Source: an uncultured Lachnospiraceae bacterium (GTDB lineage: Bacteria > Bacillota > Clostridia > Lachnospirales > Lachnospiraceae). From it: a stretch of 64,000 nucleotides of DNA. The notes beneath the pieces were generated by a model. That model did not search any database and was not told where the DNA came from. It saw only the letters and a program-made list of their open reading frames with translations. A program made the translations under genes and the position numbers. The DNA is taken from NCBI GenBank assembly GCA_947623805.1, contig CANQHZ010000005.1, positions 1 to 64,000 of the forward strand. Direction: 5' to 3'. Numbering within the stretch: the first letter of the stretch is position 1; the number at the start of each line of letters is the position of its first letter. Positions 1 through 64,000 of the stretch are shown in pieces.

Positions 1-35
1 TATATAGTCCTAAAACAATAGAAAGGCTGCAATAT

Positions 36-488
36 ATGATGAGAGAAAAGCTGGAAGAAGTTATTCGGGAAATGGAGATGTATGGGGAAAAGGCGAATGG
101 TGGGGCTGGGGAAAGGGAGCTTGCTGAATTTAATGAAAAAGTCGTAGAGGAATTGGGGATAAATCTGCCGGAGGAGTATATAAAGCTGTTGAGGGTTATT
201 AATGGCATAGAGTTTAATGGCTTTATTATATATGGCATTGATGAAGAACTGTTGGAGGAAGCGCCAAATCAAAGCATTAGTGGGCTAATTGAGCTTAATA
301 AAATCTGGTATGAAAATGAGTGGCAGAGGCAATATGTGTTTTTGGGCGAGAGTGGTATGAGCTGGTATGTATATGACTGTATTGATGAAAAGTATTATGA
401 ATTAGATAATCCTTCGGGGACGGTATGTGAGGAATTTTCTGATTTGGAATCTATGATAGAAAAAATGTTGACTGATGCGTTAATGTGA
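36..488 (+). CDS. SMI1/KNR4 (SUKH/YrhA-like) family protein
   Basis: ORF 150 aa; LPEEYIKLLRVINGIEFNGFIIYGI resembles the SUKH core. Confidence 0.65.
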   Translation: MMREKLEEVIREMEMYGEKANGGAGERELAEFNEKVVEELGINLPEEYIKLLRVINGIEFNGFIIYGIDEELLEEAPNQSISGLIELNKIWYENEWQRQYVFLGESGMSWYVYDCIDEKYYELDNPSGTVCEEFSDLESMIEKMLTDALM

Positions 489-513
489 TTATTGTAAGAG
501 TAGGAAGATAAAA

Positions 514-1692
514 ATGTACAAATCATTCTTAATAAAATATGCCGAAATAGGCATAAAGGGTAAAAACAGATATATTTTCGAGGACCGTCTCTGTGAGCAG
601 ATACGGTATGCGCTGAAGCTGTGCGACGGCGAATTTGAGGTGGCAAAGACGCAGGGCAGGATTTTTGTGAATGCGCTTACTGATTTTGACTTTGATGAAG
701 TGGTAGAAAATCTTAAAACTGTTTTTGGAATTTCCGCCATATGTCCTGTGGTGAAGCTGGAGGACGAGGGTTTTGACAAGCTTTGCGCGGACGTGATTGA
801 TTATATGGACAAGGTTTATTCTGATAAAAGCTTTACTTTCAAGGTAGATGCCCGCAGAGCCAGAAAGAATTATCCTAAGTGTTCAATGGAAATAAATTGT
901 GATATAGGGGAAGCAGTGTTAAACGCGTTTCCGCAGACGCGTGTTGACGTGCACAATCCTGATGTGATGCTGCATATAGAAATACGCGAGATGATTTATG
1001 TCTATTCAGTAGTGATAGATGGTCCTGGGGGACTTCCGATTGGCACGAACGGAAAGGGCATGCTTTTGCTTTCGGGCGGTATAGATTCTCCTGTGGCGGG
1101 GTATATGATTTCAAAGCGCGGGGTAAAAATTGACGCGGTATATTTTCACGCTCCGCCGTACACAAGCGACAGGGCAAAGCAGAAGGTGGTTGACTTGGCA
1201 AAGCTTGTGTCGCGTTACAGCGGACCTATCACGCTGCATGTAATAAATTTTACGGATATACAGCTTTACATTTACGAAAAATGTCCGCACGACGAGCTTA
1301 CGATAATAATGCGCCGCTACATGATGCGTATAGCGGAGCATATCGCAGCGCAGAGCGGGTGTCTGGGGCTTATCACGGGCGAGAGTATAGGGCAGGTGGC
1401 GTCGCAGACTATGCAGTCGCTTGCGGCGACAAACGAGGTGTGCACAATGCCTGTATACAGGCCGCTTATCGGCTTTGACAAGCAGGAGATAGTGGAGGTT
1501 TCGGAAAAAATTAATACATATGAGACATCTATCCTGCCTTATGAGGATTGCTGCACGATTTTTGTCGCAAAGCATCCTGTCACAAAGCCGAATTTAAACG
1601 TGATACGAAAGCACGAGACTAATCTTTCCGAGGGGATAGATGCTCTGGTGCAGACGGCGCTTGATACGGACGAGGTAATTGTGGTAGAGTGA
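514..1692 (+). CDS. thiI: tRNA 4-thiouridine sulfurtransferase ThiI
   Basis: THUMP-like N-terminus and LLLSGGIDSPVAGYMISKRG PP-loop; ITGESIGQVASQTMQSL motif. Confidence 0.95.
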   Translation: MYKSFLIKYAEIGIKGKNRYIFEDRLCEQIRYALKLCDGEFEVAKTQGRIFVNALTDFDFDEVVENLKTVFGISAICPVVKLEDEGFDKLCADVIDYMDKVYSDKSFTFKVDARRARKNYPKCSMEINCDIGEAVLNAFPQTRVDVHNPDVMLHIEIREMIYVYSVVIDGPGGLPIGTNGKGMLLLSGGIDSPVAGYMISKRGVKIDAVYFHAPPYTSDRAKQKVVDLAKLVSRYSGPITLHVINFTDIQLYIYEKCPHDELTIIMRRYMMRIAEHIAAQSGCLGLITGESIGQVASQTMQSLAATNEVCTMPVYRPLIGFDKQEIVEVSEKINTYETSILPYEDCCTIFVAKHPVTKPNLNVIRKHETNLSEGIDALVQTALDTDEVIVVE

Positions 1693-1920
1693 AAATGAAA
1701 AATTATTTAGGTTTTCTATAAGTATAAGAAAACGCGATAATTATATTTTTAATCTCAGGGTAAATTTCCCACAGTTCTGCTACGAAACAAACTAATGATG
1801 AGCGGAGAGAGTCTCGGACTGATACTCCGCAGTTCTGTTGTGTGGAGTTTCATTAAATGATTTAAGTGTCTGCAAGAGTGGACAGACAAGAAGCAAGTTG
1901 TAGCGAAGCAAAAAATAAAA

Positions 1921-1948
1921 CACGGGATACGATAAACAGTATCCCGTG
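1921..1948 (-). terminator. Rho-independent terminator for the minus-strand HPr-like gene
   Basis: Perfect stem cacgggatac/gtatcccgtg; on the minus strand followed by a T-rich tract. Confidence 0.75.
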
Positions 1949-1993
1949 AGTTTTGATTTTGTTTTCTAAATTGCTGAAATAAGTAATAAAGGA

Positions 1994-2224
1994 CTAGATT
2001 AAGTAAGGCTTTAATACGTCCATAATCTCGTCCGTGTTGCCCTCAGCATGAATGTTCAAATCAATGGGCTTAGATAAATCCAAGCTGAAGATACCCATAA
2101 TTGATTTCGCATCAATTACATATCTTCCTGAAACAAGGTCGAAATCATAATCGAACTTTGTAATATCGTTGACAAAAGATTTAACCTTGTCAATTGAGTT
2201 TAAAGAAATTTGAACAGTCTTCAT
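1994..2224 (-). CDS. HPr-like protein lacking His15 motif (Crh-like)
   Basis: MKTVQISLNSIDKVKSFVNDITKF...DAKSIMGIFSLDL; Ser46 region retained, GxHxRPA absent. Start chosen at the ATG following AAAGGAGG. Confidence 0.75.
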   Translation of the reverse strand: MKTVQISLNSIDKVKSFVNDITKFDYDFDLVSGRYVIDAKSIMGIFSLDLSKPIDLNIHAEGNTDEIMDVLKPYLI

Positions 2225-2260
2225 TCTGACTACCTCCTTTTTAATATACCTTCCTCCTTT

Positions 2261-2289
2261 ATAATAAAGGTAAACCGCGGAAAAGTCAA
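2261..2289 (-). promoter_or_regulatory. Sigma-A type promoter for the HPr-like gene
   Basis: Minus strand TTGACT-N17-TATTAT, about 40 nt upstream of the start codon. Confidence 0.7.
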
Positions 2290-2507
2290 CCAAAGATAAA
2301 AAACACTTCTAATGAAAAATGACGAAAAAAAACTAAAAATATGTACAAATTGACTTTATGAACAGCAAAAAATGTCAATTTGCCCAAAACGGCAGCTAAA
2401 CAGATGATTGCTTGTTTTATGCGTTCGGCTCAAAGGCTGGGCTGCTGGACAGAATATTGTGGACGATTGACGTAATCAATGCATTAATGCTAAGAGGATA
2501 ATGAGTT

Positions 2508-3809
2508 ATGAAAACAGTGGCATACCACAATTTAGGCTGCAAAGTAAACTCCTACGAAATGGACGCGATGCTTGAGGCGCTTAAGGCTAAAGGCTATAAA
2601 ATAGTTCCTTTTGAGGAAAAAGCGGACATTTACATAGTGAATACCTGCACAGTGACAAATATAGCCGACCGCAAAAGCAGGCAGATGCTCCACCGCGCGC
2701 GAAAGATGAATCCCAAAGCGGTAGTAGTGGCGGCAGGCTGCTATGTGCAGTCGGATAAGGCTGCGGCGGAGGCAGATGATGCTGTTGACCTTGTGATTGG
2801 CAACAATAAAAAGAAGGATTTAGTCAGCATACTGGAAAATTATATGGCGGGATTGGAAACTCAAACGGAAACGGTAATAGACATAAACCATACCGACGAG
2901 TACGAGGAAATGCAGCTTACAGGCACGCAGGAGCATACACGCGCTTATATAAAAATTCAGGACGGCTGCAATCAGTTCTGCACATATTGCATAATCCCTT
3001 ATGCCAGAGGACGCGTAAGGTGCCGCAGGCAGGAGGACATACTTGAAGAAATAAAAGGGCTTGCCCGAAAAGGCTATCAGGAGTTTGTGCTCACGGGAAT
3101 ACATATCAGCTCTTACGGGAGTGATAACCTTTTGGAGCTTATGCGGGCGATAGACGTAGTAGACGGCGTAAAGCGTATAAGGCTTGGCTCACTTGAACCG
3201 CGCATAGTCACGCCTGAATTTGCCAGAGCGCTTGTCGGGATAGAGCATATATGCCCGCACTTTCATCTTTCCATGCAGAGCGGCTGTGAGGAGGTGCTTA
3301 AGCGCATGAACCGACATTATACGCCGCAGCAGTTTATGGAGAGTGTGAAAATGCTGAGGGGCGTATTTGAGCATCCTGCGATTACCACAGACGTAATAGT
3401 TGGTTTTCCAGGAGAGACGGACACGGAATTTGAGGAAACGGCGCGCTTTGTGGAAACGGTCGGCTTTTATGAAATGCATATATTTAAATATTCCAAGCGG
3501 AAAGGCACGAAGGCGGCGGTTATGGAAAACCAGCTTTCCGAGGCGGAGAAGGCAAGGCGCAGCGATGTGCTGGAGGAGATAGAAAAGAGGGATTCGGAGA
3601 GATTTAGGAGGTATTATATTGGAAAGGCGGCGGATGTGCTTTTTGAGGAGGAAAAAGAGATAAACGGCGCGAAATACTGGGTGGGGCATACAAAAGAGTA
3701 TGTGAAAGCGGCAGTTTTGTCAGACGGAATTGGCAATCTTTCCAATAAGCTTATGACAGGCATGATTGTGTCACAGCTTGACAGAGAGACTATGTTGCTT
3801 TCGATATAG
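2508..3809 (+). CDS. mtaB: tRNA t6A37 methylthiotransferase MtaB
   Basis: LGCKVNSYEMDAM, radical SAM CNQFCTYCIIPYARG motif, TRAM-like C-terminus. Confidence 0.93.
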   Translation: MKTVAYHNLGCKVNSYEMDAMLEALKAKGYKIVPFEEKADIYIVNTCTVTNIADRKSRQMLHRARKMNPKAVVVAAGCYVQSDKAAAEADDAVDLVIGNNKKKDLVSILENYMAGLETQTETVIDINHTDEYEEMQLTGTQEHTRAYIKIQDGCNQFCTYCIIPYARGRVRCRRQEDILEEIKGLARKGYQEFVLTGIHISSYGSDNLLELMRAIDVVDGVKRIRLGSLEPRIVTPEFARALVGIEHICPHFHLSMQSGCEEVLKRMNRHYTPQQFMESVKMLRGVFEHPAITTDVIVGFPGETDTEFEETARFVETVGFYEMHIFKYSKRKGTKAAVMENQLSEAEKARRSDVLEEIEKRDSERFRRYYIGKAADVLFEEEKEINGAKYWVGHTKEYVKAAVLSDGIGNLSNKLMTGMIVSQLDRETMLLSI

Positions 3810-3949
3810 AATAATAATAAATAATTTATTGAATTTTCAAACAAATTAAGTTATTATATAGATAATAATGTGAATGACAGGCCGGCGTTGCGGCGGGCGG
3901 TAATATTTACAGTTTTGTGTTAAAAGGCAACGCAGAAAAGGGGAAAAGG

Positions 3950-4231
3950 ATGGCAGATTTATCACGTACACAATATATACAGCTTACACAGGAAAATCTC
4001 AAGGAGATAAGCTCAGTAAAGGACGTGCTTGCCTCCGTGTATGCTGCTCTTACGGAGAAAGGATATAATCCCGTAAACCAGATAGTGGGCTATATAATGT
4101 CGGGAGACCCTACCTATATAACAAGCCACAAGGGTGCAAGGGCTATGATTATGAAAGCGGAGCGTGACGAACTAGTAGAGGAGATGCTCAAATTTTATAT
4201 AAAAAACGAAGGCTGGAGGGAGCAGGATTGA
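3950..4231 (+). CDS. ireB: IreB family regulatory protein (DUF965)
   Basis: Supplied ORF starts at 3917, internal ATG preferred; [24 protein letters not shown] is characteristic. Confidence 0.9.
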
Positions 4232-4659
4232 GAAAAATGGGTCTTGACTTCGGCTCAAAAACAGTGGGTGTGGCAGTGAGTGACCCGCTTTTGATTACGG
4301 CGCAAGGGGTTGAGATAATACGACGCGAGCGCGAGGACAAGCTGCGCAGGACACTTGCGAGAATTGAGGAGCTTATCCTTGAATACGAGGTAGATGAGAT
4401 AATTCTTGGATATCCTAAGAATATGAATGATACGCTGGGCGAGCGTGTCGAGAAGACGCTTGCTTTTAAGGAGATGCTTGAGCGCAGGACAGGGCTCAAT
4501 GTGGAGCTTTGGGACGAGCGCCTGACAACAGTTGCGGCGGATAAAGCCATGATAGAGGCCGGTATGCGGCGTGAGGAGCGAAAAGAACACGTCGACAAAG
4601 TAGCGGCAGTTTTTATTTTGCAGGGATACCTTGATTTGTGCAGAAACAGGCAAAGCTAG
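4228..4659 (+). CDS. ruvX: Holliday junction resolvase RuvX/YqgF
   Basis: [18 protein letters not shown] and [14 protein letters not shown] motifs. Confidence 0.93.
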
Positions 4660-4721
4660 GCTATGAATGAACATTTGTGATTTGACCAAAGTCAAAGTGA
4701 TGGGAGGCTGTCTGATTTATT

Positions 4722-4979
4722 ATGGAAAAAATTACCTTTATGCCCGACAATGGGAAAGCTGTAGAATTTTATGTATTGGAGCAGACAACTCTGGGCGGGG
4801 TTAATTATATCCTTGTAACGGATGCGCAAGAGGAGGAAAACGGCGAGGCTTATATTTTAAAGGCTGTTTCCGATGGGGAGAATGGTGAGCAGATTTACAG
4901 CATTGTTGAGGAGGACGATGAGCTTACGGCCGTATCGGGAGTTTTTGAAAGCATGCTTGATGACGTTGACCTTATTTAA
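4722..4979 (+). CDS. DUF1292 family protein (YrzB-like)
   Basis: 85 aa acidic protein located between ruvX and rnj; DUF1292-like composition and synteny. Confidence 0.75.
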   Translation: MEKITFMPDNGKAVEFYVLEQTTLGGVNYILVTDAQEEENGEAYILKAVSDGENGEQIYSIVEEDDELTAVSGVFESMLDDVDLI

Positions 4980-5001
4980 TAAAAATATAAGGAGGATTAT
5001 T

Positions 5002-6675
5002 TTGAAAAATAACAAACAACAAAATACTTCAAAGCTCAAGATTATACCGCTTGGAGGTCTTGAGCAGATTGGAATGAACATTACTGCCTTTGAGTACGAA
5101 GACAGTATTATTGTGGTGGATTGCGGTCTGAGCTTTCCGGCTGATGATATGCTTGGAGTAGACCTCGTCATACCCGATGTGACGTATCTCAAAAACAATC
5201 AGGATAAAGTAAAGGGATTTGTAATCACACACGGGCATGAGGACCACATCGGTGCGCTGCCGTATGTTCTGAAAGAGATGAACGTGCCGATTTACGCGAC
5301 AAAGCTCACAATGGGAATTATCGAGAACAAGCTCACGGAGCACAATCTCATACACAATGTCAGGAGAAAAGTCGTAAAATTCGGGCAGAATATCAATCTT
5401 GGCTGTTTCAGGATAGAATTTATCAAGACAAATCACAGCATAGTCGACGCGGCGGCACTTGCAATTTATTCGCCTGCAGGTATCGTAGTGCATACAGGCG
5501 ACTTTAAAGTGGACTATACACCTGTTTACGGCGATGCGATAGATTTGCAGCGTTTTGCTGAGCTTGGAAAAAAAGGCGTGCTCGCCCTTATGTGCGACAG
5601 TACCAATGCCGAACGTCCAGGTTTTACGCCGAGCGAAAAAAAACTAGGGCCGGTATTTGACGCGATATTTGAAGAACACAAAAAAACAAGAATTGTAATA
5701 GCGACGTTTGCATCAAACGTGGACAGAGTGCAGCAGATTATAAACACAGCATATAAATTCGGAAGAAAAGTGGTTGTCGAGGGCAGGAGCATGGTAAATA
5801 TCATAGAAACGGCCTCAAACCTCAATCGCATAAGCATACCCGACAACACTCTTATAGATATAGAAAGACTTAAAAATTATCCGAAAGATAAAACAGTCAT
5901 AATCACTACCGGCAGTCAGGGCGAAAGCATGGCGGCACTTAGCCGTATGGCAAACAATATGCACAAGAAAATCACAATCGGAAAGGGCGACACGGTCATC
6001 TTCTCGTCAAATCCAATTCCCGGCAATGAAAAAGCGGTCACAAAGATAATAAACGAGCTTTTCAAAAAAGGGGCGGATGTTATTTTTCAGGATACGCACG
6101 TTTCAGGCCACGCCTGCCAAGAGGAGATTAAGCTGATTTATACGCTCACGAAACCTAAATATTCCATTCCCGTACACGGCGAGTACAAGCATCTTATGGC
6201 ACAGGCAAAGCTCGCAATGGAGCTCGGCATTGATAAGGAAGATGTATTTATCCTGCAATCCGGCGATGTACTTGAACTTGACGAGGAAAGTGCAGAAATT
6301 ACGGGGAAAGTACCAGTAGGCACCGTACTCGTGGACGGCTTGGGCGTGGGTGACGTGGGAAATGTCGTCCTGCGTGACAGACAGCATCTTGCGGAAGACG
6401 GTATAATAATTGCCGTACTTTCTCTTGACGGTGTAAGTGGTGAACTGCTTGCAGGGCCGGATATCGTATCACGCGGCTTTGTCTACGTGAAAGAATCCGA
6501 CGAGCTTATGGAGGAGGCACGCAAGCTTATAGAAAAGGCAGTGCTGAGCTGCCTAAAGAAAAACGTCACCGACTGGGGCAAGATAAAGGGAACGATAAAA
6601 GACACCCTGAGCGACTTTGTGTGGAAAAAGACTAAGAGACGCCCGATGATTTTGCCTATAATAATGGAAATATAA
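5002..6675 (+). CDS. rnj: Ribonuclease J
   Basis: TTG start after ggagg; IIPLGGLEQIGMN and HGHEDHIGALPYVL metallo-beta-lactamase motif. Supplied ORF extends to 4873 by overlapping the previous CDS. Confidence 0.93.
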   Translation: MKNNKQQNTSKLKIIPLGGLEQIGMNITAFEYEDSIIVVDCGLSFPADDMLGVDLVIPDVTYLKNNQDKVKGFVITHGHEDHIGALPYVLKEMNVPIYATKLTMGIIENKLTEHNLIHNVRRKVVKFGQNINLGCFRIEFIKTNHSIVDAAALAIYSPAGIVVHTGDFKVDYTPVYGDAIDLQRFAELGKKGVLALMCDSTNAERPGFTPSEKKLGPVFDAIFEEHKKTRIVIATFASNVDRVQQIINTAYKFGRKVVVEGRSMVNIIETASNLNRISIPDNTLIDIERLKNYPKDKTVIITTGSQGESMAALSRMANNMHKKITIGKGDTVIFSSNPIPGNEKAVTKIINELFKKGADVIFQDTHVSGHACQEEIKLIYTLTKPKYSIPVHGEYKHLMAQAKLAMELGIDKEDVFILQSGDVLELDEESAEITGKVPVGTVLVDGLGVGDVGNVVLRDRQHLAEDGIIIAVLSLDGVSGELLAGPDIVSRGFVYVKESDELMEEARKLIEKAVLSCLKKNVTDWGKIKGTIKDTLSDFVWKKTKRRPMILPIIMEI

Positions 6676-6688
6676 GGTTGGTGGAAAA

Positions 6689-7069
6689 ATGGACACAAAG
6701 CAGTTGTTAGGCGCGATAGTCGCCACAATAGTAAAGATAGCCGTAGCGGCCGCTGTAATAATCATAGTATTCAGGCTTGCCATTGGCGCGTACAATTTCG
6801 GCTATAGCGTATTTGCCGATATTCCTGTTTCATCAGGCGAGGGAAGAACAGTCAGCGTAGTGGTTTCGGAAAATCAGGATGAGAAAGAACTTGCAAAAAC
6901 TCTGGAACAGAAAGGGCTTATAAAGGATGCGAATGTATTTTATGTATACTATCGCTTTTCCGATTACAAGGGAAAGCTAAAGGCAGGCACATATGAGCTC
7001 AGCACGGCTATGACAGCGGAGGAAATGCTTGCGGTGATGGGCGGAAGCAGTACGGAGGAAGAACAGTGA
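6689..7069 (+). CDS. Membrane protein with only an MltG/YceG-like N-terminal subdomain
   Basis: N-terminal TM plus KELAKTLEQKGLIKDANVFYVYYRFSDYKGKLKAGTYELSTAMTAEEML; no catalytic YceG domain. Confidence 0.7.
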   Translation: MDTKQLLGAIVATIVKIAVAAAVIIIVFRLAIGAYNFGYSVFADIPVSSGEGRTVSVVVSENQDEKELAKTLEQKGLIKDANVFYVYYRFSDYKGKLKAGTYELSTAMTAEEMLAVMGGSSTEEEQ

Positions 7070-7710
7070 CAGACGCGAGAATGCAGACATTTCTCCATTC
7101 ATTTGACAAGGAGCTGCCCACTTACCTTTGTGAGCTGGAAAAGTATGCAAAGAAGACAGGCGTACCTATAATACGCCCGCAGATGCAAAGCCTGCTCCGC
7201 TTTCTAATCACATGGAAAAAGCCGATGAACATACTTGAAGTAGGTACAGCGATAGGATTTTCGGCGCTGTTCATGAGCGAGTATGCCCCAAAGAACTGTC
7301 ACATCACCACCATAGAAAAGTATGAAAAACGCATACCGCTTGCCAAGGAGAACTTTTCAAAGGCGGGAAAGGCGGATGCTATCACTCTGATTGAGGGCGA
7401 TGCCGCTGACGTGCTTTTACGCCTCTCCACTAACGAGGGTTTTGACTTGATTTTTATGGATGCGGCAAAAGGACAGTATATACACTTTCTGGAGAGCATA
7501 ATACGCCTGCTTTCACCAAGCGGCATAATCGTCTCGGATAACATCCTGCAGGAGGGCGAGCTGCTGGAATCAAAATACGCCATAACCCGCCGTAACCGCA
7601 CAATCCACAACAGAATGCGCGAGTACATCTACGCCCTCACGCACGATGACCGCCTCGAGACGGTAATCCTCCCCATAGCAGACGGCATAACGCTCTCAGT
7701 GAGAAAATAA
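7066..7710 (+). CDS. trmR: O-methyltransferase, TrmR/YrrM-like (tRNA ho5U34 methylation)
   Basis: ILEVGTAIGFSALFMSEYAP SAM motif; synteny with Bacillus yrrM. Confidence 0.8.
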   Translation: MTDARMQTFLHSFDKELPTYLCELEKYAKKTGVPIIRPQMQSLLRFLITWKKPMNILEVGTAIGFSALFMSEYAPKNCHITTIEKYEKRIPLAKENFSKAGKADAITLIEGDAADVLLRLSTNEGFDLIFMDAAKGQYIHFLESIIRLLSPSGIIVSDNILQEGELLESKYAITRRNRTIHNRMREYIYALTHDDRLETVILPIADGITLSVRK

Positions 7711-7745
7711 CAAGAGATTAAAATAAAACAATAGAGGAGATTGAC

Positions 7746-9023
7746 GTGCAAAACACAGACAACACAAGCATAAAAAAACCTGAACTACTTGTACCCGCAA
7801 GCAGCCTTGAAGTGCTCAAAACCGCCGTAATATTCGGAGCAGATGCTGTCTATATTGGCGGCGAGGCGTTTGGTTTAAGAGCCAACGCCAAAAACTTTTC
7901 CATTGATGAGATGGCTCAGGGAATAGAATTTGCCCACAAACGCGGCGTAAAAGTATACGTGACAGCCAACATTTTGGCGCATAACTATGACCTCGACGGA
8001 GCGCGCGAATATTTTACAGAACTCAAAAAAATCAACCCCGACGCCCTCATAATATCAGATCCAGGAATGTTCATGATAGCAAAACAAGTCTGCCCCGAAA
8101 TAGAAATACACATTTCCACGCAGGCAAACAACACGAACTATCAGACATACCTTTTTTGGTGGCAGCAGGGCGCAAAGCGCGTAGTGTCGGCGCGTGAGCT
8201 CTCACTAGAGGAAATACGCGAAATAAGGGACAAAATACCGCCCCAAATGGAAATAGAAAGCTTCGTTCACGGCGCAATGTGCATATCGTATTCAGGTCGC
8301 TGTCTCATGTCAAATTATCTCACAGGCAGAGACGCAAACCAAGGCGAATGCGCCCACCCCTGCCGCTGGAAATACTCAGTAGTGGAGGAAACGCGCCCCA
8401 ACGAATACATGCCGGTTTACGAAAACGAGCGCGGCACATATATTTTTAACTCGAAAGATTTGTGCATGATAGAGCATATCCCCGAGCTTGTGGCGGCAGG
8501 CATAGACAGCTTTAAAATAGAGGGTAGAATGAAGACAGCACTCTATGTCGCATGTGTGGCAAGAACTTACAGGCGCGCGCTGGACGATTTCTTTGAAAGC
8601 AGAGATAAATACTATGAAAATATGGAGTGGTATCGTCAGGAAATAGCAAAATGCACCTACAGGCAGTTTACCACAGGCTTTTACTTCGGCCGCCCCGACG
8701 AAACATCGCAGATTTACGACAACAGCACGTATGTAAACGAATACACATATCTCGGCACAGTGGAAATGATAGACAAAAGAGGCTTTGCTAAATTCGAGCA
8801 GAGAAATAAATTCTCTGTAGGCGACACAATCGAGCTCATGAAACCAAACGGTGAAAACATCACAGCCCAAGTGCTTTCCATGTACAACGAAGACGGCGAA
8901 AGCGTTGAAAGTTGCCCGCACTCAAAGCAGATACTGTACGCGGAGCTGTCAGCCCAAGCCCAGCCCTATGACCTGATGCGCGTCAAAGCTAGGGAAAGCG
9001 GGATACAGTATACATGGGTGTGA
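7746..9023 (+). CDS. trhP: U32 family peptidase-like tRNA hydroxylation protein (TrhP/YrrO-like)
   Basis: ADAVYIGGEAFGLRANAKNF, HGAMCISYSGRCLMSNYLTGRDANQGECAHPCRW. Confidence 0.88.
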   Translation: MQNTDNTSIKKPELLVPASSLEVLKTAVIFGADAVYIGGEAFGLRANAKNFSIDEMAQGIEFAHKRGVKVYVTANILAHNYDLDGAREYFTELKKINPDALIISDPGMFMIAKQVCPEIEIHISTQANNTNYQTYLFWWQQGAKRVVSARELSLEEIREIRDKIPPQMEIESFVHGAMCISYSGRCLMSNYLTGRDANQGECAHPCRWKYSVVEETRPNEYMPVYENERGTYIFNSKDLCMIEHIPELVAAGIDSFKIEGRMKTALYVACVARTYRRALDDFFESRDKYYENMEWYRQEIAKCTYRQFTTGFYFGRPDETSQIYDNSTYVNEYTYLGTVEMIDKRGFAKFEQRNKFSVGDTIELMKPNGENITAQVLSMYNEDGESVESCPHSKQILYAELSAQAQPYDLMRVKARESGIQYTWV

Positions 9024-9029
9024 AAGAGC

Positions 9030-9075
9030 ATCAAAAAAGCAACCGCTCCGACCAAAGTTAGGTTGCTTTTTTGAT
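9030..9075 (+). terminator. Rho-independent terminator
   Basis: atcaaaaaagcaacc / ggttgcttttttgat perfect 15-nt inverted repeat. Confidence 0.85.
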
Positions 9076-9305
9076 TTAATCTCCCTAAAAAACGCACAAA
9101 CCGACACACTATAGTAGTCAAAAACCACAAAAACAAAGCCCTATTTCTGCTATAAATCTATGCAAAATGCAGAAAACCACTCAAATTTTATAAAATTTAC
9201 AAAAAACCATTGATTTTTTCACTCAGATATATTATCTTAGATTATAGCAAAAGCCAATCGCTGATTTGCTTTAAAAAATTTATAATTAGGTATCATGAAC
9301 AACGG

Positions 9306-9348
9306 TGTTCCAAAAAGAATATAATCTTTTTTTGGGACATTTTTTTTG
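9306..9348 (+). promoter_or_regulatory. Terminator-like hairpin in glnN 5' leader (candidate attenuator)
   Basis: tgttccaaaaaga / tctttttttgggaca followed by a T-run, ~70 nt before the glnN start codon. Confidence 0.5.
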
Positions 9349-9414
9349 TAAGCGCAAGCTATTATAACGCACAGAATGAGTGTTATGATACCATATTGAA
9401 AGAGAGGTAAAAAC

Positions 9415-11535
9415 ATGAGCGAGGCATTAAACGTGGAAAAAATCTTTGCCGAAAAGGTATTTACCGTGGCAAAAATGAAAGAAAGACTTCCTAAGAAAGT
9501 ATTCCAGGAAGTAATGAGAGTAATGAACCAGGGCGGCGAGCTGAAAATGGCGACAGCGGATGTAGTCGCAAAGGCGATGAAAGACTGGGCGGTAGAAAAC
9601 GGCGCTACGCATTTCACCCATTGGTTCCAGCCGCTTACAGGTATTACAGCAGAAAAGCATGACTCTTTCGTATCACATCCCGACGAGGAGGGCAGAATGC
9701 TGATGGAGTTTTCAGGCAAGGAGCTTATCAAGGGCGAGCCTGATGCGTCATCATTCCCATCAGGCGGACTTCGCGCTACTTTCGAGGCGAGAGGCTATAC
9801 GGCGTGGGATATCACTTCACCCTGCTTTTTAAAGGAATCAGGCTGCGGCACAATCCTTTGTATACCCACAGCTTTCTGCTCATACACAGGCGAGGCGCTT
9901 GACAAGAAGACACCGCTTCTGCGCTCAATGGAGGCGCTTAGCGAGCAGGCGCTGCGTATAGTAAGGCTGTTCGGCAACACAGAGGCGACAAAGGTAACGG
10001 CGTCAGTAGGTCCCGAGCAGGAGTATTTCCTTGTTGACAAGGATTTGTTCTTCCAGAGAAAGGACCTTATGTTTGCAGGCCGTACACTTTTTGGAGCTCC
10101 GGCGCCCAAGGGGCAGGAGATGGAGGACCATTACTTTGGCGTTATCAAAGAGCGCGTAGGCGCATATATGAAAGACTTAAACGAGGAGCTTTGGAAACTG
10201 GGCGTCACAGCAAAGACACAGCACAACGAGGTTGCTCCCGCGCAGCATGAGCTCGCGCCGATATATGAGACAGCAAACATCGCTGTAGACCATAACCAGC
10301 TTGTAATGGAGGCTATGAAACGTGTAGCTTACAAGCACGACCTCAGATGCCTGCTTCATGAAAAGCCCTATGCGGGCGTAAATGGCTCGGGCAAACACAA
10401 CAACTGGTCAATCACTACGGATAACGGCGTAAATCTTCTCGACCCCGGCGATACGCCAAACAAAAATATTCAGTTCCTGCTTGTGCTTGCGTGCATTATG
10501 AAAGCAGTTGATACACACGCTGATTTACTGCGCCAGTCTGCATCGGACGTAGGAAATGACCACAGACTTGGAGCGAATGAGGCGCCTCCAGCTATTATTT
10601 CAATCTTCCTTGGCGACCAGCTTGAGGACGTGGTAAAGCAGCTTGTAGAGACGGGTGACGCGTCGAGAGTTCTTGCGGGCGGCAAGCTTGAGGCGGGCGT
10701 TTCCACACTGCCTAAGTTTGAAAAGGATGCTACGGACAGAAACAGGACATCACCGTTTGCATTTACAGGCAATAAGTTTGAGTTCCGTATGGTAGGTTCA
10801 GCTGACTCTATCGCAAGCCCCAACACGACCTTGAACGCAATAGTAGCCGAGGCATTCTGCGAGGCGGCAGATGTTCTCGAAAAGGCAAAGGCAGAGGGCG
10901 GCTTTGACAACGCGGTACATGACTTGATTAAAGAATACATGACAAAGCATCAGAGAATAGTATTCAACGGTGACGGATATTCCGACAAGTGGGTTGAGGA
11001 GGCAGCAAGGAGAGGACTTCCCAATATTAAGTCAATGATTGAGGCTGCGTCTACAATTACCACAGAGAAAGCTGTAGCTTTGTTTGAGAAGTTCGGTATC
11101 TTCACACGCGTAGAGCTTGAGTCACGCGAGGAGATTATATATGAAACCTACGCCAAGACAATAAATATCGAGGCTCTCACAATGGTTGACATGGCAAGCA
11201 AGGATATTATCCCCGCCGTTGCCTCATATGCGGGCGACCTTGCAAATTCAGTAATCGCCATCAAAGAGGCGGGCGCTACGGCGGCGGCTCAGGTAGAGAT
11301 ATTAAACGAGGTAGATTCACTTCTCGCCGAGGCAAAGAGCGCGCTCAACAAACTCATTGCCGAGGAGTCAAAGGCAGCGGCGATATCAGACGTAAAAGAG
11401 CAGGCATTCTATTATAAAGATGTTGTAAAGACCGCAATGGATGCTCTCAGAGCGCCCATTGATAAGCTTGAAATGCTCGTGGACGGCTCAGTATGGCCGA
11501 TACCTACATATGGTGATTTGATGTTCGAGGTATAA
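9415..11535 (+). CDS. glnN: Glutamine synthetase type III
   Basis: 706 aa; [47 protein letters not shown] motifs. Confidence 0.95.
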
Positions 11536-11567
11536 ATTTACAGGCTTTTGCATAAGGGAGATACTTA

Positions 11568-11610
11568 GGGGAGAAAATAGTCATTAATGACTGCGTTCTC
11601 CCCATATTTT
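11568..11610 (+). terminator. Terminator-like hairpin after glnN
   Basis: ggggagaa...ttctcccc with inner agtcattaatgact, followed by atatttt. Confidence 0.55.
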
Positions 11611-11753
11611 GCCAACTTGTAAAGATTTGCCAAAAATCTTTGCCTCAAAAATACTGATGAAAAAATCTTGAAAAATTCCATAAAAAAGTGCTTGCAATTT
11701 ACATCAAAGTGTTATATACTATCAAATGTGCCACACAGAGCACGACAATAAAT

Positions 11754-11825
11754 AGCGCTATCGCCAAACGGTAAGGCAACGGACTCTGACTCCGTCATTT
11801 CAAGGTTCGAATCCTTGTAGCGCTG
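11754..11825 (+). tRNA. tRNA-Gln (anticodon CTG)
   Basis: Cloverleaf: acceptor agcgcta/tagcgct, anticodon stem acgga-ctCTGac-tccgt, T-loop ggttcgaatcc; CCA not encoded. Confidence 0.95.
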
Positions 11826-11827
11826 CT

Positions 11828-11862
11828 AAAGCAACGGTTTATGTGTATGCCGTTGCTTTTTT
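11828..11862 (+). terminator. Rho-independent terminator after tRNA-Gln
   Basis: aaagcaacgg / ccgttgctttttt. Confidence 0.85.
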
Positions 11863-11952
11863 GCTTTTCCGCATAACAGTATATTGTGCGGCAGGGCGAA
11901 GAGCTAATTTACTTTTTAAATGAGTTTCACGACATTTTAGGGGAGATAAAAA

Positions 11953-12807
11953 ATGTTTGAGCTTGGAAAAAAACAGTCACTGTTTATAGTGAAAGAAGTT
12001 GATTTTGGCGTATATCTGGCGGACAAGCCTGACATTAACGCAGAGGAGAGGGTGCTCCTGCCCAAGAAACAGATTCCGGAGGGCAAGGGCATAGGAGATG
12101 AACTGGAGGTATTTCTTTACAAGGATTCCAAGGACAGGCTGATAGCTACCACCAATTCGCCGCTTTTGAGTGTCGGAGAGGTAGGTACGCTTAAGGTTTC
12201 ACAGGTCACGCCGATTGGCGCGTTCCTCGACTGGGGGCTTGAAAAGGACATACTGCTTCCGTACAAGGAGCAGACAAGGCGCGTTAAAGAAGGAGAAGAA
12301 GTGCTTGTCACGATATACATAGACAAGAGCAGCCGCCTTGCCGCCACAATGAACGTCTACGAGCGCTTGTCATGCGAAAGCGGCTACCAAAAAGATGACA
12401 GAGTAAGCGGCATAGTATATCAGATAATCGACAGCTTCGGCGCGTTTGTCGCCGTAGACAACAAATATTCGGCGCTGATACCGACACGGGAAATGTTTGG
12501 CGATATATCTGTCGGCGATACCATAGAGGCAAGAGTCACAAACGTAAAGCCCGATGGGAAACTTGACTTAAGTGTGCGTGAGAAAGCACATATCCAAATG
12601 AAAAAAGATGCCGAGCGTATTATGGAGCTGTTTGACAAATATGACGGGAAACTGCCGTTTACGGACAAGGCATCGCCTGAGCTTATAAAATGCGAGACCG
12701 GCATGAGCAAAAACGAGTTTAAGCGTGTTATCGGCAATCTGCTGAAAAACAATATGGTAATGATAGACCACGACTGCATAAGGAAGACGGTTTCCTCTGA
12801 TTTATAA
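11953..12807 (+). CDS. cvfB: S1 RNA-binding protein, CvfB/YitL family
   Basis: Repeated S1-like segments and C-terminal GMSKNEFKRVIGNLLKNNMV winged-helix-like segment. Confidence 0.85.
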   Translation: MFELGKKQSLFIVKEVDFGVYLADKPDINAEERVLLPKKQIPEGKGIGDELEVFLYKDSKDRLIATTNSPLLSVGEVGTLKVSQVTPIGAFLDWGLEKDILLPYKEQTRRVKEGEEVLVTIYIDKSSRLAATMNVYERLSCESGYQKDDRVSGIVYQIIDSFGAFVAVDNKYSALIPTREMFGDISVGDTIEARVTNVKPDGKLDLSVREKAHIQMKKDAERIMELFDKYDGKLPFTDKASPELIKCETGMSKNEFKRVIGNLLKNNMVMIDHDCIRKTVSSDL

Positions 12808-12818
12808 ATTATTAGGTA

Positions 12819-12948
12819 ATTGCGAAATGTGTTCTAAACTGTTCGAATTTAGTCAAAATATATAAAAACGCGGCTAGGCGCTCCGCGAGACGCCGCTTAT
12901 TTTATATATTTTGCCTAAATTCTATGTTGTCGAATAGAGTTTCACAAA
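12819..12948. repeat. Foldback (MITE-like) intergenic element
   Basis: 23-nt arms gaatttagtcaaaatatataaaa / ttttatatattttgcctaaattc (one mismatch), inner gcggc/gccgc, and outer aattgcgaaat / gtttcacaaat. Confidence 0.6.
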
Positions 12949-13012
12949 TGCTTATATAAGTTATGCTTGAAATCAGAACATCATAATTCAGTAATAGGAA
13001 ATAGAAACAAAA

Positions 13013-13048
13013 AAATAGCACGCCGTCCAATTGGTAGGCGTGCTATTT
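13013..13048 (-). terminator. Terminator of the YjfB-like gene
   Basis: aaatagcacgcc / ggcgtgctattt perfect 12-nt inverted repeat. Confidence 0.8.
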
Positions 13049-13058
13049 TAAAGAAGAC

Positions 13059-13250
13059 TCAAATACGTATGTCAATGTTGCCGCCGACATCGGGATTGAC
13101 AGAGCGTTCAAGCGCGGCTGAGTCAATCAAATCGGTAAGCATAGCGCCTGTACTCTGCGCTGTATCAATTGACTTCGCAAGTACAGCTATGCCGACATCG
13201 CCCATAAGCCTTGATTGAGCCATACCCATTGATAAACCGGCAATATCCAT
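13059..13250 (-). CDS. YjfB family putative motility protein
   Basis: MDIAGLSMGMAQSRLMGDVGIAVLAKSIDTAQSTGAMLTDLI resembles YjfB; GGAG 7 nt upstream of the chosen ATG. Confidence 0.8.
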   Translation of the reverse strand: MDIAGLSMGMAQSRLMGDVGIAVLAKSIDTAQSTGAMLTDLIDSAALERSVNPDVGGNIDIRI

Positions 13251-13295
13251 ATGCATACTCCTTTCTCCGCATAAATATAGGTGTTTGCAAAACTA

Positions 13296-13322
13296 AATTC
13301 GGACAGTTTAGAACACGTTTTA
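13296..13322 (-). promoter_or_regulatory. Candidate sigma-28 (SigD/FliA) promoter for the YjfB-like gene
   Basis: Minus strand TAAA-N15-TCCGAATT versus the consensus TAAA-N15-GCCGATAW. Confidence 0.55.
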
Positions 13323-13686
13323 CAATTGATATGTGGTGTATTGTTCCTCAATTAGTATATCGGCTTTGAAACTAAAAATATTATAACAATAACGAACAAC
13401 CTTTGGCAAACTATTATTTGACGAAAATTTATAAAAAATAAATAAAAATAATTTGTGTATCTTGCATAATCAGTGCAAAAAATACTGTTTTATTTAAAAA
13501 TTTCAAAAATTGCATAAAAAAGTTGGCGCTTTCTATAGATTTATTTGTGAAAATATATTAAAATAAAACAGTAATGTGACAAAACGACAGGCTTGTATCG
13601 GCATTCTTTTGTCTATATTGTATAAGGAATATTTCGGCACGCTTTATATTGGGGTAAGCGTTTGGCGATGAGAAGGAGAGGGACGT

Positions 13687-14775
13687 ATGATTTCAAATCA
13701 GATTATGCAGAACACAATTGAGGGGATTAAAGCCATAACAAGGGTCGAACTGTTTGTGGCTGATGTGGACGGCAAGATTGTGGCGTCTACCAAAAACAGC
13801 GGGGCAAGCTTTGAAAATTCAGTGCTTGAGTTTGTAAAATCCGCGGCGGACAGCCAGGAAATTCAGTCGAGCCAGTTTTTTAAAATTTATGATGAACAGC
13901 AGCTTGAGTACATACTTATCGCCAGCGGACCAAATGATAATGCCTATATGGTCGGCAAGATGGCGGCATTTCAAATCCAAAATCTTATGGTGGCATACAA
14001 GGAGCGTTTTGACAAGGACAATTTTATCAAAAATCTGCTGCTTGACAACCTATTGCTGGTTGACATATACAGTCGTTCCAAGAAGCTGCACATTCCGACA
14101 GACGTAAAGCGCGCCGTGCTCATAGTTGAAGCGCCAAACGTCAAGGACGCGAATATCCTTGAAAAAATTCGTGAGAATTTTGGAAAAAACGGCAGGGATT
14201 TTGTCACGGCGGTTGATGAAAACAACGTTATAGTGGTAAAAGAGATTGCGGACAATGAGAGCAACCGCGATATTGACAAATATGCCAGGGCGATAGAAGA
14301 TTGCCTTGTCAAAGAGGGCATAAAGAGCGTGCGCATTTCTTACGGCACTAATGTAAAGGAGATAAAAGAGGTAAGCCGCTCTTACAAAGAGGCGAAAATG
14401 GCGCTTGACGTCGGCAAGATTTTCTTTGCTGAAAGGCAGATAATCGCTTACAGCGAGCTTGGCATCGGCAGGCTTATATACCAGCTTCCGATACCGCTTT
14501 GCAAAATGTTTATCAAGGAAATTTTTGGCGGAAAGAGCCCCGATGATTTTGATGAGGAGACGCTTGTCACCATCAATAAGTTTTTTGAAAATTCGCTGAA
14601 TGTATCGGAAACATCAAGACAGCTTTTCATACACAGAAATACGCTGGTGTATCGTCTTGATAAGCTTCAAAAAAGCACGGGACTTGATTTGCGTGTATTT
14701 GAGGACGCTATTACTTTCAAGATAGCGCTGATGGTAGTGCGCTATATGAAGTATATGGAATCATTTGAGTATTGA
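13687..14775 (+). CDS. CdaR/PucR-type transcriptional regulator (sugar-diacid recognition N-terminus, C-terminal HTH)
   Basis: C-terminal NVSETSRQLFIHRNTLVYRLDKLQKSTGLDLRVFEDAITFKIALMV. Confidence 0.85.
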   Translation: MISNQIMQNTIEGIKAITRVELFVADVDGKIVASTKNSGASFENSVLEFVKSAADSQEIQSSQFFKIYDEQQLEYILIASGPNDNAYMVGKMAAFQIQNLMVAYKERFDKDNFIKNLLLDNLLLVDIYSRSKKLHIPTDVKRAVLIVEAPNVKDANILEKIRENFGKNGRDFVTAVDENNVIVVKEIADNESNRDIDKYARAIEDCLVKEGIKSVRISYGTNVKEIKEVSRSYKEAKMALDVGKIFFAERQIIAYSELGIGRLIYQLPIPLCKMFIKEIFGGKSPDDFDEETLVTINKFFENSLNVSETSRQLFIHRNTLVYRLDKLQKSTGLDLRVFEDAITFKIALMVVRYMKYMESFEY

Positions 14776-14808
14776 TGGGGTTATAATAATTATTTATGAG
14801 GTGAAATT

Positions 14809-15540
14809 TTGAGAAGTACAACGGCTAGAAAGCGCGCAGGTTCAAACGCGCCCATTATTTCGCTGGAGCATGTGAGCAAGGCTTATTCCGCGGGCGCTCC
14901 GGCATTAAATGATGTAAATTTGCATATAAATAAAGGAGAATTTGTATTCATAGTAGGCGACAGCGGTTCGGGTAAATCGACGCTCATAAAGCTTTTGCTC
15001 CGTGAGCTTTTGCCCTCATCGGGGCGTATTGTCGTAAACGGCACGGATGTGGTGAAACTGAGGCGGCGCCAGATACCTAAGTTTAGGAGAAATCTGGGCG
15101 TGGTATTTCAGGACTTCAGACTTTTAAAAGACAGAAACGTATATGAGAATGTCGCGTTTGCCCAGCGCATTGTGCAGAAACCGGCGAGGGAGATAAGGAA
15201 GAATGTTCCCTCAATCCTTTCCACGGTAGGGCTTGCGGGAAAATACAAGGCAAGGCCGAAACAGCTTTCGGGAGGCGAGCAGCAGAGGGTCGCTCTTGCG
15301 CGCGCGCTCGTGAATAAGCCGCAGATTTTGCTTGCCGATGAGCCCACAGGTAATCTCGACCCTAAAAATTCATGGGAGATTATGAATTTGCTTGAGAAGA
15401 TAAACAATAACGGCACTACAGTCCTTGTAGTAACCCATAACCGCGAGATTGTGAACGATATGCAGAAACGTGTTGTCACAATGAAGAAAGGTGTCATTGT
15501 CAGCGATGAGGAGAAGGGTGGCTATATAGATGAGGATTAA
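14809..15540 (+). CDS. ftsE: Cell division ATP-binding protein FtsE
   Basis: Walker [13 protein letters not shown], signature [15 protein letters not shown]; followed by overlapping ftsX; TTG start. Confidence 0.93.
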
Positions 15541-16426
15541 TACGTTATTTTACTGTATTGTGCAGGGCTTGAAAAATATTTTCAGAAATAAATGGTTTAC
15601 GCTGGCATCGGTAGCCACTATATCTGCGTGCCTGTTTTTATTTGGACTTTTTTATTCGATACTGTCAAATTTTGAGCATATGGTTAAGAACGCGGAGCAG
15701 CGGGTGGCTGTCACGGCGCTACTGGATTTGGGGGTATCGGATGAGCGTGTCGGCGAGATAAAGGCGATGATTTTGAACCGTGCGGAGGTGAAGGAAGTCA
15801 ACTACTTTTCAGCAGAGGAAACATGGGTGAAATTTGCGGAAGAAAATGACTTCGGCGACATAAGCATTTTTACGGAAAATCCGCTTGAAGACTGCGCGCA
15901 TTTTGATATTTATTTGAACGATGTATCTATGCAGAGCGACCTTGTGACGTTTCTTGAATCGGTTGACGGTGTGAGAAAGGTAAACCAGTCCGCGCTTACG
16001 GCGAGGGTGCTCACGGGAGTTAATTCAATTATCAGCTATGTGTCAATAGGCATCATACTGATACTGTTTTTGGTGTCGATTTTCCTCATAAGCAATACTG
16101 TCACGATAGGTATACAGGTGCGCAAGGAAGAAATCCAGATAATGAAATACATAGGCGCTACAGACTTTTTTGCGAGAGCGCCTTTTGTTATCGAGGGTAT
16201 CATTATTGGTTTTATCGGTTCTCTGGTACCGCTTGTCGCCATATATTTCTTGTATAATGAGGCGATGATTTATGTAGCGGGCAGTTACTCATTTATGGCG
16301 GCGCTTATTCAGTTTTTGCCCGTGCAGGAGGTATTCAGGACGCTTTTGCCCATTTGCATAGGCATTGGGGTAGGCATAGGTTTTATAGGCAGTTACACAA
16401 CGGTAAGAAAGCATCTGAGCGTATAG
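15530..16426 (+). CDS. ftsX: Cell division permease FtsX
   Basis: Four-TM FtsX-type protein directly after ftsE. Confidence 0.93.
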   Translation: MRINTLFYCIVQGLKNIFRNKWFTLASVATISACLFLFGLFYSILSNFEHMVKNAEQRVAVTALLDLGVSDERVGEIKAMILNRAEVKEVNYFSAEETWVKFAEENDFGDISIFTENPLEDCAHFDIYLNDVSMQSDLVTFLESVDGVRKVNQSALTARVLTGVNSIISYVSIGIILILFLVSIFLISNTVTIGIQVRKEEIQIMKYIGATDFFARAPFVIEGIIIGFIGSLVPLVAIYFLYNEAMIYVAGSYSFMAALIQFLPVQEVFRTLLPICIGIGVGIGFIGSYTTVRKHLSV

Positions 16427-16438
16427 AAAGGCAGAAAT

Positions 16439-17680
16439 ATGCGGCAACATAAGAAAAAACAAAGAGCAATTGCGCTTGTCTTGGTTGTGTTGATGGCGAC
16501 ATTGGCGATATATATGCGTCCGCTTATAAGCCGGGCAGATGAGATTTCCGAGCTTCAGGACAGCATAAGCCAAAAGAAAAAGGAGATAGAGGAGGCTCAG
16601 GGGCAGAAAAAGGAGCTTCAGTCGGGTCTTACAGATGTAAAGAGCGTTATCGCAAATCTTAACAAGAGCAAGAATGACCTCGCGGCATATGTAAGCGAGC
16701 TTGATACTACTCTGTCGGCCGCGCAGGCAAAGATAAATGAGCTTGCCGATATGATAACCGAAAAGGAGACGGAGATTACAAAGACAAAGGCGGAGCTTGA
16801 GGAGGCTCAGAGGACGGAGCAGCAGCAGTATGCGGCTATGAAAGACAGAATAAAGAGTATGTACGAGAGGGGCGACAGCTTTTATTTTGAGATTGTCTTT
16901 TCAGCAAAATCGTTTGGCGATATGCTTAACCGTGCCGATTATGTCGAACGTCTTACCGCGGCTGACAAACGGCTTCTCGATAAATTTAAGACGACACGTG
17001 AATACGTAGAGACCTGCAAGCAACAGCTTGAAGCGGAGCAAGAGCTCTTAGAGGAGGCAAAAAGCGACGCCGAGGCGGAGCAGCAGTCATTAGAGCTTTT
17101 GATTGCCGAGAAAGAGCAGCAGATGGCGGCGTATCAGGCTGATATAAACAATCAGGAGCAGGTTTTGAAAGCATATGAGGATGAAATGGCGGCGCGTGAT
17201 GCCGAGATAAAGGCGCTTGAAAAGGCTATGAAAGAGCAGCAGGAGGCGCTTGAAAAGGCAAACGGCAAAAAGAATACATACGACGGCGGCATGTTCGCGT
17301 GGCCGGCTCCGTCGTATACGCGTATTTCAGACGATTTTGGGATGCGCGAGGTTCACCCGATATACAAGGTACAGAAAATGCACAACGGCGTCGATATGGC
17401 TGCGCCGGGAGGCTCTCCGATACTTGCGGCGTATGACGGTACAGTGATAGCGGCGGCATACAGCTCCAGCATGGGCAACTATATTATGATAGACCATGGC
17501 GACGGTCTTACCACTATATATATGCACGCTTCCGCGCTGTATGTGAAAAGCGGGCAGAGCGTATCAAAGGGTGAAAAGATAGCGGCGGTAGGCACTACCG
17601 GCAATTCGACCGGCAATCATCTTCACTTTGGCGTAAGACTAAACGGGACATATGTAAATCCCTGGAATTATTTAAAGTAG
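16439..17680 (+). CDS. EnvC-like murein hydrolase activator / M23 peptidase with coiled coil
   Basis: Long coiled coil, then HNGVDMAAPGGSPILAAYDGTV and HLHFGVRLNGTYVNPWNYL LytM motifs. Confidence 0.9.
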   Translation: MRQHKKKQRAIALVLVVLMATLAIYMRPLISRADEISELQDSISQKKKEIEEAQGQKKELQSGLTDVKSVIANLNKSKNDLAAYVSELDTTLSAAQAKINELADMITEKETEITKTKAELEEAQRTEQQQYAAMKDRIKSMYERGDSFYFEIVFSAKSFGDMLNRADYVERLTAADKRLLDKFKTTREYVETCKQQLEAEQELLEEAKSDAEAEQQSLELLIAEKEQQMAAYQADINNQEQVLKAYEDEMAARDAEIKALEKAMKEQQEALEKANGKKNTYDGGMFAWPAPSYTRISDDFGMREVHPIYKVQKMHNGVDMAAPGGSPILAAYDGTVIAAAYSSSMGNYIMIDHGDGLTTIYMHASALYVKSGQSVSKGEKIAAVGTTGNSTGNHLHFGVRLNGTYVNPWNYLK

Positions 17681-17704
17681 TAACAGGAAGGAAATGGCTT
17701 ATAA

Positions 17705-18994
17705 ATGCAAAATCAAGGCGACTTTAACGGTTATAACAATGCAATAGGCGGGTATCCGCAAAGAAACGACGGCAGCGAAAAGAAAGCAAGGTATTATCTG
17801 CTGGGACTTGCGACTGGATTTGCATTGTCGATGATAGTTATGCTTATGACTGTCAGTGTCATAAGGTTTTACAGAAATATACAGATAGTGCGCAGCAGGG
17901 AGCAGGCTGAGGCGATTGAGAGCGTGACTGACGATGCGGTAGTGGAAAAGCTCGGCGTGCTTGAAGAAACCGTGGATAAATACTTTTGGAAGGATGTCGA
18001 GAGTGATACACTTCAGAACGGTATTTATAAAGGGATGCTGGCGGCGCTTGACGACCCCTACAGCGTTTACTATACCAAAGAGGAGCTTATCGACCTCCAG
18101 CAGCAGACGGAGGGAATTTATTATGGAATAGGTGCATATATAAGCAAAGATTTGGATACGGGCTACGTACAGATAAGCAAAATTATAAAGGACACCCCCG
18201 CCGAGGAGAGCGACCTCGAACAGGGCGATTATATTTATGCCATAGAGGGCGAGAGCATGTATGGCAAGGAAAGTGATTATGTAGTCAGCAAGATAAAAGG
18301 CGAGGAGGGTACTTTTGTCACAATCACTGTCTTACGGGAAGGTGAGGCAAATCCGATTGATATAGATGTGGAGCGGCGCAAGATAGAAAGTCCGACCGTT
18401 GAGTATGAAATGTACGACAACGGCGTGGCATATATACAAATAACGGAGTTTGATTTGGTTACGACAGGTCAGTTTGAGGAGGCATATGAGCAGGCAAAAG
18501 CAGATGGCATGAAAGGGCTTATAATCGACCTGCGCAGTAATCCGGGGGGCAACCTTTCTACGGTATGTGATATAGCGCGCATGATTCTTCCCAAGGGACT
18601 GATTGTGTACACGGAAGACAAATATGGCGAACGCGAGGAATACAAGTGCGACGGCAAGAATGAGATAGACGTACCGCTTGTGATACTGGCGGACGGATAC
18701 AGCGCAAGCGCGTCGGAGATACTCACGGGCGCGGTAAAGGATTATGGCATAGGTACGATAGTAGGCACGACTACTTATGGCAAGGGCATAGTCCAGAAAG
18801 TGATAAACCTTTCGGACGGCTCGGCGCTGAAACTTACGGTCAGCACGTATTATACACCGAACGGCAACAATATACATGGCATAGGCATAGAGCCGGACAT
18901 AGAAGTGCCGTTTGATTCGGAGCAGTACAAAAACGGAGTTGACAATCAGCTTGAGAAAGCGAAAGAAGTGCTGGCGCAGCAACTTGGTCAGTAG
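17705..18994 (+). CDS. S41 family carboxy-terminal processing protease with PDZ domain
   Basis: N-terminal TM, PDZ, DLRSNPGGNLSTV and GYSASASEILTGAVKDYG catalytic Ser region. Confidence 0.92.
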   Translation: MQNQGDFNGYNNAIGGYPQRNDGSEKKARYYLLGLATGFALSMIVMLMTVSVIRFYRNIQIVRSREQAEAIESVTDDAVVEKLGVLEETVDKYFWKDVESDTLQNGIYKGMLAALDDPYSVYYTKEELIDLQQQTEGIYYGIGAYISKDLDTGYVQISKIIKDTPAEESDLEQGDYIYAIEGESMYGKESDYVVSKIKGEEGTFVTITVLREGEANPIDIDVERRKIESPTVEYEMYDNGVAYIQITEFDLVTTGQFEEAYEQAKADGMKGLIIDLRSNPGGNLSTVCDIARMILPKGLIVYTEDKYGEREEYKCDGKNEIDVPLVILADGYSASASEILTGAVKDYGIGTIVGTTTYGKGIVQKVINLSDGSALKLTVSTYYTPNGNNIHGIGIEPDIEVPFDSEQYKNGVDNQLEKAKEVLAQQLGQ

Positions 18995-19011
18995 CGAATG
19001 GAGGAATGATT

Positions 19012-20001
19012 ATGTACACGGCGGACGAAAAAAGATACAGTAGTATGCAATACAACCGATGCGGCGATAGCGGATTGCTGTTGCCCGCGGTTTCTCTTGG
19101 ATTGTGGCACAATTTTGGCTCGGGTGCAAGCTTTGAGAACATGCAGAATATGTGTTATACAGCGTTTGACAAGGGAATTACTCATTTTGATTTGGCAAAC
19201 AACTATGGGCCTGTCGCGGGAGCGGCAGAGGAAAATTTTGGAAGAATACTTGCCAAAGGGCTTGGCCGTTACCGCGACGAACTTATTATATCAACCAAAG
19301 CGGGATATGACATGTGGGAAGGCCCTTATGGAAACTGGGGGAGCAGGAAATACCTTATCGCAAGCCTTGACCAGAGTTTGAAACGCATGGGTGTTGAGTA
19401 TGTCGATATATTTTACCACCACAGACCGGACCCTGAAACGCCGCTTGAGGAAACAGCCCGTACACTTGATGATATTGTGAGGAACGGTAAGGCGCTTTAT
19501 ATCGGAATATCAAATTATAATAAAGAACAGACTATTGCAATTGCAAAACTTTTTAAGAATATGGGGACCCCGTTTATTATCAATCAACGTAAATATTCTA
19601 TGCTTGTGCGCGATATTGAGACCGATGGATTGAAAGCATACGCAAAGGCAAACGGAATAGGCATCATTACATTCTGCCCGCTTGCCCAGGGGCTGCTTAC
19701 GGATAGGTATTTGAACGGTATTCCACAGGACAGCCGTATCAGGACTGACGGGCGTTTTCTGAAAGAAGATGCCGTGGACGAGAATACCATCGCAAAAATA
19801 CGCGCGTTAAATGATATCGCAAAGCAGCGCGGACAAAGCCTTGCGCAGATGGCACTTGCGTGGATATTGAGGGATAACGACATAACGAGTGTGTTGATTG
19901 GCGCGTCAAGACCGTCACAGATTATTGATAATGTCGGCATGCTTTCAAATATCAGCTTCACCCAGGAAGAACGTGATAAGATTGATGATATTTTGAATTG
20001 A
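19012..20001 (+). CDS. Aldo/keto reductase (YghZ/Gpr-like)
   Basis: THFDLANNYGP, YVDIFYHHRPDPETPLEET; second ATG has better RBS spacing than 19006. Confidence 0.9.
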   Translation: MYTADEKRYSSMQYNRCGDSGLLLPAVSLGLWHNFGSGASFENMQNMCYTAFDKGITHFDLANNYGPVAGAAEENFGRILAKGLGRYRDELIISTKAGYDMWEGPYGNWGSRKYLIASLDQSLKRMGVEYVDIFYHHRPDPETPLEETARTLDDIVRNGKALYIGISNYNKEQTIAIAKLFKNMGTPFIINQRKYSMLVRDIETDGLKAYAKANGIGIITFCPLAQGLLTDRYLNGIPQDSRIRTDGRFLKEDAVDENTIAKIRALNDIAKQRGQSLAQMALAWILRDNDITSVLIGASRPSQIIDNVGMLSNISFTQEERDKIDDILN

Positions 20002-20029
20002 ATTAGACTATGAAAAAGCTTATAAAAGG

Positions 20030-20064
20030 CGGTTCTGTCACAAAGTCGTGACGGAGCCGTTTTT
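20030..20064 (+). terminator. Rho-independent terminator
   Basis: cggttctgtcac / gtgacggagccg then ttttt. Confidence 0.8.
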
Positions 20065-20267
20065 ATGTACTGCTTGTCGTCATTTACAGATAGAGGCAAA
20101 ATAAAAAACAGAACAAAAGTTCTAAAAAGTGTCTCTGTTCTCTGTACAAATAAATATCTATGTGATATAATCAAAATTACTTTTATTGGCCTTTATATTA
20201 TTATTTGCTTAGATTTTTCAAGATAATGGCGCGAGTATGTTATAGGCGCTGTTAGATTATTCCGGGG

Positions 20268-22322
20268 GTGAGACCTTTGAGGTCAGCTGACACGAAAGCT
20301 TCAGATACAAGAGCCAAGAATACGGAAGGGATTTTCAAGCTGCACAGTGAATACCGGCCCACGGGCGACCAGCCGCAGGCGATAGATGAACTTGTCAAAG
20401 GCTTTAAGGCGGGAAACCAGTTTCAGACATTGCTTGGCGTCACGGGTTCGGGTAAGACCTTTACTATGGCAAATATAATAGCCGCGCTGAATAAGCCCAC
20501 TCTTGTCATAGCGCACAATAAGACGCTTGCGGGGCAGCTTTATGGCGAATTTAAAGAGTTTTTTCCCGAAAATGCCGTGGAATATTTTGTGAGCTATTAT
20601 GATTATTATCAGCCAGAGGCATACATTCCGTCCTCTGACACATATATAGCAAAGGATTCGGCGGTAAATGAGGAGATTGACAAGCTCCGTCTGTCCGCGA
20701 CAGCTTCGCTTACAGAGCGCCGAGATGTTGTTGTGGTGGCGAGTGTATCATGCATATATGGATTGGGAAGTCCCGATGAATATCAGGGAATGATGCTGTC
20801 ATTGCGCCCGCATATGATAAAGGATAGAGACGAGGTAATCCGTGCGTTGATAGAAATGCAGTATGACAGAAACGACATGGATTTGGAAAGGGGACGTTTT
20901 AGGGTTCGCGGAGATGTTTTGGAGATAAATCCTGCACAGGGAGGCGATTATCTCATACGTGTGGAGTTTTTCGGAGATGAGATAGACCGCATAGCCGAGG
21001 TGGATGCAGTGACAAATAAGGTGAATGCTCTGCTTGAGCATGTCACGATTTTTCCCGCATCACATTATGTAGTGGCGCCCGAGAGGATAGCGCAGGCGTG
21101 CAAAAACATAGAGGCGGAGATGAAAGAGCGTGTCAGCTATTTTAAAGGCGAGGACAAGCTGCTTGAGGCGCAGCGTATTTCAGAGCGGACGAATTTTGAC
21201 GTGGAAATGCTTAGGGAGACGGGTTTCTGCTCGGGCATTGAAAACTACTCGCGCCATTTAAACGGCACGGCGGAGGGGGCTCCGCCATACTGCTTGCTCG
21301 ACTTTTTTAATGAAGATTTCCTTATTATAATAGATGAGTCTCACATGACGATACCACAGATTAGAGGGATGTATGCGGGCGACCGCTCGCGCAAGACTAC
21401 GCTTGTTGAGTATGGATTTAGATTGCCGTCGGCACTTGACAACAGACCGCTCAAATTTGAGGAATTCGAGCAGAAGATAGACCAGATGCTTTTTGTTTCG
21501 GCGACACCCGGTATATACGAGGAAGAACATGAGCTTTTGCGCGCGGAGCAGATTATAAGACCTACGGGACTGCTTGACCCTAATATTGAGATACATCCTG
21601 TAGAGGGACAGATTGATGACCTTATATCGCGGATAAACGAGGAAACGGCGAAACACAACAAAGTGCTTGTCACGACGCTCACAAAACGCATGGCGGAGGA
21701 TTTGACGAAATATATGAGCGAGGCAGGCGTGCGCGTCAAATATCTTCATTCCGATATAGACACGCTTGAACGCGCCGAGATTATACGCGATATGCGCCTT
21801 GATGTATTTGACGTACTTGTCGGAATCAACCTTTTGCGTGAGGGACTTGATATTCCCGAAATATCGCTTGTCGCAATTATTGACGCTGACAAGGAGGGAT
21901 TTCTGCGTTCGGCGACCTCCCTGATACAGACAGTGGGACGCGCGGCAAGAAACTCAGAAGGACATGTCATCATGTATGCGGACACCATTACCGATTCGAT
22001 GCGGATTACGCTTGACGAAACGGCAAGACGGCGCGCGATACAGCAAAAATATAATGATGAAAATGGCATCACGCCGCAGACGATAAAAAAAGCAGTGCGC
22101 GACCTCATCAGTATATCCAAGGCAGTAGCAAAGGAAGAACAGGAATTTGCAAAAGACCCTGAATCTATGAATGAGAAAGAGCTTAAAAAGCTTATCGCCT
22201 CCCTTGAAAAGAATATGCGCAAGGCGGCTGCAGACCTTAATTTTGAGGCGGCTATGGAGCTTCGCGACAAGATGATGCAGCTAAAGAAAATGCTGAATGA
22301 TATGTCTAAGGGCATTGAGTGA
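20268..22322 (+). CDS. uvrB: Excinuclease ABC subunit B
   Basis: [31 protein letters not shown] motif at C-terminus. Start could be the TTG at 20277. Confidence 0.96.
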
Positions 22323-22402
22323 TGATTTATTGAGGATAGATAGGTCATGCCTTGCTAAGGCTATCCTGTACAAAATGCGGCAATGCGGAAACGGAGAAAA
22401 AA

Positions 22403-25282
22403 ATGGACGAAAAACAATTAAAGATGCTTCCAAAGAGTGAGCTTATAAAAATAAGAGGTGCTAATGAACACAATCTGAAAAACATAAGTCTTGATATACC
22501 CAGGAATAAATTTGTAGTGCTTACAGGTCTGTCGGGTTCGGGCAAATCGTCGCTTGCGTTTGACACGATTTATGCGGAAGGGCAGCGCCGTTATATGGAG
22601 TCGCTTTCGTCATATGCGAGAATGTTTTTGGGACAGATGGAGAAGCCGAATGTAGAAAGCATAGAGGGCCTTTCCCCCGCTATTTCAATTGACCAGAAAT
22701 CCACGAACAGAAATCCACGCTCGACAGTCGGCACTGTAACAGAAATATATGATTATTTCAGGCTTTTGTATGCGCGGATAGGCATTCCGCACTGTCCTAA
22801 TTGCGGACGCGAGATAAAAAAACAGACAATAGACCAGATTGTGGACCAGATAATGGGCATGCCGGAGGGGACGAGGCTGCAGTTGCTTGCCCCCGTGGTA
22901 AGAGGACGCAAGGGTGAACATACCAAGGTACTCGACCGCGCAAAGCGTGCAGGTTATGTAAGATTGAGGATTGACGGCAGCCTGTATGAGCTTTCGGAAG
23001 AAATAAAGCTTGATAAAAATATAAAACATAATATAGAGATAGTGGTTGACCGCATTGTGGTAAAGGCGGGCATAGAACGACGCCTTACAGATTCCATCGA
23101 AAATGTTATGTCGCTTTCGGACGGTTTGCTGATAGTGGATGTGATAGACGGTGAGCCGATGAATTTTTCACAGAGTTTTGCGTGTCCTGACTGCGGCATC
23201 AGTATAGAGGAGGTAGAGCCGAGAAGCTTTTCATTCAACAATCCGTTTGGTGCGTGTCCTCAATGTCTGGGACTTGGTTATAAGATGGAGTTTGATGCGG
23301 ATTTAATGATACCTGACAGGAGCCTCAGTATAAATGAGGGAGCGATAACGGCAATGGGCTGGCAGTCATGCACGGACAAGACGAGCTTTACGAATGCTAT
23401 CCTGCAGGCACTCTGCAAGGAGTATGATTTTTCACTTGACACCCCATTTGAGGAGCTTTCGGACGAAGTGCAGAATATAATTATAAACGGCACGGGTGGC
23501 AGGGAGGTCATAGTTTATTACAAAGGACAGCGCGGGGAAGGAAGATACCCTATAGCGTTTGAAGGTCTGATAAAAAATGTAGAGCGGCGGTATAAGGAGA
23601 CTGCATCGGAGATAATGAAGCAGGAGTATGAGACCTTTATGCGAATTACGCCTTGTACGGAGTGCGGAGGCAAACGCTTAAAAAAGAGCTCGCTTGCCGT
23701 CACTGTATGCGACAAGAATATTTATGAGATAACATCGATGTCAATCGGCGGACTATACCGTTTTCTTGATTCCATGGAGCTGACAAAGCAGCAGCAGTTA
23801 ATTGGCAAGCGTATATTAAAAGAGATAAAGGCGCGAGTCGGATTTCTTGAAAATGTCGGCCTTGAATATCTTAGTCTTTCAAGGGGTACGGCGTCGCTTT
23901 CCGGCGGTGAAGCGCAGCGCATAAGGCTGGCTACGCAGATTGGCTCGGGGCTTGTCGGCGTGTGCTATATACTTGATGAGCCAAGTATAGGTCTTCATCA
24001 GAGAGACAATGACAAGCTTCTCAATGCGCTGAAAGAGCTGCGCGATTTGGGAAATACGTTGATTGTGGTAGAACATGATGAGGATACTATGTTTGCGGCG
24101 GACCATATAGTGGATATAGGGCCCGGCGCGGGTGAGCACGGAGGAGAGGTCATTGCGCAAGGGACGGCGGAGGAAATAATGAAAATTCCGGCATCGGTCA
24201 CAGGGCAGTACCTTAGCGGCAAGCTTTTTATACCAGTGCCCAAAACGCGTCGCAAACCTACAGGCTGGCTGACGGTAAAAGGAGCGTCGGAAAACAATCT
24301 TAAAAATATAAACGTAAAATTTCCGCTTGGTGTATTTACGTGTGTGACCGGCGTATCGGGCTCGGGCAAGTCTTCGCTGGTAAATGAGATATTGTATAAA
24401 CATCTGGCTCGGAGACTGAACAGGGCGCGCACAATAGCAGGAGCACATAAGGGTATAGAAGGCGTAGAGCAGCTTGACAAGGTTATCAATATAGACCAGT
24501 CACCCATAGGCAGGACCCCGCGCTCGAATCCCGCGACATATACAGGTGTATTTGACCAGATAAGGGATTTGTTTGCGGCAACGACAGACGCAAAAGCGAA
24601 AGGATACTCAAAAGGCCGCTTTAGTTTTAATGTAAAGGGCGGACGCTGCGAGGCGTGCGGAGGCGATGGCATAATAAAGATAGAAATGCACTTTTTGCCT
24701 GATGTTTATGTGCCGTGTGAGGTATGCCAGGGTAAACGTTACAATCGTGAAACGCTTGATGTTAAATATAAGGGGAAAAGTATATTTGATGTGCTTGATA
24801 TGACGGTCGAGGAGGCTTTGCCGTTTTTTGATGCTATCCCGTCCATAAAGCGAAAAATAGAAACGCTGTATGATGTGGGGCTTTCGTATATCAAACTGGG
24901 GCAGCCGTCAACTACGCTTTCCGGCGGTGAGGCGCAGCGCATAAAGCTTGCCACGGAGCTTAGCCGCAGGAGTACGGGCAAGACCATTTATATATTGGAC
25001 GAGCCGACTACGGGACTTCATTTTGCCGATGTGCATAAGCTTGTTGATATATTGCAGCGTCTGGCGGAGGGCGGAAATACGGTAGTCGTTATCGAACATA
25101 ATCTTGATGTGATAAAGACAGCGGATTATATTATAGATATGGGACCGGAGGGCGGAGACGGAGGCGGCACAGTGATAGCGGAAGGCACGCCCGAAGAAAT
25201 TGCCAAAAACAAAAAATCATACACGGGAATTTATGTAAAAAAGATGCTCGACAAGGCAAAGGCACATAAAATATCCAAATAA
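22403..25282 (+). CDS. uvrA: Excinuclease ABC subunit A
   Basis: Two ABC ATPase modules with zinc-finger CxxC motifs; [38 protein letters not shown]. Confidence 0.96.
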
Positions 25283-25296
25283 ATAAAATGTGACAC

Positions 25297-25324
25297 TAAA
25301 GTATTGCTTAAAAATTACCGATAT
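25297..25324 (+). promoter_or_regulatory. Candidate sigma-28 type promoter upstream of mbl-flhO-flhP
   Basis: TAAA-N16-ACCGATAT; about 210 nt upstream of the mbl start. Confidence 0.45.
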
Positions 25325-25535
25325 ATTATTCAGATATAGGCATTTTGGCATGTTTTTTTGAAAAAATCAAAAAAAAGCATGAACCCCCTTTAAAAAATGG
25401 CTGAATTAGGTTATAATGACTTAGTATGCTTTATTTGTTTGGTTAATAGTTATATTCTTATTGGGTAAACTATTTTTTAATGAGTTATTTATGATATAAA
25501 GTCGCCATTTTTAATATAGAAAGGGGCACAGAGCC

Positions 25536-26531
25536 ATGCAGTACACAGATATTGGAATTGACCTTGGGACCGCAAGTATATTGGTTTACATCAGAGGGAA
25601 GGGTGTCGTGCTGAAAGAGCCATCAGTAGTGGCATTTGATAGAGATTCGGATACGATTAAGGCTATTGGGGAGGATGCGAGACTTATGCTTGGCAGGACG
25701 CCAGGCAATATTGTGGCAGTCAGACCGCTGCGACAAGGTGTTATCTCCGACTACAAAGTAACAGAGCAGATGATGCAGCACTTCATACAGAAAGCGCTTG
25801 GCAGAAAGACATTTAGGAAACCGAGGATAGCCGTATGCGTACCCAGTGGTGTTACCGAAGTTGAAAAAAAGGCAGTTGAGGACGCGACATATCAGGCAGG
25901 AGCGAGGAGCGTCAATATTATAGAGGAGCCTATCGCTGCGGCGATAGGAGCGGGCATTGATATTTCAAAGCCGTGCGGCAATATGATAGTTGACATAGGC
26001 GGCGGCACTTCGGATATAGCTGTCATATCACTTGGCGGCACTGTCGTCAGCGCATCTATCAAGATAGCGGGTGACGATTTTGATGAGGCTCTTGTGCGTT
26101 ACATGAGGAAAAAGCACAATCTGCTAATTGGTGAGCGGACAGCGGAGGATATAAAAATTAAGATTGGTTCTGCGTTTAAGCGTGCAGAGGTTGACTATAT
26201 GGATGTGAGAGGGCGCAATCTTGTCACGGGACTTCCGAAGACAATACGTGTATCTTCGGAGGAGACGGAGGAAGCGCTTAGGGAGACGACCTCTCAGATT
26301 ATAGATACGATACACAGCGTCCTTGAAAAGACGCCGCCTGAGCTTGCGGCAGATATAGCGGACAGAGGCATAGTCCTTACAGGAGGCGGAAGTCTTTTGC
26401 GCGGACTTGAAGATTTGATAGAATCACGGACAGGCATAAATACAATGACAGCGGAGGACCCCATGACAGCGGTAGCGATAGGCACAGGCAAATATGTGGA
26501 GTTCCTTGCGGGCTATAGAGATGATATTTAA
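25536..26531 (+). CDS. mbl: MreB/Mbl family actin-like protein
   Basis: DIGIDLGTASILVYIRGKGVVLKEPSVVA; adjacent to flhO-flhP as in Bacillus. Confidence 0.88.
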   Translation: MQYTDIGIDLGTASILVYIRGKGVVLKEPSVVAFDRDSDTIKAIGEDARLMLGRTPGNIVAVRPLRQGVISDYKVTEQMMQHFIQKALGRKTFRKPRIAVCVPSGVTEVEKKAVEDATYQAGARSVNIIEEPIAAAIGAGIDISKPCGNMIVDIGGGTSDIAVISLGGTVVSASIKIAGDDFDEALVRYMRKKHNLLIGERTAEDIKIKIGSAFKRAEVDYMDVRGRNLVTGLPKTIRVSSEETEEALRETTSQIIDTIHSVLEKTPPELAADIADRGIVLTGGGSLLRGLEDLIESRTGINTMTAEDPMTAVAIGTGKYVEFLAGYRDDI

Positions 26532-26557
26532 GCTTACAAAATGGAGGTTAGATACGT

Positions 26558-27337
26558 ATGCTTAGAGGTTTATATACGGCTTATACAGGCATGTTGAATG
26601 AGCAGTACAGGATGGATATTATGTCAAATAATCTTGCCAATGCCGATACCACAGGTTTTAAAAAGGAAGGCTCTACAAGTCAGGCATATGATGAGGTTAT
26701 GGCAGTTAAAATCAAGGACCTCACAGAAAATCCCAATGTTCCCAAACGCCTTGGCGGTATGAGTCTTGGAGTAAAGATTGGTGAGACCTACACGGATTTT
26801 TCACAGGGTTCACTTAGAAATACCGATAATACTTATGATTTGGCGATTGGCAGTGAGGGCTTTTTTAATATAGAGTTTACGAGTAAGTCGGGCGAGGTAT
26901 CTACCAAGTATACGAGAAACGGTGAATTTAACCTTACAAGAGACGGTTACATGGTGACGAAAGACGGCGATTACCTGCTTGGCAAAGATGGAAACAGGAT
27001 ACAGATTTCCACCACAGCGGCGAAGACAGAGATAGATTCACAGGGAAACATATATCAGGATGACGCGCTTGTAGGCAGCATTAAGATTACAAACTTTACG
27101 GATACAAATTATCTCACGCATTATGGCGAGACCATGTGGGATGCCAAAGAGGGCGCGGAAGCCGTAGATGTGGAATATCCCAATATATATCAGGGCTGGC
27201 TCGAAATGTCAAACGTTTCCGTAGTAAAGGAAATGGTGAATATGATTGCTATTTCAAGGCAGTATGAGGCAAATCAGAAGTTTATAACAAGCTATGACGA
27301 GAGCTTAGAGAAGTCAATGGAGCTTAGCAGAATATAA
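26558..27337 (+). CDS. Flagellar hook-basal body protein, FlgF/FlhO type
   Basis: MLRGLYTAYTGMLNEQYRMDIMSNNLANADTTGFKKEG and C-terminal NMIAISRQYEANQKFI. Confidence 0.92.
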   Translation: MLRGLYTAYTGMLNEQYRMDIMSNNLANADTTGFKKEGSTSQAYDEVMAVKIKDLTENPNVPKRLGGMSLGVKIGETYTDFSQGSLRNTDNTYDLAIGSEGFFNIEFTSKSGEVSTKYTRNGEFNLTRDGYMVTKDGDYLLGKDGNRIQISTTAAKTEIDSQGNIYQDDALVGSIKITNFTDTNYLTHYGETMWDAKEGAEAVDVEYPNIYQGWLEMSNVSVVKEMVNMIAISRQYEANQKFITSYDESLEKSMELSRI

Positions 27338-27397
27338 AAATGCAAAGCGGCGTTTTTTACGTGGATTAAGCGTTGATGAAGCGATAGGAGGATTAGT

Positions 27398-28213
27398 ATG
27401 GTAAGGTCATTGTGGACGGGTGCGACGGGCATGATTGCGCAGCAGTTAAATCTTGATAATGTGGCGCACAATCTTTCAAATGTAAATACTACAGGCTACA
27501 AGAAAGAGGTAATGGAGTTCAAATCACTTCTTTACCAGACGATACAGACAAAAACGACTACAGCGAATGTGGCAAATAAGCCTGTCGGCGCTGAAGTAGG
27601 TCTTGGTACGAGAAATACGGCGGTTACGTCTATATTCACGACGGGAAGCTTTTTGGAAACTCCGGGAGCTACAAATTTTGCAATTGACGGTGACGGTTTC
27701 TTTGGCATTCGTGGTACGGACGGCAATACATATTATACAAGAAACGGTGAGTTTGTGTTTGCTATATACGGCGATGATTTGATGCTCACTGACAAGGACG
27801 GTCTTCCGGTACTGAGCACGGAGGGTGAACCTATAATAGTCGATGGTGATATAAAGGTCAATAAGATTACTGTAGGAGACGGTGGCGAGCTTTTTTATCC
27901 TGATGAAGAAGGTCATGCACAGAGTCTTGATGTAGCGATTGGTCTATGGCAATTTAATAATCCCGCAGGTTTGGATAAGGTTGGAAACAGCATGTACCAG
28001 GAAACAGAGGCGAGCGGTGCGGCTATGAATGAGGCCGACACGGATGATTTGGAGAAAAGCGCGCTGGTACAGGGGTATCTTGAAGGCTCAAATGTGCAGG
28101 TGGCTGATGAGATGGTTAATATGATTATCGCGCAGAGAGCATATGAGATGAACTCAAAGGTTATAACGACTTCGGATGAGATGCTGCAGCAGGCAAACCA
28201 GTTGAAACGATAA
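27398..28213 (+). CDS. flgG: Flagellar rod protein, FlgG/FlhP type
   Basis: MVRSLWTGATGMIAQQLNLDNVAHNLSNVNTTGYKKE; NMIIAQRAYEMNSKVI. Confidence 0.92.
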   Translation: MVRSLWTGATGMIAQQLNLDNVAHNLSNVNTTGYKKEVMEFKSLLYQTIQTKTTTANVANKPVGAEVGLGTRNTAVTSIFTTGSFLETPGATNFAIDGDGFFGIRGTDGNTYYTRNGEFVFAIYGDDLMLTDKDGLPVLSTEGEPIIVDGDIKVNKITVGDGGELFYPDEEGHAQSLDVAIGLWQFNNPAGLDKVGNSMYQETEASGAAMNEADTDDLEKSALVQGYLEGSNVQVADEMVNMIIAQRAYEMNSKVITTSDEMLQQANQLKR

Positions 28214-28266
28214 AAAGCAATGTTCAGTGTATTTGATATTTAGGTTGTCAATATAAAGACGGCAGA

Positions 28267-28683
28267 ATGGAGATTGATATGGATATTGGTGGAATGGGGT
28301 CGGCATATTCGGATTATTTGTCTACTCAGGCAGCGCAGAGCAATAAGGCATCTGCTCTTCAAAGTAAGCTTGAAAGCAGTGCAAACAGCGAGTCTGATAA
28401 AGAACTTATGGATGCGTGTAAGGAGTTTGAGGCATATTTTGTTGAGAAAGTTTTCGACACGATGCTTGAATCGACAAAGATGTTTTCGGACGACAAGGAC
28501 GAAAATTCATATGGCAATAAAATGGTGGATGTTTTCAAGGATACAGCGTTGCAGCAGCTTAGCAGTCAAGTTGCGGACAGCGGCAGCATAGGTTTGGCAA
28601 GAACATTGTATGAGCAAATGAAGCGTCAAAATGAGGCGAAGAAAATACAGCCTGATAATGACAATTATGAAGACGCCGAATAG
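28267..28683 (+). CDS. Rod-binding protein (FlgJ N-terminal domain type)
   Basis: LMDACKEFEAYFVEKVFDTMLEST...MVDVFKDTALQQLSSQVADSGSIGLARTLYEQM. Confidence 0.87.
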   Translation: MEIDMDIGGMGSAYSDYLSTQAAQSNKASALQSKLESSANSESDKELMDACKEFEAYFVEKVFDTMLESTKMFSDDKDENSYGNKMVDVFKDTALQQLSSQVADSGSIGLARTLYEQMKRQNEAKKIQPDNDNYEDAE

Positions 28684-28706
28684 TTGAGGCAAATTTCAAA
28701 ATGATG

Positions 28707-28746
28707 AAGCCAACTCGTTATATAATCATAAATGAGTTGGCTTTTA
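28707..28746 (+). terminator. Rho-independent terminator after flagellar genes
   Basis: aagccaactc...gagttggctttta. Confidence 0.75.
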
Positions 28747-28764
28747 ATGTTTGGGGGATTTTGT

Positions 28765-31011
28765 TTGGAAACTATCAAGGGATTTGTGGAGCATATAATA
28801 TTCCAGAACACACAAAACGGATATACAGTTCTGAGGCTTGCATCGGGTGAGCAGGAGATAACCTGTACAGGTATATTTACACAGCTTGACGAGGGCGAAT
28901 GTATTGAGCTGGACGGAGAGTATGTAGAGCGTGCAGCGTATGGTAAACAGTTTGCGGCAAAGAGCTTTCGAGTGACAGTTCCGGAGGATTCCGATGCGAT
29001 AGAGCATTACCTGGGGTCGGGAGCGATAAAGGGAGTTGGAGCGGCGCTTGCAGCTCGTATAGTGCGGCTTTTTGGCAATGATACATTTCGCATAATAGAG
29101 GAAGAACCGCACAGGTTATCCGAGGTCAAGGGCATAAGCGAGAAAAAGGCGCGTGAGATAGCAGAGCAGGTAGCGGATAAAAAGGACGCGCGGGATGCGA
29201 TGGTCTTTCTGCAAAAATATGGTATATCAAATACTCTTGCGATAAAAATTTATAATCGTTACGGGATGGGCTTATACGACATAATGCGAGAAAACCCATA
29301 TAAGCTTGCGGAAGATATAACGGGAGTAGGCTTTAGGACTGCTGACGAAATTGCGGCAAAAATTGGCATACACGTGGATTCGGATTACAGAATACGGAGC
29401 GGTATAATATATATTCTTTCACAGGCGGGAGCGGAGGGGCATACATATCTTCCGATGGATATTTTGCTTGCGCGCTCGTCTGATATGCTTGGGCTTTTGG
29501 AGGAGCAGATTGAACCGCAAATTTCCAATCTGGCGATAGACAAAAAAATTGTCATAAAGGAGAATGGCAACGGCAAATGCATTTACAGCATGAGTGCGTA
29601 TTATGCAGAGCTAAATTGCGCGAGATTGTTGTATGAGCTGCAGCATGCGTTTGACGGGGCGGACAGATTTGAAAAAACTGAGCTTGACATGATATCCGAT
29701 AGGATTAAAAGGCTGGAGGAGACTAATCACATACAGCTTGATGAGCAACAGAGGCTTGCGGTCATTGAGGCAATCAGGAACGGCATTTTCATATTGTCGG
29801 GAGGTCCGGGCACGGGAAAAACTACGACAATAAATATGATTTTGCACTATTTTGAAGATGAGGAACTTGACATATTCCTTGCTGCGCCGACGGGACGCGC
29901 GGCTAAGCGTATGACTGAGGCGACCGGGTTTGAAGCGAGGACGATACACCGTATGCTTGAAATCAACGGAGCGGTTTCAGATGACGAAAGAGGTTTTTCT
30001 GGAGCGCGGTTTGAAAAAAACGAGTTTAATCCTCTGGAGGCAGATGTTATAATTATAGATGAGATGTCGATGGTTGACATATATCTTTTTCAGGCGCTTT
30101 TGAAGGCTGTCACGCCTGGGACAAAGCTTATCCTGGTGGGCGACAGAAATCAGCTCCCGTCAGTGGGAGCCGGACAGGTGCTGAAAGATATATTGGAGAG
30201 CAGGAAATTTGCAAGTGTTTCGCTGTCGAAAATCTTTCGCCAGACGAGTAAGAGCGATATTGCGATGAACGCTCATCTTATAAACGAGGGCAGGGAGATT
30301 GCGTTTGACAACAAAAGCAGGGATTTTTTCTTATTGGAAAGAGATAATATAAAAGTCATATACAAGCATATGATTATATTGATAACCGAAAAAATTCCAA
30401 AATACGTGAATGCGGGAATGTACGATATACAGGTGCTTACACCTATGAAACGCGGAGCGCTCGGGGCTGAAACGCTCAACAAAATATTGCAGCAGTATTT
30501 AAACCCACCGTCAAATCAAAAGGCTGAGCTGGTTATCGGAGATGACATTTTGAGGACCGGAGACAAGGTAATGCAGATAAAGAATAATTATCAGCTGGAG
30601 TGGGAGGTAGTCAGCAAGTACGGCATAACTGTGGACAGCGGTCAGGGAGTATTTAACGGGGATATCGGTATTGTGCGCGAAATAAACGAAACGGCCAAAA
30701 CCGTAGTGGTTGAGTATGACGACCAGCGCAGAGTGACATATCCGTACAGCGGACTTGACGATATAGAGCTTGCTTATGCGATTACGATACATAAGTCCCA
30801 GGGAAGCGAGTATCCAGCTGTGATTATGCCGCTTTTGACAGGCCCCAGGATGCTTTTCAACAGAAATCTCCTTTATACGGGTGTGACACGGGCAAAAAGC
30901 TGTTTAGTCATTTTGGGCAGCCGCAATACGGTAAAACAGATGATAGAAAATGAAAGCGAACAAAAAAGATTTACGGGATTAAAGGACAGAATATGCGAGA
31001 TAACGGAATAA
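28765..31011 (+). CDS. recD2: ATP-dependent RecD-like helicase RecD2
   Basis: LETIKGFVEHIIFQNTQNGYTVLRL, GPGTGKTTTINMIL, YAITIHKSQGSEYPAV. TTG start; the supplied ORF start lies within the upstream terminator. Confidence 0.93.
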   Translation: METIKGFVEHIIFQNTQNGYTVLRLASGEQEITCTGIFTQLDEGECIELDGEYVERAAYGKQFAAKSFRVTVPEDSDAIEHYLGSGAIKGVGAALAARIVRLFGNDTFRIIEEEPHRLSEVKGISEKKAREIAEQVADKKDARDAMVFLQKYGISNTLAIKIYNRYGMGLYDIMRENPYKLAEDITGVGFRTADEIAAKIGIHVDSDYRIRSGIIYILSQAGAEGHTYLPMDILLARSSDMLGLLEEQIEPQISNLAIDKKIVIKENGNGKCIYSMSAYYAELNCARLLYELQHAFDGADRFEKTELDMISDRIKRLEETNHIQLDEQQRLAVIEAIRNGIFILSGGPGTGKTTTINMILHYFEDEELDIFLAAPTGRAAKRMTEATGFEARTIHRMLEINGAVSDDERGFSGARFEKNEFNPLEADVIIIDEMSMVDIYLFQALLKAVTPGTKLILVGDRNQLPSVGAGQVLKDILESRKFASVSLSKIFRQTSKSDIAMNAHLINEGREIAFDNKSRDFFLLERDNIKVIYKHMIILITEKIPKYVNAGMYDIQVLTPMKRGALGAETLNKILQQYLNPPSNQKAELVIGDDILRTGDKVMQIKNNYQLEWEVVSKYGITVDSGQGVFNGDIGIVREINETAKTVVVEYDDQRRVTYPYSGLDDIELAYAITIHKSQGSEYPAVIMPLLTGPRMLFNRNLLYTGVTRAKSCLVILGSRNTVKQMIENESEQKRFTGLKDRICEITE

Positions 31012-31718
31012 GATTTGGTGAAAAGTTGAAAGATTTGCTCTTTCCACGTCATTGTCCTGTGTGTGATGATATTTTGCCGTTTGGAGATAAGCTGGCATGT
31101 GACGACTGCATCGCCAAAATTCAATATATAAAGCCGCCTGCTTGCAGAAAATGCGGCAAGCAGCTTTATGATGAGGGACAGATTTATTGTGGTGATTGTA
31201 CGCGGCGTAATCATATATTTGATTATGGCATTGCACTTTATGATTATCAAAGTATGCGCAAGAGTATTTATCGTTTCAAGTACAGACATAGAGGAGAGTA
31301 TGCGCAGTTTTACGCAAAAGACATATACAGACATTTGAAACATGAGATATGTGCGATGGGAGCGGACGCGTTTATTCCCGTGCCGCTCCATAGGACACGT
31401 CAGGATAAGCGCGGCTACAACCAGGCGGAGCTTGTGTCAAGGGAGCTTTCCAAGCTTTTTGGCATTCCGACAAGGGCCGATTTGGTAAAAAGAAACAAAA
31501 AAACTCTGCCCCAAAAACAATTAAATGCAATATCCAGACAAAATAATTTGAAAAAAGCTTTTAATATTGGCTCAGATGTTGTAAAATTAAATAAAACCAT
31601 ACTCGTAGATGACATTTATACGACGGGCAGTACGTTGGATGCGGTTGCATCAGAGCTGAGGCGCTATGGTGTGGAAAAAATTTATTATATTACTCTCTGC
31701 ATAGGAGAGGGAATTTAA
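30993..31718 (+). CDS. comFC: ComF family protein (ComFC-like phosphoribosyltransferase)
   Basis: CxxC zinc ribbon; FIPVPLHRTRQDKRGYNQAELVSRELSK; ILVDDIYTTGSTLDAVA. Confidence 0.9.
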   Translation: MRDNGIRFGEKLKDLLFPRHCPVCDDILPFGDKLACDDCIAKIQYIKPPACRKCGKQLYDEGQIYCGDCTRRNHIFDYGIALYDYQSMRKSIYRFKYRHRGEYAQFYAKDIYRHLKHEICAMGADAFIPVPLHRTRQDKRGYNQAELVSRELSKLFGIPTRADLVKRNKKTLPQKQLNAISRQNNLKKAFNIGSDVVKLNKTILVDDIYTTGSTLDAVASELRRYGVEKIYYITLCIGEGI

Positions 31719-32149
31719 TGGAGGAAAAGCTGATGAGCGACGTAAGAAATTGCAGAAAATGCGGGAAACTTTTTAACCATATTTCAGGAATGCCAATCTG
31801 CCCTGCGTGTAAGGCGAAACTGGAAGAATCATTTCAGGAAGTAAAGAAATATATACGTGAAAATCCTCATACAGATATAAAAGAGGTCGCAGAGGCGTGC
31901 GAGGTTGAGACCGGACAGATTCAGCAGTGGATTAGAGAGGAGCGCCTTGAGTTTACGGCGGATTCTCCCGTGAAACTTCCGTGCGAGAACTGCGGCACTA
32001 TGATTCGCTCAGGTAAGCTGTGCGAAAAGTGCAAGAACCAACTGGCGTCAAACCTTTCACATGCTATCGAAAAACCTAAGCGCATTATTGAAGAACCTGT
32101 TAAAAAGAGCCGCAGCGACGGTAACAAGATGAGGTTTTTGGACAGATAA
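31718..32149 (+). CDS. YvyF-like flagellar operon protein
   Basis: CRKCGKLFNHISGMPICPACKAKLEESFQEVKKYIRENP...; synteny with comFC. Confidence 0.8.
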   Translation: MEEKLMSDVRNCRKCGKLFNHISGMPICPACKAKLEESFQEVKKYIRENPHTDIKEVAEACEVETGQIQQWIREERLEFTADSPVKLPCENCGTMIRSGKLCEKCKNQLASNLSHAIEKPKRIIEEPVKKSRSDGNKMRFLDR

Positions 32150-32180
32150 CAGACGGCGTGAGGTAATACGAGGCATTGTT

Positions 32181-32579
32181 ATGTTAAATGAAGAAAGAAT
32201 AAAACTGATGACAAAGATGGCTTCCTATGAGGCAAATGAGGGCAAGAAGAATGTCTCCATAGGAAGCTACTTCAGAGGCGATTATATCGGGCTGCAGGTA
32301 ATCAGGGCGATAATCAGCGGCACGGTTGGTTTTTTTATTGTCTTTGGAATGTATATATTGTATAATTTTGAGACGATTATGGCGGACATTTACAAGATGG
32401 ATTTGCTAAAATTTGGCAGGAGTGTTATAATAGCATATCTTGTTTTTATTGTGCTGTATGCGGCGGTTTCCTATGGAATATATACATATCGCTATACTAG
32501 AGCGAAAAAAAGCTTAAAGAGATACTACAATAATTTAAAAAAACTTTCTTATCTTTATGATAAGGAGCAGAAAAGGTAG
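32181..32579 (+). CDS. Hypothetical membrane protein
   Basis: 132 aa, two predicted TM segments, no recognised family. Confidence 0.7.
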   Translation: MLNEERIKLMTKMASYEANEGKKNVSIGSYFRGDYIGLQVIRAIISGTVGFFIVFGMYILYNFETIMADIYKMDLLKFGRSVIIAYLVFIVLYAAVSYGIYTYRYTRAKKSLKRYYNNLKKLSYLYDKEQKR

Positions 32580-32603
32580 TGTCTTATCGGAAAGGAATTT
32601 GTT

Positions 32604-33551
32604 ATGACTGACCTGTTGGTTATGCGTGAACATTTAAAGCGGTTTTATAGTAAGTATGAAGCGTTTATTACTCCCGTGAGTAAGTTTTTGCTCACGGCGG
32701 CTACGCTGTTGCTGATTAATGGGAAGATAGGATATATGGGCAGGCTCAAAAGCGGCGCGGTAGTGCTGGTTTTATCACTTGTCTGCTCGTTTTTGCCGAT
32801 GAATTTTATCGTATTTGTGGCAGCGGCAGTCACGCTGGGACATTTGTATGAGCTTTCAGCGGAATGTGCACTTGTGGCGCTGGCAGTATTTCTTTTGTTG
32901 TTTGTATTATATATCAGATTTTCTCCGAGAGATACGCTTGCTATACTTCTTACCCCGATATGTTTTATATTAAAAATACCATATGTTATGCCTATCGTGA
33001 TGGGACTTGTAGGGACGCCTGTTTCGGCGGTATCTGTGGCAAGTGGTGTGATAGTCTACTATACTGTGGGATATATGAACAACAGCGCGTCGATGCTCAG
33101 CACGTTTGAGGAAGACGGTTCACTGGAGAAATTTAAGTATGTTGTAGACGGATTGATGAAAGATAAGGAAATGTTTGTCACGATAGCGGGCTTTGTGCTG
33201 ACGCTGCTGGTGGTTTATTTTATAAGAAGGCTCAGCATAGATTACGCCTGGACTATTGCTATGATAACGGGAGCGCTTTTGAATGTTCTTGTACTGCTTT
33301 TTGGCGACTTGATGTACAACACGAATATGCCGATTTTAGAGGTTATACTGGGAAGTATCGCGGCAGTTGCAATTGCCAAGGTTTTGGAATTCTTTGTGTT
33401 TAATGTGGATTACTCGAGGACGGAGCTTGTGCAGTTCGAGGATGACGAGTATTATTACTATGTAAAAGCAGTACCTAAAAATACAGTAGCCACCCCGCAA
33501 AAGCGGGTAAAAACGATACGAGTGCCGGACAAAGCGGTAAAAAGGCACTGA
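32604..33551 (+). CDS. Hypothetical polytopic membrane protein
   Basis: 315 aa, many hydrophobic segments; immediately upstream of cdaA. Confidence 0.75.
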   Translation: MTDLLVMREHLKRFYSKYEAFITPVSKFLLTAATLLLINGKIGYMGRLKSGAVVLVLSLVCSFLPMNFIVFVAAAVTLGHLYELSAECALVALAVFLLLFVLYIRFSPRDTLAILLTPICFILKIPYVMPIVMGLVGTPVSAVSVASGVIVYYTVGYMNNSASMLSTFEEDGSLEKFKYVVDGLMKDKEMFVTIAGFVLTLLVVYFIRRLSIDYAWTIAMITGALLNVLVLLFGDLMYNTNMPILEVILGSIAAVAIAKVLEFFVFNVDYSRTELVQFEDDEYYYYVKAVPKNTVATPQKRVKTIRVPDKAVKRH

Positions 33552-33599
33552 CGATGAGGAAAGCATGCATAAAGGCGGCAGAATGGAGATTTGTGTTAA

Positions 33600-34469
33600 A
33601 TGAATAGAATTATGAACTTTTTCGATTCATATATTGCATCTCTGTCTTTGCACAGGTTCAGCATCAGATGGGAGGATATAGTGGAAATAATCATTATATC
33701 CTTTTTGGTGTACCATATTATGGCCTGGGCAAAGCACACAAAGGTATGGCAGCTCATGAAAGGGCTTGTCATTATTTTAGTATTTATTCTGCTTGCTATT
33801 CTGTTTAATATGCACACTATAATATGGATAGTGGAGAATGTGTTCAGCATAGCGGTCATTGCGATTGTGGTTATATTGCAGCCGGAGCTTAGGCGTGCGC
33901 TTGAGGAGCTTGGCAGGAAGAATATCCTTACAAATATTGTCGCTTTTGACAAGCCATCTGATGAGCGTTTTTCTGACAAGACCGTAAATGACCTTATCAA
34001 GGCAAGCTTTGAGATGGGCAAGGTGAAGACCGGAGCGCTCATGGTCATAGAGCAGGATGTATCGCTGACCGAATATGAGAGGACGGGAATAGAGGTTGAC
34101 GGACTTATTTCGAGTCAGCTTTTAATCAATATCTTTGAGCATAATACGCCGCTGCATGACGGCGCTGTCATTATCCGCGGCAATAGGGTGGTATCGGCGA
34201 CCTGCTATCTCCCGCTTTCGGACAATATGCGTATAAGCAAGGAGCTCGGCACACGTCATCGTGCGGGTGTGGGTATATCGGAGGTAACTGATGCGCTGAC
34301 GATTATAGTGTCTGAGGAGACCGGCAATGTGAGCGTTACCTACGAGGGCGAGCTGTACAGAAATCTTGACGCGAACGGTCTTAGGGAGAAGCTTTGCATG
34401 ATACAGAACAAAGAAGTGGAGGAAAAGAAACGCGGGCTCTGGAAAGGTAGGGCTAGAGATGAAAAATAG
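33600..34469 (+). CDS. cdaA: Diadenylate cyclase CdaA
   Basis: N-terminal TMs, DGAVIIRGNRVVSATCYLPLS and LGTRHRAGVGISE DAC motifs. Confidence 0.96.
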   Translation: MNRIMNFFDSYIASLSLHRFSIRWEDIVEIIIISFLVYHIMAWAKHTKVWQLMKGLVIILVFILLAILFNMHTIIWIVENVFSIAVIAIVVILQPELRRALEELGRKNILTNIVAFDKPSDERFSDKTVNDLIKASFEMGKVKTGALMVIEQDVSLTEYERTGIEVDGLISSQLLINIFEHNTPLHDGAVIIRGNRVVSATCYLPLSDNMRISKELGTRHRAGVGISEVTDALTIIVSEETGNVSVTYEGELYRNLDANGLREKLCMIQNKEVEEKKRGLWKGRARDEK

Positions 34470-35790
34470 TTTTTGGAAAAGAGTGGTAAAGCTTTTTACA
34501 AATAACATAGGACTTAAATTTTGGGCCGTTGCTTTTTCCTGCGGTCTTTGGATTGTGATAAACAATATCAATAATCCATTGGAAACAAAGAACTTTTATA
34601 ATGTTCCGCTGGAGATTATAAACGCAAGCTCTATTACCAGCGAGAATAAGGTGTATGATATAGAAGACGGAATTGATACGGTAAATGTGGTTGTGGAGGG
34701 AAGAAGCAAGGTCCTTGATGAATTGACTAAGGATGATATAAGGGCTGTGGCTGACGTCGCTGAGAGAAACGATATGAACAAAGTAGGCGTCAAGGTTTCA
34801 AGTACGCGTAACAATTCCGAGTTGAATTTCAAAAGCAGCATAGAGAGCGTGCAACTTGTGATAGAAGACAGGAAAAGTATTGATATGCGTATAGCGGCAT
34901 CCGTTACTGACGAGCCGGCTGAAGGGTATGTTGTGGGGCAGGTTTCTCCGAGCCCGAACATTGTGAGGCTTTCGGGTCCGGCGTCTGTGATAGACAATGT
35001 AAAGAGCGTGCGTGCTGTGACAAGCGTGGATAATTTTTCAGCTGATATCAATACAAGCGTGGAGCTAAAGCTTTATGACGCCGATGACAGGGAAATAAAA
35101 AATAATTCCATAAGCATGAATATATCGACGGTAAATATAGCTGTCAGCATACTTGCGACGAAAGAGGTACCCTTGAGCTTTGTGGCGACGGGGACGCCCA
35201 AAGATGATTATATGATAAGCGGAGATATCACTTCCAATCCCGGATATGTTATGCTCGCGGGAAGGAAATCAACGCTTGATAACATAACAAAGCTTTCTGT
35301 GTCAGACCCTGCGATAGACGTTACCGACAAAGACGAGAGCTTTACCGCGACTGTCAATATCCGTAAATATCTGCCAACAAACACGCAGTTTGCGGACAGC
35401 GATTATGACGGAAATGTAGACGTATCTGTAAATATTGAGGGTGTGGTAAAAAAGACGCTGCGTATACCATCTTCAAAAATTGTAGTGGATAAGGTCCCTG
35501 CCGGCTATAAGGTGGTAACTCCTGAGCTTTCTGATGGCGGACACACATCATACAGCATAGAAATATCCGGCATAGAGTCGGAGGTAAGCGCTATCGATGC
35601 GAATGACATAGTCGGTGTGGTTGACATGGATTTGATGCTTGGCAAGCTTGGACTGAGCGAGTGGACGGAGGGTCAGTATCAGGGTGATATTATATTTAAT
35701 TTGCCTGAAAATGTAAAGCTTGCGCAGACATATTCGCTTATTGTTGTTTTAGAGCCTGAGAACGATAATGAAGTTAATGAGGAAGAATAA
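34459..35790 (+). CDS. cdaR: CdaR (YbbR-domain protein)
   Basis: N-terminal TM and repeated YbbR-like domains between cdaA and glmM. Confidence 0.92.
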   Translation: MKNSFWKRVVKLFTNNIGLKFWAVAFSCGLWIVINNINNPLETKNFYNVPLEIINASSITSENKVYDIEDGIDTVNVVVEGRSKVLDELTKDDIRAVADVAERNDMNKVGVKVSSTRNNSELNFKSSIESVQLVIEDRKSIDMRIAASVTDEPAEGYVVGQVSPSPNIVRLSGPASVIDNVKSVRAVTSVDNFSADINTSVELKLYDADDREIKNNSISMNISTVNIAVSILATKEVPLSFVATGTPKDDYMISGDITSNPGYVMLAGRKSTLDNITKLSVSDPAIDVTDKDESFTATVNIRKYLPTNTQFADSDYDGNVDVSVNIEGVVKKTLRIPSSKIVVDKVPAGYKVVTPELSDGGHTSYSIEISGIESEVSAIDANDIVGVVDMDLMLGKLGLSEWTEGQYQGDIIFNLPENVKLAQTYSLIVVLEPENDNEVNEEE

Positions 35791-35810
35791 AAAGATGGAG
35801 GATTTGGCAG

Positions 35811-37160
35811 ATGGCAAGATTGTTTGGCACGGACGGAGTGAGGGGCGTCGCAAATGATGAATTGACGCCGATGCTTGCAATGCAGCTTGGGCAGGCCGGG
35901 GCATATGTGCTTTCAAAGGAAACGGAGCATAAACCTACTATTATGGTGGGGTGCGATACGCGTATTTCGGGTGATATGCTTGCGAACGCTCTTATGGCGG
36001 GAGCGTGTTCTGTGGGAGCCAATGTGGTGTATGTGGGTGTTCTACCTACTCCGGCGATAGCGTATCTTACCAAAAAGTATAGGGTAGACGCGGGCGTCGT
36101 AATTTCCGCGTCACATAATCCGGTAGAATTTAACGGCATTAAATTTTTTGACGGTAAGGGCTTTAAGCTGCCCGATGCACTTGAAGACGAGATAGAAATG
36201 CTCATCAGAAACAATATGAAAGACATCAATTTTCCTACGGGAGCCAGCATAGGAAAGATTAAGTACAGGACCGATGCACGTGAGGAATATATAAATCATT
36301 CCGTGCGCGCCGTTCCAATCAATCTTCGCGGAATGAAGATAGTGGTGGATTGTGCGGAGGGAGCCTCGTATTATACATCTGTGGAGGCATTGAAAGAGCT
36401 GGGCGCAGATGTAGTGGCCATTCACAATTCGCCGGATGGGACAAATATTAATGCGAATTGCGGCTCTACGCATATGGCGGAGCTTATGGCGCGAGTGGTT
36501 TATGAAAAGGCCAATATCGGGCTGGCTTTTGACGGTGACGCCGACAGGCTGCTTGCGGTTGACGAAAACGGGCATAGTGTTGACGGCGATGTGATTATGG
36601 CGATAGTTGGCAATCATATGAAGTCAAAGGGCAAGCTTAATAACAATACAATTGTGGCTACTGTGATGAGCAACCTCGGTTTCTTTATAATGGGCAAGGA
36701 GCAGGGTATCAATATAGAACAGACAAAGGTAGGCGACAGGTACGTACTTGAGCGGATGTTGGAAATTAACGCAAATCTTGGCGGCGAGCAGTCGGGACAT
36801 ATTATTTTCCTTGATGAAAATACTACGGGTGACGGCTTGTTAAGTGCACTGCATCTGCTTGAGGTAATGGTGGATACGGGTAAGACGCTGTCAGAGCTTG
36901 CGAGCATAATGACAGTTCTTCCGCAGGCGCTTGTGGGCGCACGCGTGCCAAATCACAAGAAGCATAGCTATATGGAATATCCGGAGATTGCCGATGCGGT
37001 AGAACGCATAAGCAAAAAATTCGAGGGCGAGGGCAGGGTGCTTATAAGACCGTCGGGCACGGAGCCGCTGGTTCGCGTAATGATAGAGGGCAAGGACCAG
37101 AATATGATAGAAAAAGATGCGAGGGAGCTTGCGGAGCTTATCCAGAATGTAATGCTGTAA
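35811..37160 (+). CDS. glmM: Phosphoglucosamine mutase
   Basis: RLFGTDGVRGVAND; GVVISASHNPVEFNGIKFF; DGDADR; RPSGTEPLVRVMIEG. Confidence 0.97.
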   Translation: MARLFGTDGVRGVANDELTPMLAMQLGQAGAYVLSKETEHKPTIMVGCDTRISGDMLANALMAGACSVGANVVYVGVLPTPAIAYLTKKYRVDAGVVISASHNPVEFNGIKFFDGKGFKLPDALEDEIEMLIRNNMKDINFPTGASIGKIKYRTDAREEYINHSVRAVPINLRGMKIVVDCAEGASYYTSVEALKELGADVVAIHNSPDGTNINANCGSTHMAELMARVVYEKANIGLAFDGDADRLLAVDENGHSVDGDVIMAIVGNHMKSKGKLNNNTIVATVMSNLGFFIMGKEQGINIEQTKVGDRYVLERMLEINANLGGEQSGHIIFLDENTTGDGLLSALHLLEVMVDTGKTLSELASIMTVLPQALVGARVPNHKKHSYMEYPEIADAVERISKKFEGEGRVLIRPSGTEPLVRVMIEGKDQNMIEKDARELAELIQNVML

Positions 37161-37214
37161 CTGTAAATTAAAGGTACTGAATGGCTGCATAAATAAAAGG
37201 AACGGGGGATACAA

Positions 37215-37502
37215 ATGGTAAGTCAAAAGGTAGTAATCCAAAATCCTACAGGGCTGCATCTTCGCCCGGCGGGGACACTGTGTAAAGAGGCATTGCAGTT
37301 TGACTCACATATAACATTTGTCTTCAATGAAACTACTGCTAATGCCAAAAGTGTGCTCAGCGTATTGGGCGCCTGCGTAAAGAGCGGCGATGAAATCGAG
37401 CTTTGCTGCGATGGACCTGACGAAAAAGAAGCCTTGAAAAAGCTTGTCAAACTGATTGAAGATGGTTTGGGCGAAAAAAAACACGAGGATGGTGTTTCTT
37501 GA
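37215..37502 (+). CDS. HPr family phosphocarrier protein
   Basis: NPTGLHLRPAG with His15, NAKSVLSVLGA Ser46 region. Confidence 0.9.
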   Translation: MVSQKVVIQNPTGLHLRPAGTLCKEALQFDSHITFVFNETTANAKSVLSVLGACVKSGDEIELCCDGPDEKEALKKLVKLIEDGLGEKKHEDGVS

Positions 37503-37562
37503 GAGCGTTTGACGGATGTTGCCGGGAGCGGCGGAAAGATTTCGAGAACGGAGGAATGATTT

Positions 37563-38435
37563 TTGAAAAAAATTATTGTGACCGGCTGTAACGGGCAGCT
37601 TGGGCGGGCGATTAATAAGCTTTATGAGGCTGACATGGAATATGAATGCATAAATACGGATGTCGGTCAGCTTGACATAACGGATATTGATGCGGTAAAT
37701 AAGCTTGTGGACGGGGTAAAGCCGTATGCGATTATAAATTGCGCCGCGCATACAAATGTCAACGGCTGTGAGACGGATATTGACAATGCGTACAGGATAA
37801 ATGCGATAGGTCCCAGAAACCTTAGTATAGCGGCAACGAGGTATGGTGCGAGGCTGATGCATATTTCGACGGACTATGTTTTTGACGGAAATGCGAGCAC
37901 TCCTTATACGGAGTTTGATACTCCCAATCCCAAGGCTGTCTATGGCAAAACAAAGCTTGCAGGCGAGAATTTTGTGAAAGAATTTGCCAAGGAGTATTTT
38001 ATCATACGCACGGCATGGCTCTATGGCGACGGTAAAAATTTTGTAAAAACCATGCTTAACCTGAGTGAAAATCATGATAAAGTCACTGTGGTGGGCGACC
38101 AGTTTGGCTCGCCTACAAGCGCGGACGAGCTTGCGAAAGCGATTGCGTATCTTTTGCCGACTGACAACTTTGGGCTGTTTCATGGTACTTGTGAAGGCTC
38201 TACGAACTGGGCGGATTTTACGCGCGAGATATATAGGCTTGCGGGCAGGAGCACGACAGTTGAGACCGTTACGACAGAGGAGTACAACAAAAATGTATCA
38301 GGAATATCCGCGCCGCGTCCCGCGTATTCGATACTTGAAAATTATATGTTAAAGCTTACTACTGATTTTATGTTTTCCGATTGGGAAAAGGCAATTGCCG
38401 AATATATAGCGGGCGGTTCGTATGGCAGTCGTTAG
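37563..38435 (+). CDS. rfbD: dTDP-4-dehydrorhamnose reductase
   Basis: VTGCNGQLGRAI; ISTDYVFDGNASTPYTEFDTPNPKAVYGKTKLAGE. Confidence 0.93.
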   Translation: MKKIIVTGCNGQLGRAINKLYEADMEYECINTDVGQLDITDIDAVNKLVDGVKPYAIINCAAHTNVNGCETDIDNAYRINAIGPRNLSIAATRYGARLMHISTDYVFDGNASTPYTEFDTPNPKAVYGKTKLAGENFVKEFAKEYFIIRTAWLYGDGKNFVKTMLNLSENHDKVTVVGDQFGSPTSADELAKAIAYLLPTDNFGLFHGTCEGSTNWADFTREIYRLAGRSTTVETVTTEEYNKNVSGISAPRPAYSILENYMLKLTTDFMFSDWEKAIAEYIAGGSYGSR

Positions 38436-38530
38436 TCTGTGGCGACCAAGGTTAAAAAGTGAGTGTATATTAGGCTTAAGGGGCATAATATAAGTGCGAA
38501 TACAAATACGGATACTATAGGAGGAGATAA

Positions 38531-39616
38531 ATGAACAATATAGCGTTGATAACAGGTATAACAGGGCAGGACGGCTCATATCTGGCTGAATTTCTGCTTG
38601 CAAAGGGCTATGAGGTGCATGGACTTATCAGAAGGCATAGTATATCAAATACCATGCGAATAGACCATTTGATTAATTCGGACTATAACAAGGTAAAGTT
38701 TTTCCTGCATTATGCGGACACGACAGATTCGTCAAATCTTATGAGGATTATAGGCGAGATAAGACCTACGGAGGTGTACAACCTTGCGGCGCAGTCGCAT
38801 GTGGGCGTTTCTTTTGAGGTGCCTGAGTATACGGCGGATGCGACAGGTGTGAGTACATTAAAGCTTTTGGAGGCGATAAGGGTAAACGGAGGCAACTGCA
38901 GATATTATCAGGCGTCAACGTCGGAGCTTTTTGGAGGACTTCCTGAAACAGCACCGCAAAGCGAGGCCACACCGTTTTATCCAAAGAGCCCTTACGGAGT
39001 AGCAAAGCTTTATTCTTACTGGATAACAGTCAATTACAGAGAATCTTATAATCTGTTTGCATGCAATGGTATTCTTTTTAATCATGAATCGCCAAGACGC
39101 GGCGAGAATTTCGTTACAAGGAAGATTACGCTTGCCATAGCTAACATAATAGCAGGAAGACAAAGCAAGCTCTCGCTTGGAAACATGAACGCCAAGAGGG
39201 ATTGGGGCTTTGCAGGTGATTATGTAGAGGGTATGTGGCTTATGCTGCAGCAGCCGTCCCCCGGAGATTATGTACTTGCGACAAATGAGACGCATACTGT
39301 GCGTCAGTTTGTAGAAGCTGCATTTGCTGAGCTTGGAATTGTCATTCGCTGGGAGGGCGAGGGTGTCAGGGAAAAAGGGTATGATGCGGAGACAGGAAAT
39401 CTTTTGGTTGACGTAAATCCTGAATTTTATCGTCCCGCAGAGGTTGAATTTCTCTGGGGCAATCCTGCCAAGGCGGAAAAGACACTCGGCTGGAAGCGTA
39501 AAGTGGATTTCAGGCATCTCGTGGCAATGATGATGGACGCGGATTTGAAAGCGATAACGGGAATGTCATGTGAAGAATATAAGAATAAGAGAAAAAACGG
39601 AGCGAACAATGAATAA
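38531..39616 (+). CDS. gmd: GDP-mannose 4,6-dehydratase
   Basis: [48 protein letters not shown]. Confidence 0.95.
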
Positions 39617-40550
39617 ATCGGATAAAATATATGTGGCAGGGCATAGAGGGCTTGTCGGTTCGGCTATAGTAAGGAATTTAAAGGAAAAAGGCTATGAGAA
39701 TATTATAGGAAAGACACATGATGAGCTTGACCTCACCAATCAGAATGATGTCAGGAATTTCTTTGAAAATGAGCGTCCGGATATCGTAGTGCTTGCGGCA
39801 GCAAAAGTGGGCGGCATAAATGCCAACAATACTGCGCCTGCCGACTTTGCATATGAAAACATGCAAATTCAATGTAATGTTATCAAGTGCGCTCATGATT
39901 ACAAGGTAAAGAAACTGTTGTTTTTGGGCAGTACGTGTATATATCCGAGGCTTGCGCCGCAGCCCATACCCGAGGATGCGCTCCTTACCGGACCGCTTGA
40001 GGAGACAAACGAGGCATATGCGATTGCCAAAATTTCGGGAATGCAGATGTGCAAATATTTTAAGCGTCAGTATGGGGATAATTTTATAAGCTGTATGCCG
40101 ACGAATCTTTATGGTCCGTATGACAATTATGATTTGTCTGGTTCTCATGTAATGCCGGCTATGATAAGGAAGTTTCACGATGCTAAAATCAATAACAGTC
40201 CCAGCGTTGAGCTGTGGGGGACGGGTACGCCTCTGAGGGAATTTTTGTATGTTGACGATATGGCTGACGCATGTGTCTTTTTGCTCGAGAATTATGAGGG
40301 TGAGCAGCATGTCAATATAGGCACTGGCAAGGAAGTGACAATAAAGGAACTTGCCGAGGCTGTCCGACGTACGGTTGGTTATGAGGGCGAGATTATATGG
40401 AATAAGGATATGCCTGACGGAATGCCCAGAAAGCTTACCGACGTCAGCAAGCTTCACAAGCTTGGATGGACGCACAAGGTTGAGCTTGATGAGGGGATAC
40501 GCCTTGCGTATGATTGGTTTAAAGAAAATGTCGAAAATGCTCGACTATAG
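39609..40550 (+). CDS. fcl: GDP-L-fucose synthase
   Basis: [57 protein letters not shown]. Confidence 0.95.
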
Positions 40551-40609
40551 CTATAATTAGGAAATTATGTAAAGTTTTTTGGCATTTTTAGCCTGATGGG
40601 GAGGCTGAA

Positions 40610-40972
40610 ATGGAACGCGAATATTCAAGGGTAGATATTCTCAGTAATTCTACATATCTGCTTTTGCGTCTTGGCTTTCAAGCCAGACAAAGGGGTTATC
40701 GTTATCTTAGGGAAGCGGTGCTCGTTTCGTGTCTTGAACCCCAAATGCTGGAATCAGTTACAAAGTTTCTGTATCCGGAAATAGCACATAGATTTGATAC
40801 GACCGACAAAAATATTGAAAGAGCTATCAGAAATTCAATTGATACAGCTTGGGCGAGAGGCAATAAAGAGGCTATGGAAATTGTATTTGGAAATAATTAC
40901 TGCAGTGAGACCGATAGACCGACAAATACGGAAGTAATAGAGGCATTGGTCAAATATGTTTTGATTCATTAA
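40610..40972 (+). CDS. Stand-alone Spo0A C-terminal (output) domain protein
   Basis: LGFQARQRGYRYLREAVLVSCLEPQMLESVTKFLYPEIAHRFDTTDKNIERAIRNSIDTAWARGN aligns by eye with the Spo0A DNA-binding domain; no receiver domain. Confidence 0.88.
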   Translation: MEREYSRVDILSNSTYLLLRLGFQARQRGYRYLREAVLVSCLEPQMLESVTKFLYPEIAHRFDTTDKNIERAIRNSIDTAWARGNKEAMEIVFGNNYCSETDRPTNTEVIEALVKYVLIH

Positions 40973-41004
40973 ATTATGCGCTGCAGCGCGGAAACGAGGC
41001 ATTA

Positions 41005-41946
41005 GTGAAAGAATATACAAAGACATTAAGTATTATAGTTCCCTGCTACAATGAGGAGGAAAGTGTTCCTCTTTTTTATGCCGAGGCTATCAGGCAGGAA
41101 GCGTTTTTTCACAATAAGGATGTGGAGCTTGAGTTCATCTTTGTAAATGACGGCTCAAAGGATGCCACTGTGGAGGCTGTGCGTGCGCTTCACGAGAAAG
41201 ACGAAAGGGTCCACTTGGTATCGTTTTCGAGAAATTTTGGAAAAGAAGCGGCTATCATTGCGGGGCTTGAAAAAGCGACCGGTGACTTTACAGTGCTTAT
41301 GGATGCCGATTTGCAGGACCCGCCGTCTATCTTACCTGAGATGTATGGGTATATTGAGGAAGGCTATGATTCCGTGGCGACAAGGCGTGTGGACAGAAAA
41401 GGCGAGCCGCCTATCCGCTCATTTTTTGCAAGGCGCTTTTACGGACTTATGCGCAAGATATCAAAGACGGAGATTGTTGACGGCGCGAGGGATTATCGCC
41501 TTATGACGCGGCAGGTGACTGACGCGATATTGTCTATGCGCGAGTATAATCGTTTTTCTAAGGGAATATTTGGATGGGTAGGATACAATACCAAATGGAT
41601 AGAATACGAAAATGTACAGAGAGCGGCTGGAGAGACAAAGTGGTCTTTCTGGAAATTGTTTTTGTATTCGCTTGACGGCATTATGGCGTTTTCTACTGCG
41701 CCGCTCTCTATTGCGTCAATATTTGGAATACTGTTTTGTATTGTGGCGTTTGTGTTTATGATTTTTATTTTTGTGCGGGCGTTGGTGTATGGTGACCCTG
41801 TAGCGGGATGGCCCTCAACGATATGTATAATATCTCTTATCGGGGGAGTACAGCTTTTGTGCCTTGGCATAATGGGGCAGTATATGAGCAAGCTCTATAT
41901 GGAGGTTAAGGACAGACCGAAATATCTTGTGAAGGAAGAATTTTAA
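41005..41946 (+). CDS. GT2 glycosyltransferase, GtrB/DPM1-like with C-terminal TMs
   Basis: SIIVPCYNEEESVPLFY; DADLQDPPSILPEMY; two C-terminal TM helices. Confidence 0.92.
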   Translation: MKEYTKTLSIIVPCYNEEESVPLFYAEAIRQEAFFHNKDVELEFIFVNDGSKDATVEAVRALHEKDERVHLVSFSRNFGKEAAIIAGLEKATGDFTVLMDADLQDPPSILPEMYGYIEEGYDSVATRRVDRKGEPPIRSFFARRFYGLMRKISKTEIVDGARDYRLMTRQVTDAILSMREYNRFSKGIFGWVGYNTKWIEYENVQRAAGETKWSFWKLFLYSLDGIMAFSTAPLSIASIFGILFCIVAFVFMIFIFVRALVYGDPVAGWPSTICIISLIGGVQLLCLGIMGQYMSKLYMEVKDRPKYLVKEEF

Positions 41947-41956
41947 GAACAATATA

Positions 41957-42718
41957 ATGAAAGATAACAGGTGTATTGTAAGTATAATAGTCCCTGTCTA
42001 TAATGCGGCTGAATTTATAGAAGAAACGATAAAGACGGTCGAGGCGCAAAGCTTTGCAGAATGGGAGCTTTTGCTCGTGGATGATTGTTCCGATGATAAC
42101 GGGTGTGACATAATAGAGCGCCATATCACTCGGGACAGTCGTATAAAACTTATCAGGCAGGAACAGAACAAAGGAGCGGCAGCCGCGAGAAATGCCGGGA
42201 TTTTACAGGCCGAGGGCAGGTATATATGCTTTCTTGACGCGGACGACATATGGGAGCCCGATAAGATTGCCAAAGAGCTTGATTATATGCGCGGACGTGA
42301 TGCAGGATTTGTCTTTACCGGATATGAGTTTGCGGACGAGCATGGCAGGGGACTTGGCAAGGTGGTTCATGTGCCGGATACAATTACTTACGGGCAGGCG
42401 CTTAAGAATACGACGATTTTTACATCTACCGTTATGATTGACACGGAAAAGGTTGACAAGGAAGATATATATATGCCGCAAATCGAGAGCGAAGACACGG
42501 CGACATGGTGGCATATACTTAAGAAATATGGCACGGGATATGGATTGGACAGCGCGCTTGTGAGATACAGGAGAAGCGCTGGCACTCTTTCGTCAAACAA
42601 GGCAAGGGCTGTGAGGCGCATTTGGAATTTATATAGAAAGCAGGAAAGGCTGTCACTGACAAAGAGCCTTTACTGTATGTGTTTTTGGGCGTTCCGTGCA
42701 GTGCTTAGGCGGATTTAG
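41957..42718 (+). CDS. GT2 glycosyltransferase
   Basis: VSIIVPVYNAAEFIEETIKTV; CFLDADDIWEPDKI. Confidence 0.92.
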   Translation: MKDNRCIVSIIVPVYNAAEFIEETIKTVEAQSFAEWELLLVDDCSDDNGCDIIERHITRDSRIKLIRQEQNKGAAAARNAGILQAEGRYICFLDADDIWEPDKIAKELDYMRGRDAGFVFTGYEFADEHGRGLGKVVHVPDTITYGQALKNTTIFTSTVMIDTEKVDKEDIYMPQIESEDTATWWHILKKYGTGYGLDSALVRYRRSAGTLSSNKARAVRRIWNLYRKQERLSLTKSLYCMCFWAFRAVLRRI

Positions 42719-42736
42719 GATAGATTTTGGAGGCTA

Positions 42737-44137
42737 TTGATGAAACGTTTAGAGGCGGCAAAGAGGACAATTATATTACAGATGTCGTTGATTGGGCTGC
42801 TTTTTCATACTGCCGCCTATGTCTATGTGTGGATAAATGTTTACAATGATATCATGCAGCTGCACATGTGGAGAAGCTTTCATAGAAACGGTTTTGTGCT
42901 GCTTGCCGTGGTATATTTCCTGCTCCTTTTGTTTTTTATGGGGACATATGGGGGCTTGCGTATCGGATATCTGAAAGCGATGGATGTTTTCTTTTCGCAA
43001 GTTATTTCGCTTGCGTTTGTAAATGCTATATCTTATTTTCAGATAGCGCTTTTGTCGCTCGGGTTTGTGACCGCATATCCGCTTGTGCTGATGTTTTTGG
43101 CTCAGATAGCGATTTCCGCTGTTTGGATTTTTATAAGCAACAGGCTCTATCAGCAGTTTTTCCCTCCCAAAAAACTTCTCCTTATAAACGGTGACAGACC
43201 GATAGAGGATATATTAAGAAAATTTGCCACGCGCAAGGACAAGTACAGTATAATACGCTGCATGCGTGAGGATGAGGGCAGGGAGGCACTGGAAAAAGAA
43301 ATTGTCAAGGGCTATGACGGAGTGGTGCTGTGGGATATAAATACAAAGCTTAGGAACAGGCTTTTGAAATTCTGTTACAGCAAAAGCATAAGAATTTATA
43401 TGATGCCCAAGATACCGGATATAATGATTCAAGGCGCCGACCAACTTCATCTGTTTGACACGCCTATACTTTTGACAAGGGAATATTCAATGACTATCGA
43501 GCAGAGGGTGGTGAAACGGGCCATTGATATTGTGTGCTCTGTGATATTGATTGTGGTGACTTCGCCTATCATGCTGATAACGGCTGTGATTATCAAGCTG
43601 TATGATAAGGGACCTGTGCTTTATAAGCAGGTGAGATGTACCCGCGATATGAAAGAGTTCAAAATCCTTAAATTCAGAAGCATGAGGACGGATGCCGAAA
43701 AGGACGGCGTAGCAAGGCTTGCATCAAAAAATGACGACCGTATCACTCCGATAGGCAGGTTCATACGAAAAGTAAGGATTGATGAGCTGCCGCAGCTCTT
43801 TAATATTTTAAAAGGTGAGATGTCATTTATCGGGCCTAGGCCGGAAAGACCTGAGATTATAAAGCAGTATCAGGAGGATATGCCTGAATTTGTGTTTAGG
43901 ACAAAGGTTAAGGCTGGGCTTGCGGGATATGCCCAGGTATACGGTAAATACAATACCACTCCTTACGATAAGCTGAAGCTTGACCTTTTTTATATTGAAA
44001 ATTATAGCGTGTGGCTTGATATAAGGCTTATGCTGCTGACATTCAAAATTCTTTTTCAGGCGGAGAGTACAGAGGGAATAGATGAAAACCAGATAACTGC
44101 GATTAGAAACAGTGAGAAGTTTGAAGAAAATCATTAA
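42737..44137 (+). CDS. Polyprenyl glycosylphosphotransferase (initiating sugar transferase)
   Basis: KRAIDIVCSVILIVVTSPIMLITAVIIKLYDKGPVLYKQVR...KILKFRSMRTDAE; RKVRIDELPQLFNILKGEMSFIGPRPER. Confidence 0.94.
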   Translation: MMKRLEAAKRTIILQMSLIGLLFHTAAYVYVWINVYNDIMQLHMWRSFHRNGFVLLAVVYFLLLLFFMGTYGGLRIGYLKAMDVFFSQVISLAFVNAISYFQIALLSLGFVTAYPLVLMFLAQIAISAVWIFISNRLYQQFFPPKKLLLINGDRPIEDILRKFATRKDKYSIIRCMREDEGREALEKEIVKGYDGVVLWDINTKLRNRLLKFCYSKSIRIYMMPKIPDIMIQGADQLHLFDTPILLTREYSMTIEQRVVKRAIDIVCSVILIVVTSPIMLITAVIIKLYDKGPVLYKQVRCTRDMKEFKILKFRSMRTDAEKDGVARLASKNDDRITPIGRFIRKVRIDELPQLFNILKGEMSFIGPRPERPEIIKQYQEDMPEFVFRTKVKAGLAGYAQVYGKYNTTPYDKLKLDLFYIENYSVWLDIRLMLLTFKILFQAESTEGIDENQITAIRNSEKFEENH

Positions 44138-44183
44138 AACTATTGATTGGAGTGTCCTTTTAAGCGGGCATGGGGTATAAAAA

Positions 44184-45215
44184 ATGATTGATAAGGCAAT
44201 ACGGCACGAGGGAATAGACAGCAGGGCGTTGCTTACCTGCTTTATAAAGCGTCTGCCGCTTATGCTGACGCTGGCTGTGACCGGTGCCGTGGCAGGCAGC
44301 GGTCTTAATTTGATTTTAGCCTTTATTGATTTGTCATCACCGCTGTATGTGTCAGAGACGGAATATTACATTGACTTCGCGGACGGAAGGTATGAGGCGA
44401 GGGACTATTACAATGCTTTTACATGGAATGATGTCATTGTGACGGACAAGCTTATACTTGGCAATGTGATGGACATGCTCGGCGAAGGGTATGACAGGGA
44501 AAAAGTTAAAAGTATGGTATCTGCCGCTATATTATCCGATGTGCGTTATCTGACTGTCACTGTCAAAGGCGAAAACGCTGAAACGGTAGATAAAGTGCAA
44601 AAGGCTTTTCGGGTGTCGCTCGAACATTTTGGCACGATGATGGACGAGTTTGACAGTATTTATCTGATAGATGACTCGGGAATAAAAAAAGAGCAGGCAA
44701 GATTTTTTTACTGGCGGGCTGCTGTGCTTGGGGCGTTGGTGCTTTTGGGCTGTGGTGTATTTGGAGTGGTGTTTAGATTTTGCCTGGGCGATTGCATATA
44801 TACTAAGGAGGATATACGAAGATATTTCGGATTGCCAGCATACGGACTTCTTTATTCAGACAAAAATAATGCGGACGGGCGGCAGGAAAAAATGCTTGCC
44901 GAGGCGCTTATGAGTGTGTCGGAGGAGAATGAAAGGCTGATATTTGCGGATGCCTTGGATAATAGGATTGTGGGTGAATTTATAAGGAAGCTGGGAGAGC
45001 TTAAAATACTGGACAGCAAAGTTTGTATGGAGGCGTTGGACAGGACAAGAGATGTCGCGAAGCATGAGGTAATATTTGTCATTCCGTTTGGAGTGCCATG
45101 CAGGCAGCGTGTTGCGGACGAAATAAATCAGCTTGAGCTGCTTGGCTGCAAGGTTAAGGGAGCTGTGCTTGCCGAGGCGGACAAGGGCTGGATGAGATTG
45201 TATTTTGGGAGGTAG
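44184..45215 (+). CDS. Wzz-like polysaccharide co-polymerase with degenerate cytoplasmic domain
   Basis: Two TMs flanking an extracytoplasmic domain; C-terminal BY-kinase-like tail without a Walker A motif. Confidence 0.65.
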   Translation: MIDKAIRHEGIDSRALLTCFIKRLPLMLTLAVTGAVAGSGLNLILAFIDLSSPLYVSETEYYIDFADGRYEARDYYNAFTWNDVIVTDKLILGNVMDMLGEGYDREKVKSMVSAAILSDVRYLTVTVKGENAETVDKVQKAFRVSLEHFGTMMDEFDSIYLIDDSGIKKEQARFFYWRAAVLGALVLLGCGVFGVVFRFCLGDCIYTKEDIRRYFGLPAYGLLYSDKNNADGRQEKMLAEALMSVSEENERLIFADALDNRIVGEFIRKLGELKILDSKVCMEALDRTRDVAKHEVIFVIPFGVPCRQRVADEINQLELLGCKVKGAVLAEADKGWMRLYFGR

Positions 45216-45219
45216 GTTG

Positions 45220-46017
45220 ATGAGATTACAGGTATTGATATCGGCTGTGAATGAGGATATTTTTACATTGGCGGAGCGTATGGGACTTGAAAGCGACGCG
45301 ATAATAATTAACCAGACCGAGCATTTTGGCTACAGGGAGTATGAGCGAAGCTGCAAGACGGGCAGAAAGCAGGTCAAGTGTTACAGCTTTGACGAAAGAG
45401 GCGTGGGACTTAGCAGGAATAATGCGCTTATGCGGGCGAGCGGGGACATCGTGCTCTTTGCCGATGAGGATATAGTGTACAACAGCGGATATGAGGAAAA
45501 AGTCTTAAACCAGTTTAAGGAGCATCCGGAGGCGGATTTTCTGCTGTTTAATATGCGGGTTGCCGACAGCCGCGCTACATACTATACGAGGAGATACCAT
45601 AGGGTTCATATCTGGAATGCGGGGCGTTACCCGACGTATTCTTTTGCCGTGAAACGTGAAAAACTGGAGGCGGCAAATATCACGTTTTCATTGCTGTTTG
45701 GAGGCGGCGCAAAATACAGCAACGGAGAAGACAGTCTGTTTTTAAGGGATTGCCTAAGCCACGGACTAAAGGTGTATGCTGTACCCGTTGAGCTTGGATA
45801 TGAACGGGAGAGAGAATCGACATGGTTCAACGGCTATACAGAGAAATTTTTTATCGACAGGGGAGTGCTTTATCATTTCCTTTATGGCAGGCTCGCCTAT
45901 CCTATGGCGATGAGGTTTATAGCCGCTCATGGAAAAGAAATGTGTGTGGAGATACCTCAAAAGGCAGCTCTGCGTCTGATGAAAAAGGGTATTGAATCGG
46001 TAAAGCAGTTTAAATAG
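45220..46017 (+). CDS. Glycosyltransferase family 2-like protein
   Basis: GVGLSRNNALMRASGDIVLFADEDIVYNSGYEEKVL; start ATG preferred over 45205. Confidence 0.8.
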   Translation: MRLQVLISAVNEDIFTLAERMGLESDAIIINQTEHFGYREYERSCKTGRKQVKCYSFDERGVGLSRNNALMRASGDIVLFADEDIVYNSGYEEKVLNQFKEHPEADFLLFNMRVADSRATYYTRRYHRVHIWNAGRYPTYSFAVKREKLEAANITFSLLFGGGAKYSNGEDSLFLRDCLSHGLKVYAVPVELGYERERESTWFNGYTEKFFIDRGVLYHFLYGRLAYPMAMRFIAAHGKEMCVEIPQKAALRLMKKGIESVKQFK

Positions 46018-46031
46018 GAGGATAATGCGCG

Positions 46032-47180
46032 TTGGGCAGAGCGTTGTCTATAATCTTTTATCTGATGATTGCGATAGTGACATGCGTTATGGCGCTGCAA
46101 GTCGGCACGAAAACCGAGTATAGCTTTGTAAACGGCAGGCGTACCAGGGAAAGTTTATGCGCCCGACTGTTCTTAGGCGGTATATTTACGGTACTGTTTG
46201 TTTGCTCAGCGCTTAGGTTTGGAATAGGAAACGATTACGGTCAGTATACGCAGACGGCGCATGAGGCTTACGTGGGCGGATATGTCGTCACGGAGACAGG
46301 TTTTAATGTATTGGTAAGGCTTATATACGGTCTTGTCGGGTTTGAGTGCTATGAGCTTGTGTTTGCCGTGTTTGCGTTTGCCACGATATATATTTTTCTA
46401 AAGGCGATGTACCGCCAAAGTGTTTCGTTTGGACAGTCATTTTTCCTGTTTATGACGCTTGGGTTTTATTTTCAGACTTATAATACAGTCAGGTATTATT
46501 TGGCGCTTGCCATTGCGCTGTATTCGATGAGATATGTGCTTGAGCGCGACTGGATAAAATTTGTGTTTGTGATTGTGCTGGCTTCTTTTTTTCACAAGTC
46601 TGTGTTGCTGGTGCTGCCAGTTTATTGGCTGGCATCGTTTGAGTGGAAAAGGATTTATATAATAATAGGCGCTATTTTAAGTGCGGTATGTTTTGCCTGC
46701 AAAGATATTGTGTTAAAGCTTGCGATTGCGCTTTATCCGTCGTATAAAAGCGGGGTTTACTTTGGGGATTCCGTGAATATAATAAGCGTGTTTAGGATAG
46801 CCGCCGTAATTGGCTTTTATTTTTGGTTTATGAAATATTCCAAGGATAAGCTTAAGCGGGACGGGGCAGAAACGGTAAAGAGAGAGCTGTACTTTTATGG
46901 GCAGCTGAATATTCTTGCATTTGCTGTGTGTACATTTTTTTATTTTCTGCCTGTGGTGACAAGGATTGCGTATTATTTTAGTGTTTCGCAGCTTTTGATG
47001 ATACCGCTGATAATAAGCCTGATTGATGATGAGACGCTGAGAAGAAAGATTAAGGTTGTCATAGCCGTGATATGTGTAATGTATTTTGCGGTATTTTTGT
47101 TTCAGGCGCATGGAGATGGAATAGGGCTGCTTCCTTATAGGAGCTGGCTGTTTACTACAGAGAGGTATACTTATAATTGA
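46032..47180 (+). CDS. EpsG/Wzy family polysaccharide polymerase
   Basis: Polytopic; LRFGIGNDYGQYTQTAHEA; FHKSVLLVLPVYWLA. Confidence 0.85.
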   Translation: MGRALSIIFYLMIAIVTCVMALQVGTKTEYSFVNGRRTRESLCARLFLGGIFTVLFVCSALRFGIGNDYGQYTQTAHEAYVGGYVVTETGFNVLVRLIYGLVGFECYELVFAVFAFATIYIFLKAMYRQSVSFGQSFFLFMTLGFYFQTYNTVRYYLALAIALYSMRYVLERDWIKFVFVIVLASFFHKSVLLVLPVYWLASFEWKRIYIIIGAILSAVCFACKDIVLKLAIALYPSYKSGVYFGDSVNIISVFRIAAVIGFYFWFMKYSKDKLKRDGAETVKRELYFYGQLNILAFAVCTFFYFLPVVTRIAYYFSVSQLLMIPLIISLIDDETLRRKIKVVIAVICVMYFAVFLFQAHGDGIGLLPYRSWLFTTERYTYN

Positions 47181-47207
47181 GGCGTTAAGGCGGCATGGGG
47201 GATTATC

Positions 47208-48077
47208 ATGGATTATCCGGTTGTTTATAGTATTATAATTGTGTGTCTTGATGCGGGCGACAGGCTGATAAGCACTGTGGAGAGCGTGCTTGCTCAAGAG
47301 TATGGGGGATATGAGATAATTGTCAAGGACGGCGGCTCAAGGGACGGTTCTGTGGATAGGCTTAGAGAGAAGTGTTCTGACGGGAGACTTCATATATATG
47401 TCCGGAAAGATAAGGGCATATATGACGCTATGAATGAGGCTGTGAAACTTGCAGCCGGAGAGTATATTTTGTTTCTCAATGCGGGTGATAGCTTGTATGA
47501 CAGGACAGTATTAGATAAAATAACACATGAAATATATACAGATAGCGAGAATACAGAAAAAATAACAGGTTCTATTTACACGGCAGCGGACAAAAATAAA
47601 AAAACTCCCGATATTGTATACGGGAATATGTATCACAAAGCGCTTGAGACTGTGATTTATTCAGCTCCGCAGATTAATGATTTCACATGTTATAGAAATG
47701 TACCATGCCATCAGACCTGTTTTTATCGCAGGGAAATGTTTGAGGAGAGAGGATATAATACGGATTATAATGTGAGGGCGGATTACGAGCATTTTTTGTG
47801 GTGCTACTATAAGAAAAAGGCAGAGACAGCCTATGTGCCTGTCATAGTTGCGGCATATGAGGGCGGCGGCTATTCGGAGACTGAACAGAATAAGAAACTT
47901 TCTGCCGCGCAGCATAGAGAGATAACGGTTAAGTATATGGGCAGGGGCAAGGTATTTAAGTATAGGATGATAATGCTGCTCACATTATCGCCGTTGAGGA
48001 GTGCCATGGCTCAGAGCAGATATTTTTCCGGAGTGTATAATAAGATTAAAACATTTATATATAAGCTAAAAAAATAA
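47208..48077 (+). CDS. GT2 glycosyltransferase (WcaA-like)
   Basis: YSIIIVCLDAGDRLISTVESVLAQEYGGYEIIVKDGGSRDGS; DKGIYDAMNEAVKLAAGEYILFLNAGD. Confidence 0.9.
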   Translation: MDYPVVYSIIIVCLDAGDRLISTVESVLAQEYGGYEIIVKDGGSRDGSVDRLREKCSDGRLHIYVRKDKGIYDAMNEAVKLAAGEYILFLNAGDSLYDRTVLDKITHEIYTDSENTEKITGSIYTAADKNKKTPDIVYGNMYHKALETVIYSAPQINDFTCYRNVPCHQTCFYRREMFEERGYNTDYNVRADYEHFLWCYYKKKAETAYVPVIVAAYEGGGYSETEQNKKLSAAQHREITVKYMGRGKVFKYRMIMLLTLSPLRSAMAQSRYFSGVYNKIKTFIYKLKK

Positions 48078-48144
48078 TTGTGGGCGGCTTGAACGGACTT
48101 TCGCAGATGCTTAAAAGTAGAATATGTTGAAATGGGGAATGTAA

Positions 48145-49458
48145 ATGAAAATTTTGTGGTTATGCAACATTATGCTGCCTTTTATCGCAAAGAGCTTGGG
48201 ACAGAAGATAGTCGTAAAAGAAGGATGGATTTCAGGTCTTGCCGATAAAATGTACGAAAATAAAGAGCAAAATAACATAACACTAGCTATCTGCTTCCCG
48301 ACAGACAGACCGCTTGACGCCCTGAAAGGAGATAAGGCCCTTTTTGTGAAGGGAAAGGCGGACGGCATTGATTACTATGTTTTTAAGGAGGATACGGTAC
48401 ATCCTGAAAACTATGATGTTGAGCTTGAAAGGCGTCTTGATGCCGTGATAAAGGATTTCATACCGGATGTTATACATATATTTGGTACGGAATATCCTCA
48501 TACCCTTGCGTGTGTCAGGGCGTTTAACCGGCATGACAGGACGCTTATAGGCATCCAGGGGCTTTGCAGTGCGATAGCGGACGTGTATATGGCAGATTTG
48601 CCGTATGAGGCGCAAAAGAAAAAGACATTTAGGGACATACTAAAGAAAGACGGGCTCTTTGAACAGCAGGCTAAGTTCAGAAAGCGCGGCGAATATGAAA
48701 AGGAGGCGCTTTCGCTTGTCGGAAATGTGACGGGCAGGACGGATTTTGACAGGGAGATGACAAAAAAGCTTGCGCCGAACGCGAAATATTATTTTATGAA
48801 TGAAACACTGCGGGCTGAATTTTATGCGGAATCATGGAATATAGACCAGATTGAACATCACTCGTTATTTTTGAGTCAGGGCAATTATCCGATAAAGGGG
48901 CTCCATTATGTGCTCGACATTTTGCCCGATATTATTGAGGAGTACGAGGATACCATGCTTTATGTCGCGGGCGATATAATCACGGCAAATGACAGCCTGA
49001 AAGATAAGATTAAGCTTTCCGGTTATGGCAAATATCTGCTTGGACAAATCAAGCGCAATAAGCTCGAAAAGCATGTCAGGTTTACGGGACGGTTAAATGC
49101 TGACAAAATGTGCGCGAGAATGTTAAAATCACATGTTTTCTTATGCCCGTCGGCTATAGAAAATTCGCCAAATTCCGTGGGCGAGGCGATGCTTTTGGGT
49201 GTGCCGACAGTTGCGGCGGACGTGGGTGGCATACACAATCTGCTGGCAAACCGCAGGGACGGCATACTGTATCGCGCCAACAAGCCTGTGGAGCTGGAGG
49301 AGGCGATTTTGCGCATATTTGAGGATGATAAGCTTGCAATGTCGATGTCGTCAAACGCCAGGGAGCACGCGCTCGGCACGCATGATGCGGAGAAAAATTA
49401 CAGGAGGCTGCTGGAGATTTACAATGAAATTCTCACGGGCAGGAGCAGCGATGAATAA
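48145..49458 (+). CDS. GT4 family glycosyltransferase
   Basis: VRFTGRLNADKMCARMLKSHVFLCPSAIENSPNSVGEAMLLGVPTVAADVGGI. Confidence 0.9.
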   Translation: MKILWLCNIMLPFIAKSLGQKIVVKEGWISGLADKMYENKEQNNITLAICFPTDRPLDALKGDKALFVKGKADGIDYYVFKEDTVHPENYDVELERRLDAVIKDFIPDVIHIFGTEYPHTLACVRAFNRHDRTLIGIQGLCSAIADVYMADLPYEAQKKKTFRDILKKDGLFEQQAKFRKRGEYEKEALSLVGNVTGRTDFDREMTKKLAPNAKYYFMNETLRAEFYAESWNIDQIEHHSLFLSQGNYPIKGLHYVLDILPDIIEEYEDTMLYVAGDIITANDSLKDKIKLSGYGKYLLGQIKRNKLEKHVRFTGRLNADKMCARMLKSHVFLCPSAIENSPNSVGEAMLLGVPTVAADVGGIHNLLANRRDGILYRANKPVELEEAILRIFEDDKLAMSMSSNAREHALGTHDAEKNYRRLLEIYNEILTGRSSDE

Positions 49459-50662
49459 GGGCTTTAAATTAACGATAGTGTCAAATTATATAAATCATCA
49501 CCAGATACCTATGTCAAACGAGCTTTACAAAATGCTTGGCGAAGACTTTGCGTTTGTTCAGATATACGAGATGGAGGAGGACAGGGTAAAGATGGGATGG
49601 GGGAGTGAGGTCAGTGATATCCCTTATCTGAGGCTTTATCAAAAGGACGAAAAGACGTGCAGAGAGCTGATTATGGATAGTGACATCGTGGTGTTTGGCG
49701 GAGTGGAGGACGAGAGCTATATCAAGCCGCGACTGAACGCCGGGAAGATAGTGATACGCGCAAGTGAGAGGCTTTATCGCGAGGGTCAATGGAAATCAAT
49801 ATCGCCGCGCGGCAGAAAAAAGAAGTATGAGGACCACACGCAGTATGCCGGCGCGCAGGTGTATCTGCTCTGCCATGGGGCGTATGTGGCATCGGATTTT
49901 AATATAGTAAAAGCATATCCGAATAAAAAATATGTGTGGGGATATTTCCCCGAGGTATACTCGTATAATCTTGACGAGCTGTTTTTGAAAAAGCGCCATG
50001 TTGATGATGGCGGTAATGCGCAGGTACGGCTTTTGTGGGCGGGAAGATTTTTGAAACTAAAACACCCCGAATACGCGCTTAATGTGGCAAGATATTTAAA
50101 GAAAAAGGGCATATGTTTTCATTTGGACATGGTGGGAGGCGGAGAGCTTGAAAACAGGCTTTTGGAGCTTTCTGAAAGGTATGGATTGTCAGACAGCGTC
50201 ACTTTCCATGGTTTCAAGCCGCCAAGCGAGGTAAGGCGCTTTATGGAAAATGCCGATATTTTTCTTTTTACGAGCAATTATCTTGAAGGCTGGGGGGCAG
50301 TGCTTAATGAGGCTATGAACAGCGCATGCGCGGTTGTCGCGGGACACGGGATAGGAGCAGTGCCGTTTTTGGTAAGGCACGGGCAGAACGGATTTGTGTA
50401 CAGGACCGGAAATTTTATCGAGTTTAGGCGGCAGGTGGTTGAACTTTGCAAAGATGAGGAACTACGGCGCAGACTGGGCGCCGATGCCTACAATACTATA
50501 ATTAGAGAGTGGACACCGTGCGAAGCTGCGAAGCGGCTTTATAACTTTTGTGAGGGACTTTTGGCGGGAGAGCTCAGGGTGCAAAAAAGCGGTCCGCTAA
50601 GCCCGGCGCCGATAATTGCTCCGTGGAAAGGTTATGAGTATACAAGAAATTTGCTGGTCTAA
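49451..50662 (+). CDS. GT4 family glycosyltransferase
   Basis: LLWAGRFLKLKHPEYALNVARYL; ADIFLFTSNYLEGWGAVLNEAMNSACAVVAGHGIGAVPFLV. Supplied ORF extends to 49199 over the previous gene. Confidence 0.9.
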   Translation: MNKGFKLTIVSNYINHHQIPMSNELYKMLGEDFAFVQIYEMEEDRVKMGWGSEVSDIPYLRLYQKDEKTCRELIMDSDIVVFGGVEDESYIKPRLNAGKIVIRASERLYREGQWKSISPRGRKKKYEDHTQYAGAQVYLLCHGAYVASDFNIVKAYPNKKYVWGYFPEVYSYNLDELFLKKRHVDDGGNAQVRLLWAGRFLKLKHPEYALNVARYLKKKGICFHLDMVGGGELENRLLELSERYGLSDSVTFHGFKPPSEVRRFMENADIFLFTSNYLEGWGAVLNEAMNSACAVVAGHGIGAVPFLVRHGQNGFVYRTGNFIEFRRQVVELCKDEELRRRLGADAYNTIIREWTPCEAAKRLYNFCEGLLAGELRVQKSGPLSPAPIIAPWKGYEYTRNLLV

Positions 50663-50717
50663 TATCATTTCTGGCAATAGCGGTTATCAGTTGTCAGTGA
50701 AAGGATAAGTAATTACA

Positions 50718-51824
50718 ATGAGAACAAAAAGATTAAAGACTAAAAGCAGGATATATGTATGCCACACATTTTATCATGTGTATGTGTCGATTTTAAAGGA
50801 AATGAAGCTTATGCGAGAGACGGCGCCTGCGGAGTTTAGAAAGGCGGATATTGCGCTTAGCTCTATTTCAACGGACTTTGAAAAGCTTGGAGAGCGGATA
50901 GAGAGGTCGGGAATTTTTGGCGAAGTTTATGCGCTTGATGAAAAGCGCGAGGAATTTTTTCCGCAGCTTGCAAAGTATAGGAAAAATTATGGCAATATTT
51001 TAAGGCATATGGTAAATCGCATTATTTTCACCAAGATGATTGCTAAATGCGAGGAGCCTTATATGGCTCAGATTGATTTTAAGGCGTATGAGGACATATA
51101 TGTGTTCTGTGACAGCGACCCGATTGGCTATTACCTTAACTATAAGCATATATATTATCATGCGGTTGAGGATGGGCTGGATTGCCTTAGAAATCAAGAT
51201 GACGCCTATGCGGACAATTATGGGCATATCAAACTGAAACTGCTTTTTTCACGTCTAAATTTGATATTTATTACAAACGGCTGGGGAAAATACTGTATTG
51301 ATATGGAACTGAACGACAGAAGCACGGTCTACATGGATTGTCCGAGGCTTGTCGAAGTGCCGAGAAAGCCGTTGGAGCAGGCGCTTACCTCGGAGCAGAA
51401 AAAGCTTATTATAAAAGTGTTTATCGAGGACGCGGATTATCTGATGGAGCAGCTAAAGTCGAAAGGTGATGGCGGGGAGTGTGCGATTTTTCTCACGGAG
51501 CCGCATCCTGTTGACGAGGAGGCGCGAAAGAGAGTGTGCCTTGATGTGCTTGAAAGATACTGTAAGGGTTACAAGGTGATTATAAAGCCGCACCCGCGGG
51601 ATATGATAGATTATGAAAAGCTCTGTCCTGACGTGGTCGTGCTTAAAGGCAGATTTCCTGTGGAGGTGCTTAATTTTTTCGAGGGACTTCATATAAAACG
51701 CGCGGTTTCAATTGTGACTACGGCGATGAACAATATGGATTTCGTTGAGGAAAAGATTAATCTTGGGGCTTCATTTTGGGATGCATATGAGGACCCCGAA
51801 AAGCATAATTGGGGCTGCCCTTAG
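50718..51824 (+). CDS. GT52/polysialyltransferase-like protein
   Basis: N-terminal RIYVCHTFYHVYVSIL and KVIIKPHPRDMIDYEKL; weak family resemblance. Confidence 0.5.
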   Translation: MRTKRLKTKSRIYVCHTFYHVYVSILKEMKLMRETAPAEFRKADIALSSISTDFEKLGERIERSGIFGEVYALDEKREEFFPQLAKYRKNYGNILRHMVNRIIFTKMIAKCEEPYMAQIDFKAYEDIYVFCDSDPIGYYLNYKHIYYHAVEDGLDCLRNQDDAYADNYGHIKLKLLFSRLNLIFITNGWGKYCIDMELNDRSTVYMDCPRLVEVPRKPLEQALTSEQKKLIIKVFIEDADYLMEQLKSKGDGGECAIFLTEPHPVDEEARKRVCLDVLERYCKGYKVIIKPHPRDMIDYEKLCPDVVVLKGRFPVEVLNFFEGLHIKRAVSIVTTAMNNMDFVEEKINLGASFWDAYEDPEKHNWGCP

Positions 51825-51858
51825 GGGATGCGTAGAAAAACATTGTTGGGAGATTTAT

Positions 51859-53607
51859 ATGCTTAAAATATTAAAGAAGATAAACGTATTAATGGACAGA
51901 AAACAAAAATACGCCATGGCGCGTCTTTTGGTTATGATGGTGATTTCGGCAGGTTTAGAGACAGGCGCGGTCATGATGGTAATGACTGTGGTACAGCTTA
52001 TTATCAATCCTGCTGTGCTTGAAAGCGGCGACACTTATAAAAAAATCTGCTATATTCTGCATATAAACAGTACGGAACAGTTCTCCGTGCTTGCAATATT
52101 GTTTTTGATAGCGCTTTATATTGCAAAGAACAGTTTCCAGTTTTTCTTCCAAAAAAGCCTGTACAGATTTATATTTACCAATCAGTTTAAGACCGCGCAA
52201 AGTCTTATGAAGAATTTTGTGAGGCGTGATTATGAATATTATCTCAATGCAGAAACATCTGTTATTCAAAGAAGCATTGCAGCGGATGTGAGTAATATGT
52301 ATGCGCTTATAATGGCTGTTTTACAGATTGCCTCGGAGGTGATTGTCGCGTTGTTCCTTGTCGCGGCGCTTGCGTTGCAGGACCCTGTCATGACGCTTGT
52401 AATCGCTGTGCTGCTTGTGGTAACGCTTGGCGTGATTAAGAATATCGTCAAGCCGATAATGAACCGTACAGGAAAGGAAAATCAGGACTACGGGGCGTCG
52501 ATGTTTGCATGGATAGCTGAAACCATTCAGGGTATAAAAGAGATAAAAGTAGCGGGACGTGAACAGTACTTCATAGGAGAGTACAGCAAAGTGGGCGAAA
52601 GCTATGTGAAAGCAATGGAACGCTTTAATCTTTTTAACAACACGCCTAAGCTGCTTATAGAAACGGTATGTATTGCGGGACTTTTAGGGTATATAATGGT
52701 TCTTATATTGTCAGGAGCCGATATAGCGGGAATGGTGTCGCTTTTTGCGGCGTTTGGCATAGCGGCGATGCGTCTTTTGCCTGCGGCGAGCCGTATAAAC
52801 AATCAGATGACGAGCATGGCTTTCAACGAGCCGTTTTTCTTTAATGTGAGTGATAACCTGGTGGAGGAGACAAGCCTGGAGAATACGGATATCTCATATG
52901 CTGTGGTGGCAAAGGAAAAGCTGCAGGTGACAAAACAGGTGCGCCTTTGCGATATAACATATCATTACCCCAATTCAGATAAGCTCATATTTGACCACGC
53001 TGATGCCGTGTTTCCTATAGGAAAATCTATCGGGGTGATAGGGGCAAGCGGCGCGGGAAAGACTACTATTATAGATATCCTGCTCGGACTTTTGAAGCTT
53101 CAGGGTGGAAAAGTGCTTGCAGATGATGTGGATATACAGGAGCACTATCGTGAGTGGCTTGCCAACGTGGGTTATATACCGCAGATGATATTTTTGCTTG
53201 ACGCGGATATACGTAAAAACGTGGCGTTTGGAATACCTGATGAGGAGATAGATGAGGCGAGGCTTTGGTACGTTTTGCAGGAGGCGCAGCTTGATGATTT
53301 TGTAAGGTCACTTCCTGAGGGTGTAAATACAGGCATAGGTGAGCGTGGAATACGTTTGTCCGGAGGACAGCGGCAGCGCATTGGGATAGCGAGGGCGCTT
53401 TATAATAATCCTGAGGTTTTGATTTTGGATGAGGCGACGTCTGCGCTTGACAACGACACTGAGGCGGCAATTATGGATTCGATAAACCGACTTCACGGAA
53501 AAAAGACGTTGATTATCATTGCGCATAGGCTGCAGACGATTGAGAAGTGCGATATAGTGTTTAAGGTTGAGAACGGAAAGATTGTGCCTGAAAGGGGTAG
53601 TCTATGA
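51859..53607 (+). CDS. ABC transporter permease/ATP-binding protein (PglK-like flippase candidate)
   Basis: Fused TM and NBD; GASGAGKTTIIDILLGLLKLQGGKV; YIPQMIFLLDADIRKNVAFG; LSGGQRQRIGIARAL. Start ATG preferred over 51745. Confidence 0.88.
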   Translation: MLKILKKINVLMDRKQKYAMARLLVMMVISAGLETGAVMMVMTVVQLIINPAVLESGDTYKKICYILHINSTEQFSVLAILFLIALYIAKNSFQFFFQKSLYRFIFTNQFKTAQSLMKNFVRRDYEYYLNAETSVIQRSIAADVSNMYALIMAVLQIASEVIVALFLVAALALQDPVMTLVIAVLLVVTLGVIKNIVKPIMNRTGKENQDYGASMFAWIAETIQGIKEIKVAGREQYFIGEYSKVGESYVKAMERFNLFNNTPKLLIETVCIAGLLGYIMVLILSGADIAGMVSLFAAFGIAAMRLLPAASRINNQMTSMAFNEPFFFNVSDNLVEETSLENTDISYAVVAKEKLQVTKQVRLCDITYHYPNSDKLIFDHADAVFPIGKSIGVIGASGAGKTTIIDILLGLLKLQGGKVLADDVDIQEHYREWLANVGYIPQMIFLLDADIRKNVAFGIPDEEIDEARLWYVLQEAQLDDFVRSLPEGVNTGIGERGIRLSGGQRQRIGIARALYNNPEVLILDEATSALDNDTEAAIMDSINRLHGKKTLIIIAHRLQTIEKCDIVFKVENGKIVPERGSL

Positions 53608-54620
53608 AACTGAGTATAGTTGTGCCAGTGTATAATATGGCGGCGGACGGAAAGCTTAGGTACTGTCTTGATTCGCTGATAAATCAGACGATTTCCGATT
53701 ACGAGATTATAGCCGTAGATGATGCCTCGACGGATGAGTCGCCGGATATACTGCGGGAGTATGAGCAAAAATATCCGGACAAGCTCAAAGTAATACAATC
53801 AGCGGAAAACCTGCGGCAGGGTGGGGCACGCAATAAAGGCATAGAAGTGGCGTGCGGCAAGTGGCTTGGATTTATTGATTCGGACGACTGGGCGGCGCCT
53901 GATATGTATGAAAAGCTGATACAGAAAGCGGAGCAGACCGGAGCTGATGTAGTGGGATGTGATTACAGTTTTGTCAGTGAACATAGCATGAAAGTCGGCA
54001 AGGTAGTTACGACAAATACGGCGGAGCAGACCGGTATTCTTGACCATAAAAAGCGTGAACTGCTCATTATGAATCCCTCAAGCATGGTGATAAAGATATA
54101 CCTGAAAACGATAATTGACAAGTATCATCTGCGTTTTCCAGAGAGGACCTTTTATGAGGACAATTGTGCAGCGCCTATATGGCTTATGAGGTTTACGCAT
54201 TTTGAGAGGGTTGAGGAACCGCTTTACTATTATTATCAACATGATGCCTCGACGGTTCATGAGATAAGTATGGAGAAATGCAAGGCGCGTCTTGATATGG
54301 GAAAACGGCTTATAGACGAAAGCAAAAGCGCGGGATTTTATGATGAGTACAGACCTCAGCTTGAATTTGCCTTTTCAAAGCTCTACTATATGAACACGCT
54401 TTTTACCTATATGCTGGGAGTAAAGCATCAAAAACTTTCATTTTTACGGCGGATTAGAGAGGGAATGAAGCAAGAGTTTCCTGATTTTCAGGCAAATCCG
54501 TATTATCAGGAGGAATTTGATGATGAGCAGAAACGTATGGCTGCGATTCATATGAAATCGCCGCTTGCTTTTTTTGTGTATTTCAGGCTTTTGTATTTTT
54601 ACAGGAAGATAAGGTATTGA
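53604..54620 (+). CDS. GT2 glycosyltransferase
   Basis: LSIVVPVYNMAADGKLRYCLDSLINQTISDYEIIAVDDASTDES. Confidence 0.92.
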   Translation: MKLSIVVPVYNMAADGKLRYCLDSLINQTISDYEIIAVDDASTDESPDILREYEQKYPDKLKVIQSAENLRQGGARNKGIEVACGKWLGFIDSDDWAAPDMYEKLIQKAEQTGADVVGCDYSFVSEHSMKVGKVVTTNTAEQTGILDHKKRELLIMNPSSMVIKIYLKTIIDKYHLRFPERTFYEDNCAAPIWLMRFTHFERVEEPLYYYYQHDASTVHEISMEKCKARLDMGKRLIDESKSAGFYDEYRPQLEFAFSKLYYMNTLFTYMLGVKHQKLSFLRRIREGMKQEFPDFQANPYYQEEFDDEQKRMAAIHMKSPLAFFVYFRLLYFYRKIRY

Positions 54621-54638
54621 TGGAGGACAAAAGGACAG

Positions 54639-56126
54639 ATGCAGTTTACGACCTTTGAATTTATTATATTTTTCCCAATAGTAGTGGGCTTGTTCTATGC
54701 TATGCCCAAAAAGTTCAGGCAGCCGTGGCTTTTGGTTGTAAGCTACTATTTTTATATGGGCTGGAATGCCAAATATGCATTGCTTATACTTGCATCGACA
54801 GTGGTGACGTATGTTGGCGGTATTGTGCTGGAAAGGCTTGGCGACGATAAGAGGAAAAAGATTTTTGCGCTGAGCGCCTGCATTGCGGTAAATCTGGGGA
54901 TATTGGCGTTTTTTAAATATTTTTATTTTCTGCATGATACGCTTTCGGCGCTTGGCAGTCTTTTTGGTATTAAAATCAGCGAAACGCGGCTTGACATAGT
55001 GCTGCCTGTCGGAATATCGTTTTATACATTTCAGGCGCTCGGCTATATTATTGATGTTTACAGAGGCAATACGGCGGCGGAGAAAAATTTTGTGCGGTAT
55101 GCGCTTTTTGTGTCGTTTTTCCCGCAGCTTGTGGCAGGACCTATAGAGCGAAGCGGCAACCTAATCTGGCAGTTGGAGAGGCTTGGACGTGAAAATGTCT
55201 GGGATTTTGACAGGGTGACAAGTGGGCTGCTTACGATGCTTTGGGGCTTTTTTATGAAACTCGTGATTGCGGATAGGGCGGCAGTGCTGGTAAACACGGT
55301 ATTTGGAGTATACTATATGTGCAACGGTCTGATGCTTTTTATGGGAGTGTTCATGTTCGCAATACAGGTATACTGCGATTTTGCAAGTTACTCGGCAATC
55401 GCCATAGGCGCGGCGCGTGTGCTTGGGGTAGAGCTTATGCAAAATTTCAGAGCGCCGTTTTTTTCGACTAGCGTTGCCGAACTTTGGCGTCGGTGGCATA
55501 TTTCGCTGAGCTCTTGGTTTAAGGATTACGTCTATATTCCGCTTGGGGGAAACAGATGCTCTAAGCCGCGAAAAAGTTTCAATACTATGGTGACATTTGT
55601 CCTCAGTGGGCTTTGGCACGGCGCAAGCTGGCATTATGTGTTCTGGGGTGGGTTAAATGGCGCATATATAGTGGCGGGCGACTTATTAAGACCGTTAAAG
55701 GCGCGGATAAACAATAAAATAGGAGTGAGAAGCGACACGTTAGGCTACAGGTTTTTTCAAGGAGTGTGCACGTTCTTTCTGTTTATGTTTTCGCTCATAT
55801 TTTTCAGGGCCGATACGGTAAAGGACGGGTTCTACTATATTCAGAGGATGCTGGGCAGATTTGATATATGGTCGCTTTTCAACGAGTCGGTGTATAACTT
55901 TGGGCTTGACAGAAAAGAATTTGTCGTATTGTTTATAGGTGTAATTGTGCTTTTGATAGTAGATGCTTTCTATGTAATCAGAGGCAAATTTTTTGCCGAG
56001 CTGGTAAAGGGGCAGTGCCTTGCCGTGCAGTATGTGGTGACGATTACGATTTTGGTTATGATTATTGCGTGCGGTGTGTATGGAGAGGGCTATGACGCGT
56101 CTCAGTTTATATATTTTCAATTCTGA
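54639..56126 (+). CDS. MBOAT family O-acyltransferase (AlgI/DltB-like)
   Basis: GISFYTFQALGYIIDVYRG; FPQLVAGPIERSGNL; LWRRWHISLSSWFKDYVYIPLGG; LSGLWHGASWHYVFWG. Confidence 0.94.
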   Translation: MQFTTFEFIIFFPIVVGLFYAMPKKFRQPWLLVVSYYFYMGWNAKYALLILASTVVTYVGGIVLERLGDDKRKKIFALSACIAVNLGILAFFKYFYFLHDTLSALGSLFGIKISETRLDIVLPVGISFYTFQALGYIIDVYRGNTAAEKNFVRYALFVSFFPQLVAGPIERSGNLIWQLERLGRENVWDFDRVTSGLLTMLWGFFMKLVIADRAAVLVNTVFGVYYMCNGLMLFMGVFMFAIQVYCDFASYSAIAIGAARVLGVELMQNFRAPFFSTSVAELWRRWHISLSSWFKDYVYIPLGGNRCSKPRKSFNTMVTFVLSGLWHGASWHYVFWGGLNGAYIVAGDLLRPLKARINNKIGVRSDTLGYRFFQGVCTFFLFMFSLIFFRADTVKDGFYYIQRMLGRFDIWSLFNESVYNFGLDRKEFVVLFIGVIVLLIVDAFYVIRGKFFAELVKGQCLAVQYVVTITILVMIIACGVYGEGYDASQFIYFQF

Positions 56127-56131
56127 CAATT

Positions 56132-57520
56132 TTGATATGGGGTGGGACTTTGAAAGAGAAAAGAAAAATCGGAAGAGTTGCGGCGGTGGCGTTGTTTGTG
56201 GCGCTTGTGGCGGCAGTTTTGTTTGTTGAGGGACGGATATTGCGGGCAAAGTTTATAGGCGATTCCACAACTATAGTGAACGGTTTTTATAATGAAAAGA
56301 AAAATGATGTAGATATGGTGATAATAGGCAGCAGCAACAGCTTTTGCACGATAGACCCGCGTATTTTATACAAAGATTATGGGATTGCGGCGTATGACTT
56401 CGGGAGCTCATTGCAGCCTATGGAAATTTCGCTGCTTTATTTGAAAGAGGCGTTTAAAAGGCAGCAGCCGAAAGTGGTGGCGTTTGAGGTAAATATGCTT
56501 GTAGGCGACACAAATGATTTGGGCGAGGAGGCGCTTAGGTGGGGGTATACGGATATTCCGTTGTCCATAGATAAGCTTAAGTCTATTTATCATTCATTGG
56601 GAAATGGTAAGATGGGCGCGGAATATTTTTCCTATGTTTTTCCAGTGTTTCGGTATCATAATCGCTGGAAAGAGCTTACTAAGACGGATTTTACGTATTT
56701 TTATAAGGATAAGACAAATTATACAAAGGGGTACCTCGAGACCGGTACTGTGTACGGGGAGGGGGTAAATTTGAGCAGCTATTATAATGAGTGCGATGCC
56801 TGGATAAGTGATGAGAATATGGCGTGTTTTGATGAAATGTTAAAGCTGTGCGAGGAAAATGGCGCTAAGCTGCTGCTTTTTAAGTCACCGAGGGAGGGGT
56901 GGTACAGCGCTTATACTGAGCTGGTGGAGAAGCTTGCGGCAGAGCGTGGGCTTTTGTTTGTGGATTACAATAAGCTTTACTGTGAAAATGGGATAGAGCT
57001 TGATTTGGCGCAGGATTTTAGGGATACGGAGCATCTCAACGATTACGGAGCGGCAAAGGTGACGCGTCATTTGGGAGATTATGTCTGTCAAAATTATGAT
57101 ATGCCTGATAGGCGAGGGGATGCGGAGGAAAATTCGTGGGATGTGGCGGTATTGTATAAGGAAAGAAAGGATGACAGGGGATTTTTTGCGGCGCGGACTG
57201 CTAGGGAGTGTATTGAGATGCTGCAGGGGGATGAAAATTATGTGCTGATAGTGACGGATGCGGAGAATGGGAGTGAGGGGAAGGTACGACAGTGGGTGTA
57301 TGAGGATGGGAAAATTTTGATTGATAAGGTTTGGGATAGGGATGAGGTTTTGCATGTGAAGATTGGGGAGGATAGTGAGGTTGTGCTTGCTAAGAAAGGC
57401 TGGGTTAATCAGGTGCGGGTTGATGATGTGGAGCAGTATGAGGCTGGGAGGAAGTGGAATGTGGTGGTGTATGATAAGGTAGTGGGGAGTGTGGTGGGGA
57501 GTTTGTATTTTGATGAGTGA
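56132..57520 (+). CDS. SGNH/DltD-like membrane-anchored protein paired with MBOAT
   Basis: N-terminal TM; MVIIGSSNSFCTIDPRIL and DTEHLNDYGAAKV. Confidence 0.75.
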   Translation: MIWGGTLKEKRKIGRVAAVALFVALVAAVLFVEGRILRAKFIGDSTTIVNGFYNEKKNDVDMVIIGSSNSFCTIDPRILYKDYGIAAYDFGSSLQPMEISLLYLKEAFKRQQPKVVAFEVNMLVGDTNDLGEEALRWGYTDIPLSIDKLKSIYHSLGNGKMGAEYFSYVFPVFRYHNRWKELTKTDFTYFYKDKTNYTKGYLETGTVYGEGVNLSSYYNECDAWISDENMACFDEMLKLCEENGAKLLLFKSPREGWYSAYTELVEKLAAERGLLFVDYNKLYCENGIELDLAQDFRDTEHLNDYGAAKVTRHLGDYVCQNYDMPDRRGDAEENSWDVAVLYKERKDDRGFFAARTARECIEMLQGDENYVLIVTDAENGSEGKVRQWVYEDGKILIDKVWDRDEVLHVKIGEDSEVVLAKKGWVNQVRVDDVEQYEAGRKWNVVVYDKVVGSVVGSLYFDE

Positions 57521-57544
57521 TATGGGGGAAATGGAGTTGGTGGG

Positions 57545-57711
57545 GCCCGAGCGGGGGCATATACCCCCCATGGACCCTGGTAAACGTCGGCACTTAGCGA
57601 AATAAGCTGCAAAAGCGTAGCTCCTTTTGCAGCGCCATTAAGCTTAGTGTCCGCTACGTTTACCACTGAGCGCAAGCGATGTCCTTGGGGGGTATATGCC
57701 CCCGCTCGGGC
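57545..57711. repeat. 167-bp foldback element with 30-nt terminal inverted repeats
   Basis: gcccgagcgggggcatataccccccatgga / tccttggggggtatatgcccccgctcgggc (29/30), internal ggtaaacgt/acgtttacc and gctgcaaaag/cttttgcagc. Confidence 0.85.
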
Positions 57712-57778
57712 TTTGAGGTTTCCTCAGAAAATTTTGACGTATTGATTGTTATGTGGTAAAATTAGGGAAATAATTTAG

Positions 57779-58801
<1,023 letters not shown>

Positions 58802-58844
58802 TATTACGGTAATAATTATATTATAATAAGGAAGTGTGTTTGCG

Positions 58845-60044
58845 ATGGAGAGACCGGCGATAGCAGGCGGCGCGCCTGTGCGTGAGACAAAGCTGTCTTA
58901 CGGACACCAGTATATTGACGAGGCGGATATAAATGCGGTCTGCGAGGTGCTAAGGAGTGATTTCCTTACATGCGGACCGAAAGTGGAGGAACTTGAAAAA
59001 AGATTGTGTGAGCTTACGGGAGCGAAATATGCAGTAGCCTGCAGCAACGGTACGGCGGCGCTTCATATGGCAGCGCTTGCGGCGGGCTTGGGCGAGGGAG
59101 ACGAGATGATTACCACGCCTATAACCTTTGCGGCGTCGGCAAACTGCGCTCTTTACTGCGGAGCAAGACCTGTGTTTGCGGACATAAATCCGAGGACATA
59201 TAATATTGACCCGTCAAGCGTGGCTGAAAAAATCACGGAGAAAACCAAGGCTGTGACAGCTGTTGATTTTACGGGGCAGGCTGCGGAGCTTGACGAGCTT
59301 TTAAGGCTGTGCCATGAAAAGGGGATTTTGCTTATAGAGGATGGGGCACATTCCATAGGCACTAAATATAAGGGCAGGTATGTCGGCAGCATTGCGGATA
59401 TGACGACCTTCAGCTTTCACCCTGTAAAGACTGTGACTGGCGGCGAGGGAGGGGCTGTGCTTACTAATGATGCCAAGCTGTACGAGAAGCTTGTCTATTT
59501 CCGCACGCACGGCATTACGAGGGAAAGCGCTCTGTTTGAAAATGAGCCTCACGGTCCATGGTATCATGAACAGATTGACTTGGGCTACAATTACAGGCTT
59601 ACCGATATACAATGCGCGCTCATCATAAGCCAGCTTGACAAGCTTGAAAAATTTGCCGCAAGGCGCAGGGAAATTGTGGAAAGATACAACAAGGCGTTTT
59701 TGCAGATGCCTCAGCTTTTTGTGCAGGAGGAGATACCTGAGTCGGAGACGGTAAGGCATCTTTATATACTCCGCATAAAGCCTGAGACGCTCAATATTGA
59801 CAGAAAAGGCTTTTTTGAGGCGCTTGCGGCGGAGAATATATGCGGAAACGTGCATTATATTCCTGTGTACTGGCATCCTTATTATCAAAGGCTGGGATAT
59901 GAAAAAGGGCTCTGCCCGAATGCCGAAAAGCTTTATCAGGAGATTATAAGCTTGCCGATTTACTATTCGCTCACTGATGATGATGTCGATAGTGTGATTG
60001 AGGCTGTGAGGAAGATAGTTGAGTATTATAAGAAAAACATTTAA
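58845..60044 (+). CDS. pseC: UDP-4-amino-4,6-dideoxy-N-acetyl-beta-L-altrosamine transaminase, PseC
   Basis: DegT-type fold: DFLTCGPKVEELEKRLCELTGAKYAVACSNGTAALHMA; FSFHPVKTVTGGEGGAV. Confidence 0.93.
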   Translation: MERPAIAGGAPVRETKLSYGHQYIDEADINAVCEVLRSDFLTCGPKVEELEKRLCELTGAKYAVACSNGTAALHMAALAAGLGEGDEMITTPITFAASANCALYCGARPVFADINPRTYNIDPSSVAEKITEKTKAVTAVDFTGQAAELDELLRLCHEKGILLIEDGAHSIGTKYKGRYVGSIADMTTFSFHPVKTVTGGEGGAVLTNDAKLYEKLVYFRTHGITRESALFENEPHGPWYHEQIDLGYNYRLTDIQCALIISQLDKLEKFAARRREIVERYNKAFLQMPQLFVQEEIPESETVRHLYILRIKPETLNIDRKGFFEALAAENICGNVHYIPVYWHPYYQRLGYEKGLCPNAEKLYQEIISLPIYYSLTDDDVDSVIEAVRKIVEYYKKNI

Positions 60045-60095
60045 ATTTGTGCTTAGGGCGCAAAATCGCAGGTGCATTAAGAATGGGGGATTGGT

Positions 60096-60785
60096 GTGAA
60101 AAGTGTAGCTATTATTACAGCAAGGGGCGGGAGCAAGCGTATTCCGCGAAAAAATATAAAACCATTTCTCGGAAAGCCTATTCTTGAATATAGCATAGAG
60201 GCGGCGCTGAAGACGGATGTTTTCTGCGAGGTTATGGTTTCTACGGATGACGAGGAGATAGCTCAGGTGGCAAAGAAAGCCGGGGCAAAGGTACCGTTTA
60301 TGCGCAGTGAAAAGACATCGAATGATTTTGCCTCGACGGCTGATGTTGTCGGCGAGGTGATTGATACGTATGAGCGTATGGGGATGAAATTTGAGCGCGC
60401 GTGCTGTATTTATCCTACGGCGCCGTTTATCACGCCTGACGCGATAAAAACAGCGATGGCGCTTTTGGAACAGGAAAAGGCGGATTGCGTCATACCTGTG
60501 GTGAAATATTCATTTCCTCCGCAGCGCAGCGTCGTAATAAATAACGGGCGGCTTATGGCAAAATGGCCTGAAAATATGGACAAGCGCTCCCAGGATTTAG
60601 AGCCGCTTTATCACGACTGCGGGCAGTTTTACTGTCTCAATGTTGAGAGCTTCAAAAGGCAGAGAGAAATCTGGATGGAGAATGCTGTGCCGTATATTCA
60701 GGATGATATCAATGTCCAGGATATAGATACGCTGGATGACTGGGAGATAGCGGAGATGAAATACAGACTTCTGAGAAATATGTAA
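60096..60785 (+). CDS. pseF: Pseudaminic acid cytidylyltransferase PseF
   Basis: AIITARGGSKRIPRKNIKPFLGKPILEYSIEAAL; YHDCGQFYCLNVESF. GTG start. Confidence 0.92.
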   Translation: MKSVAIITARGGSKRIPRKNIKPFLGKPILEYSIEAALKTDVFCEVMVSTDDEEIAQVAKKAGAKVPFMRSEKTSNDFASTADVVGEVIDTYERMGMKFERACCIYPTAPFITPDAIKTAMALLEQEKADCVIPVVKYSFPPQRSVVINNGRLMAKWPENMDKRSQDLEPLYHDCGQFYCLNVESFKRQREIWMENAVPYIQDDINVQDIDTLDDWEIAEMKYRLLRNM

Positions 60786-60887
60786 TTGCAGGGCTGCTGC
60801 TTTGAATTATCAATTATTTGCTGCGCTGAAAAATAAATTGCTGGCATAGACTGCGAATTGAGGCAGTTTTGATTATGGAGAACTTAT

Positions 60888-62843
60888 ATGGCTGGAGAAG
60901 AAATTAAGCCCCTATATAAAAATGTTATAAAAATAAGGGCATTTGAAGAATTGATTTTAGAATTGTTTGGCAAAAATAAGCTGTCAGGCACGACGCATAC
61001 CTATATCGGTGAGGAGGCAACTGCCGCCGCCATTATGACTATGGTTACTGATGAGGACTTTGTATTCAGCAATCATAGGTGCCATGGGCACTATCTGGCG
61101 TATGGCGGTCCCGCCCAAAAGCTGCTTGCCGAGATAATGTCAAAGCGTTCCGGTTTGTGTGAGGGCAGGGGAGGCAGCCAGCATATTCACTACAGGAATT
61201 TTTATACAAATGGGGTTCAGGGTGGAATTGTCCCAAACGCGGCAGGGGTTGCTTTTGCCAACAGGTTTAAGGGTAATGCTGGAAATACGATTGTCTTTTT
61301 GGGCGATGGTACATTAGGGCAGGGTGTCGTCTATGAGACTATAAATATGGCGCTGCTGTATAAGTGTCCTATCCTTTTTGTCATAGAAGACAATTCCTAT
61401 GCCATGAGCACGAGGCGCGAGGACGCTGTCTTTGGTGATATAAAGTCACGTATGTCAGGCTTTGGACTGGAGACCTATGAGATAACGAGCACTGATGCAG
61501 ATGAGCTTGTGGGCTTTTTCAGAGAGGTTTTTGACTGCTTAAATTCAAAAAGACTTCCTGTCTGTGCGGTAATTCACAATTACAGGCTGGGCGCGCATAG
61601 CAAGGGCGATGACACAAGGGCTCCGGAAGAAATTGACGTTCATAAAAAATCAGACCCCGTAAGACTTGTCGCCGAGCGCATAGGCGAGGAGGCATACAGG
61701 CGGATTTATAAGGAATATCGTGATGAATTTGAGGGTTTTGTCTCGCTCTTGGACAGTGAGGAGTCTGCGGATATCGAGGTACAGACGCTTCCGGCTGTGC
61801 CAGACTCGTTATCTCAGCTGTGTGAAACCGCGGAAAGATACGTGGACTGTATACAGGCCTCGTTTGATGAGGAATTGCAAAAAAACGAAAACCTTGTATT
61901 TATCGGCGAGGATATAAGAGGGCCCTATGGCGGCGCCTTTAAGGCGACAAAGGGACTTTCGGAGAAATATGATAATCGGCTTATAAATACGCCTATCAGC
62001 GAGGCAGGAATGACGGGAATGGCAGTAGGAATGGCTCTAAACGGCATGCTTCCCGTGGTTGAGATGATGTTCTGTGACTTTATCACGCTCGCTTTCGACC
62101 AGCTGCTAAACCATGCCTCAAAATATGGCTGGGTATACGGCGGCAGTGTCAGGCTTCCGCTGGTTATCAGGGTGCCAAGCGGCGCAAAACGCGGCTACGG
62201 ACCTACGCATAGCCAGTCACTGGAAAAATTTTTGACAGGCATTCCTATGATACGCGTAATAGCGTTATCATGCTTTCACAATCCGCAAAAGGTATATAAA
62301 AAGCTTTTTTCTTCAATAAAAGAGCCGACTATTGTTGTAGAGAACAAGAAGCTCTATGCTCAAAAAACGCAGCCAGTCATTAACGGAGCATATGAGGACT
62401 TTTCTGTGCGGGAGATAAATCATTATGGGTATTCGACTGTCTGCTTTTCGATGGACACCGACAGTGTGCCTGATGTATATCTGATAACATATGGCGGGCT
62501 TGCCGCAGAGGCTGTGGACGCGGCGACGGAGCTGATGATACAGGAGGAAATTCAGGCGGATGTCATTGTGCTCGGACAGCTTTCGCCTTTGCCGCTTGAT
62601 GATTTGAAGGAAATTCTGCATAGGGATGCCACGGTTTTGACGGTTGAAGAAGGGACGAGGACAAACGGTGTCGGCGCCGAGATAATAGCAGCTTTAGCCG
62701 AGCAGAATATAGGAAAGTCATATCATAGGCTTGCCGCGCCTGATATGCCTATTCCAAACGGAATAGTACTGGAAAGCCAGACTATTCCCGACAAACAGAA
62801 GATTATCGAAAAAGTAAAGAGAATTTGCGGTTATGGGAGATAG
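60888..62843 (+). CDS. Fused E1 alpha/beta thiamine-diphosphate-dependent 2-oxoacid dehydrogenase
   Basis: TPP motif GDG-X27-N at 61302 (GDGTLGQG...EDN), YRLGAHSKGDDTR; E1-beta half GEDIRGPYGGAFKATKGL, NTPISEAGMTGMAVGMAL, GPTHSQSLEK. Confidence 0.93.
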   Translation: MAGEEIKPLYKNVIKIRAFEELILELFGKNKLSGTTHTYIGEEATAAAIMTMVTDEDFVFSNHRCHGHYLAYGGPAQKLLAEIMSKRSGLCEGRGGSQHIHYRNFYTNGVQGGIVPNAAGVAFANRFKGNAGNTIVFLGDGTLGQGVVYETINMALLYKCPILFVIEDNSYAMSTRREDAVFGDIKSRMSGFGLETYEITSTDADELVGFFREVFDCLNSKRLPVCAVIHNYRLGAHSKGDDTRAPEEIDVHKKSDPVRLVAERIGEEAYRRIYKEYRDEFEGFVSLLDSEESADIEVQTLPAVPDSLSQLCETAERYVDCIQASFDEELQKNENLVFIGEDIRGPYGGAFKATKGLSEKYDNRLINTPISEAGMTGMAVGMALNGMLPVVEMMFCDFITLAFDQLLNHASKYGWVYGGSVRLPLVIRVPSGAKRGYGPTHSQSLEKFLTGIPMIRVIALSCFHNPQKVYKKLFSSIKEPTIVVENKKLYAQKTQPVINGAYEDFSVREINHYGYSTVCFSMDTDSVPDVYLITYGGLAAEAVDAATELMIQEEIQADVIVLGQLSPLPLDDLKEILHRDATVLTVEEGTRTNGVGAEIIAALAEQNIGKSYHRLAAPDMPIPNGIVLESQTIPDKQKIIEKVKRICGYGR

Positions 62844-62849
62844 TGTGAA

Positions 62850-63887
62850 ATGACAGAGATTGTGATGCCAAGGCTTGGGGTAAATGATGATTTTGTCACG
62901 CTTGTATCGTGGCTGGTGAATGACGGGGACTGGGTAAGTAAGGGGCAGAAGGTAGCCGAGATTGAGACCTCAAAAGAAGCAAATACCGTAGAGGCTGAAG
63001 TGGAGGGCATAATTTCACTGACAGCAAAAGAAGGGGAGGACATAGAGGTTGGCAAGCCCATTGCGTCAATCGGCGAGGGTGTATGTCCTAAGCCCGATGC
63101 TGACGGAGACAGTAAAGAGCCGTTCGATGTGCGCATGACGGAGAAGGCAAGAAAGCTTATCGAGGAGAATGGGATTGATGTTTCGCTGCTCCCAAAGGGC
63201 AGGCTTATAAAGGAAAAGGACGTTTTGCCGCTTGTCAAGCCGAGATATACTGTCAGCCCGACAAAAAATAACGAGATTATTCTTTACGGCGGCGGCGGTT
63301 TTTCTGTGATTGCGATTGATATACTGAAAGTATCCCATGCGTATCATGTCCATGGCATTGTGGACATAAAATATCCTGATTTGAAAGAGGTTATGGGAGT
63401 TCCAGTAATCGGAGGCGATGAATGTCTGGAGGAATTATACGCTTCAGGTTACAGAAAAATATTTAACGGGGTAGAGTCAAACGGAAGCCAGTATTGGAAA
63501 AAGCCGCCCTATGAAAAGCTGAAAAAATACGGCTTCGAGTTTCCTAATATAATTCATACAAGGGCTATTCTTGAACCAAGCGTATGTCTGGGCGAGGGCG
63601 TAATCATATGCGCGGGAGCGATTGTCGGGGCAAACGCGAGGATTGGCAACAACTGTATGATAAATGCGGGCGCGATATTGTCCCATGATGACATTATCAG
63701 TGATAACTGCCATATCGCATCGGGCGCTGTCTTGGCGGGTATTGTCACTGTCGGTGAAAATACTCTTATAGGACAAAACGTAACAGTGTATTCGCGCGTG
63801 AATATCGGAAGCAATGTTATAATAGAAAACGGCTGCTCTGTGTTTAAGGATGTCCCTGACAATACTGTGGTGAGGTATAAGCGGTGA
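62850..63887 (+). CDS. Chimeric E2-like protein: lipoyl domain + PSBD-like segment + PglD/NeuD-type acyltransferase
   Basis: Lipoyl IVMPRLG...EIETSKEANTVEAEVEG (Lys42); VRMTEKARKLIEENGIDVSLLPKGRLIKEKDV; hexapeptide-repeat helix GAIVGANARIGNNCMINAGAILSHDDIISDNCHIASGAVLAG. Confidence 0.88.
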   Translation: MTEIVMPRLGVNDDFVTLVSWLVNDGDWVSKGQKVAEIETSKEANTVEAEVEGIISLTAKEGEDIEVGKPIASIGEGVCPKPDADGDSKEPFDVRMTEKARKLIEENGIDVSLLPKGRLIKEKDVLPLVKPRYTVSPTKNNEIILYGGGGFSVIAIDILKVSHAYHVHGIVDIKYPDLKEVMGVPVIGGDECLEELYASGYRKIFNGVESNGSQYWKKPPYEKLKKYGFEFPNIIHTRAILEPSVCLGEGVIICAGAIVGANARIGNNCMINAGAILSHDDIISDNCHIASGAVLAGIVTVGENTLIGQNVTVYSRVNIGSNVIIENGCSVFKDVPDNTVVRYKR

Positions 63888-63888
63888 T

Positions 63889-64000
63889 ATGGAAGGGCTT
63901 ATATATCAGTCGTCTTTAAACAATCCTTACCACAACTTAGCAGCGGAAGCGTATCTTGCCCAAATATGCAGGGAGGAAAATAAAAGCTGCCTCTATTTGT
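63889..64000 (+). CDS. Lipoate-protein ligase A-like protein (N-terminal fragment, runs off window)
   Basis: MEGLIYQSSLNNPYHNLAAEAYLAQICREENKSCLYL resembles the LplA N-terminus (NLAxExxL...LYLW). Confidence 0.75.
   Translation, partial: MEGLIYQSSLNNPYHNLAAEAYLAQICREENKSCLYL

Follow-up and report, generated by a model that had tools for sequence, protein, structure and literature searches.

In the quinocarcin (QncN/QncL/QncM), naphthyridinomycin (NapB/NapD) and RenH/RenI systems, a fused or split ThDP-dependent E1 is accompanied by a lipoyl-PSBD protein that ends in an E2-type PF00198 acyltransferase (RenI) and loads an ACP for an NRPS. For the Qnc and Nap systems, a ketose-derived C2 unit is reported. 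Pyruvate and acetoin dehydrogenase complexes combine E1, lipoyl-PSBD, E3 and LplA and operate by swinging-arm logic. Stand-alone NeuD enzymes (PglD/PerB), which are N/O-acetyltransferases of the TIGR03570 family with a Rossmann-like N-domain, a left-handed beta-helix and a catalytic His, use acetyl-CoA. LpxA and LpxD, which likewise fold as a beta-helix, draw the acyl group that they transfer from a thioester on a protein carrier, in their case a free ACP with phosphopantetheine. Finally, the pepteridine pathway of Photorhabdus resembles the present locus in using an E1 and an E2-fusion protein to divert an acyl group to an amine, but differs in its NRPS carrier and condensation domain, its pterin, its proposed 2-oxoacid donors and its host-borrowed E3 (PMC5384830).

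The locus analyzed here lies at the end of the window, i.e., the whole 64,000-nucleotide stretch from an uncultured Lachnospiraceae bacterium. Its E1 belongs to the clade of RenH and other natural-product E1s and its lipoyl-PSBD region to the same lineage as that of RenI, but the lipoyl protein ends in a NeuD domain. Compared with NeuD, PglD and PerB, this chimera carries extra N-terminal lipoyl and PSBD-like domains, and its predicted donor is an acyl-lipoyl group, not acetyl-CoA. The fused lipoyl domain also sets it apart from LpxA/LpxD, to which it is alike in its beta-helix and its predicted protein-bound thioester donor. Unlike the pyruvate and acetoin dehydrogenase complexes, the operon has no catalytic E2 and no expected CoA product, and its E1 falls in another clade. 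With the canonical pseudaminic acid (Pse) pathway (PseB-C-H-G-I-F) it shares PseB, C, F, I and G; in contrast to that pathway, it has no PseH above the family cut-off and has extra E1, chimera, LplA, E3, formyltransferase and PIG-L genes. We give about an even chance to the full proposal developed below, that these genes together serve to acylate a Pse-pathway amino sugar by means of a dedicated lipoyl arm, using a ketose-derived glycolyl group.

Upon rechecking, the tandem arrangement of E1, chimera and LplA downstream of pseB-pseC-pseF was exact in both coordinates and gene order (Table 1). Of the genes that the first-pass annotation suggested seeking past position 64000, E3 and pseI are present there and are followed by a formyltransferase gene; pseG lies instead on a second contig (C63), whose edge also holds the final codons of a PIG-L gene (window genome, G000).

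Table 1. Features of the operon in the window and immediately beyond it.
Feature	Coordinates	Strand	Evidence and remarks
pseB, UDP-GlcNAc 4,6-dehydratase (inverting)	57806..58801	+	TIGR03589 536 bits, cut-off 408
pseC, UDP-4-amino-4,6-dideoxy-AltNAc transaminase	58836..60044	+	TIGR03588 475 bits, cut-off 424
pseF, CMP-pseudaminate cytidylyltransferase	60096..60785	+	TIGR03584 297 bits, cut-off 206
ThDP enzyme with E1 alpha and beta fused (651 aa)	60888..62843	+	Pfam; tree; clade residues
Lipoyl - PSBD-like - NeuD/PglD chimera, 345 aa	62850..63887	+	Pfam/NCBIfam domains; orthologues in G696, G768
Lipoate-protein ligase LplA, 5' part in window	63889..64000	+	continues to contig 64875; L001:11890-12876; TIGR00545
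E3, predicted dihydrolipoamide dehydrogenase	contig 64915-66285, beyond window		follows LplA
pseI	contig 66333-67397, beyond window		equivalog cut-off exceeded

The same operon occurs in a second species of the genus (G696), with an E1 52% and a chimera 54% identical to those of the window genome, and the E1-chimera-LplA-E3 order is kept within pse genes in two species at ~53% identity. The position of pseI differs between the two operons, and that of G696 also includes pseG and a PIG-L deacetylase gene, with PIG-L and the formyltransferase gene placed between E3 and pseG. Among 38 genomes of the genus, E1 was found in two, the same two that carry the chimera. In another genus, one genome (G768) has the E1-chimera pair alone, with no pse genes, LplA or E3 nearby; a PDH operon elsewhere in that genome, with E2, E3 and LplA, could provide LplA and E3 to the pair. 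Searches with the chimera in samples of 299 family and 399 phylum genomes turned up no further genome with the gene pair. With the same query, genome contigs returned only an ordinary E2, a partial E2 and distant hexapeptide proteins, viral contigs returned none, and the plasmid matches listed were NeuD-only. Two candidate relatives were rejected: L040, considered as a partial chimera, is a stand-alone NeuD adjoining NeuC/NeuB-type genes, and the E1 of G133 belongs to an ordinary acetoin/PDH-type operon with a catalytic E2. The conserved association with nonulosonate genes expected by the first-pass annotation holds in the second species, but a strict tie is weakened because the pair stands apart from pse genes in one of the three genomes (G768).

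The E1 is a single ORF with E1_dh, Transket_pyr and Transketolase_C domains (Pfam), in which alignment reveals the GDG...N ThDP motif and His237, Glu372 and His441, with the lipoyl-interacting His in place. It had initially been taken to decarboxylate a 2-oxoacid (pyruvate to give acetyl, or hydroxypyruvate also to give glycolyl), with the chimera passing the acyl group to an amino sugar. Such a reaction would fit its domains, which are those of PDH/acetoin E1, the location of His441, Glu372 and His237 at the positions of PDH H128beta, E59beta and H271alpha (PMC2663715), and the PDH-like E1/E2 pair of pepteridine synthesis, which is proposed to feed N-acyl groups from 2-oxoacids (PMC5384830). 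However, in a tree built with 13 PDH/acetoin-type E1s and without BCKDH, QncN or NapB, the E1 is split from all 13 and groups with RenH and other natural-product E1s (support 100/100). It is 38% identical to RenH at 98% coverage, and it carries clade-specific residues (N62, Q98, Q111, T142, D242, Y437-T440, K447) that are missing from the 13 PDH/acetoin E1s. The differences extend to active-site positions such as Q111, which aligns with V138 of human PDH. We consider the 2-oxoacid reaction unlikely and the initial assignment probably wrong, given that both the E1 and the lipoyl domain side with the two-carbon-loading enzymes RenH/RenI.

For QncN/QncL, characterized relatives of RenH/RenI, the glycolyl unit is reported, in papers that cite the original work, to come from a ketose phosphate; a further account describes DinS/DinU as homologous to NapB/NapD and derives the hydroxyethyl unit from xylulose-5-phosphate (PMC7570522). 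By sequence, the E1 is a ThDP enzyme of this natural-product two-carbon-transfer clade, and we somewhat favor a ketose-derived glycolyl group, with a ketose phosphate as donor, over an acyl group derived from a 2-oxoacid. Within the clade, sugar-operon E1s nested among the natural-product E1s and sugar-operon E1s sister to them are not separable (p-AU 0.42), so donor specificity may differ.

We next consider the acceptor. PseB, PseC, PseF, PseI and PseG of the window genome all exceed their NCBIfam equivalog cut-offs. The best PseH match (87 bits, cut-off 93.1) is a PseH-like GNAT further downstream, near a WecE-type gene, so an acetyltransferase for the 4-amine may be in place already. Because this GNAT exists, simple replacement of an absent PseH by the chimera was given up as the sole interpretation. 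The cluster also contains a WecE-type transaminase (633 bits), and contig C63 carries PglF-, PglE- and PglC-like genes, the PglE-like one being of the LegC family (375 bits), with no PglD gene seen beside them. An ATP-grasp gene adjoins PglC. From these WecE-like and PglF/PglE-like genes, the cluster is predicted to make other amino sugars besides Pse. The chimera could act on one of them, of UDP-bacillosamine or dTDP-Fuc4N type, its place in the pse operon being positional only. The unaccompanied PglF/PglE/PglC-like genes, the WecE-type transaminase and the G768 pair without pse genes nearby would all suit this possibility, as would the acylation of 4-amino sugars by the closest solved NeuD relatives, PerB and PglD-type enzymes. 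Yet E1, the chimera, LplA and E3 sit among pseF, pseI and pseG in each of the two species, whereas the PglF/E/C genes are many kb away or on another contig, and the ATP-grasp gene could modify that sugar instead. We regard a non-Pse substrate as distinctly improbable, slightly more so than the 2-oxoacid reaction, and we think it likely that the acceptor here belongs to the Pse pathway.

The chimera consists of a lipoyl domain (residues 1-75), a PSBD-like segment (about 94-130) and a NeuD acyltransferase domain (about 139-345). It matches Biotin_lipoyl (E 1.6e-13), PglD_N and hexapeptide repeats in Pfam, and NeuD_NnaD (TIGR03570) at 165.5 bits, above the family cut-off of 160.8. Lys42 lies in ETSKEA (ETTK in both orthologues), which marks the domain as lipoyl and not biotinyl, and the lipoyl-PSBD region groups with RenI (support 96/92). 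The PSBD-like segment matches PF02817 weakly (14.9 bits, E 0.031, cut-off 23.7); in a low-confidence AlphaFold2 model (mean pLDDT 46.6, from four sequences), its residues 98-129 form two helices with local pLDDT of 70-81. Catalytic His279 aligns with PerB His141, and both Lys42 and His279 are conserved in all three chimeras.

The NeuD domain might still use acetyl-CoA, the donor of stand-alone NeuD enzymes, with the lipoyl arm and E1 serving another purpose, either redox or an E1 function that does not involve the sugar; the fusion would then be only a tether. The conserved catalytic His and the retention of most hexapeptide framework residues are compatible with this. Nevertheless, all three chimeras have changed C-terminal coils, with E/Q/Y-N-G (xNG) at the turn where most stand-alone NeuDs have GAG; GGHA is likewise replaced by GGF/I in all three. 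Loss of the GxPAK tail is weak evidence, because just 12 of 39 stand-alone NeuDs have this tail. Moreover, the operon has no other visible acyl acceptor for E1 (no ACP was recognized among its ORFs), and it retains LplA and E3. No PF00198 catalytic E2 was matched across the whole window genome, although 10 of 14 control genomes were positive. Besides the chimera, PF00364 matches in the window genome are limited to a BCCP (AMKM) and an HlyD-like protein that stays below threshold, and the sole match to the GcvH model is this BCCP. The operon's LplA (TIGR00545, 274.9 bits, cut-off 280) is the only LplA/LipB family gene found. As the window genome shows neither a catalytic E2 nor a true GcvH and has a single LplA-type ligase, the chimera is its only detected lipoyl acceptor. 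We consider continued use of acetyl-CoA quite unlikely. A misassembly or functionless chance fusion, which the rarity of the pair across the 299 family and 399 phylum genomes might suggest, is refuted by its recurrence in three genomes of two genera with the same domain order, open frames and both Lys42 and His279 kept.

Lipoyl-tethered sugar acylation is, in our assessment, the probable function. The first-pass proposal of a CoA-independent acyl transfer by E1, chimera, LplA and E3 is supported, with E3 and pseI found downstream and the operon recurring alongside pse genes in another species. We infer the following sequence of events. LplA would attach lipoate to Lys42. E1 would remove a two-carbon ketol unit from its donor, most likely a ketose phosphate (xylulose-5-phosphate, for example), and use it for reductive acylation of the lipoyl group, which yields glycolyl-S-dihydrolipoyl. 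The swinging arm would then carry the thioester directly to the NeuD domain of the same chimera; there, His279 would activate the amine of a UDP-amino sugar for N-acylation, while the neighboring E3, held by the PSBD-like segment, would reoxidize dihydrolipoate. With PIG-L and the formyltransferase, one N-acetyl group may be removed, one amine formylated and one glycolylated, after which PseG, PseI and PseF would complete N-glycolyl pseudaminate.

Our searches of the open-access literature found neither a lipoyl-NeuD protein nor such use of a lipoyl arm described. In animals, Neu5Gc is made by a hydroxylase route. We tentatively suggest, at somewhat less than even chances, that, in addition to acyl-CoA and acyl-ACP, there is a third kind of activated donor for acylating amino sugars, namely a ketose-derived glycolyl on a lipoyl arm fused to the sugar acyltransferase, so that bacteria would form N-glycolylated nonulosonates without recourse to the animal route. 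The prediction is precise (Lys42, His279, +58 Da) and testable with a handful of purified proteins. If true, LplA and E3 would have a role in a genome with no other detected lipoyl enzyme, and the lipoyl swinging arm could work for a sugar acyltransferase. Central sugar phosphates would then feed surface-sugar decoration directly, without a CoA step, and the organism would be predicted to make N-glycolyl pseudaminic acid, a bacterial sugar resembling Neu5Gc, the sialic acid that bears a glycolyl group.

The E1, chimera and LplA genes lie exactly where the first-pass annotation had placed them, with a gap of 6 bases between the end of E1 and the start of the chimera. The NeuD/PglD acyltransferase domain of the chimera scores above its model cut-off, and the PSBD-like segment is weak (PF02817, 14.9 bits, below cut-off). 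The window is the first part of contig C5 (67,884 bases in total). Of the genes predicted beyond position 64000, E3 and pseI are present on C5, but pseG instead begins close to the end of contig C63. Other genes on C63 encode a WecE-type transaminase and a PseH-like GNAT, and there are PglF/PglE/PglC-like genes. The terminal bases of C63 translate as MAAGMERAEAFMLVRKCVKKDK*, which agrees with how the PIG-L gene ends (MAAGMERAEAFMLIRKTLRK*) in G696, a second species of the genus; from this match, C5 and C63 are most likely neighbours, with PIG-L in the gap.

Operon features on contig C5
Feature	Position	Remark
pseB, pseC, pseF	57806-60785	scores above family cut-offs
E1, alpha and beta domains	60888-62843	one 651-aa ORF
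Chimera: lipoyl, PSBD-like and NeuD/PglD domains	62850-63887	345 aa
LplA	start 63889	
Dihydrolipoamide dehydrogenase (E3)	64915-66285	3' of LplA
pseI	66333-67397	TIGR03586, 497 bits
Formyltransferase		3' of pseI; runs past contig end

The observation is confirmed, and the architecture recurs in other genomes. Among 38 genus genomes, both the lipoyl-bearing chimera and the fused E1 are confined to two, namely the window genome and G696; in the latter the row is uninterrupted: pseB-pseC-pseF-pseI-E1-chimera-LplA-E3-formyltransferase-PIG-L-pseG. Since pseI precedes E1 in G696 and follows E3 in the window genome, gene order has been shuffled around an intact E1-chimera-LplA-E3 block. Across the family (397 genomes), the E1 search added one genome from another genus, G768, where E1 (43% identity) overlaps by 4 bases a gene that also encodes a lipoyl-PSBD-NeuD chimera. 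There the pair has a recombinase, a SPASM radical-SAM protein and an FkbM methyltransferase as neighbours, and no pse genes were seen nearby; the association with pse genes thus holds in two of the three genomes, and the E1-chimera pair is the core unit. A serine-recombinase-like gene immediately 5' of the G768 pair (L073 8624-9238) hints at mobility.

The whole-genome search found no PF00198 domain in the window genome. In this genome PF00364 hits only the chimera, an HlyD-like protein below threshold and a biotin carrier (EAMKM) that is also the sole GcvH match; the operon LplA is the only LplA/LipB-family ligase found. The G696 survey was confined to GcvH and LplA. G768 has a complete PDH operon with E2, E3 and LplA away from the E1-chimera pair, and no helper genes adjoin that pair. 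Read most simply, helper genes accompany the pair only where the genome offers no other supply.

Among plasmid records, E1 is matched best by RenH from the renieramycin cluster (38% over 98%), and the next matches adjoin ACP, NRPS or ketosynthase genes. In a 21-row tree, which left out QncN and NapB, the three sugar-operon E1s group with RenH and natural-product E1s, opposite 13 PDH/acetoin-type E1s (support 100/100); the tree is compatible both with nesting within the natural-product E1s and with a sister position (p-AU 0.42). N62, Q98, Q111, T142, D242, Y437-T440 and K447 belong to a set of about 30 positions that tell the two sides apart. In human PDH E1 alpha, the residue aligned with Q111 is Val138, numbered here after a chain that carries the V138M variant. 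His441, Glu372 and His237, which are general catalytic residues, are retained and, on our reading of the alignments, correspond to PDH H128beta, E59beta and H271alpha, discussed in PMC2663715. The lipoyl-PSBD region gives the same placement independently: the chimeras group with RenI (96/92), and these with actinobacterial E2s (98/90). A Paenibacillus polymyxa plasmid cluster (L087 1447-6873) carries two ACPs, a split E1 of the same clade, an E2 and a thioester reductase.

This placement bears on the acyl source, for which the first-pass annotation had proposed a 2-oxoacid. For the PDH-like E1/E2 fusion of pepteridine synthesis, 2-oxoacids have been proposed (PMC5384830). In contrast, PMC6335953 states that QncN, QncL and QncM direct synthesis and attachment of a C2-glycolicacyl unit, with a ketose phosphate, e.g., xylulose-5-phosphate, proposed as the source for the homologous SclQ1-4; PMC7570522 makes a similar statement for the NapB/NapD homologues. 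Given this chemistry of E1-clade relatives, we somewhat favor a ketose-derived glycolyl group, which revises the proposed source; the first-pass interpretation as a whole is partly supported.

The NeuD domains of the three chimeras were compared with 39 stand-alone NeuD-like proteins. All three keep the catalytic His279 (PerB His141, PDB 4ea7) and most glycine framework positions, and all deviate at H151 (GGHA to GGF or I), N260, E278 and the GAG turn 326-328 (E/Q/Y-N-G). The altered C-terminal coils are where CoA contacts would be expected, judging from PglD-type enzymes. The GxPAK tail is absent from all three, but since no more than 12 of the 39 stand-alone proteins end in one, its loss is weak evidence.

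Several observations concern the sugar. A formyltransferase and a PIG-L deacetylase lie between E3 and pseG (L056 13549-14960 in G696; edge of L070 on C63), which suggests N-acyl exchange on a pseudaminate precursor. In both species, PglF-, PglE- and PglC-like genes precede an ATP-grasp ligase in place of PglD (L070 3086-8184; L069 6876-11571), which may attach a carboxylate to a 4-amino sugar. Also in both, an MBOAT-like O-acyltransferase and then a 450-460-aa protein (no Pfam match for the L056 copy) lie directly upstream of pseB (window 54639-57520; L056 1005-3925), possibly an extracellular O-acetylation pair for the same glycan. Judged from ORF sequences, RmlD-like, GDP-mannose 4,6-dehydratase-like and GDP-fucose synthase-like genes occur upstream in the same polysaccharide region (window 37563-40550), and contig C8 of the window genome holds a second nonulosonate-like locus (L059 5477-15820) with a CBS-nucleotidyltransferase, a stand-alone NeuD, a cytidylyltransferase, a NeuB-type synthase and an epimerase/dehydratase.

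In the mechanism we propose, LplA would lipoylate Lys42 of the chimera, E1 would load glycolyl from a ketose phosphate onto the lipoyl arm, and the arm would carry it to His279 of its own NeuD trimer, which would acylate a sugar amine; E3 would then reoxidise the arm. PIG-L and the formyltransferase suggest that both amines of the sugar are edited, with one de-N-acetylated, one formylated and one glycolylated; another sugar made by the same gene cluster is a possible acceptor. As in the known glycolyl-loading pairs, an E1 is coupled here to a lipoyl protein, with a sugar acyltransferase replacing their carrier-loading E2.

Follow-up and report, generated by a model that had tools for sequence, protein, structure and literature searches.

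Gene organization of the locus

The window analyzed here, a stretch of 64,000 nucleotides on contig C5 of an uncultured Lachnospiraceae genome (G000), is an exopolysaccharide or capsule locus that is followed by a pseudaminate operon on the forward strand. The first genes of this operon code for PseB, an inverting UDP-GlcNAc 4,6-dehydratase (57806..58801; TIGR03589, 536 bits, cut-off 408), PseC, a UDP-4-amino-4,6-dideoxy-AltNAc transaminase (58836..60044; TIGR03588, 475 bits, cut-off 423.5), and PseF, a pseudaminic acid cytidylyltransferase (60096..60785; TIGR03584, 297 bits, cut-off 206). They are followed by a gene at 60888..62843 for a 651-aa protein representing a fused E1 alpha-beta component of a ThDP-dependent 2-oxoacid dehydrogenase or a related enzyme, as illustrated by Pfam matches to PF00676 (E=2.8e-41), PF02779 (E=3e-27) and PF02780 (E=2.3e-16). 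Its GDG...N motif for ThDP, the Glu of TPISEA and the loop histidines of HSQS and AHSKGDD are kept in three species. Only 6 bp separate the end of the E1 gene from the start of the gene of main interest (62850..63887, ATG start), which codes for a 345-aa chimera of a lipoyl domain, a peripheral-subunit-binding domain (PSBD) and a NeuD/PglD-type hexapeptide acyltransferase.

The next gene codes for an LplA-type lipoate-protein ligase of 328 aa on the same strand. Its ATG lies at 63889, 1 bp past the stop of the chimera gene at 63887, and the window contains its start (63889..64000), while the whole gene was read in the adjoining locus (L003:3889-4875). The protein matched PF21948 with E=1.1e-55, scored just below the cut-off of TIGR00545 (274.9 vs. 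280 bits), and contains the RRxxGGG motif (RRTTGGGAVYQD). Further downstream are genes for an E3 of the dihydrolipoamide dehydrogenase type with CLNEGC and HPTVGE motifs (L003:4915-6285; TIGR01350, 405.3 bits, cut-off 408.8), for PseI (L003:6333-7397; TIGR03586, 497 bits, cut-off 340) and for a formyltransferase (PF00551) that runs from L003:7388 to the end of the locus (7388-7884), contig C5 ending inside the gene. The fused E1, LplA and E3, which lie partly beyond the end of the window, had been absent from the first-pass annotation of this DNA.

The gene for PseG was found at the end of contig C63 of the same genome. The last 116 bases of this contig (L054:9837-9952), just upstream of PseG, encode MAAGMERAEAFMLVRKCVKKDK, which matches the C-terminus of a PIG-L deacetylase from G003, a second genome of the same genus. 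Because of this PIG-L tail and the gene order in G003 (see below), we concluded that the ends of C5 and C63 flank one operon with the order PseB, PseC, PseF, fused E1, chimera, LplA, E3, PseI, formyltransferase, PIG-L (tail only), PseG. The pseudaminate gene set PseB, PseC, PseF, PseI and PseG is thus complete in a single operon, which is split by an assembly gap. A PseH-type GNAT was not present among the open reading frames read in the G000 and G003 loci, so that an N-acylation step would be vacant there. As part of the explanation that we consider probable from the gene content, E1, the chimera, LplA and E3 would form a dedicated lipoate-dependent acyl-activation module within the pseudaminate operon.

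Several other genes were recorded around the operon. The window contains genes for a GDP-mannose dehydratase, an epimerase/reductase-like protein (GDP-fucose synthase-like by eye), a bacterial sugar transferase (PF02397) and an EpsG-type protein at 38531-40550 and 42737-47180. Just upstream of PseB, at 54639-57520, an MBOAT O-acyltransferase gene is followed by a gene for a 462-aa protein, resembling an AlgI/AlgJ pair; the second protein had no Pfam match at E<=1e-8, and the pair also occurs in G003 (L027:1005-3925). A protein of about 980 aa encoded after PseG is kept beside the operon in both genomes (L054:5554-8502, minus strand, and L027:16138-19098). It begins with an Acyl_transf_3 domain, and its C-terminal half is long, hydrophobic and unmatched in Pfam at the threshold applied.

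Domain structure of the chimera

The first-pass annotation had read the protein as a lipoyl domain with K42 as lipoyl-lysine, a PSBD-like segment and a PglD/NeuD-type acyltransferase with a conserved His, the latter replacing the acyltransferase core of an E2 protein. Domain searches and two homologues bore out this order, and each part held up individually. The lipoyl domain (residues 1-77, 62850..63080) was recognized by PF00364 with E=1.6e-13 over residues 3-74; K42 (codon 62973-62975) lies within the motif ETSKEAN, and an alignment of the three known chimeras showed this Lys to be invariant.

The PSBD with a short loop (residues ~93-130, 63126..63239) was only weakly matched by Pfam, since the E3_binding hit over residues 100-122 stayed below threshold (E=0.031, 14.9 bits vs. 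a cut-off of 23.7), but a profile control and a fold match were clear. A profile of the three chimera segments was aligned by hhalign to five PSBDs taken from canonical E2s of related or other genomes and reached a score of 25, while none of 300 column shuffles exceeded 14.8. Comparing the profile with PDB sequences gave nothing significant. The folding of the segment was checked with a stand-alone AF2 model built from chimera rows only, which showed the two-helix layout of a PSBD with a pLDDT of 75.8. Searching 350,542 PDB chains with this model by Foldseek retrieved PSBDs or PSBD-containing E2 models as all of the top 24 matches (TM ~0.6), the individual E-values being above 0.05 because the domain is tiny. 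An AF2 model of the full-length chimera from three rows was poor (pLDDT 47). When fragments of E2s and NeuDs were added to the alignment, the E2 pieces were misplaced, and this version was set aside.

The C-terminal part consists of a PglD_N nucleotide-sugar-binding domain (residues 143-204, 63276..63461; PF17836, 28.6 bits) and a left-handed beta-helix (63552..63884) identified by alignments to PerB and by the hexapeptide family PF00132 (Hexapep, residues 235-331, 54.8 bits). The best solved relative of the ACYLTRANSFERASE half is PerB (4ea7, E=1e-30). On the NCBIfam model TIGR03570 for NeuD/PglB/VioB, the chimera exceeded the cut-off of 160.8 with 165.5 bits, and its G003 homologue scored 176.6 bits. 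His279 (codon 63684-63686), corresponding to the catalytic base H125 of PglD, is conserved in all three chimeras. As the chloramphenicol-acetyltransferase-like core PF00198 was not found in the protein by Pfam search, the chimera was not classed as an E2; judged by its scores, it is a NeuD-family enzyme.

Deviations of the acyltransferase half from plain NeuDs

We compared the NeuD columns of the three chimeras with those of 19 plain NeuDs. The oxyanion-type Gly region is kept in the chimeras, and the PglD_N domain of the chimera contains GGGGF instead of the GGGGH of most NeuDs. The position of H151, a His of the nucleotide-sugar pocket in 18 of the 19 plain NeuDs, is occupied by F, F and I in the chimeras. 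This residue is His in PglD and Cys in the active PglD-like enzyme Pcryo_0637 (PMC8040287), so the change at 151 alone says little about the acceptor. E278 is replaced by S, N and S, and two residues that are invariant in all 19 plain NeuDs are altered, G326 to E, Q and Y and A327 to N.

In addition, all three chimeras end before the C-terminal G-x-P-A-K or cis-Pro segment; a plain NeuD used as control aligned to PerB through this segment, whereas the alignment of the chimera lacked it. In Pcryo_0637 and PglD, binding of CoA switches the conserved proline of the last-strand segment from the trans to the cis form (PMC8040287). The loss would fit a donor other than CoA, which is only suggestive. 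The GxPxK motif is also missing or unrecognizable in eight of the 19 plain NeuD homologues and is therefore no strict family marker; its loss is compatible with the use of CoA, and we dropped the missing GxPAK tail as a decisive sign of a non-CoA donor.

Homologues and distribution

Three full-length chimeras were found among ~1,400 genomes belonging to the phylum of G000, which were drawn as samples and searched with strict E-value limits in later rounds. The homologue in G003 is 54% identical over its full length (L013/L027) and has the same domain order. It lies in the run PseB, PseC, PseF, PseI, E1, chimera, LplA, E3, formyltransferase, PIG-L, PseG, in which several genes overlap by 4 bp and the block from E1 to E3 is intact despite the shifted position of PseI. 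In G429, a member of another genus of the same family, only the fused E1 and a chimera of 42% identity with the same domain order (L028) are present. In this region (L029:8623-18098), the pair directly follows a serine resolvase, genes for a SPASM radical-SAM protein and for an FkbM methyltransferase lie downstream of it, and no Pse genes occur within the 18 kb read. Possibly, the pair was acquired on a mobile piece of DNA, and it may act on a different glycan. The occurrence of the architecture in other nonulosonate loci, which the first-pass annotation had proposed to look for, was thus borne out by the pseudaminate operon of G003, whereas the G429 pair lies outside any recognizable pseudaminate operon, so that a link of the module to pseudaminate may not be obligatory.

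A scan of genome contigs brought up nothing but plain hexapeptide transferases and canonical E2s, and a search of plasmids yielded only plain NeuDs. NeuD matches with upstream stop codons in G772 and G890 were considered as split lipoyl and NeuD genes and turned out to be ordinary NeuDs. A canonical E2 of a related genome, G123 (L055:531-1856, minus strand), apparently contains two tandem PSBD-like segments after one lipoyl domain. The G000 genome also codes for a plain NeuD-type acetyltransferase on contig C8 (L057:1533-2156), located after a CBS-domain/nucleotidyltransferase-like gene, which suggests a second nonulosonate locus.

Lipoate-related genes in the genomes

Both G000 and G003 contain a single LplA and a single strong E1, in each case the copy at the locus. 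Neither a PF00198 E2 core nor a credible GcvH candidate was found in these genomes, which are 96% (G000) and 88% (G003) complete, incomplete drafts being able to hide genes. A weak GcvH match in G000, which was also the second PF00364 match, proved to be a biotin carrier with the motif EAMKMEIP. With LplA as the sole ligase and no E2 core or credible GcvH, the chimera is the only evident substrate of LplA in G000 and G003. G429 contains no LplA or E3 gene beside its chimera and carries a canonical set of E2, E3 and LplA on another contig.

Proposed function and alternative explanations

The chimera is best explained as part of a dedicated machine of the 2-oxoacid dehydrogenase type whose E2 has probably exchanged its CoA-acyltransferase core for a NeuD/PglD-type sugar N-acyltransferase. 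In the proposed cycle, the LplA of the locus would lipoylate K42, and E1 would decarboxylate a 2-oxoacid with ThDP and reductively acylate the lipoyl arm. The arm would then swing into the NeuD active site, where a UDP-linked pseudaminate precursor would attack the S-acyl-dihydrolipoyl thioester with one of its amines, promoted by His279. Finally, E3, probably held by the PSBD, would reoxidize the dihydrolipoyl arm, so that no CoA would be needed in the cycle. The transfer from E1 to the lipoyl group and the reoxidation by E3 are established 2-oxoacid dehydrogenase chemistry (PMC2663715). A CoA-independent route from the ThDP-bound acyl group of E1 via the lipoyl arm to the amine of a nucleotide sugar, with the module as the only apparent lipoate-using acyl complex of the cell, appears rather likely to us. 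The domains, the partner genes, the operon and the conserved block are documented by sequence and structure prediction, and no other lipoate-dependent acyl complex was found in G000 and G003; lipoylation, direct transfer, the UDP-sugar acceptor, the acylated position and the acyl group are inferred. The suggestion of the first-pass annotation that a nucleotide amino sugar receives its acyl group from the lipoyl arm fits the operon, the conservation pattern and the genome content and is supported by them at this level.

Because the operon contains genes for a formyltransferase and a PIG-L deacetylase, a 2-amine freed by deacetylation is as likely an acceptor as the 4-amine of UDP-4-amino-4,6-dideoxy-AltNAc. 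The two genes also suggest that the product could be free of acetyl groups at both of its nitrogens. It would then be a pseudaminate formylated at one nitrogen and acylated at the other with a group derived from a 2-oxoacid. N7-formylated pseudaminate is known from the pilin of Pseudomonas aeruginosa 1244 (PMC6222762). The sequence of E1 is no guide to the nature of the acyl group.

Several points count against the proposed machine. Since every cell has acetyl-CoA at hand, such a module would be of use mainly for an unusual acyl group. The examples number only three, and one of them lies outside a pseudaminate operon. Moreover, the linkers of the chimera (~17 residues between the lipoyl domain and the PSBD and ~10 between the PSBD and the NeuD part) are short compared to those of canonical E2s, which limits the reach of the arm.

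Among the alternatives, it is conceivable, if unlikely, that the NeuD part still uses acyl-CoA, which the lipoyl-PSBD arm would produce in situ together with E1 and E3 and channel to the sugar site. The passage of the acyl group from lipoate to CoA would in this case be catalyzed by the beta-helix domain or occur non-enzymatically. The use of acetyl-CoA by the NeuD relatives of known function, PerB and PglD (PMC8040287), and the retention of the catalytic His and the oxyanion-type Gly region agree with this explanation, but no E2 core for transferring acyl groups from lipoate to CoA was found in G000 and G003, the CoA-responsive C-terminal segment is gone and two helix residues invariant in NeuDs are altered.

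Another explanation, which we consider slightly less probable still, keeps the same machine and assigns it a different acceptor, which would be some other sugar or an intermediate from a later stage of glycan synthesis; that two of the examples lie among pseudaminate genes would then be incidental. The G429 pair without Pse genes in the 18 kb read and the altered H151 of the nucleotide-sugar pocket are in line with it. On the other hand, the block is placed between PseB/C/F and PseG in both full operons, where no PseH was seen, and the Cys at position 151 of an active PglD-like enzyme (PMC8040287) indicates that the change need not alter the acceptor.

It is very unlikely that the lipoyl arm functions in redox reactions or sensing, or is a defunct leftover, beside an independent, ordinary acetyltransferase. 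Acyl transfer is our reading of the sequence, and domain fusions can be scaffolds, but E1, E3 and LplA are kept adjacent in two species with intact motifs at 54% identity of the chimeras, and the retention of all three partners disfavors a leftover. Finally, an assembly or annotation artefact running two genes together, which might be suspected from the 229 contigs of the G000 assembly and the contig end cutting the operon, is practically negligible and was rejected, as the continuous reading frame with the same domain order recurs in three independent genomes at 42-54% identity.

If the proposed machine operates as outlined, lipoyl arms would join the acyl donors of sugar acyltransferases as a new class, and, provided that the transfer is CoA-free, the acyl-donor route itself would be new. 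It would further mean that the core of E2 is exchangeable for an unrelated trimer-forming acyltransferase, and would explain the need for lipoate in some anaerobes without other 2-oxoacid dehydrogenases. Another prediction is an as yet undescribed N-acyl group on a nonulosonate of the bacterial surface, for which mass spectrometry can screen.

Comparison with known systems

Established settings of lipoyl arms are central metabolism, where they feed CoA, the glycine cleavage system and, more recently, sulfur oxidation. One of the closest parallels to the chimera is the E2 component of 2-oxoacid dehydrogenases such as pyruvate, acetoin or branched-chain 2-oxoacid dehydrogenase, which shares the succession of a lipoyl domain, a PSBD and an acyltransferase core of the trimer type (for the chimera, a trimer by homology), and whose E1, E3 and lipoate ligase partners are encoded alongside as at the locus described here. 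In contrast to canonical E2s, the core of the chimera is the left-handed beta-helix of NeuD/PglD rather than the PF00198 fold, and its locus differs from those of canonical complexes in having E1 alpha and beta in one chain and a sugar-operon setting.

With the NeuD/PglD/PerB/VioB sugar N- or O-acetyltransferases, the chimera shares the PglD_N domain and beta-helix, the TIGR03570 score and the catalytic His, but it has the N-terminal lipoyl domain and PSBD in addition, lacks the CoA-responsive segment and is changed at H151, E278, G326 and A327. To our knowledge, no described NeuD carries a lipoyl-PSBD arm, and no description of a lipoyl-sugar system was found in the open-licence literature. 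The UDP-GlcNAc acyltransferases LpxA and LpxD, which gave weak matches to the chimera, are hexapeptide enzymes whose acyl source is likewise a carrier protein and not CoA; their carrier is a free phosphopantetheine ACP, whereas that of the chimera would be a covalently attached lipoyl domain.

Delivery of a ThDP-derived acyl unit by an E1-type enzyme and a lipoyl carrier occurs with NapB/NapD in naphthyridinomycin and QncN/QncL in quinocarcin biosynthesis, where the acceptor is the acyl carrier protein of a peptide assembly line instead of a sugar and no NeuD domain is involved. A lipoyl carrier outside the classical complexes with its own cluster-encoded ligase, as at this locus, has been demonstrated in the sHdr system of sulfur oxidizers, in which LbpA is served by a dedicated LplA (PMC6067878); LbpA differs from the chimera in being GcvH-like, in acting in sulfur oxidation and in lacking an E1 or acyltransferase partner (PMC6067878). 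In its way of working, the chimera would resemble the first half of a 2-oxoacid dehydrogenase complex.
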